The translations under genes and the position numbers were made by a program. From Deltaproteobacteria bacterium (GTDB taxonomy: Bacteria; Desulfobacterota; DSM-4660; Desulfatiglandales; HGW-15): 29,475 nucleotides of DNA. Every line of letters starts with the position of its first letter. The first letter of the stretch is position 1. The stretch spans positions 1 to 29,475 of the forward strand of contig JAFGDF010000108.1 of the NCBI GenBank assembly GCA_016932235.1, in the 5' to 3' direction. The notes beneath the pieces were generated by a model. The model was not told where the DNA came from. It did not search any database and saw nothing but the letters and a program-made list of their open reading frames with translations. Below, one piece after another: positions 1-29,475 of this stretch.

Positions 1-178
1 AACGACCGGAGAAGGTTTCCGCCCGCCTGGCATGCACCTTGCGCTATGACTTTGCTACCCGGGTCTTCGCCGTAAAAAGGGCTCCCCGGGCCACGGCTCT
101 GAGACCACATGACGCTATTTTCATGCATTGTGGAGGCCCCTAGGGCCATGAATGTTTAACAAGACAAGGCTTAAATAA
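1..178. other. Non-coding, hairpin-bearing stretch upstream of gltX
   Basis: No convincing gene is seen here. The + frame starting at base 1 is open for 24 codons and then stops, which could be chance. The stretch is GC-rich to about 115. It carries two CCCGGG sites around an A-rich loop (about 58-90) and a hairpin at 127-153, in which GGCCC and GGGCC arms flank a CTA loop and are closed by CATT/AATG. It could be a leader or the end of a small RNA whose other half lies outside the window. On the minus strand, 13 bases around 29-41 match a conserved tmRNA segment, but the rest of tmRNA is missing. No RNA family is assigned. Confidence 0.3.
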
Positions 179-1660
179 ATGGAAAAACAGGTAAGATTAA
201 GATTCGCCCCCAGCCCCACGGGATATCTTCATATAGGAGGAGCAAGAACCGCGATATATAACTGGCTCTATGCGCGAAAATGTAACGGGAAACTGATATT
301 GCGAATAGAGGATACGGATGCCGAAAGATCCACGGAGGAATCCATTAGAGGAATACTGGAAGGCCTGAAATGGCTTGGTATCACATGGGATGAGGGGCCT
401 TATTTCCAGTCACGGTTCGCAAATGATCATTCCGCGGCAGCGAGGAGACTGCTTGAAGCCGGACATGCGTACAAGTGCTTCTGCACGAAAGAGCAGCTCG
501 AGCAAAAAAGGGAAATGGCCAGGGAAAATAAGGGGGATTATAAATATGACGGCACATGCCGAAATCTGACATCGGACCAGATTGCTTCAAAAGAGTCTGC
601 CGGTATCCCCTATGTTATCCGGCTTAAGGTGCCGTCAGGGGAGGGTGCCGTATCCTTTAACGATATCGTCTACGGTTCTATAGAAAAAAGGTATGAAGAT
701 ATAGAGGATTTCGTAATAGTCCGATCCAACGGTCAACCCTTGTATGTCCTTTCAAATGCCGTTGACGACATCCGCGATGAAATCACTCATGTGATACGCG
801 GTCAGGACCACCTTGCCAACACACCAAAACAGATCCTTATATATAAGGCCCTGGGCAAACCAATCCCTAAATTTGCTCATATGTCTCTGACACTGGACAG
901 TAAAAAGGCCAAAATATCCAAACGCCGTCACGGTGAAGTCGTCGCGATTCATTTTTACAGGGAGAGAGGTTTTATCCCGTGGGCCTTTGTAAACTTTCTG
1001 GTTCTTCTCGGCTGGTCCACTTCCGATTCGCAGCAGATCTTTACAAAAGATGAATTGATAGGAGCTTTTTCACTGGAAGGAATCAACCGCGCAAATTCGG
1101 TGTTTGACGTAAGAAAGGATGACCCGAAATTTTTTACCGATCCCAAGGCCATTAGTATCAACTCTCATTATATCAGGAATATGCCCGTGGAAGAATTGGA
1201 AAAATATGTCAGGGAAGAACTGGAAAAAGCGGGGATCTGGCATCCTGATTTTGGAGGTGAAAAGCGACAATGGTTTCTCAAGACCATCGACCTTATCCGG
1301 AGCAGGTTTAACTTCACGACTGATTTCGTGACACTTGGAAAAGCTTACTTCTGCGACGATTATCCGATGGACCAGAATGCGCTTAAAAATAATATCCTTA
1401 AACATGATGCGCTCAGGGAATACCTCCCTGTCCTCGCAGACCGGCTAGAGGCCCTGCAGACTTTTTCCACGGAAGAAACAGAAATCTTACTTCGTAAGAC
1501 AGCCGAAGAGTTCGGCGTCAAGGCCGGCATACTGATAAATGGAATCAGAACTGCCGTCACCGGCCAGGCCGTGGGTCCCGGTATCTTTGATGTTTTAACG
1601 GCCATCGGCCAGAAGCGGGTCGTTGAAAGGACACGAAAGGCGGTTGCTTTCTTTAAGTAG
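179..1660 (+). CDS. gltX: Glutamyl-tRNA synthetase (class I)
   Basis: This enzyme charges tRNA-Glu with glutamate, using ATP, in the cytoplasm. The 493-residue length is normal for bacterial GluRS. The N-terminal class I Rossmann fold opens with APSPTG, followed by the HIGH-type signature HIGG at residues 18-21. The KMSKS-type loop is KISKR at 245-249, followed by RHG. A CFC pair near residue 100 and a later Cys (GTCR) resemble the zinc-binding insertion of GluRS, although the usual fourth ligand is not obvious. The C-terminal third fits the anticodon-binding helical domain. The ATG at 179 places the catalytic motif at the usual distance. The gene appears to stand alone: the next gene is convergent. 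Whether it is discriminating or also misacylates tRNA-Gln cannot be judged here. Confidence 0.97.
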   Translation: MEKQVRLRFAPSPTGYLHIGGARTAIYNWLYARKCNGKLILRIEDTDAERSTEESIRGILEGLKWLGITWDEGPYFQSRFANDHSAAARRLLEAGHAYKCFCTKEQLEQKREMARENKGDYKYDGTCRNLTSDQIASKESAGIPYVIRLKVPSGEGAVSFNDIVYGSIEKRYEDIEDFVIVRSNGQPLYVLSNAVDDIRDEITHVIRGQDHLANTPKQILIYKALGKPIPKFAHMSLTLDSKKAKISKRRHGEVVAIHFYRERGFIPWAFVNFLVLLGWSTSDSQQIFTKDELIGAFSLEGINRANSVFDVRKDDPKFFTDPKAISINSHYIRNMPVEELEKYVREELEKAGIWHPDFGGEKRQWFLKTIDLIRSRFNFTTDFVTLGKAYFCDDYPMDQNALKNNILKHDALREYLPVLADRLEALQTFSTEETEILLRKTAEEFGVKAGILINGIRTAVTGQAVGPGIFDVLTAIGQKRVVERTRKAVAFFK

Positions 1661-1726
1661 CCAAAATGTATTTTAAACAGGGTTTTTATCATGAAATGCG
1701 AATGCGGGAAAAAACTGATTCTTGTT

Positions 1727-1748
1727 AAAAACTGATCAGCGGTTTTTT
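1727..1748 (+). terminator. Possible rho-independent terminator after gltX
   Basis: AAAAACTG (1727-1734) pairs with CGGTTTTT (1740-1747) around a 5-base loop, with one G-T wobble, and the sequence runs into T residues. It lies 66 bases after the gltX stop, between convergent genes. The stem is AT-rich, so its strength is uncertain. Confidence 0.4.
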
Positions 1749-1861
1749 AGTCCGCAGGTAGCGCGGATATACGAGACCCCTCGATATTGAAGACATAACT
1801 GAAGACATGGAAGACCAGCTTGCAATGATAAATTGCGACCGTTTGTAATGATTAATCTGCA

Positions 1862-3382
1862 TCAAGGCTTGAATTTTTGAGGCCCTTTGAGAATAGGTCT
1901 TCCGATCATTGCCGCAATCGCCTTGAGCATGCCCCCAAAGAGAAGATCATGAAACGGCAGGAGAAAATACCAGTAGAAAAACCCATAAAGACCTCTTGCC
2001 CTGAACCTTGTGTTAAGCCTTATCTCAGTAACATCTGACTCTCTGGGGATCAATCCAAACTCCAGTACGGCCTCACCGGGCAGTTTCATCTCTGCGAGAA
2101 GAGTCAGACTAAAAGGCGGATTCACCTTCAGAACACGCCAGAAATCAAGGGCGTCACCGACATAAAGCTGCTCCGGGTGCCTGCGACCCCTTCGCAGACC
2201 GACGCCGCCGGCCATCCTGTCCATCCAGCCTCTCACCTGCCATAAAAAATCACCATAATACCACCCGTTTTTCCCTCCTATCCTGCTGATGAACGGCCAT
2301 ATATCCTCCGGAGAAGCCTTAACTATGACCCTGAAACCGCCCTGGAGCAATGTTCCTCCGGCATAGTGCGCATCACCCAGATGCGCCCATTCAGGAGGTT
2401 TTAACTCGCCGGCATCAGTCCATCGTGTTTCTACTATCTGGAGTGAATCCTTCTTGATAGCCCTTCTTATTGCTTCCCTGCATGATATCAGATCCTGCGG
2501 GATGATCCACGTAATCCTGTCATCCATCACCACTATCTGATTCCCTGCCCCCTGAAGTAATGGTTCTGATATCGCGGGAGACATAGGCAGCACTAACTTG
2601 GCCACAGATATGCCAAGCCTTCTTCCTATGTCCGATACAGTCACAAAACGTGGAGTTAAAAACAGAGGCTTTCGTATCCCGGTTTCCTCGGCAAAAATTT
2701 CAAACAGCCTCCTGTAAGAAAGGATATCGGGACCTCCAATATCAAAAACCTCGCCGGCCGTTTCCTCCTTCTCCAGACAGTTTACCAGGTAATTCAACAC
2801 GTTGCGGATGCTGATCGGCTGAACATTGCTGTCAATTATCTGAGAGGGCAGGAGCATCAGAGGCATACGCTCCGCCAGATAGCGAAGCATCTCAAAAGAT
2901 GCGCTGCCGGAGCCAAGTATAATGCCGGCTCGGAAGATGGTTACCGGGATACCGCCGCTTTTCAGTATACGCCCTACTTCTGCACGGCTCTTCAGGTGAG
3001 GACTCAGGTCGGATGAATCCTCCCCGAGTCCGCCGAGATAGATTATCCGTTTCAATCCCGCCATTTCCGCGGCTTTGATAAAATGCCTGGCCGCTTTACG
3101 ATCAGCTTTGACAAAATCTTTATGCTGGGGAGCCATTGAATGAACAAGATAATAAGCTTTTAAACAGCCCTTCAGGGCTTCTCGCAGGGGTGACAGGTCT
3201 TCATCCAGGAGATCGACCTTGGCAAATTCCATATTCGGATGAGTGCTCCATATCCTGCCGCCCAGTTTACGACGAGAACGGCCTATGGCCCTGACACGGT
3301 ATCCCGCCTCAAGAAGCCTTAAGACCAGTCGGCCTCCAACATATCCTGTTGCCCCGGTTACAAGAACCGGAGCTGACATCAT
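1862..3382 (-). CDS. NAD(P)-binding SDR-family protein with C-terminal DUF2867 domain
   Basis: The N-terminal half is an atypical/extended short-chain dehydrogenase (NmrA/epimerase-like) Rossmann fold, with the nucleotide-binding motif TGATGYVG immediately after the start. The C-terminal half, with many Trp and Tyr residues (GGKNGWYYGD region and the closing FFYWYFLLPFHD stretch), matches the DUF2867 region that follows such domains in this family. Fusions of this kind are common in bacteria, but the substrate is unknown. The reading frame is open from a GTG at 3394; the two ATGs at 3382 and 3379 put the glycine motif at the normal distance. No start has a strong Shine-Dalgarno sequence. It lies 20-30 bases downstream of the AMIN-domain gene and probably shares its transcript. 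Confidence 0.85.
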   Translation of the reverse strand: MMSAPVLVTGATGYVGGRLVLRLLEAGYRVRAIGRSRRKLGGRIWSTHPNMEFAKVDLLDEDLSPLREALKGCLKAYYLVHSMAPQHKDFVKADRKAARHFIKAAEMAGLKRIIYLGGLGEDSSDLSPHLKSRAEVGRILKSGGIPVTIFRAGIILGSGSASFEMLRYLAERMPLMLLPSQIIDSNVQPISIRNVLNYLVNCLEKEETAGEVFDIGGPDILSYRRLFEIFAEETGIRKPLFLTPRFVTVSDIGRRLGISVAKLVLPMSPAISEPLLQGAGNQIVVMDDRITWIIPQDLISCREAIRRAIKKDSLQIVETRWTDAGELKPPEWAHLGDAHYAGGTLLQGGFRVIVKASPEDIWPFISRIGGKNGWYYGDFLWQVRGWMDRMAGGVGLRRGRRHPEQLYVGDALDFWRVLKVNPPFSLTLLAEMKLPGEAVLEFGLIPRESDVTEIRLNTRFRARGLYGFFYWYFLLPFHDLLFGGMLKAIAAMIGRPILKGPQKFKP

Positions 3383-3414
3383 TAATGATTTCACGGCTTA
3401 TCGCAGAAGAAACA

Positions 3415-4071
3415 TTATTTAACAATTATCGCGTAGATATTAACATCATTATAAGAGATCGGCTGAACCTCGTAATCATGTTCTTTCCTGGCGGCGAGGT
3501 CCAGTACCACCCTGACCCTTGGTTCAGAATCTTCGTGCTTGCCGACCCTTATGGTTTTTATAATCTTCCCGTTAATATCAATACGCTTATGCACTTTATC
3601 GGCAATCTCCGCCGAGAAAAAATCCAAAACAATCCTGGGTGGAAAACCTTCAAGCGCGAACAGCTCTCTCTTTCCATCGCCTTTCATAACAAATAATACT
3701 TTTTCTTCACCACCGGATAATGCCTCAAATCTTATCTCTCTAATCTCCTGTCGAAATTGTTCTTGAACATCCTTGTTAAAATCTTGTTTAGAGATAGTTT
3801 CCCCCAGGGAGTATCTCTCTGATAGAGATTGGATTTCGCGCTCTTTTTCATCCTCTACCTGTTTAATATCTGAACCCGATTTTTTTACAATATCTTCATC
3901 TTCGCTTATCAGCGGCATCTTTTCACGAAATATCTTTTTTTCTTTACTACCCAGATTTGAAATATCTTCCTCCTGAGAGCATCCTGATATCAAGAAGAGG
4001 CCAAGGAGAAAAAAAAGTATGGAGATACTTTTTAACTCTTTGACAAAATATCTGATCTCAACAATATACAT
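3415..4071 (-). CDS. AMIN-domain lipoprotein
   Basis: This is a predicted envelope protein of 218 residues. A hydrophobic signal segment (about 14-29) ends in LISGC with Cys31 as the lipidation site, so it is probably a lipoprotein. A charged, Glu/Lys-rich linker follows (about 35-110). The C-terminal ~100 residues resemble an AMIN domain: VLFVMKGDG, then PPRIVLDF, then an RVRVVLDL strand. AMIN domains are known from amidases and secretin partners and often bind peptidoglycan or localise proteins in the periplasm. No catalytic domain is attached, so an accessory or structural role is inferred. The start lacks a good Shine-Dalgarno sequence, but the ATG at 4071 gives a plausible signal peptide. 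Confidence 0.8.
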   Translation of the reverse strand: MYIVEIRYFVKELKSISILFFLLGLFLISGCSQEEDISNLGSKEKKIFREKMPLISEDEDIVKKSGSDIKQVEDEKEREIQSLSERYSLGETISKQDFNKDVQEQFRQEIREIRFEALSGGEEKVLFVMKGDGKRELFALEGFPPRIVLDFFSAEIADKVHKRIDINGKIIKTIRVGKHEDSEPRVRVVLDLAARKEHDYEVQPISYNDVNIYAIIVK

Positions 4072-4200
4072 GTTCCATGATAACTTTCTTACATTGGACT
4101 TTAGTCTTATAATAATATATCAATGTCCGGTTAGGAAATTGCATAAAGATCGGCAAATTTTCTCATCCTTCAGTAAACATCCCGGATATAATGACATCCT

Positions 4201-4704
4201 CTAACCCCCGGATTCCTGTTTTTCAATGTCATATTCTATATCCTCATTAGCAATCCAATCCTTGATATAATGGATGATTATGTTACCACTTCCATTTCGT
4301 GTCACTACTTTGTCCAAGCCCGCATTAATAATCACTCTCTTGCACAATCTACACGGCTCCGCTCCGGCTTGAAGCGGTCTCCCATCTCCCATGTCCACAC
4401 CCATGAGATACATAGTTCCACCAATTGCATCTTTTCTTGAAGCATGAATGATGGCGTTCATCTCCGCATGCACGGATCTGCACAGCTCATATCTCTCACC
4501 TGATGGCACGCCCATGCTGGATCTGGGGCAATATTTTATTTCCACACAATTTCTTGTTCCCCTTGGAGCCCCTGTGTATCCAGTAGAAATAATTTCGTCA
4601 TAATTGACAATGACAGCGCCATAATTCCTTCTGAGACAAGTCCCCCGCCGGGAAATTTCTATCGCAATGTTTAGATAGTAGTCGTCTTTGCTAATTCTCT
4701 CCAT
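4201..4704 (-). CDS. Deoxycytidylate (dCMP) deaminase, ComEB-like
   Basis: Members of this family deaminate dCMP to dUMP, feeding thymidylate synthesis. The 167-residue protein has the cytidine-deaminase zinc site: HAE at 79-81 (zinc ligand His and catalytic Glu) and PCRLC at 117-121 (two Cys ligands). The substrate-loop signature GYTGAPRG is at 42-49. Length and motif order match bacterial dCMP deaminases such as ComEB. The start at 4704 is preceded by GGAAAGGCGGG on the minus strand. It follows the CooT-like gene by 63 bases on the same strand, but I see no functional link to nickel. Confidence 0.93.
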   Translation of the reverse strand: MERISKDDYYLNIAIEISRRGTCLRRNYGAVIVNYDEIISTGYTGAPRGTRNCVEIKYCPRSSMGVPSGERYELCRSVHAEMNAIIHASRKDAIGGTMYLMGVDMGDGRPLQAGAEPCRLCKRVIINAGLDKVVTRNGSGNIIIHYIKDWIANEDIEYDIEKQESGG

Positions 4705-4767
4705 CTGACCCGCCTTTCCTCAATAAATCCGGTGTATCACTTTTAAATACCCAGGGCGTTCTTACCC

Positions 4768-4992
4768 TTAATCTCCTATGCTATTCATTGAGCGAAGGCT
4801 TTTGTGATTTTCGATCATCACAAAGTGACCGTCCATAAGATTGATTGTCTGAATTGTTCCTTCGATAAATGTTCTTTCTCCAAAAAGGTTGATCAGCCAG
4901 AAACCATCCTGGCCAGCCTCTATTCTGGCCACATCTTTCATAATTTCTTTTTGTTCATTGCCCAAATTAATATACACCGTACTCAAACACAT
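4768..4992 (-). CDS. CooT-family small nickel-binding protein
   Basis: This 74-residue protein begins MCLSTVY. CooT proteins start with a conserved Met-Cys, and Cys2 is a nickel ligand in characterised members. The body is a short beta-rich sequence (DVARIEAG, GFWLINLFGE, GTIQTINLM) typical of the family. A clear AAGGAGG precedes the ATG at 4992. It lies 115 bases downstream of a cooC-like gene, supporting a role in nickel delivery to carbon monoxide dehydrogenase or a related nickel enzyme. No CODH structural gene is in the window. Confidence 0.85.
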   Translation of the reverse strand: MCLSTVYINLGNEQKEIMKDVARIEAGQDGFWLINLFGERTFIEGTIQTINLMDGHFVMIENHKSLRSMNSIGD

Positions 4993-5107
4993 ATTCGCCT
5001 CCTTATCCGCCTATTCTGTGGCGATGTCGCGTGATATACTTACTTTTCTCTCGAAAACCGAAATGTATTATCCCACGCCAAAAAATCATTTCCGTAGTTT
5101 TTATTTG

Positions 5108-5866
5108 CTACCTCTCAGACAACAGCCTTTCCAGCACCTTTTCTGCCGCGTGAAAGGCTTCTCCCTTGTCCAGCACATGGCCTTCCAGGCAGGCATCAAA
5201 TACCTCTGGATCATTTGGCATGGTTCCGATTATTTCTATTCCCCTGCCTTTTATTTCTCTTTCCAATTTCTGGGTCACTTCTTCAGAGGGCATCTTGTTT
5301 AAAATCGCAATGACGTCCTTTTTCATGCCGCCGGCGAGTTCCCTTATCTTTTCAGCTATATTCACGGACTCAAATGACGGCTCAACCACAAGAATAACCT
5401 TGTCAATAGCCTCATCAATCCCTCTCCCGAAATGCTCAACGCCAGCCTCCATATCAACCAGTGCGATCCAATTTTCATTGAGACGAAGCTTTTTCAAGAA
5501 TTCACGGCTCAGCACTCCCATGGGGCAGGCACATCCTTCAAGGGATCTGAGAATCTTCCCAATGCTGAGGAGCATGAATCCATCATTATTCCGGATATAA
5601 CGGGATGGAATCTCCTCAAGTCTAATCTCTTCGCCCTCAAAAACATTAGGCTTTTGCATTTTCTTCTTCAGTGCCCCTTTTCCTCCTAAAAGTTCCATAA
5701 GTGGGAGAGGCGGACTCTTGAAACCGAGCATTCTGAAAAGACTGGAGTTCGACTCGTCGGAGTCAATAACCAGAACCAAAAACCCTCTTTCTTTAGCAGC
5801 TTTGGCCAACAGTGTTACAATAGTGCTCTTTCCACTCCCTCCCTTTCCACAAACGGATATCTTCAT
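5108..5866 (-). CDS. cooC: CooC-type nickel-insertion ATPase
   Basis: CooC is a MinD/ParA-fold ATPase that dimerises and helps insert nickel into the C-cluster of carbon monoxide dehydrogenase. The 252-residue protein has the deviant Walker A motif GKGGSGKST (7-15), the DSDESNSS switch-region sequence near 35-42, and a CxC motif at Cys112/Cys114 in GCACPMG. These are the positions of the metal-binding pair at the dimer interface of the characterised Carboxydothermus CooC1. The late motif ILNKMP fits the nucleotide base-contact region. GGAGG precedes the ATG at 5866. Its partner CooT is next. The CODH it would serve is not in this window. A MinD-like ATPase for another nickel enzyme is the main alternative. 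Confidence 0.88.
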   Translation of the reverse strand: MKISVCGKGGSGKSTIVTLLAKAAKERGFLVLVIDSDESNSSLFRMLGFKSPPLPLMELLGGKGALKKKMQKPNVFEGEEIRLEEIPSRYIRNNDGFMLLSIGKILRSLEGCACPMGVLSREFLKKLRLNENWIALVDMEAGVEHFGRGIDEAIDKVILVVEPSFESVNIAEKIRELAGGMKKDVIAILNKMPSEEVTQKLEREIKGRGIEIIGTMPNDPEVFDACLEGHVLDKGEAFHAAEKVLERLLSER

Positions 5867-5925
5867 TTATTAAACCTCCATATCTCAAGAGTATTAATCT
5901 TTTTCATATATAATCAATATGTCCG

Positions 5926-7635
5926 CTATAACACGACATTTAATATTGTCCCGGCCAAGAGAGCGGTAAAAATCATTATACCGCTTGACATTAATGTTTT
6001 TGGAACCCCAAGCTCCCTCAGAAACACAACAAAAGTTGCTATACATGGGAAAAACATTACCAGCACCACACTGGCAACAACCAGTTGTTTGGCGCTCAAT
6101 CCTAGAGGAGCCATCATGCCAAGAGCCACATCTTTTCTTAACAAGCCGATGATCAAAGAAATTACCGCTTCTTCAGGTAGTCCGAGAAGACCAATGATTA
6201 CGGGCGCCGTAAAATTGGCGATTACTCTAAATACTCCAAGAAGATGGAGCATATTAATAACCACAATCGCAACGAGAATAATGGGAACGGCCTCCGCCAA
6301 AAAACCATAGGCCCTCATCCACACCTTTTGCAACACGACAGGCCATGGTGGCAAACGATAGGGTGGGATCTCAATCAAAAGTTCGGGTCTGAATCCCTTC
6401 ACCGCATGCTTGAGAATAATGCCAAGGATAAGCCAGAACACAAAGAGAGTGCCGTAAACAATCATCACGTATCGCGCCCCGTGTTGACCAACCAGCCCGA
6501 AAATCATGGCCTGCAAAGCGGCACAGGGAACAGCAATAGTTATCAGTGTAGAGGCAATAAATCTTTCTCTTTTGGTTTCCAGTATTCGCGTCGCCAGTAC
6601 AGCAGGCACATTGCAACCGAACCCAAGCATAGTAGGAATGATCGCATACCCATGTAACCCAAGACGGTGCATCATGGTGTCTACCAGAACTGCCAGTCGC
6701 GGCAGGTAACCGGTATCCTCAAGTAAACCAATTACTAAGTAAAAAGAGACAATGTAAGGCAATACCATGGCAAAAGGAACATAAAGTCCACTCGAAATAA
6801 GCCCAAAGGACTCCACAAAATTTACCTCCCCTTCGGTTAGCTTCCCTACCACGACATCGTGTAGAAAACCGCTCCCCCCCATGATAGCGCTTAGCCTCAA
6901 TACCACCGGTTCCCATAAGCACGTAAAGAAAGGATCAAGCACATGCTTGATAAGGTTCTCACCGATAAGCCTAATTACATTAAATGCAATAAAAAGCATT
7001 AAGATTGCTATAATAATGCCTGTTATCGGTTTAACACTGGCATCCTGGAGACTTTCGATCCAGGTATGATGCCGGTGGTCAATACGCTGAACATGGCTTA
7101 TGATCTCTCCAATCGTAATCCATCGCTCATCACGCCCGCGGGGAGATGTGCCCGGTGTTGTTGCATGGGGAATATTTTGGACAAGGTCCTTTATTCCCTC
7201 ACCGGTCAGGGCCACCGTTGGAATAACCGGAACCCCTAAAAGGGCGCTTAATTTCTTCACATCAATATGTATTCCACGATGCTTCGTATCGTCCCACATG
7301 TTTAATGCGACAACGATCGGAATCCCTTTTTCTAACAACTGCAAAGTAAGATACAGGCTCCTCTCCAGATTGGTCGCATTCACCACATTGATAACTGTAT
7401 CCCCGCTTTGCAGCATCTTAAGCGCGATTTTCTCGGCTTCGGAGGTCGGTTCCAGGGTATAGGTCCCGGGCACATCAATGACTTCAACCTTTTCTTGTCC
7501 AACCTTTAAAAAACCTCTGGTATAGCTTATCGTAGATCCGGGATAGTTAGAGACGGTGGTACGCACACCGGTCAGGCGGGAAAATACAACACTCTTACCC
7601 ACATTAGGGTTCCCTACCAGTAGGATTTTTTTCAT
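5926..7635 (-). CDS. feoB: Ferrous iron transporter FeoB
   Basis: FeoB imports Fe(II) across the inner membrane under anoxic conditions. The N-terminal G domain shows G1 GNPNVGKS (8-15), G3 DVPGTY (54-59) and G4 NMWD (112-115). The membrane part has two Gate-type repeats, for example the stretch with LGFGCNVPAVLATR and the later PCIATFVVFLREL. At 569 residues it is shorter than the ~770 residues of the E. coli protein, which fits compact FeoB forms and not a truncation, since both Gate repeats are present. The ATG overlaps the feoA stop by four bases (7632-7635), implying translational coupling. Metal-responsive control is likely, but no clear Fur-type operator was found. Confidence 0.95.
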   Translation of the reverse strand: MKKILLVGNPNVGKSVVFSRLTGVRTTVSNYPGSTISYTRGFLKVGQEKVEVIDVPGTYTLEPTSEAEKIALKMLQSGDTVINVVNATNLERSLYLTLQLLEKGIPIVVALNMWDDTKHRGIHIDVKKLSALLGVPVIPTVALTGEGIKDLVQNIPHATTPGTSPRGRDERWITIGEIISHVQRIDHRHHTWIESLQDASVKPITGIIIAILMLFIAFNVIRLIGENLIKHVLDPFFTCLWEPVVLRLSAIMGGSGFLHDVVVGKLTEGEVNFVESFGLISSGLYVPFAMVLPYIVSFYLVIGLLEDTGYLPRLAVLVDTMMHRLGLHGYAIIPTMLGFGCNVPAVLATRILETKRERFIASTLITIAVPCAALQAMIFGLVGQHGARYVMIVYGTLFVFWLILGIILKHAVKGFRPELLIEIPPYRLPPWPVVLQKVWMRAYGFLAEAVPIILVAIVVINMLHLLGVFRVIANFTAPVIIGLLGLPEEAVISLIIGLLRKDVALGMMAPLGLSAKQLVVASVVLVMFFPCIATFVVFLRELGVPKTLMSSGIMIFTALLAGTILNVVL

Positions 7636-7883
7636 CTGACCTGATCCATATTAACCATGATCCGGTTGGCCATGCCGAACCCTATCGCCAACTGAACCCT
7701 GTCCACCTCAATGGTTACGGGCCCTTGTCCTATCATGGAGCTTATCTTAGTAATTTTCTTGCCTGGCATGATGCCGAGGGCGTTAAGACGCGCAATAAAG
7801 CCAAATCCTCCTTTAATCTCGGCTATTACTCCGCTATGCCCGGACCGCATCTTTGTCAAACTTATTAGATTGCTTCTGACCAT
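7632..7883 (-). CDS. feoA: FeoA, small SH3-like partner of FeoB
   Basis: This 83-residue cytoplasmic protein has the FeoA-type SH3 fold. Residues such as LNALGIMPGKKITKISS, followed by GPVTIEVDRVQLAIG, match the FeoA core where the family has RL..LG..PG and G.P..V...... It is thought to modulate FeoB. It overlaps feoB by four bases. It starts 75 bases after the ZIP transporter gene, on the same strand, so the three may be co-transcribed. Confidence 0.92.
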   Translation of the reverse strand: MVRSNLISLTKMRSGHSGVIAEIKGGFGFIARLNALGIMPGKKITKISSMIGQGPVTIEVDRVQLAIGFGMANRIMVNMDQVR

Positions 7884-7930
7884 AACACCTGTTCCTTGTA
7901 AATTCTGAAATAACTTTTTAGGAACCTTTT

Positions 7931-7957
7931 GGACTTTGTCCGACAGATTCCCAGTCT
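7931..7957. repeat. Copy 1 of a short dispersed repeat (zip-feoA gap)
   Basis: The 27 bases GGAC-TTT-GTCCGACAG, then two variable bases, then TCCCAG-x-CT, recur at 27919-27945 with six substitutions, three of them in the loop (TTT versus AAA). This copy retains only the inner 4-bp hairpin GGAC/GTCC and looks truncated relative to the second copy. Confidence 0.5.
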
Positions 7958-7958
7958 T

Positions 7959-8687
7959 TTATTTAGAAAATATGATCACCAGGGCCACCAGAACCCCGCT
8001 TGCCAAAGCAATGAAGCTGTAACTCTTTCGTTCCGTCTCAGACTGGGGCAGGAGGTGAGACGCACCCACATAAACCAATGATCCGGCAGACAATGAAAGC
8101 AGTGGCCCTAGGATCGATTCGTCAATTTGGCTTATGTACGGGAATGATACAAGCATCCCTGCGGGTGTGGTTAATGCCGCCGCAATGAAGGAAAGCAAAA
8201 GGGAAATCCGTTTGCTGAAGCCACTCCTCAATAAAAGCAGATAGGTAATAATACCCTCAGGGAACTCATGAAGGACCAATCCAACAGCGGTCATAAGACC
8301 CGTAAAAAGGCTGACAGTAAAGGTTATGGAGTAAATGAAACCGTCAATAAATGAATGGAAGCCTATTCCCAGCATCGTGATCAAACCGATGGAAGAGTGA
8401 ACACTGGGGTCTTTATCGCACACAAAGGCATTCACAAAACGGTTGAACAAATGCAATCCGAAATACCCTGCCAGCAGATAAAAAGGGGCATGAACATTCA
8501 TCCTAAAAGCTTTTGGAATGATATGCAAAAACGAGACGGAAATCAAAACACCAGCGGCAAAACAGATAAAATATATGGTATTTCTGTGCCCCCATTTTTC
8601 AAAACGTCGGATAACGTAGATGCCTGTTGATGTCACAACTGCTGCCAGGAGACTTGCTCCAAACGCCGTCCAAAAGGTTCCTTCCAT
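7959..8687 (-). CDS. ZIP-family divalent metal transporter
   Basis: ZIP proteins move zinc, iron or manganese into the cytoplasm. The 242-residue protein has about eight hydrophobic segments. It carries the two family metal-site motifs: HSFIDG (111-116) on TM4 and HEFPEG (140-145) on TM5. The extramembrane loop between TM3 and TM4 is short and lacks a long His-rich stretch. AGGAAA precedes the ATG at 8687. Its position directly before feoAB suggests iron or zinc as substrate, but the metal cannot be assigned from sequence alone. Confidence 0.9.
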   Translation of the reverse strand: MEGTFWTAFGASLLAAVVTSTGIYVIRRFEKWGHRNTIYFICFAAGVLISVSFLHIIPKAFRMNVHAPFYLLAGYFGLHLFNRFVNAFVCDKDPSVHSSIGLITMLGIGFHSFIDGFIYSITFTVSLFTGLMTAVGLVLHEFPEGIITYLLLLRSGFSKRISLLLSFIAAALTTPAGMLVSFPYISQIDESILGPLLSLSAGSLVYVGASHLLPQSETERKSYSFIALASGVLVALVIIFSK

Positions 8688-8881
8688 AACTTTTTCCTAA
8701 AAATCCTCAGCGATCGGTAATGGCAGTCACACCGCTCAAGGACCTCAACGCAGCTCTCGCAACAGACTCATTCATCTACGTCAACAGGACCTGATTTTTA
8801 ATCCTGAATTTCGTAAATATCTACAGGACAAATATCAGTGCGCTCTCCATATCTAATACATTTTTGACTGACAGGATAAGA

Positions 8882-9124
8882 CTATTCTCTTCTGCATGCC
8901 CCGCCATCGGAACATGGAGGTTTTTCACATCGTTCATCGCGGCCGCAGCAAGTTCGGCCCGACATGCGCCCGGACGACTGTAACGTAAAAGAAGAAGCGG
9001 AAAGTACCCTGCTCATGACAGATGCACCACACTCCTTGCACTGGATTCTTTCATCTTCTCCCTTGCCTACCAGATACTCTGATATAGTCCCGCAGGTTTC
9101 GCATTGATATTCGTATATCGGCAT
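8882..9124 (-). CDS. FmdB-type zinc-ribbon protein
   Basis: This is an 80-residue protein. The N-terminal ~40 residues are a classic FmdB/CxxC zinc ribbon beginning MPIYEYQC, with Cys8-x2-Cys11 and Cys29-x2-Cys32. A Ser-rich linker follows, then a Cys-rich tail with a CC pair and three more Cys. FmdB was first noted as a putative regulator next to formylmethanofuran dehydrogenase genes, but its function is unproven. AAGGAGG lies upstream of the ATG at 9124. It is the last gene of the metallocluster assembly series on this strand. The Cys-rich tail could bind a further metal (inference). Confidence 0.85.
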   Translation of the reverse strand: MPIYEYQCETCGTISEYLVGKGEDERIQCKECGASVMSRVLSASSFTLQSSGRMSGRTCCGRDERCEKPPCSDGGACRRE

Positions 9125-9181
9125 CCTGGTCCTCCTTGCCTTTCAATGCCTTGGTTTATGATTAAATTATTATTTCGCCTG

Positions 9182-9463
9182 TCAAAACATATCATCCAGC
9201 CCGCTTTTATCAATCTTAAACCAGACCCTGCATAATTTCTCTCCGCCCTCATCGAAACACTTGAAGCCTCTTGAATCCACCTCTTCCACCTGTACTTCCC
9301 CCAATTCCTTGAACTGTTTTAGCCAGTTGTTACAGTGCTCTCCGCCACCGAAATAGACCTTTTGCCACCTGTTTCCCATTTCATCAACCCTCTCCCGGAC
9401 AAGATCCTCTTCGGCCATTCTCTCCTGGACTGTTTTTTCCTGGTTATCCTGATTCGCGTCCAT
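9182..9463 (-). CDS. Small acidic conserved-looking protein of unknown function
   Basis: I do not recognise a named domain. The product is about 93 residues and rich in Glu, with an N-terminal segment likely to be helical (TVQERMAEEDLVRERVDEMG). A compact second half holds three Cys (EHCNNW, GFKCFDE, EKLCRVWF) and several Trp. The frame opens with GTG at 9466 directly followed by ATG at 9463; the ATG is preferred. It lies between the FmdB-type and the glycine-rich zinc-ribbon genes with short gaps (57 and about 30 bases), so it is part of the metallocluster operon. An accessory role is inferred from position only. Confidence 0.75.
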   Translation of the reverse strand: MDANQDNQEKTVQERMAEEDLVRERVDEMGNRWQKVYFGGGEHCNNWLKQFKELGEVQVEEVDSRGFKCFDEGGEKLCRVWFKIDKSGLDDMF

Positions 9464-9494
9464 CACTTTCTCGTTTACGATGTATTTCGCACCG

Positions 9495-9728
9495 CTATTC
9501 CCGTATCATGGCTGTGCCGCACTTCGGGCATTTAAGCTCATAACAGGGATTCCTCAGCTGATGGCTGGATCGTTCACCACAATTGGGGCAAATGCAATAT
9601 CCTCCCGGACCGGCAGCAAAACCACCTCCGCGGCCTTGTCCGCTACCGCCCCGGCCCTGTCCTCTGCCTTTACCGGGCCCTCTTCCGGTACCCTGCCCTC
9701 CCGGACCTGTTCCGTCTCCTCTCGGCAT
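9495..9728 (-). CDS. Glycine/arginine-rich N-terminus plus zinc-ribbon protein (DUF5320-like)
   Basis: This is a 77-residue protein. Residues 1-43 are almost entirely Gly, Arg, Gln and Pro, starting MPRGDGTGPGGQG, which resembles the start of DUF5320 proteins found beside NifX-like and MinD-like genes. Residues 44-77 form a zinc ribbon with Cys47-x2-Cys50 and Cys67-x2-Cys70 plus extra Cys45 and Cys62. The low-complexity part may be disordered. It lies 47 bases downstream of a ferredoxin-MinD ATPase gene. A role in metal or cluster handling is inferred from the Cys pattern and neighbours. Confidence 0.8.
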   Translation of the reverse strand: MPRGDGTGPGGQGTGRGPGKGRGQGRGGSGQGRGGGFAAGPGGYCICPNCGERSSHQLRNPCYELKCPKCGTAMIRE

Positions 9729-9775
9729 TTTATCAACCTCCTCAAATCTTGATTATCGGTAAAACGGTGGATGCT

Positions 9776-10642
9776 TCATATCCCAAGGGCATTCTCGAGA
9801 TCTTTCCAGATCTTTTTGATCGATTCAGCGCCAATGGAATGCCCGTCATATTCAAAAATTGTCTGCCCCCTGACCATTGCCCTCGTAAAGACAGGATCGA
9901 ACGGTATTCGGCCCATCACCTTTATGTGGCTCTCTTTTGCAAAGACTTCTATGGCCTTTCCCTGTTCAGGATTGAGATCAAATTTGTTGACACATATCAT
10001 GGCCGGGACCTTGAAAAAGGCGGCCAGTTCTGCTACACGTTCCATATCGTGCCTTCCCGAAACCGTGGGTTCTGTCACAATAAGGACAGCCGTGGCCCCG
10101 CCGAGTGATGCAATCACGGGGCATCCTATTCCCGGAGGGCCGTCTGTGAGAAGTAAATCAAGGTTGCGTCCTTCCACAAGCTTTTTACCTTCTTGCCGGA
10201 TAAGTGTCACCAACTTGCCTGAGTTTTCCTCCGCAATGCCCAGCCGCGCGTGGGCCATCGGCCCAAAACGCGTCTCAGAAATAAACCATTCTCCGCATGT
10301 ATTCAGGGGAAAGTCAATTGCCTCTTCAGGACAAAAATAGTGACATACTCCGCAACCCTCACAGGCGATGTTATCCACGACAAAATCTTCGCTTATGGCG
10401 TTCCACCTGCACAGATCCCGGCAACGACCGCACCGGGTGCACTTATCCTGATTTATTACGGCAGTGTGTCCTGAATCAAAATCATGACGCTCCTTTATGT
10501 GCGGATCCATAATCAAATGGAGATCCGCCGCGTCAACATCCGCATCACAAAGCACCTTGTTCTTTGACAGGGATGCGAAGCTTGCCACTATGCTCGTTTT
10601 CCCTGTTCCACCCTTTCCGCTTATGACAACCAGTTCCCTCAT
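9776..10642 (-). CDS. MinD/NBP35-type ATPase with inserted two-cluster ferredoxin domain
   Basis: This 288-residue soluble ATPase has a deviant Walker A GKGGTGKT at 9-16. A 2[4Fe-4S] ferredoxin insert has Cys68, 71, 74, 78 and Cys94, 97, 100, 104. The DGPPGIGCPV switch region and the late base-contact motif CVNKFDLN follow. Paired ATPases of this architecture occur in ORP operons of Desulfovibrio and in many Desulfobacterota. They are thought to act in assembly or transfer of metal clusters. It lies 35 bases downstream of a close paralogue, with which it may form a heterodimer. The start at 10642 gives the usual short N-terminal strand before the P-loop. Confidence 0.92.
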   Translation of the reverse strand: MRELVVISGKGGTGKTSIVASFASLSKNKVLCDADVDAADLHLIMDPHIKERHDFDSGHTAVINQDKCTRCGRCRDLCRWNAISEDFVVDNIACEGCGVCHYFCPEEAIDFPLNTCGEWFISETRFGPMAHARLGIAEENSGKLVTLIRQEGKKLVEGRNLDLLLTDGPPGIGCPVIASLGGATAVLIVTEPTVSGRHDMERVAELAAFFKVPAMICVNKFDLNPEQGKAIEVFAKESHIKVMGRIPFDPVFTRAMVRGQTIFEYDGHSIGAESIKKIWKDLENALGI

Positions 10643-10677
10643 TTCAATCTATCCCGCTTTACGATTTTTGCTTCTGT

Positions 10678-11535
10678 TTAAGATCTTTCCAGTTCTTGAC
10701 GGGACACTATCCCTTCAATTTGATGAAACAAATCCTTGAATTTCTCCTTCCATTCGGGCATCGCCTCGACCAGCATCTCGCCCTTGGAATAAGACTCCGC
10801 AATTTTTCGATCAAAAGGAATCTCCATCAGAATAGGTATCCCTTCCTTTTCAGCAAACTCTCTTACCCGATCATCACCCATATCGGACCGGTTAATGATT
10901 AGCCCGCAGGGAATCCCGAGGATGTCCACCGCGCCTGCGGCAAGCTTAAGGTCATAAAGGCCGAACGGTGTCGGTTCCGTGACCAGCAATACAAAATCCG
11001 CCCCTCTCATGGAGGCGATCACAGGACAGGATGTGCCAGGAGGGGCATCAATGATGGTGATCATCCCCGGTCGCGTTTTTTCTCTGACTTTTCGGATAAG
11101 AGGGGGAGACATGGCCTCCCCTACTCTCAATCTGCCATGCACAAATTCCAGTCCGTTCCTGCGCCCCAATTCTATCACACCCAGTTCACGCCCCACCTCG
11201 GTAATAGCCTTCTCCGGGCACACCTCCATGCATCCTCCACAGCTATGACAGAGTTCATGGAAAGGCAAGACTGTTTCACCAATGACTACGATTGCATTGA
11301 ACTGACAGATCTCGCTGCACTTCCCGCAAAGGGTGCATTTTTCCATATCCACTTCGGGCACAGGGGTGGTTATAGTCTCAACCCTTTCAATCACCGGCCG
11401 GATAAAAAGATGAGAGTTTGGCTCCTCAACATCGCAGTCCAGTAGCTGAACCCCTGATTCAAGCGAAACGGTCAGATTGGTAGCCACCGTCGTCTTTCCA
11501 GTCCCGCCCTTTCCGCTTGCTATGCTTATTATCAT
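10678..11535 (-). CDS. MinD/NBP35-type ATPase with inserted two-cluster ferredoxin domain (paralogue)
   Basis: This is the partner of the next gene downstream. GKGGTGKT begins at residue 9 of the frame, and the ferredoxin insert has Cys68, 71, 74, 78 and Cys97, 100, 103, 107 (numbered from the TTG at 11538). The switch region is DAPPGTSCPV and the base-contact motif is IINRSDMG. The frame opens at a TTG, but AGGAG with a six-base spacer points to the ATG at 11535 as the real start. It follows an IscU-like scaffold by about 20 bases. A linked role in cluster delivery is likely by analogy with Mrp/NBP35 carriers. Electron input through the ferredoxin insert is inference. Confidence 0.92.
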   Translation of the reverse strand: MIISIASGKGGTGKTTVATNLTVSLESGVQLLDCDVEEPNSHLFIRPVIERVETITTPVPEVDMEKCTLCGKCSEICQFNAIVVIGETVLPFHELCHSCGGCMEVCPEKAITEVGRELGVIELGRRNGLEFVHGRLRVGEAMSPPLIRKVREKTRPGMITIIDAPPGTSCPVIASMRGADFVLLVTEPTPFGLYDLKLAAGAVDILGIPCGLIINRSDMGDDRVREFAEKEGIPILMEIPFDRKIAESYSKGEMLVEAMPEWKEKFKDLFHQIEGIVSRQELERS

Positions 11536-11555
11536 CAATGACTCCTAATTCTCTA

Positions 11556-12002
11556 TTATGTATTACTTTTTTCGAGCTGTCTTCTCATATGATCATCGAG
11601 AGCTCCCTGAAGCGTTTCCGCTGCAAGAAAAGCACAGTGCTGATTCTCCTCTGGCAGGCCACTCAGAACATCAAGGATCATTTCTCCTGTAATTTCAGCA
11701 AGTTCATCAGGATTCCTCCCATGGGCCAGCTCGGCAGCGATGGAACCGCAAACTATGCTGGGACCGCATCCATCGGTTTGAAATGACGCCTCTTTCACCC
11801 TGTCTCTCTCAAATCTAAGAAAAATTTCCATCGTATCGCCGCAAGCCCCAGTGACACGGGCATACCCATCAGGATCGGACATCACGCCTATGAACAGAGG
11901 CTTAAGCCATCTATCAAAAGCTACCTGCCCATATGCCTTCCTTGTCTCTCTATAAATCTGATCCTGTAACTCTCTGGCAAAATCATCAAATTCGTCATAC
12001 AT
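11556..12002 (-). CDS. IscU/NifU-like iron-sulfur cluster scaffold (copy 1)
   Basis: This 148-residue protein has the three scaffold Cys of the IscU fold in order: GACGD, then TDGCG, then the QHCAFLAAETL helix. The Asp after the first Cys, important for cluster release in IscU, is present. An extra Cys (IVCGS) follows the second ligand. The N-terminus has an additional helix (about 1-30). No cysteine desulfurase is in the window, so sulfur supply must come from elsewhere. It lies between a NifX-like gene and the ferredoxin-MinD pair. The ATG at 12002 has a weak ribosome site, which may mean coupling to upstream translation. Confidence 0.9.
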   Translation of the reverse strand: MYDEFDDFARELQDQIYRETRKAYGQVAFDRWLKPLFIGVMSDPDGYARVTGACGDTMEIFLRFERDRVKEASFQTDGCGPSIVCGSIAAELAHGRNPDELAEITGEMILDVLSGLPEENQHCAFLAAETLQGALDDHMRRQLEKSNT

Positions 12003-12072
12003 TGAGCGTTACTCACTATCTATTAATTCAAAAGTTCTCTTAGTCTTGATTCGATTCAGCTTGCTCTTGCCT

Positions 12073-12139
12073 TTATTCCGCCTGCTCCCTTAAGCGGTGG
12101 AGCTCTTCTTTTCGGGATATGAGATCCTTCTCTAGCTCA
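12073..12139 (-). pseudogene. Out-of-frame coiled-coil tail after the NifX-like gene
   Basis: Just after the NifX-like stop, the +1-shifted frame stays open to a TAA at 12073-12075. It encodes a charged, heptad-like helix (NELEKDLISRKEEL followed by HRLREQAE). Tails of this kind follow Gly-rich stretches in related NifX/DUF5320-type proteins, so this looks like the original C-terminus cut off by a one-base frame change. A sequencing error, a real mutation or programmed frameshifting are all possible. There is no separate start or ribosome site for it. Confidence 0.45.
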
Positions 12140-12580
12140 TTATCTATTCCTGCCGCGTCCCATACCTTTTCCGCGGCCCATCCCTCCGCCGCCCATACCG
12201 CGACCTATTCCAAAATGGCTTTCTACGTTCGGACCGGAGTCAGCACTAATCTCTCCCCTTCTGAATCTTTCAACCGCCTGCCGAACCTGTCCCTCTATCC
12301 CGGTTATCACCTTAATACCGGAAGCTCCGAATGTACGGAACGCATTGGGACCACAATTACCGGTCAAGACAAATAATACGCCCTTGTCAGCCATTAACTG
12401 GGCTGACTGTATGCCCGCACCGCCTCCAAGGGAGACATTGGGATTCGGAATTGCCTCGAATTCCAAGGTCTCCGGATCGATGATTAAGAAGTAAGGGCAA
12501 CGCCCGAAGCGGGGTTCAACAACATCATCGAGCGTCGGTCCGGTGCTGCTAACTGCGATTTTCATCTTATTATTTGACAT
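12140..12580 (-). CDS. NifX/NifB-like dinitrogenase FeMo-cofactor domain protein with Gly-rich tail
   Basis: This 146-residue protein is a single Di-Nase_FeMo-co-type domain: IAVSSTG at the start, VEPRFGRCPYFLIID, the central LTGNCGPNAF loop, and GIKVITG. Family members bind Fe-S or Mo-Fe-S cofactor precursors; the ORP of Desulfovibrio is a single-domain member carrying a Mo-Cu-sulfide cluster. A GRGMGGGG/GRGKGMGRG tail follows, and the frame then stops abruptly while another frame continues with a helical tail. It overlaps the upstream scaffold gene by 11 bases. AGGAGG precedes the ATG at 12580. It is the best candidate in this window for an ORP-type cofactor carrier (inference). Confidence 0.9.
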   Translation of the reverse strand: MSNNKMKIAVSSTGPTLDDVVEPRFGRCPYFLIIDPETLEFEAIPNPNVSLGGGAGIQSAQLMADKGVLFVLTGNCGPNAFRTFGASGIKVITGIEGQVRQAVERFRRGEISADSGPNVESHFGIGRGMGGGGMGRGKGMGRGRNR

Positions 12581-13040
12581 TATTTTCCTCCTGTTTTGGC
12601 TTGGTCAATGCAGTTTGTCTGACCATATAATCGTTGAGAGCTTCCTGGAGAGTCTCCGCAGCAAGAAAGGCGCAATGGGCCTCCTCTTCCGGGAAACTCC
12701 CCACAATTTCCATGAGACTATCACCAGTAATTTCCAGAACCTCCTCAGGACTTTTCCCGATAGCCATTTCGGCGGCAAAAGAACCGCAAACCGTAATGGC
12801 GGCACATCCGTCTGTCTGGAACGCGGCCTGTGCCACATGTCCCCTGTTAAACTTCAGACTGATCTCAATTGTTTCCCCGCACTTGCCGGTAAGGCGTGCA
12901 TGGCCGTCAGGATGCTCTATGCTTCCCCTGTATATCGGATTCCTCCATCGTTCATAAGCCGAGGGGCTGAAAAAATCTTCTTCCTCCTTAAGCATTTTGC
13001 CTTTCAGTTCGAGCTTATCGCGACTATTTTTCTTCCTCAT
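12570..13040 (-). CDS. IscU/NifU-like iron-sulfur cluster scaffold (copy 2)
   Basis: This 156-residue paralogue of the scaffold at 11556-12002 has its three key Cys in GKCGE, TDGCA and the AHCAFLAAETL helix. It differs at positions next to the ligands: Glu instead of Asp after the first Cys, and Ala instead of Gly after the second. It also keeps the extra Cys in TVCGS. The N-terminal ~30 residues are very basic and acidic, unlike copy 1. Its stop overlaps the NifX-like start, so the two are probably translationally coupled. A GAGG sequence lies upstream of the ATG at 13040. Confidence 0.9.
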   Translation of the reverse strand: MRKKNSRDKLELKGKMLKEEEDFFSPSAYERWRNPIYRGSIEHPDGHARLTGKCGETIEISLKFNRGHVAQAAFQTDGCAAITVCGSFAAEMAIGKSPEEVLEITGDSLMEIVGSFPEEEAHCAFLAAETLQEALNDYMVRQTALTKPKQEENNVK

Positions 13041-13182
13041 TTGGTTTCTACCTCATTAAAAAATCTTCCACAAACCTCCCCCTGCTGGGGTAAATTTCCT
13101 CAAGCAAGAAAGGATCATGAAAGTCCGATTGAAATAATCCATCAAGGTTTTAAGGACTGGACGTTATTTCCTTTAAGCTCCA

Positions 13183-14436
13183 TTAATGATCACACGCGTT
13201 TTCCCCTGTCACCAATAAGCCTGCAAGATACTGGTTGACAAGCGATTCCGGCGGATCCATGGTCGCGCCTGTGATAACCCTGATTCCATTTTCCACAAAA
13301 AGCTGTTGAGCCCTGGATCCCATCCCTCCGGCTATTATTACATTGGCGCCCAGATCATGAAGCCATCTGGGCAAAACCCCGGGCTCATGCGTAGGGGGCG
13401 TATGCATCACCTTGCCATTGATCTTTCCAGCCTCGGTCTCAACCAAGGCAAACTGCTCACAATGTCCGAAATGGGAACAAAGCTTCCCTTCCATCAGAGG
13501 AATAGCGAATATGATTTTATCCTCATGACCTGCCTTTGGAGCCGCCGAAACCGATTTCCCGTCGCTTTGTTCATGCGAAACATCACGCCCGACCCGCTCC
13601 TTGGTCAATTCAATCACATTATCCACCATTAGGTTAAAGGCTTTATTGAATGGCAAGCGATCACTGTTCAGGTCGGCAACATTCCCCGTATCTCCTTGCT
13701 TGACGATCTCGGGCTCAATAGGCAATTTCCCCAGGAGAGTCAGATTCTCCCTCTGGGCCAGTATTTCGCCACCACGGGTTCCAAAGAGTTCTATTTCCTT
13801 TCCGCAGTGCGGACAAAGCAACCCGCTCATGTTCTCCACTATCCCTAGTATCTTCATATTAACCTGACGACAAAAATTGATGGACTTCCTTACATCAGCG
13901 AGGGAGACCTCCTGCGGTGTCGTTACAATAATCGCTTTTGCGTCGGGTATCGTTTGCGCGACTGTCAAGGGTTCGTCCCCTGTACCCGGAGGGGAATCAA
14001 CAATGAGATAATCAAGGCGGGGCCATTCCATATCCGAGATGAACTGACGTATTACACCTATTTTTAGAGGTCCCCTCCATATGGTTGCTGCGTCTTTATT
14101 CTCTCCCAGAAGAGTCTCGATAGATATGACCTGCAGATTTGGAGAGAAAAGAACGGGTATCGCTTTTCCTGAATGCGAAGACGGTTGGATGTCTCCTTTT
14201 AATCCCAGCATCCTGGGGATACTCGGACCGTGGAGATCGACATCCATAAGTCCGACGCTGAATCCTCTGTCAGCAAGAATCACTGCCATGTAGGCGGCTA
14301 CACTGCTTTTGCCCACACCTCCTTTACCGCTCATCACAAGGATCTTGTGTTTGATGTGGCTCAAGGTTTCCCTGATCTCCGCATCCTGTATTCTATGCTT
14401 TTCATCCCTACTTACATCTTGGTTATTTGTTGCCAT
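13183..14436 (-). CDS. MrpORP-type ATPase: Mrp/NBP35 carrier fused to a C-terminal NifX-like domain
   Basis: The ~417-residue protein has two parts. The first is an Mrp/NBP35 P-loop ATPase with GKGGVGKSS, the DVDLHGPSIPRMLG switch, DSPPGTGDEP, and the CPHCGKE motif (CxxC) that binds a bridging [4Fe-4S] cluster in Mrp homodimers. The second, about the last 115 residues, is a Di-Nase_FeMo-co-type domain starting IIFAIPLMEGKLCSHFGHC and ending near GVRVITG-like GIRVITGA. This fusion is the hallmark of MrpORP, described in Desulfovibrio alongside ORP genes. The frame is open to an ATG at 14454. GGAGG at 14448-14452 lies inside that longer version, so the ATG at 14436 is preferred, though its spacer is long (11 bases). 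Confidence 0.92.
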   Translation of the reverse strand: MATNNQDVSRDEKHRIQDAEIRETLSHIKHKILVMSGKGGVGKSSVAAYMAVILADRGFSVGLMDVDLHGPSIPRMLGLKGDIQPSSHSGKAIPVLFSPNLQVISIETLLGENKDAATIWRGPLKIGVIRQFISDMEWPRLDYLIVDSPPGTGDEPLTVAQTIPDAKAIIVTTPQEVSLADVRKSINFCRQVNMKILGIVENMSGLLCPHCGKEIELFGTRGGEILAQRENLTLLGKLPIEPEIVKQGDTGNVADLNSDRLPFNKAFNLMVDNVIELTKERVGRDVSHEQSDGKSVSAAPKAGHEDKIIFAIPLMEGKLCSHFGHCEQFALVETEAGKINGKVMHTPPTHEPGVLPRWLHDLGANVIIAGGMGSRAQQLFVENGIRVITGATMDPPESLVNQYLAGLLVTGENACDH

Positions 14437-14485
14437 AAAACTATAGTCCTCCATTCCATATTATTTTTTTCTCCCTTTCGATTCT

Positions 14486-14824
14486 TTACTTGGGGCATCC
14501 TGTCACCATAAATTTTCGACAGTTCAGGGAATCCTCAAGATATGCATTCAAAACCTCCTCCGCCTCCCCGCAGATAAACGATATTAGCTGAATTCCATAC
14601 CCTTGCAAAAGGCCGGCGAAGAAATCTGATATGGCGCCGCAGATCAAAATCTCCACGCCGAAATCAGAAAGCCTTCTGGCACGGTAGAATACTGACTCCA
14701 CATCGAAAAACTCAGTGCGCCTGTTACAAACGATTCCATTTTCAACATCCACGACAAGCAACTGCCTCGTCAAGTCAGCCACAGGAGAAATCCTGTTTTC
14801 CCAGACTGTCAGAACTACCTTCAT
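14486..14824 (-). CDS. Small NifX/ORP-like protein, first gene of the operon
   Basis: This 112-residue protein resembles a single Di-Nase_FeMo-co domain: MKVVLTVWENRISPVADLTRQLLVVDVE at the start (given here in outline), then GVEILICGAISDFFAGLLQGYGI, then a Cys-containing end. The usual mid-domain HFG motif is absent, so it is a divergent member and possibly a partner or chaperone rather than a cofactor carrier. It is the most upstream gene of the assembly cluster. Its start lies about 19 bases after the transcription start predicted from a strong sigma-54 promoter. Thirty bases or so separate it from the MrpORP gene. Confidence 0.82.
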   Translation of the reverse strand: MKVVLTVWENRISPVADLTRQLLVVDVENGIVCNRRTEFFDVESVFYRARRLSDFGVEILICGAISDFFAGLLQGYGIQLISFICGEAEEVLNAYLEDSLNCRKFMVTGCPK

Positions 14825-14854
14825 CGCCCTTTAACCCCCATATCGCATGGAAAG

Positions 14855-14869
14855 GCAAGATCGGTGCCA
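14855..14869 (-). promoter_or_regulatory. Sigma-54 (-24/-12) promoter of the metallocluster operon
   Basis: Read on the minus strand, the site is TGGCAC-CGATC-TTGC. It has the invariant GG and GC doublets at the required spacing and is followed by C and a T-rich run. Transcription would begin near 14843, about 19 bases before the first ATG. ORP operons in Desulfovibrio are sigma-54 dependent, which agrees. The activator gene is not in this window. Confidence 0.8.
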
Positions 14870-14908
14870 TAGATATAAGTTAACATTAAAAAATAAAAAT
14901 TTTAAACT

Positions 14909-14921
14909 TATCAACAGGTTA
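14909..14921 (+). promoter_or_regulatory. IHF-type bending site
   Basis: TATCAA-CAGG-TTA matches the IHF consensus WATCAA-N4-TTR at every defined position and has an A/T-tract on its 5' side (14887-14904). It lies between the sigma-54 promoter and the upstream palindromes, where a bend would bring an activator to the polymerase. Confidence 0.6.
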
Positions 14922-14945
14922 TCCAAGAAAAGGGGGAAGCAAGAG

Positions 14946-14964
14946 ACCGATAGGCGTTATCGGT
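14946..14964. promoter_or_regulatory. Perfect 7-bp inverted repeat in the sigma-54 control region
   Basis: ACCGATA and TATCGGT flank a 5-base centre. The repeat sits beside the tandem ATTGC-N4-ATGCAA sites and could be a second operator or a terminator-like hairpin. Its role is unknown. Confidence 0.4.
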
Positions 14965-15011
14965 ATTGCAATTATGCAAGATATTATATGATTGAAATTG
15001 CGTAAATGCAA
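14965..15011. promoter_or_regulatory. Twin upstream activator sites ATTGC-N4-ATGCAA
   Basis: Two copies of ATTGC-N4-ATGCAA occur at 14965-14979 and 14997-15011, exactly 32 bp apart (about three helical turns). The second is part of a 9-bp perfect inverted repeat (14993-15016). They centre about 129 and 161 bp upstream of the predicted start, a normal distance for sigma-54 enhancer-binding proteins. Confidence 0.65.
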
Positions 15012-15088
15012 TTTCATCTAATTGTCATGCTTTCATGCCCTTTTTCCAGGAGAGGGAAAAGACGGGATAAGTCAGGGCGGCAAAGATC

Positions 15089-15586
15089 CTAACATTCCGC
15101 GTATTTCTTCAGCTCCCCTGAAAGTATACGCAGATGCCCTTTTTCCTCTTCGATTAATTTGTCAATAAATTCTCTGCCTTTATCCTCTTCGATGGAATCT
15201 TTTATGAGCACGTAGAACAGTATGGATTCCTTTTCAAAATCAATTGCGAACTTGAGGGCTTCCTTTATATCCTTCACCTGCTCGAGTTTTTCTTCAACAG
15301 TAGCTTCTTTCTTGAAGATATTTATATCAGCCATCATCTTGAGGTAGGCCTCTGTTTCATTGTCCGGATCCCACGCCACCTGTTTCTTTGCAGAATCAGG
15401 AAGCTTCGCTTTCATGGAGATAAAAGCTTCTTTATGCTCCTGCTCCTGCCCGGCCAGATCATGAAAAAGTTTCCTGATTTCAGTGTTTTCCACCAATTCT
15501 CCGGCCCTCTCATAAAATAAACGGCCGTTTTCTTCAATCTTTATGGCCACCTCAAAAATTTCCATCGCGTTAAATCCCAGAATCAT
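15089..15586 (-). CDS. Rubrerythrin-like ferritin-fold diiron protein (no rubredoxin domain)
   Basis: This 165-residue four-helix-bundle protein has the two pseudo-repeats of a rubrerythrin diiron site: Glu19 and E48-x2-H51, then Glu118/Glu120 and E148-x2-H151. There is no C-terminal CxxC rubredoxin module, so it is an erythrin-type short form and not a full rubrerythrin. Such proteins reduce peroxide or hold iron in anaerobes. AAGGAG precedes the ATG at 15586; a second ATG seven codons in is possible. It has its own predicted promoter and is separated from the metallocluster operon by about 260 bases of control region. Confidence 0.88.
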   Translation of the reverse strand: MILGFNAMEIFEVAIKIEENGRLFYERAGELVENTEIRKLFHDLAGQEQEHKEAFISMKAKLPDSAKKQVAWDPDNETEAYLKMMADINIFKKEATVEEKLEQVKDIKEALKFAIDFEKESILFYVLIKDSIEEDKGREFIDKLIEEEKGHLRILSGELKKYAEC

Positions 15587-15639
15587 GGTTCTCTCCTTCC
15601 TGCGTTCTCTTAATATCTTAACATCATTTATCCACTATC

Positions 15640-15668
15640 AATCTAACTATAAATTGGATAAGAGTCAA
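15640..15668 (-). promoter_or_regulatory. Sigma-70-type promoter of the rubrerythrin-like gene
   Basis: TTGACT (15663-15668) and TAGATT (15640-15645) are separated by 17 bp on the minus strand, ending about 54 bases before the ATG at 15586. It lies in the gap after the ABC importer genes. Confidence 0.45.
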
Positions 15669-15711
15669 GAACCCAAAGGAGCTTGAAATCTGTCAAACTG
15701 GAAAGGAACCT

Positions 15712-16854
15712 TTAGTGCTGCAAGTTTAAATCACTATTATTCCGCCGAATCTTAACAGACCTGATATTTCTGCCGGTTTTCCGGTCAAAAAAATGGGCCC
15801 TCTTCATATCAAAGCAGAGATCGATTTTTTCTCCCTCTTTTACCTTTGTTCTGAGATCAAGTTTGACTCTGATCATCTGTTCACCGATCCTTACATTCAG
15901 CTCCTGATCAAATCCCAGAGGTTCCACAAGATCAACATGCGCATTCTCTATCCTTGCCAATGAATCAGGATCGGAGACGAATCTCTCATCCATGAAGAAA
16001 TCAGGCCTGATACCCAGCTTGATTTCATTTTCATTCATCATCGAAAACAGCTCTCTGGTATTATCCTCCTTATCAATGAGAATTTTTCCGCCCTCAAGCT
16101 CAACAAAATTATTATTGACCTTCACATCGAGAATGTTCATTGAAGGCGCGCCAATAAAGGTGGCAACAAATATGTTCACTGGCCAGAGATATATCTCCAT
16201 GGGGGTTCCCTGCTGTTCGATGCGACCGTCTCTCATCACGACAACCCTGTCACCCAGCGTCATGGCCTCAACCTGGTCATGTGTTACGTAGATACTCGTA
16301 GTCCTGTATTCCCTGTGAATACGTCTTATCTCCGATCGCATTCTGTGGCGAAGTTTAGCGTCAAGATTGCTCAACGGCTCATCAAACAGAAAGACATCCG
16401 CATCTCGGATAATAGCACGGCCCATAGCCACCCGCTGCCTTTCACCTCCGGACAACTTTGCAGGTTTTCTCTCAAGCAACTTATCCAGTTGCAGGATCTT
16501 GGAGACCTTTTCAAGTTTTGATTCCATTATGTCCTTTTTGACCCTGGCCCTTTTTAGGCCGAAAAGGATATTCTCCCTCACATTCTTATGGGGATAAAGG
16601 GCATAATTTTGAAACACCATGGCAATATTTCTATGTTGAGGTTCGACAAGATTCACCACCCTGTTGTTGATCATTATTTCACCTTCGGTAACATCCTCGA
16701 GACCGGCTATTAATCTTAGGGTAGTGCTCTTTCCGCATCCGGAGGGACCTACCAGGACCACAAATTCGCCCTCTTCAACATCCAGGTTAATATCATGGAG
16801 CACTTTACTGCTTCCGAATCTTTTCGAAATATTTTTAAGGCGGACACGCGCCAT
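15712..16854 (-). CDS. CUT1-type ABC importer ATPase (UgpC/MsmK/MalK-like)
   Basis: This is the 380-residue nucleotide-binding subunit of a sugar or polyol importer. It has Walker [10 protein letters not shown] (36-44), a Q-loop with FQNYALYPH, the ABC signature LSGGERQ (134-140), Walker B VFLFDEP (154-160) and an H-loop in [12 protein letters not shown]-terminal TOBE-type region follows (about 240-370), as expected for MalK/UgpC proteins that can take part in regulation. AAGGAA precedes the ATG at 16854, two bases after the upstream permease gene. It is the last gene of the four-gene importer operon. Substrate unknown. Confidence 0.93.
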
Positions 16855-16856
16855 GA

Positions 16857-17831
16857 TTATTCCTTGACCCCCCCTTCCACCAATCCCCCTGTAAGATTAC
16901 GCATAATCAACATAAAGCAGATGACAACAGGAATGATTGTCAGCATTGACGCGGCCATGATCCTGTCCCAGATCGCGTTTTTCGAATAAAATAGTGACCG
17001 GAGTCCCAGAGGCAGGGTGAAAAAATCGTGGTACTGTTTGAGGAATACTGATGCGAAAAGGTATTCATTCCAGGCTATTATAAAACAATACACAAAAACC
17101 GTTATTAACATGGGGATTGATAGAGGAAGAATAATGAGAAAAATCGCCTCTATCCTGGAACATCCGTCAGTCGCAGCCGCCTCCTCAAGCGAGTATGGTA
17201 TTGTCCTGAAATAATTTCCAAGCATATATAAGGAAACCGGAAGCGTCTGCATGATATATATAAGCAGGAGGCTGAATAAAGATCCCCATACAGACCCTGC
17301 CAGACCCGCCTTTACACTCATCTGATACAGCGGGACCATAAGAAGAACACCGCCGATCATATAGACGAACAGGATGCTTCTCTGGATGATTTCCCTTCCT
17401 TGAAACCTTAGGCGGCTGAAGGAATACGCTCCGAATATCGCAAGAAACAGAGATATGAATGCGGCGGTGCCTGAAAGCGCAAAACTGTTAAAAAAGTACC
17501 TAATAAACGGAAACACATCTCCGGTGGATTGATATTTTTCCAGTATCTTCTCCCTTTGCGACTCAGTAATATGCGGATTATCCAGAAGTCTATCGATACT
17601 TTCAGGAATATCTTCAGCGCGTCTTTCGGCCAGACCCAGCAGTTCTCTATAGGCGTCCAGATTTATCTTTGCAGGGATCAGAGACGGGTTTCCCCAGTCA
17701 AACTGATATTTAAGGGATGTGGAAAGGATCTGAAAAAAAGGGAAGAGAGAAAATAAGAGCACTGCGATCATCCCGATCAGAATCATTATCTTCCCTAAAG
17801 TACTTCTTTTACCAAGCATCACGGTCACCAT
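16857..17831 (-). CDS. ABC importer permease, MalG/UgpE-like
   Basis: This 324-residue membrane protein has about six transmembrane segments. The cytoplasmic EAA loop that docks the ATPase is [15 protein letters not shown], followed by ILPLSIP. Between TM1 and TM2 there is an unusually long charged stretch (about residues 67-106, with [10 protein letters not shown] and QREKILEKY) that typical MalG-type permeases lack; it would face the periplasm. The gene overlaps the upstream permease by seven bases. Confidence 0.9.
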
Positions 17832-18691
17832 TTCAAAACCTTCTTTACATAAAAAAAGACCAGGAGAGATAGCATGATAAACTGAAAGACCGATACTGAA
17901 GCAGCAAAACCCTGGTCTATGATCCCTGTAAACGCCGTATAGTATGTAAAGACCGGCAGAGTTTTTACGTTCGGAGCGAGTAAAAAAACATCCTCGAACT
18001 TATTTATATTCCAGATCAACCTCAGTATCACAAGAGTGCCCAGGACAAAATATATTTCCGGCAATGTAACATGGAAAAAACGTCCAACCGGGCCGCAACC
18101 GTCGATGGCGGCCGCTTCATATTGATCCCTGTTAATGGACTGGAGTTTTGATATGATTAACAGATAGGATATGGGAAAGTGCTTCCATATATCGAACAGG
18201 ACCACTATCAGTAGAGCCGTCTTTGGATTCCCGATAAGATTTTGCCTTGATCCTGTTATTCCAAGGATCTCCACTACGACATGATTGTATATGCCGTTTA
18301 CAGGATCGAAAATGAATTGCCATCCGAAGACAACCGCTATAACAGGCGCGAAATAGGGCAGAAGGATTATTGCCCTCACGGCATTTCTCAGGGGAAACCT
18401 CAAATTCATGAGAAGTGCCACAAAAAGGCCTACCAGCGTTGAACCGGCAACTGATCCGGCAAGATAAATTATTGTCGTGATCACGGAGCTGTAAAACGCC
18501 CCATCCTTTATCAGCCTTTCATAATTCTCAAGACCGATAAATATCTTTTCTCCCGTAAGCCTCACATCGAAAAAGCTGAGATAGAAGTTATAGACCACGG
18601 GGTATATTATCAGAAGACCAATCACGCCCAGGCTGGGGGCTATAAGCTTCCACCCCAGACGCGATTCTCTCTTCGCAATCGTGACGGTCAT
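17825..18691 (-). CDS. ABC importer permease, MalF/UgpA-like
   Basis: This 288-residue permease has six predicted membrane segments. Its EAA loop is YEAAAIDGCGPVGRFFHV, followed by TLPEI. It pairs with the next permease to form the channel. Its ATG at 18691 directly abuts the stop of the solute-binding protein gene (18692-18694), so the two are translationally coupled. Substrate unknown. Confidence 0.91.
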   Translation of the reverse strand: MTVTIAKRESRLGWKLIAPSLGVIGLLIIYPVVYNFYLSFFDVRLTGEKIFIGLENYERLIKDGAFYSSVITTIIYLAGSVAGSTLVGLFVALLMNLRFPLRNAVRAIILLPYFAPVIAVVFGWQFIFDPVNGIYNHVVVEILGITGSRQNLIGNPKTALLIVVLFDIWKHFPISYLLIISKLQSINRDQYEAAAIDGCGPVGRFFHVTLPEIYFVLGTLVILRLIWNINKFEDVFLLAPNVKTLPVFTYYTAFTGIIDQGFAASVSVFQFIMLSLLVFFYVKKVLKW

Positions 18692-20047
18692 CTACTCATT
18701 AATAACCTCTGACATCTGTTTTTCGGCCCATTTGATGGCATCCTCCTCTTTCATCCCCTCAATGGTAACGGCATATATCATTCTGGGGATAATCTGCTTC
18801 GCGAAGATCTTTCCGGATGCGGGAAAAGATTTTCCTCCGACAATCGTGAATGATCCGATGCTGTCAAGCCCTGAGATAATCTCCTCAATCTTTTCCCTGC
18901 CATATCGTTTAAAAATCCCCATTGGATCATTAAGATATTCGGGCATTTGAGCAATATCTCTCAGCATGGGATTCATTCCGCCCGGTGACATGTGCAGGAA
19001 AGTTATATAGCTTGATGGCTCAAACAGAAACTGAACCAGTCTCCCGGCCGCCCTGTTCTTTTCTTCCGATTTTTGATCAATGAGACCAAGTGCCACAATC
19101 GAGCCGTAGCTGCTTTTGCGCTTCTTCATTATAGTCGTAACCACCCTGGTATTATCGACGAGCTGCGGATCAAAACTGCTGCCCTCAAGTTGTGGAAAAT
19201 TCTCATTTGTAAGTGACCCGGCGGCGGCTTCGGCGAGCGCGAGATCATCCATAATATATGTGGAGTAAAAAAACATGGCCATCTTTCCCTGCAGGTAATA
19301 ATCCCGTGCACGCCATGTCTGAGGGCCTGGCGGGTTATATTTTGCCAGTTCCGCATAGTACCTGAGAACCTCCAGCATTTCCTTGGAATTGAATATCAGA
19401 TCTCCTTCAGCGTTGAATTCAGCGGCTTCATTGGAAAGGGCGAAATGGGTAAAACACTGTTCCGCATAGTTCTCAGCCTTTGTGCCGACAAGGATCCCGT
19501 ACTTATTTTTTTCAGGCTCATAAAACTTCTTTGCCGCTTTAAGAATATTCCCCCATGTATCTGGAGGATCAAGTCCAGCGTCTTTAAACCAATCAGCCCG
19601 GTACCATATTCCCTGCACCCATCCGTGATAGGGGAGCCCGTAGTATTTATCAGGAAATGGAGTCTCAAGCATCTTCAAAGCCCCCTGAAAGAACCTGCTC
19701 TTTCCAATGCTGTTCACAAGAGCGGTTGAGCTTATAGTATCCATAATTCCTTCCTCTCCAAAAGCCATCATCAGCTCGGAGCTCCCTTCGACCAACCCCG
19801 GGAGTTTTCCTGCTGCGGAAGCGGCCGCCATCTGAGCAGGCATGTCATTCTCTTCCACAGGCACAAGATTCACTGTAATGTCAGGATTTAATGCCTGAAA
19901 GGTGTCCATTAAAAGCTGGATCGTCTTCATCCGGTCAGACTGGGTCTCTGCGGTCCAGAATTCAACAACGGTCGAACAGTATCCCAATTTGACGCCAATC
20001 ACGATAAAGGTTGTTATCATGACAGCAAAAAATAAATATCTTTTCAT
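18692..20047 (-). CDS. ABC importer extracellular solute-binding protein (family 1)
   Basis: This 451-residue periplasmic binding protein has an N-terminal signal segment (about 1-24, hydrophobic core FFAVMITTFIVIGV). The mature start VVEFWTAETQSDRMKTI and TFQALNPDITVNLVPVE fits the cluster of sugar-binding proteins. The Cys near residue 24 lacks a clean lipobox, so whether it is lipidated is unclear. It is the first gene of the importer operon. AAGGAGAAAG precedes the ATG at 20047, and a pair of 19-bp direct repeats lies in the upstream region. The ligand is not identifiable; a carbohydrate or polyol is likely from the family. Confidence 0.92.
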   Translation of the reverse strand: MKRYLFFAVMITTFIVIGVKLGYCSTVVEFWTAETQSDRMKTIQLLMDTFQALNPDITVNLVPVEENDMPAQMAAASAAGKLPGLVEGSSELMMAFGEEGIMDTISSTALVNSIGKSRFFQGALKMLETPFPDKYYGLPYHGWVQGIWYRADWFKDAGLDPPDTWGNILKAAKKFYEPEKNKYGILVGTKAENYAEQCFTHFALSNEAAEFNAEGDLIFNSKEMLEVLRYYAELAKYNPPGPQTWRARDYYLQGKMAMFFYSTYIMDDLALAEAAAGSLTNENFPQLEGSSFDPQLVDNTRVVTTIMKKRKSSYGSIVALGLIDQKSEEKNRAAGRLVQFLFEPSSYITFLHMSPGGMNPMLRDIAQMPEYLNDPMGIFKRYGREKIEEIISGLDSIGSFTIVGGKSFPASGKIFAKQIIPRMIYAVTIEGMKEEDAIKWAEKQMSEVINE

Positions 20048-20093
20048 GACTTTCTCCTTTCTTTATGACGGTTAAGATATTTAATAACAGGAT

Positions 20094-20150
20094 GCGCCGG
20101 AAAGAGATCAGGCTCTTTTCTTTATTAACGCGCGCCGGATTCGGATCAGG
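20094..20150. repeat. Two 19-bp direct repeats upstream of the ABC importer
   Basis: GCGCCGGA-N4-GATCAGG occurs at 20094-20112 and again at 20132-20150, 38 bp apart. The copies lie 47-103 bases upstream of the solute-binding protein start, the usual position of a regulator's operator. No adjacent regulator gene is present. Confidence 0.5.
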
Positions 20151-20203
20151 AATTTTTCATTCCTGTTTTACATCAGTCAGAGGGTCATCATCAGGAAAGA
20201 TCC

Positions 20204-20232
20204 TTGGAAGAACATCTTATATATGATATAGT
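20204..20232 (+). promoter_or_regulatory. Candidate sigma-70 promoter for the CoA-transferase side
   Basis: TTGGAA (20204-20209) and TATAGT (20227-20232) are 17 bp apart, in an AT-rich tract. Transcription from about 20239 would read through the structured segment and into the first CoA-transferase gene. Confidence 0.4.
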
Positions 20233-20270
20233 TATAATTATATTAAAAATTTTTTTAATCGTCAAGATCG

Positions 20271-20520
20271 GCTGTTGCACGGAATCCACCATCAAATCTC
20301 AGACAGAATACTCATTGTGCCGGATTTTGGCAGAACCCTGGCCAACAGCTGGGTGCTGGATACCAGGCGCCAAGGAGCGACGACCGAGGAGTATAAGTAA
20401 TACGCCGCAAGTCTGTCTAGAGCCTCCAGGTCGAACGATAGCGTGTCTATAATGATGCCTTAAGCCGGTTGTCGGAATCGGGTATGAGTTAAGCTTACCA
20501 GGAACGGGTTCGACCGGGGA
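20271..20520 (+). ncRNA. GC-rich structured segment, possible leader RNA or intron remnant
   Basis: This stretch has no convincing gene, but has several stems that can form together: CCTGG/CCAGG with an inner CAGC/GCTG (about 20336-20366), GGTA/TACC (about 20481-20499), and a long-range perfect 8-bp pair GGTCGAAC (20429-20436) with GTTCGACC (20508-20515). It ends ten bases before the CoA-transferase ATG. I cannot assign an RNA family. A remnant of group II intron domain I is one option suggested by its general look, but no reverse transcriptase is present. Which strand is transcribed is inferred from the downstream gene. Confidence 0.35.
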
Positions 20521-20530
20521 AAAAGCTATT

Positions 20531-21790
20531 ATGACTGAAAAAAAGATGGAACTACTTTCTCACTACAGGGTTCTTGATTTAACCGACGAAAAGGGCTACC
20601 TGTGCGGAAAAATCCTCGGGGATCTCGGGGCTGACGTGATCAAGATTGAAATCCCCGGTGGTGATCCTTCCCGCAATATCGGTCCCTTCTATCATGACAT
20701 TCCGGATTCAGAGAAGAGTCTGTCCTGGTTTGCGTTCAATTCTAACAAACGCGGCATAACGCTTGATATCGAAAAATCTGACGGCCGGACAATCTTCCTT
20801 AGACTGGTGGAAAAAGCCGACCTGGTAATAGAGTCCTTCCCGCCCGGGTACATGGATAATATCGGACTGGGATATTCAACCCTCAGTGAGATAAAACCTG
20901 ATATCATAATGACCTCAATAACGCCTTTTGGTCAGGCCGGCCCCTATGCCGATTTCAAGGCGTCGGATATTGTCTTAATGGCGATGAGCGGGGTGATGTA
21001 TTTATGGGGTGACCCTGACCGGGCTCCCGTACGTCTGAGTGTTGACCAGGCATATTACCATGCTTCAGCCGACGCTGCCACGGGTTCTCTCATAGCCTTG
21101 TATCACAGGGAGGTCTCCGGTGAGGGCCAGCACATTGACGTATCCACGCAGGAAAGCGTAAAAGTCGCCACAATAGAATCCGCCCCTCTCTACGACATGA
21201 TCGGATTAATCAGAAAAAGAACCGGCTCTGTCTCGGTTTCCATCAGCAAGGAAGATATTATTACCCGACATACGTGGCCTTGTAAGGACGGTTACATAAC
21301 GTTTGAAGTGCTCGGAGGGAAAATAGGTGCGAGCTTTAATCGAGCTATTGTAAATTGGGCGTCTGATGAAGGGATGGTTGATGAAAAGCTTGTAAAAATG
21401 GACTGGGAGGAGTTTGATTATCTTGCCGCCACACAGGAAGAACACAACCATATTAGTGAATTTATCGGCACGTTTTTTCTGACCCACACAAAGGAGGAGC
21501 TTTTTCGGGGAGCAGTAGAAAGGCGAATCATATTATTTCCCGTTACCGACACCAGGGATATCGCCGAAGATGAACAACTCAAGGCCAGAAACTATTGGGA
21601 ATCGGTCGATCATCCCGAATTGAACACATCAATCCCTTATTTCGGAAGGTTTGTGAAAATCCCCGGATCTTCGCGGGCCATCCGGCTGCGCTCACCGCTT
21701 GTTGGAGAACATAACAGGGAGATCTACGGGAAAGAATTGCTTCTGTCGGATGAAGAACTCATTGCCCTGAAACAGGCCAGGGTCATATGA
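20531..21790 (+). CDS. CaiB/BaiF-family CoA-transferase (first of a pair)
   Basis: This 419-residue family III CoA-transferase moves CoA between carboxylic acids. Typical features are the N-terminal RVLDLT and ILGDLGADVIKIE, the SNKRGITLD segment, PDIIMTSITPFGQAGPY, and GEGQHIDVS. When the GxGQ motif is aligned with the downstream paralogue, the position of the catalytic Asp (Asp174 there) falls on Tyr175, with an Asp three residues earlier (Asp172). It may therefore be a catalytically weak subunit of a heteromer, as in two-gene transferases such as BbsEF (inference). The ribosome site is weak. Confidence 0.9.
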   Translation: MTEKKMELLSHYRVLDLTDEKGYLCGKILGDLGADVIKIEIPGGDPSRNIGPFYHDIPDSEKSLSWFAFNSNKRGITLDIEKSDGRTIFLRLVEKADLVIESFPPGYMDNIGLGYSTLSEIKPDIIMTSITPFGQAGPYADFKASDIVLMAMSGVMYLWGDPDRAPVRLSVDQAYYHASADAATGSLIALYHREVSGEGQHIDVSTQESVKVATIESAPLYDMIGLIRKRTGSVSVSISKEDIITRHTWPCKDGYITFEVLGGKIGASFNRAIVNWASDEGMVDEKLVKMDWEEFDYLAATQEEHNHISEFIGTFFLTHTKEELFRGAVERRIILFPVTDTRDIAEDEQLKARNYWESVDHPELNTSIPYFGRFVKIPGSSRAIRLRSPLVGEHNREIYGKELLLSDEELIALKQARVI

Positions 21791-22113
21791 AGGCAGTCAT
21801 AAACCTCGTTCCCCTGGCATTGCATGGTCGTACAGATGCTATTGAGAATACTCATAGGAAATTTCGTGAAACTGTCTCTCCCTGCAGCAAGCTACGGGGA
21901 ACGCTATCTCCGCATTTTGAGTATATTCCGCGATCAAGCATTTGGAGGGACGCGTTTTATCGCGTCCGCTTTTATCGGCCACGCCGGAGCGTGGCCCTCC
22001 ATATGTTCTTATCCGGAATCCCAAGGGTGCCAGGATTACCTGCAACCCCATCGGTTTTACGGAATGGGGATTAAAATCAAAAGTGCGGAATTATCAAATT
22101 GTGAGGTGAAAAT
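21791..22113. other. 323-bp gap between the two CoA-transferases, filled by repeat-like sequence
   Basis: I see no gene here. It contains an imperfect palindrome at 21880-21899 (CCCTGCAGC against GCTACGGGG), a double hairpin at 21943-22001, and a normal ribosome site (GAGGTGAAAAT) just before 22114. Such insertions between co-directional genes resemble dispersed non-coding repeats. Confidence 0.6.
21943..22001. repeat. REP-like double-hairpin element
   Basis: Two perfect 7-bp hairpins, GGACGCG/CGCGTCC (21948-21967) and GGCCACG/CGTGGCC (21977-21996), are framed by TGGAG (21943-21947) and CTCCA (21997-22001), giving a three-way-junction shape. An 8-base direct repeat TTTTATCG occurs at 21955 and 21970. 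The layout resembles REP/BIME palindromes, and I would expect other genomic copies. Confidence 0.65.
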
Positions 22114-23328
22114 ATGCCTGAAAAAGCATTGAATGGAGTCAAGATCGCCGACTTTTCCTGGGTTGCAGCAGGGCCGTGCATATCCACGTTTCTTGCAGCC
22201 TATGGCGCGACAGTCATAAAAATTGAAAGCACCAAAGTAGCGGATATGGGGAGAACGATCCCCCCGTTTAAGGATAAAAAACCCGGCCTGAACCGGAGCG
22301 GCGCTTACGCCCTCTTTAACTCCAATAAATACGGTGTAACACTCAACATGAAAAGCCAGGAGGGCCTGGAGCTGGCAAAAAAAATCATATCCTGGTCCGA
22401 TATGGTAATAGAAAATTTCACCCCCAAAGTCATGAAAAGCTGGGGTCTTTCATATGAGGAGATTATCAAGTTTAAGCCCGACATCATTATGTTAAGTTCC
22501 AGCATGGTCGGCCAGGACGGCCCAAGGGCGAATCAACCTGGTTTCGGCGGACAGCTTACCGGCATGTGCGGCTTTACCCAGTTATGCGGATGGGAAGATC
22601 GTGTTCCTGTGCGGCCCGCAAGCGCTTACACCGATATCATCGGCCCCAAGTTCGGCGCGGCGGCATTAATGGCGAGCCTGATAAGTCGATTGAAAACAGG
22701 AAAAGGGCAATATTTTGACTTGTCGCAATTTGAGGCGTGCCTCTACTTCATAGCCCCCGCTGTCATGGATTATACGGCAAACCATCGGATTGCCGAAAGA
22801 CGTGACAACATGCACCCGGTTAATGTTCCTCATGGGGCGTATCAATGCAGGGGAGACGATAAATGGTGCGTAATCTCCGTTTCAAACGATTACGAGTGGC
22901 GTCAACTATGCCAGGCGATGGAAAAACCAATGCTGGTCAGTGATCCCAGATTCCTTGACAGGTTATCCAGGAAGAAAAACGAAAAAGACTTAAATAAGAT
23001 TATCACAGAATGGACAAAATCCATGACCGCAAATGAAGTAATGATTATGCTTCAGAACTCCGGGGTTCCCGCGGGCATGGTCAAGGACATGCAAGAACTT
23101 CGCGCGGACCCGCAACTTAATTATCGGGGACATTTCCAGAAGACAGACCATCCCGAAATGGGTGAATATACAACATACCTGCCAGCGTTCAGGCTTTCGA
23201 AGACTCCGCCGGTCGTTTCAATGCCCGCTCCATGCCTTGGTGAACATAATCACTATGTTTGTACCGAGATCCTCGGAGTCAGCGATGAGGATTTTCTGGC
23301 CCTCGATTCCAGGGGCGTATTCAAATGA
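22114..23328 (+). CDS. CaiB/BaiF-family CoA-transferase (second of a pair)
   Basis: This 404-residue paralogue of the gene before it has the family start GVKIADFSWVAAGP, AAYGATVIKIE, FNSNKYGVTLN, the PDIIMLSSSMVGQDGP stretch and GKGQYFDLS. Asp174 in AYTDIIG is placed 22 residues before the GxGQ motif, as expected for the catalytic Asp that forms the aspartyl-CoA intermediate. GAGGTG precedes the ATG. It ends in a region with a strong hairpin. Substrate unknown; aromatic or fatty acid degradation is typical for such pairs in anaerobes. Confidence 0.92.
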   Translation: MPEKALNGVKIADFSWVAAGPCISTFLAAYGATVIKIESTKVADMGRTIPPFKDKKPGLNRSGAYALFNSNKYGVTLNMKSQEGLELAKKIISWSDMVIENFTPKVMKSWGLSYEEIIKFKPDIIMLSSSMVGQDGPRANQPGFGGQLTGMCGFTQLCGWEDRVPVRPASAYTDIIGPKFGAAALMASLISRLKTGKGQYFDLSQFEACLYFIAPAVMDYTANHRIAERRDNMHPVNVPHGAYQCRGDDKWCVISVSNDYEWRQLCQAMEKPMLVSDPRFLDRLSRKKNEKDLNKIITEWTKSMTANEVMIMLQNSGVPAGMVKDMQELRADPQLNYRGHFQKTDHPEMGEYTTYLPAFRLSKTPPVVSMPAPCLGEHNHYVCTEILGVSDEDFLALDSRGVFK

Positions 23329-23341
23329 GAAAATTTTATTA

Positions 23342-23372
23342 GCAGAATGTCGGGTAAAGACCGACATTCTGC
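23342..23372. terminator. Strong hairpin between convergent genes, likely bidirectional terminator
   Basis: A perfect 12-bp stem, GCAGAATGTCGG with CCGACATTCTGC, encloses a 7-base loop. It sits between the stop of the second CoA-transferase (23328) and the stop of the transporter gene on the other strand (23378). T-tracts are weak: TAATAAAATTTT follows on the minus strand. Confidence 0.7.
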
Positions 23373-23377
23373 CAGCT

Positions 23378-24604
23378 TCACTTCATTATAAGATTTATTA
23401 CGGCTACGCCTGAAAAAAGGACCAGGATCGTTGAGACTGCCCCGAATCTGCAATATTCAAAAAACCCGAGTGAATATGCATCTCTGGCCCTTTCCGCTAC
23501 GATAATGTTGGCGACCGATCCGATCAGGGTAAAATTACCCGCCACCGTGGTAATAAAAGCTAGAAGCACCCAGCCGAGCGGGGCCGAACCCAGTCCTTCG
23601 AGATATGGCCCGGTCATAAGTACCATCGGGACATTTGAAATAAGGTTTGATCCAAGAGTCATGATTGTGGAAAAAATAATCAGACCCGAGGGTCTGGACA
23701 GTGAGATATGGGAGGAACTCAGATTCCAGATTCTTTCGATAATGCCTGATTTGGCAAGTCCTGCAACGACGATAAAAAGGCAGCAGAAAAAGAGGAGAAG
23801 GGCCCAATCGATTCTGGAAAAAACATCCCGTGGATCTTTACCTCCGATCAATATCAGTGCCACCACACCGGCAAGGGCGGTAAATCCGAGGTGAAATCCT
23901 GCAAAGAATCCGAAGATGACGGACACCGTTACTATTATAACTGTTGTGAGACGCCCTTTATCATATTCAATAGATACCGCTTGAAGCTTCAGCCTGCCCG
24001 CTGGCAGTTTTCGGTTATAAAAAAGCGATAAAAGGCACATATTGATAAGCAATCCGGCTGCCGACGCGGGCCCGGCAATAAAAAGGAACTCGGTAAACGA
24101 GAACCCGCTTAAACTGCCTATGATCATGTTCTGGGGATTTCCCACGAGAGTGGCCGCGCTTCCAATGTTTGCGGAAGTAGCCAGCGCCATGAGATATGGG
24201 CCCAGAGGCAAGCCGGAATTTACACAGGCCGAAATAATGACAGGCGTCAGGAATAAGCAGACCGTATCGTTCACCATCAATGCAGACAAAAAACCTGAAA
24301 CGAGAGACACCGCCATGAGAAGTCGGCGCGGCGTGCCCGAGAAATAAATAACCCGGCAGGCCAGCATCTGAAAGAAACCCGCTGATTCCATGTAAACGGT
24401 GAGCACCATTGTCCCAAAAAGCAGCACTATTGTGTCATAATCGATCGAGGCATAACTTTCCACCGGGGTCAGGGCCCCTATGGCCACCATAAGAAAAGCG
24501 CCAACGAGAGCCCCGGCCGGTCTTCCTATAGGTAAAAGAGAAAGCCTCCTGGATGAGATTAGGAGGTATGTTAAAATAAATACGATATATATCAAAATAT
24601 CCAT
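23378..24604 (-). CDS. ArsB/NhaD-SLC13-type anion or ion transporter
   Basis: This 408-residue inner-membrane protein has about ten or eleven hydrophobic segments. The motif SANIGSAATLVGNPQN and the earlier SALMVNDTVCLFLTP are diagnostic of the ArsB/NhaD superfamily in its YbiR-like branch. The related motif SNLISNVPMVLM is in the second half. Members move dicarboxylates, sulfate, arsenite or sodium; the substrate cannot be told here. It is divergent from the phosphate cotransporter gene, with 188 bp between starts. AAGGA lies upstream of the ATG at 24604. Confidence 0.87.
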   Translation of the reverse strand: MDILIYIVFILTYLLISSRRLSLLPIGRPAGALVGAFLMVAIGALTPVESYASIDYDTIVLLFGTMVLTVYMESAGFFQMLACRVIYFSGTPRRLLMAVSLVSGFLSALMVNDTVCLFLTPVIISACVNSGLPLGPYLMALATSANIGSAATLVGNPQNMIIGSLSGFSFTEFLFIAGPASAAGLLINMCLLSLFYNRKLPAGRLKLQAVSIEYDKGRLTTVIIVTVSVIFGFFAGFHLGFTALAGVVALILIGGKDPRDVFSRIDWALLLFFCCLFIVVAGLAKSGIIERIWNLSSSHISLSRPSGLIIFSTIMTLGSNLISNVPMVLMTGPYLEGLGSAPLGWVLLAFITTVAGNFTLIGSVANIIVAERARDAYSLGFFEYCRFGAVSTILVLFSGVAVINLIMK

Positions 24605-24792
24605 TCAAATTATTCCTTACATTCTTCTAAAATTTGATGGTATCTTAACTCAAACAGGCTAGGCAGATTACCACCCGAAATCAATAATGTCTTTAAAAAA
24701 TATATGATTGCCTCTCTTTTCTTCCTCCTATATATTGGAGAGAAAGATAAAAATCCCGGATAGTTATATATTATTTTTTCGAGGAACAGCCT

Positions 24793-26658
24793 ATGTCTCA
24801 TAAACATATCCCCAAAAAGATCAATGTGAAGCTGGCCATTATTTTCCCGTTATTATTTTCAGCGCAACATCTTTTTGCATCACAGGGAGCCCCCGATCCA
24901 ATCTCCTGGGAGTTTCTAATAATCGGAATGCTTGGAGGGCTGGCGCTGTTTCTATATGGTATGGGAAAAATGAGTGAGGGCATGAAAAAAATCGCCGGAA
25001 ATAAAATGAGGAAGACCCTCGCGGCGCTCACCAGGAACAGGGTAACGGCATTGTTAGTAGGCGCATTTGTTACAATGGTGATACAGTCAAGCAGCGCAAC
25101 AACCGTGATGCTGGTGAGTTTTGTTCAGGCAGGCCTATTGAGTTTTGGGCAATCCCTAGGGATTATACTGGGTGCCGATATAGGGACGACCGTCACCGCA
25201 CAGTTGATAGCCTTCAATGTGACGGATTACGCCCTTTTAATGATCGCAATGGGTTTTGGCCTGAATTTATTTTCCAGGAACGATGGCCTCAAAAACATAG
25301 GTGAAATCATCATGGGCTTTGGAATCCTTTTTTTCGGGATGAATTTAATGAGCGATGCCATGGCACCGCTACGCGGACTGCCAGGCATTCTTGTAGCAAT
25401 GAAAGGCATGGAAAATCCTTTCCTAGGCCTGCTGGTCGGGACCGTCTTCACCGCCCTTGTTCAGAGCAGCGCCGCCTCGATTGGAATCGTTATCGTTCTG
25501 GCGCACCAGGGATTGATAACACTTGAATCGGGTATTCCCATTATTTTAGGGGCAAATATAGGCACCTGCATCACCGCGGGCCTGGCCTCCATTAACACCA
25601 CACGGGAAGCAAAACGCGTGGCCCTTGCGCATGTGCTCTTCAAGGTCGCGGGGGTCATGTTATTCATCTTCTGGATTCCGGGCTTCTCTGAACTTGTCAG
25701 AAACATATCTCTCCGATTCGGATCAGATATAGCCAGACAGATTGCCAATGCTCATACTATCTTCAATGTGAGCCTTGGAGTGGTTTTTCTCCCATTCATA
25801 GATATTTTTCTCAGGCTTATTTTAAAGATTTTGCCGGATAAGACGGAAGATTTAAGCATCAGACCCAGAACGATATATCTTGACGAAAACAGCCTCTCAT
25901 CCCCCGCTATGGCCATCGAACTTGCAAGGAGAGAAATCTCTCACATGGCGGAGATCGTCGGCCGAATGCTCCGAGCAATCATTATTCCATTCGTTTCCGA
26001 TGAAAAATGGATAAAAAGGGAATCATTGGGCAGTGATGAAAAAGAACTCCTTTTAAGGGAAATACCTGTCATGGACGAACGACACCCAAACCTCACTCTC
26101 TTTGAAGCCCTGGACATGAGAGAAGAAAAGATTGATTTTCTCAATGACAAAATACATGACTTTTTAATAAGGATCGCCAAGCAGGAGTCCACTGCCAACC
26201 TGGCGAATGAGATATATGGAATGATATCCATATCAAGCGATCTGGAGAGTATTGGTGATATTATCCACAGAAATCTGGTAAAACTGATTGCTAAAAAAAG
26301 GCAGCTGAATGTGGATTTTTCAGAGGAAGGAAAAGAGGAACTGATGATCTATCATGAAAAGGCGTGCAGCCAGATCAACCGCCTTCAGGAAGCCTTTTCA
26401 GAACGCAACCTGGAAAAGGCCCAAAAGATCATGGAAGGAGAAAGAAGGTATCTGGACCTGGAAGCACAATACAGGATAAAACATCTGGAAAGAGTGCGGC
26501 ATGAGCGCCTGCAATCGGTTGAGACTCATGAAGTACACATGGAGCTGATGGATATCCTTAAGCAGATAATCTTCTACACATCAAATATAGCACAAACCTT
26601 CCTTTTACAATACGGACCGGGCTTATACAGAAGCCAGTTATTAGATGAAACTTTATAA
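24793..26658 (+). CDS. Na/Pi cotransporter family protein with C-terminal PhoU-like domain
   Basis: This 621-residue protein begins with a hydrophobic leader (about 10-30). The membrane half carries the two inverted Na/Pi repeats with QSSSATTVM and QSSAASIGI plus GADIGTTVTA and GANIGTCITA. The last ~270 residues are soluble, helical and charged, in the PhoU-like arrangement (segments with ESIGDIIHRN and a long helix rich in Glu and Arg). NptA-type proteins cotransport sodium and phosphate; some bacterial members may instead export phosphate. GAGGAA precedes the ATG. No Pho box was recognised. Confidence 0.92.
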   Translation: MSHKHIPKKINVKLAIIFPLLFSAQHLFASQGAPDPISWEFLIIGMLGGLALFLYGMGKMSEGMKKIAGNKMRKTLAALTRNRVTALLVGAFVTMVIQSSSATTVMLVSFVQAGLLSFGQSLGIILGADIGTTVTAQLIAFNVTDYALLMIAMGFGLNLFSRNDGLKNIGEIIMGFGILFFGMNLMSDAMAPLRGLPGILVAMKGMENPFLGLLVGTVFTALVQSSAASIGIVIVLAHQGLITLESGIPIILGANIGTCITAGLASINTTREAKRVALAHVLFKVAGVMLFIFWIPGFSELVRNISLRFGSDIARQIANAHTIFNVSLGVVFLPFIDIFLRLILKILPDKTEDLSIRPRTIYLDENSLSSPAMAIELARREISHMAEIVGRMLRAIIIPFVSDEKWIKRESLGSDEKELLLREIPVMDERHPNLTLFEALDMREEKIDFLNDKIHDFLIRIAKQESTANLANEIYGMISISSDLESIGDIIHRNLVKLIAKKRQLNVDFSEEGKEELMIYHEKACSQINRLQEAFSERNLEKAQKIMEGERRYLDLEAQYRIKHLERVRHERLQSVETHEVHMELMDILKQIIFYTSNIAQTFLLQYGPGLYRSQLLDETL

Positions 26659-26779
26659 AAAATAGCCCGCAGGGGTGTGATACTGAGAGACAATTATCAC
26701 ATAGCATATTCCCTATGGTAATTTCATATCATTCAGAGATTCTTACACGCGCGATTGATGGCCACCGGACGAGCAGGCT

Positions 26780-27088
26780 TTAGGCCTCACGCAACAGTCT
26801 CGCGCTCAGACCTTCCGTTATCCCATCCGCCTTTTTCTGGAAAGCCTTAATATGCGGGCTTGACAAATGCTCTTTAAGGGCTTCCATGCCCTCCCAGATC
26901 TCAATCGTCGTGACTATATTTTCATCCTTTTCCTGAACAGGGTCATCTGTATCTATATCCACTGTAAGCAGATATTGTTTACAGCCCTTCTCCTTGAGTG
27001 TCTCCGGCATGAGTTCCTTCTTGAACATGTCAATAAATTCCGCGCGTTTCCCCGGTCTGATTTTTGTGAATGCGACTACATAGACCAT
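26780..27088 (-). CDS. Antibiotic-biosynthesis monooxygenase (ABM) domain protein
   Basis: This ~102-residue ferredoxin-like alpha-beta barrel protein starts MVYVVAFTKIRPGKRAEF and has VTTIEIWEGMEALKEHLSS. These are typical of the YgiN/quinol monooxygenase-like family, which act as dimers on quinones or similar aromatic compounds; many members have no known substrate. The frame runs upstream to 27142, but AGGAGGG with a six-base spacer fixes the start at the ATG at 27088. It stands alone on this strand. Confidence 0.87.
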   Translation of the reverse strand: MVYVVAFTKIRPGKRAEFIDMFKKELMPETLKEKGCKQYLLTVDIDTDDPVQEKDENIVTTIEIWEGMEALKEHLSSPHIKAFQKKADGITEGLSARLLREA

Positions 27089-27178
27089 CTTTTTCCCTCC
27101 TGACCTGAAATATAAATAACCGGCAGATCCATCTATGGGCATATACCATAAAGAAGGCCTTCAGGAAAGAAAAGACTG

Positions 27179-27448
27179 TCAGAAATGAGGATTATCCTCT
27201 GTATTTACCTCTGTGCCCTCACCAAGTACCATGTACTTGTAGGCTTCATACAGCAGCAGTCTTACCCTGGGGATATCATTGACATCAAGGCTGTTCGCTG
27301 ATTTCCACTCTCCGTCCGCGCTTTTATAACGTTTCCTGAAAGATGCCCTTTTATTTTTGATCTCTTTTCCATCTTTCGTCACAGTAACATTTTCAAATAT
27401 TGATACCTCGCATGCCCCGCATTTGAATCTCTTTTCCGGCTGTGTCAT
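27179..27448 (-). CDS. Conserved-looking small CxxC protein of unknown function
   Basis: This 89-residue protein starts MTQPEKRFKCGACEVSIFEN, with one CxxC pair, and continues with a basic beta-rich middle (KRASFRKRYK) and a C-terminal helix rich in aliphatic residues (VRLLLYEAYKYMVLG). I recall similar unnamed proteins in anaerobic bacteria and archaea but no function. The frame extends to 27496, but GGAGGGGAAAAGGG places the start at 27448. It lies about 90 bases upstream of the ABM protein gene and could be co-transcribed. Confidence 0.75.
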   Translation of the reverse strand: MTQPEKRFKCGACEVSIFENVTVTKDGKEIKNKRASFRKRYKSADGEWKSANSLDVNDIPRVRLLLYEAYKYMVLGEGTEVNTEDNPHF

Positions 27449-27826
27449 CCCTTTTCCCCTCCTTTTTTTTATTACTATATTCATCATCTGTGCCAAAAAA
27501 TAAGGGAAGACCGCAGGTAAAAAATATCAAAGACTTAGGATATTTTCATGATGGTCAACTCAATATCTCTTATTTATCTGCCCATTTAATTGTACATTCT
27601 TGCACAATATATATAAAATGCCGCCTTCAGTGCATCAACGGGAAAGTTCAGGATTTTGATAAGACCGACTTATCGAAGTTTTTGCAATCGAATGATAACT
27701 GAAACTTTTAAAATGAAATCACAGATTATAATGGATAGATAGATTTTAGGTTTTCAATGCCGGGTTAAACTATTATTTTGTAGTGCTTTTTCCGAATTTG
27801 ATATATTTCTTTTAAACAATGAGAGC

Positions 27827-27855
27827 TTTAGCGTCCTAATGACGTCAGATATAAT
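27827..27855 (+). promoter_or_regulatory. Candidate promoter for the yggS-ttcA-like operon
   Basis: TTTAGC (27827-27832), 17 bp, TATAAT (27850-27855). The -10 is perfect and the -35 is poor. It implies a leader of about 140 bases before the ATG at 28003. Confidence 0.35.
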
Positions 27856-27910
27856 ATGTTAGGTTCTTCTCCAATATCGTTGAAGAAATCAGCCAGAGAT
27901 AGACACCAGC

Positions 27911-27945
27911 AGTCTGCCGGACAAAGTCCGACAGGCTCCCAGGCT
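27911..27945. repeat. Copy 2 of the dispersed repeat, with full hairpin
   Basis: A 12-bp stem (27911-27922 against 27926-27937, one wobble, one mismatch) encloses an AAA loop. Bases 27919-27945 match 7931-7957 in 21 of 27 positions. It lies in the leader region of the yggS-like gene. Confidence 0.55.
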
Positions 27946-28002
27946 TATATTTAGCCTGATGGCTAAAAATCGCAGCATGGAAAACTACGGAGAATTTTAA
28001 AA

Positions 28003-28656
28003 ATGATCAAGGAAAATATAAAAAGTATCTTAGGCGAATTACCGCCGGGAGTTATCCTCGTGGGCGCAGCCAAAACGCGGACGCCGGAAGAGATTATAAA
28101 AGCGCTGGACGCGGGTCTTGAGATAATCGGGGAAAATTATGTCCAGGAAGCGGAAAGGGCTTATTCTGTTATTGGAGGAAAAGCCAAATGGCACATGATC
28201 GGGCATCTCCAGAGCAACAAGGCAAAAAAGGCGGTTGAGATTTTTGACATGATCGAAACACTGGATTCCATGAAAATTGCCTCCGCAATTGAAAAGGCCT
28301 GTCAAAACACTGGGAAAATAATGGAGGTGCTCATTGAAATAAACAGCGGGGAGGAGGTCAGGAAGACCGGGGTCCTGCCCCGTGATGCCATATCTATGAT
28401 TAGGGAGATGGCCGAGCTTAAAAATATCAGGATTAAGGGGCTCATGACAATGGGACCATTTAGCGGCGATCCTGAAAACGCGCGGCCATATTTTAAAAAA
28501 ACAAGAGAAGTATTTGAAAAAGTCAGGGACATGAACATTACGGACGTTGATATGAAATATCTGTCCATGGGTATGTCCAACTCCTATAAGGTCGCAATTG
28601 AGGAAGGCGCAAATATGATCAGGATAGGAACAGGAATATTCGGGGACCGAATTTGA
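28003..28656 (+). CDS. YggS/PROSC-family PLP-binding protein
   Basis: This 217-residue protein has an alanine-racemase-like TIM barrel and binds pyridoxal phosphate. It is known from the family to maintain PLP homeostasis rather than to catalyse a defined reaction. The PLP lysine is Lys24 in VGAAKTRTPEE. GENYVQEA, WHMIGHLQSNKAK and the C-terminal MGMSNSYKVAIEEGANMIRIGTGIFG (in outline) are all family signatures. GGAG lies about ten bases upstream of the ATG. The next gene starts directly after its stop. Confidence 0.94.
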   Translation: MIKENIKSILGELPPGVILVGAAKTRTPEEIIKALDAGLEIIGENYVQEAERAYSVIGGKAKWHMIGHLQSNKAKKAVEIFDMIETLDSMKIASAIEKACQNTGKIMEVLIEINSGEEVRKTGVLPRDAISMIREMAELKNIRIKGLMTMGPFSGDPENARPYFKKTREVFEKVRDMNITDVDMKYLSMGMSNSYKVAIEEGANMIRIGTGIFGDRI

Positions 28657-28659
28657 GTG

Positions 28660-29382
28660 ATGACCAGATTCGCTGAAAGAGAGATGAAACGCCTGATGGG
28701 AAAGGCGATTTATAAATACGGCATGACTGAGGAAGGTGATCACATCCTGGTGTCCGTTTCCGGGGGAAAAGACAGCATGTCGTTGTTATGGCTCCTGAGG
28801 GAGAGGATACAGAGAATACCCATTGATTACCGTATTACCGCGGTTCACGTTGATCCCGGTTTTGGCAATGATTCAGCGGCAAGGATGGCCGACTTTTTTG
28901 AAAACAGTGGCTTTGATTATAAAATAATAACCGGCGATTTCGGCCCAAAGGCGCATAGCCCGGAAAACAGGGAAAACCCCTGCTTCTTCTGCTCCAGACA
29001 AAGGAGAAAAGCAGTCTTTGAACTTGCGGGCGAACTCAACTGTAACAAGATTGCCCTGGGCCATCACAAGGACGATATGATAGAAACCTTTTTTCTTAAT
29101 ATCCTCTTCGGCGCTTCCGTCAGTACCATGATGCCCGTGCAGGATTTTTTTAACGGAAAAATCAGGGCGATCAGGCCCATGTTCATGATCGATGAGGATA
29201 TCATCTCAAAGTATTTCATGGAATCAGCCCTGCCTGCGATAGAACTCGGATGCCCCTCGGCAGGTGTTTCAAAAAGATATGAGATCAGGAAATTGCTCCA
29301 CGACCTTTATCGCACAAATAAAAAGATAAAAGGGAATATATTCCACGCCCTGCAGAACGTCAGGCCTGAATATCTTTTGTAA
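28660..29382 (+). CDS. TtcA-like PP-loop tRNA sulfurtransferase
   Basis: This ~240-residue N-type PP-loop ATPase has SGGKDS at 35-40 (frame numbering from the GTG at 28657). Cys109-x2-Cys112 in NPCFFC and Cys199 correspond in pattern to the three Cys that hold the [4Fe-4S] cluster of TtcA. GHHKDDMIETFFLN is the conserved second PP-loop-family motif. TtcA makes 2-thiocytidine at position 32 of tRNA; other members of this fold thiolate different positions, so the exact product is uncertain. A GTG at 28657 abuts the yggS stop and is followed by ATG at 28660. Coupled translation is likely. Confidence 0.88.
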   Translation: MTRFAEREMKRLMGKAIYKYGMTEEGDHILVSVSGGKDSMSLLWLLRERIQRIPIDYRITAVHVDPGFGNDSAARMADFFENSGFDYKIITGDFGPKAHSPENRENPCFFCSRQRRKAVFELAGELNCNKIALGHHKDDMIETFFLNILFGASVSTMMPVQDFFNGKIRAIRPMFMIDEDIISKYFMESALPAIELGCPSAGVSKRYEIRKLLHDLYRTNKKIKGNIFHALQNVRPEYLL

Positions 29383-29400
29383 TAAAGCTTAAGCCTGCGC

Positions 29401-29475
29401 CTACCTTTCGAGCGGAATATCACCAAGATTGACGTCTTTTGAGGTGTTTAGATCAGAGAAATACTTTGCCTTAAA
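29401..29475 (-). CDS. 3' end of a minus-strand gene cut by the window edge
   Basis: The minus frame entering at base 29475 is open for 24 codons and ends in TAG at 29401-29403. The peptide end (YFSDLNTSKDVNLGDIPLER) has natural-looking composition and no stops, so a gene converging on the TtcA-like gene is likely. It is too short to identify. Confidence 0.5.
   Translation of the reverse strand, partial: FKAKYFSDLNTSKDVNLGDIPLER

Follow-up and report, generated by a model that had tools for sequence, protein, structure and literature searches.

A likely sigma-54 enhancer-promoter with a conserved twin operator ahead of an orp-type metal-cluster operon

The window analysed here, a stretch of 29,475 nucleotides, contains an operon of orp-type genes, ahead of which a reading of the sequence had recognized a sigma-54 promoter, an IHF site and two copies of a short motif. 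The question raised by this locus is whether these elements form one control region and, if so, which kind of protein would act on it. We put at about 0.85 the probability that the region is the sigma-54 enhancer-promoter of the operon, with an OrpR/DVU2106-like enhancer-binding protein (EBP) acting from twin palindromes across IHF-bent DNA. The individual parts of this sequence-only reading were recovered and, judged by their recurrence in relatives, the role it gave to the region is very likely right.

Table 1. Genes and putative control elements of the operon in the window
Feature	Position	Strand	Basis
Second P-loop NTPase with 4Fe-4S ferredoxin motifs	9776..10642	-	domains
P-loop NTPase with 4Fe-4S ferredoxin motifs	10678..11538	-	domains; likeness to Orp3/Orp4 inferred
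Second NifU_N-type protein	11556..12002	-	PF01592
PF02579 protein	12140..12580	-	PF02579 domain
NifU_N-type scaffold protein	12570..13040	-	PF01592
MrpORP iron-sulfur carrier (ParA/NUBPL NTPase + PF02579)	13183..14454	-	NF041136 equivalog (NCBIfam), 526.5 bits, cut-off 450
First operon gene, dinitrogenase iron-molybdenum cofactor domain	14486..14824	-	PF02579, 26.6 bits, cut-off 26.3
Sigma-54 promoter TGGCAC-N5-TTGC (-24/-12)	14855..14869	-	exact sequence match; similar element at similar distance in relatives
A/T-rich tract, promoter to IHF site	14880..14906	none	sequence
IHF consensus TATCAACAGGTTA (WATCAA-N4-TTR)	14909..14921	+	exact match; place and orientation recurrent among modules
Promoter-proximal activator palindrome (putative) ATTGCAATTATGCAAG	14965..14980	none	sequence, relatives; one edge base off
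Promoter-distal activator palindrome (putative) ATTGCGTAAATGCAAT	14997..15012	none	sequence, relatives; 32 bp from proximal

The operon itself is of the orp type: MrpORP and P-loop NTPases with 4Fe-4S motifs are encoded in one cluster, as judged from NF041136 and from PF02579, CbiA/ParA and Fer4 domains. In the available part of PMC6345978, Orp3 and Orp4 are reported to carry two 4Fe-4S motifs, and the NTPase domain of MrpORP to pass its Fe-S cluster on to ORP-complex apo-proteins in vitro. The layout of D. vulgaris, with two divergent operons and the EBP gene in the cluster, was not found, all orp-type genes of the window being on the minus strand. The two P-loop NTPase genes are followed by genes for small proteins, a ZIP transporter, a FeoB-like transporter, a CbiA/ParA-type NTPase and a deaminase; the metal transporter, NTPase and deaminase genes occupy 4201-8687, downstream of the orp operon and on the same strand. 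In one relative, locus L002, homologues of the ZIP and deaminase genes occur in the window's order and are followed by an OrpR-like EBP gene. A rubrerythrin-family gene (15089-15586) lies upstream of the operon on its strand, in the position held by the activator gene in another relative, L001.

The promoter sequence proposed in the sequence-only reading was borne out: TGGCAC-N5-TTGC, which agrees with the GG-N10-GC and TGGCAC/TTGC consensus of sigma-54-dependent promoters, has its sole exact match in the window at 14869-14855. Shuffled windows contained 0.023 exact matches on average (300 shuffles), and shuffling of the 264-bp intergenic stretch produced one in 1 of 2000 cases. Weaker matches were uninformative, since 26 sites with up to two mismatches were present and 21.5 expected. 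Transcription is predicted from the position of the -24/-12 element to start near 14843, which would place the palindrome centres near -130 and -162.

Two copies of ATTGC-N4-ATGCAA were indeed found 32 bp apart, at 14965-14979 and 14997-15011, and they are the only exact matches in the window, where the motif with up to two mismatches occurs 12 times against 13.6 expected. A comparable palindrome pair at 30-33 bp was obtained in 0 of 300 window shuffles. As a definition of the motif, however, the string did not hold: it covers each copy only in part, the full units being 16-bp inverted repeats, and its letters are not conserved. What is conserved is the spacing and a more general palindrome, RTYGCA-N4-TGCRAY, which describes the sites across loci. 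All four half-sites of the window read TTGC.

The perfect IHF consensus is likewise an exact match where it had been placed, but on its own it is at chance level. The window holds two matches with 1.86 expected, and 77 of 2000 shuffles of the intergenic stretch contained a perfect one; we therefore discarded it as stand-alone evidence. Between the IHF site and the proximal palindrome, a 7-bp inverted repeat (ACCGATA-N5-TATCGGT, 14946-14964) was observed, of which no counterpart was seen by eye in the L001 region. We also considered the palindromes as the transcription terminator of the upstream gene and rejected this, the sole terminator-like hairpin detected by the scan (14964-14946) standing beside them and being at chance level, with 1.3 expected.

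Comparison with relatives was based on the best 80 of 409 stretches encoding MrpORP relatives, some of which share one genome. Among these 80, MrpORP was closest in L001 (81% identity), L002 (78%) and L003 (76%). The pair was present upstream of the homologous operons in all three, as the sequence-only reading demanded, at 31-33 bp and together with an IHF consensus and a sigma-54 site: GTCGCAATAATGCGAC and GTTGCAAAAATGAAAC in L001 (33 bp), GTCGCATCAGTGCGAC and GTTGCAAAAAAGAGAT in L002 (32 bp), GTCGCGTTGTCGCACT and ATTGCAGAGATGCGAC in L003 (31 bp). The second copy was degenerate in L001 (9 of 10) and L002 (8.5 of 10). The sigma-54 site lies 30-40 bp ahead of the operon's first PF02579 gene in L001 and L003, and about 1.1 kb ahead of MrpORP, with other genes between, in L002.

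The 80 loci and the window yielded 76 upstream regions of at least 400 bases, reduced to 75 by dropping one redundant region. A strict pair at 31-33 bp was present in 17 of the 75 (window included), absent from 58 and never obtained in 20 shuffles, a count that is not blind and is partly circular, because the palindrome score was generalised after some of the loci had been seen, and that comes from mutually non-independent loci. The same holds for the 30 pairs at 30-33 bp found in 26 sequences when all 1,092,484 bases (window plus 80 loci) were scanned. Of these 30 pairs, 26, in 22 sequences, were followed 80-130 bp downstream by a sigma-54-like site scoring at least 8 of 10, always on the operon's strand and never on the opposite one; the four pairs that have no promoter-like site are in L009, L054, L055 and L059. 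The remaining 50 spacings (17 to 70) together gave nine pairs, three with a sigma-54-like site, and two of these three overlap true pairs in L003 and L026.

An enumeration of repeats that was blind to the motif ranked TTGCA-N4-TGCAA first (6 of 53 loci) and GTCGC-N6-GCGAC second (5 of 53) downstream of H-helix EBPs, the best repeat in one shuffle reaching 1; relatedness inflates such counts, since upstream of the H-helix EBP genes other repeats reached up to 8 of 53 closely related loci. For 13 R-helix EBPs the top entry was GGAAC-N7, in four loci, and the eight entries listed included neither palindrome. In L031 and L033, twin sites 32 bp apart with a shorter inner spacer, TTGCA-N3-TGCAA, were seen downstream of the EBP gene.

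For the geometry of the module, 32 cases were assembled from the 80 loci, the window and the hand-picked L116, L122, L123, L136, L170 and L171, with the promoter allowed 60-140 bp away and with the L003/L170 region and L026 each counted twice. In this set, 84-124 bp separate the second palindrome from the promoter. An IHF consensus with at most one mismatch was found in 15 of the 32 modules versus 3.7 (largest 11) in 200 shuffles, and in 8 of the 32, the window included, it lies in one orientation 42-46 bp beyond the second palindrome, a place picked after inspection of the data, for which 0.12 were expected (largest 2 in 500 shuffles); both shuffle sets preserve base composition only. Within the module set, the distances from second palindrome to promoter form two groups, near 98-101 and near 111-117 bp, that differ by roughly one helical turn. 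One relative, L003 (5782-21111) with L170, carries the twin-site/sigma-54 module at five separate places in or beside its orp cluster. One of them is directly upstream of that relative's own EBP gene; after the last two, the nearest listed frames are those of a radical SAM protein, some 0.5 kb further along, and of a putative heavy-metal chelation protein (DUF4213/DUF364).

In the four whole genomes scanned, the combination of elements was specific for orp clusters. Four genomes (about 20 Mb) contained 12 exact palindromes versus four matches of a reversed control pattern. Four of the 12 were paired at 31-33 bp and also accompanied by a sigma-54 site scoring at least 9 of 10; these four all fell within orp clusters, in the genomes G001, G002 and G003. 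The remaining eight were partnerless, two of them near a weak 8-of-10 sigma-54-like site. In G006, the fourth genome, the orp promoter (locus L083) lacks an exact palindrome and escapes the exact pattern.

Which protein would bind these sites? A phmmer search of the six frames of the window with the EBP of L001 gave no hit. Since the window encodes no EBP, we infer the binding protein from relatives. An EBP gene, recognized by motif, lies directly upstream of the operon in L001, L011, L012, L019, L021, L025 and others, and an OrpR-like gene also adjoins it in Desulfovibrionales loci, if not in every relative; in L002 the OrpR-like EBP is encoded only at the far end of the cluster. Because so many relatives have its gene beside the operon, an OrpR/DVU2106-like protein acting in trans is the likely binder of the window's palindromes. 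Action in trans is plausible given the window without an EBP gene and the remote one of L002.

OrpR, which we take to be DVU2106, was reportedly described in a 2021 paper as an Fe-S redox sensor. The EBP of L001, the one submitted to a profile search, has a PAS domain, a sigma-54 interaction domain and a Fis-type HTH by Pfam. A C..C..C pattern in the PAS domain was found in 62 of 68 OrpR-like EBPs, and the cysteines were located by eye in the other six. Across 73 copies, not dereplicated, we counted GAFTDA in 32, GAFTGA in 22, GAFTNA in 11 and GAYTGA in 8, so that GAFTDA or GAFTNA occurs in 43; DVU2106 is tabulated with GAFTDA in the available part of PMC4641369. A homologue at E 1e-130 or better was present in 79 of 120 sampled genomes from the order of L067, often, in the loci read, beside genes similar to those for the window's PF02579 and MrpORP proteins. 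A strict pair lies downstream of only 7 of 37 dereplicated H-helix OrpR-like genes, which counts against this assignment.

The main reading can be refined further. Since all four half-sites of the window are TTGC, the activator may be a W-helix (H-[TP]-[ST]-TLWRK) paralogue of OrpR and not an F-helix protein like that of L001. When the adjacent OrpR-like EBPs for which a site could be detected were compared, 12 of the 21 F/Y-helix proteins had TCGC half-sites and none of the 7 W-helix proteins did (Fisher p 0.01, a value that ignores common descent). This contrast between helix classes is only suggestive: 24 further F/Y, 5 further W, 5 R-helix and 9 of 10 unclassified cases have no detectable site, and some distal sites fall below the cut-off, as in L019 and L025, which are scored as TCGC-free despite a weaker GTCGC site. 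Moreover, 9 of the 21 F/Y cases also have no TCGC half-site, so the odds of a W-helix activator are modest; the half-sites of the window fit both classes and would favour the W class slightly. No scored RTYGCA palindrome was seen downstream of KNTLRR/KDTLRR-helix EBPs among the relatives. The presence of a strict pair by helix class (H-helix 7 of 37, R-helix 0 of 10, other 0 of 2) was too weak a contrast to use.

In a broader and tentative picture, which we regard as possible but would not presume, anaerobes would hold several paralogous OrpR-operon sets separated by a small recognition code: GTCGC-containing palindromes would go with the helix HKSTLFRK, TTGC-only ones with H[TP][ST]TLWRK, and neither kind with KNTLRR/KDTLRR, the first two sets having a twin-site chassis in common. 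The operon of the window would then have lost its neighbouring activator and now depend on one supplied in trans, which may be a paralogue from the other class.

The palindromes could instead serve a different dimeric regulator (a repressor or a CRP/FNR-type protein) as its operator, sharing the intergenic region by chance with a sigma-54 promoter whose EBP binds elsewhere. It is common for 16-bp inverted repeats to act as operators, and the window indeed has no EBP gene to claim them. We nevertheless judge this improbable, as the pair tracks OrpR-like genes and, in 26 of 30 cases, a sigma-54-like site on the strand of the operon, and as L003 and its continuation L170 repeat the module ahead of several distinct sigma-54 sites. 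That an A/T-rich intergenic region produced all the elements by chance, as expected for the IHF match alone, is highly improbable, since the twin spacing and its link to the promoter recur in relatives and the shuffled upstream regions gave no strict pair.

Under the preferred reading, that of a sigma-54 enhancer-promoter with an OrpR-like activator, an EBP with PAS, AAA+ and Fis-type HTH domains would be encoded elsewhere in this genome and would occupy each palindrome with one dimer, the two standing some three helical turns from each other, a placement that may favour assembly of the AAA+ ring. IHF bound at 14909-14921 would bend the DNA and bring the ring to sigma-54 polymerase at 14855-14869, which would open the promoter near 14843 and so turn on genes that assemble iron-sulfur clusters. 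Through its PAS domain with three conserved cysteines, the activator would probably depend on redox or Fe-S state.

The switch is of an ordinary kind, with a conserved operator that is undescribed in the text of the literature searched; a figure of PMC4641369 shows EBP motifs and may include that of DVU2106. In transferable form, the operator consists of two RTYGCA-N4-TGCRAY palindromes with a spacing of 30-33 bp, placed roughly 84-124 bp ahead of a sigma-54 site. Genomes distant from Desulfovibrio could be searched with it for metal-cluster genes under OrpR control, and a single binding assay could test how specific the paralogous activators are.

In the sigma-54 enhancers of NtrC, NifA and PspF, dimer sites come in pairs at roughly 100 bp upstream or further away, and IHF often acts in between. 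The paired-site layout of the window is alike, whereas recognition sequence and regulator subfamily differ. The closer parallel, to the ORP operons of Desulfovibrio, had already been drawn from sigma-54 and EBP in the sequence-only reading; it holds for the architecture and extends to IHF at the orp promoters (PMC3897727, available part). D. vulgaris itself was not recognized among the loci compared, and three IHF strings given in PMC3897727 had one match, of one string, in L001-L137 and L081-L157 (in L127), which we took as chance. According to the available part of that report, the orp1 and orp2 promoters of D. vulgaris Hildenborough need sigma-54, DVU2106 and IHF, as examined for the activator and ihfA with a lacZ fusion in E. 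coli, and functional IHF sites lie between the promoter and EBP sites at -131 and -88. Expression there requires the IHF site. As far as that part of the report goes, the operons of D. vulgaris are two and divergent, the DVU2106 gene belongs to the cluster, a single EBP-site position is given for each promoter and no A/T-rich bend lies between the sites; the window has one co-directional operon and no EBP gene, two sites 32 bp apart and an A/T tract. Common to both are Orp-type genes including MrpORP, a sigma-54 promoter, a palindromic upstream EBP site (putative here) and an IHF site between the two, so that palindromic sites, IHF site and promoter follow in the order of the OrpR (DVU2106) regulon. 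Even the distance is similar: the EBP site of orp1 is at -131, and the proximal site of the window would lie nearby, at about -130.
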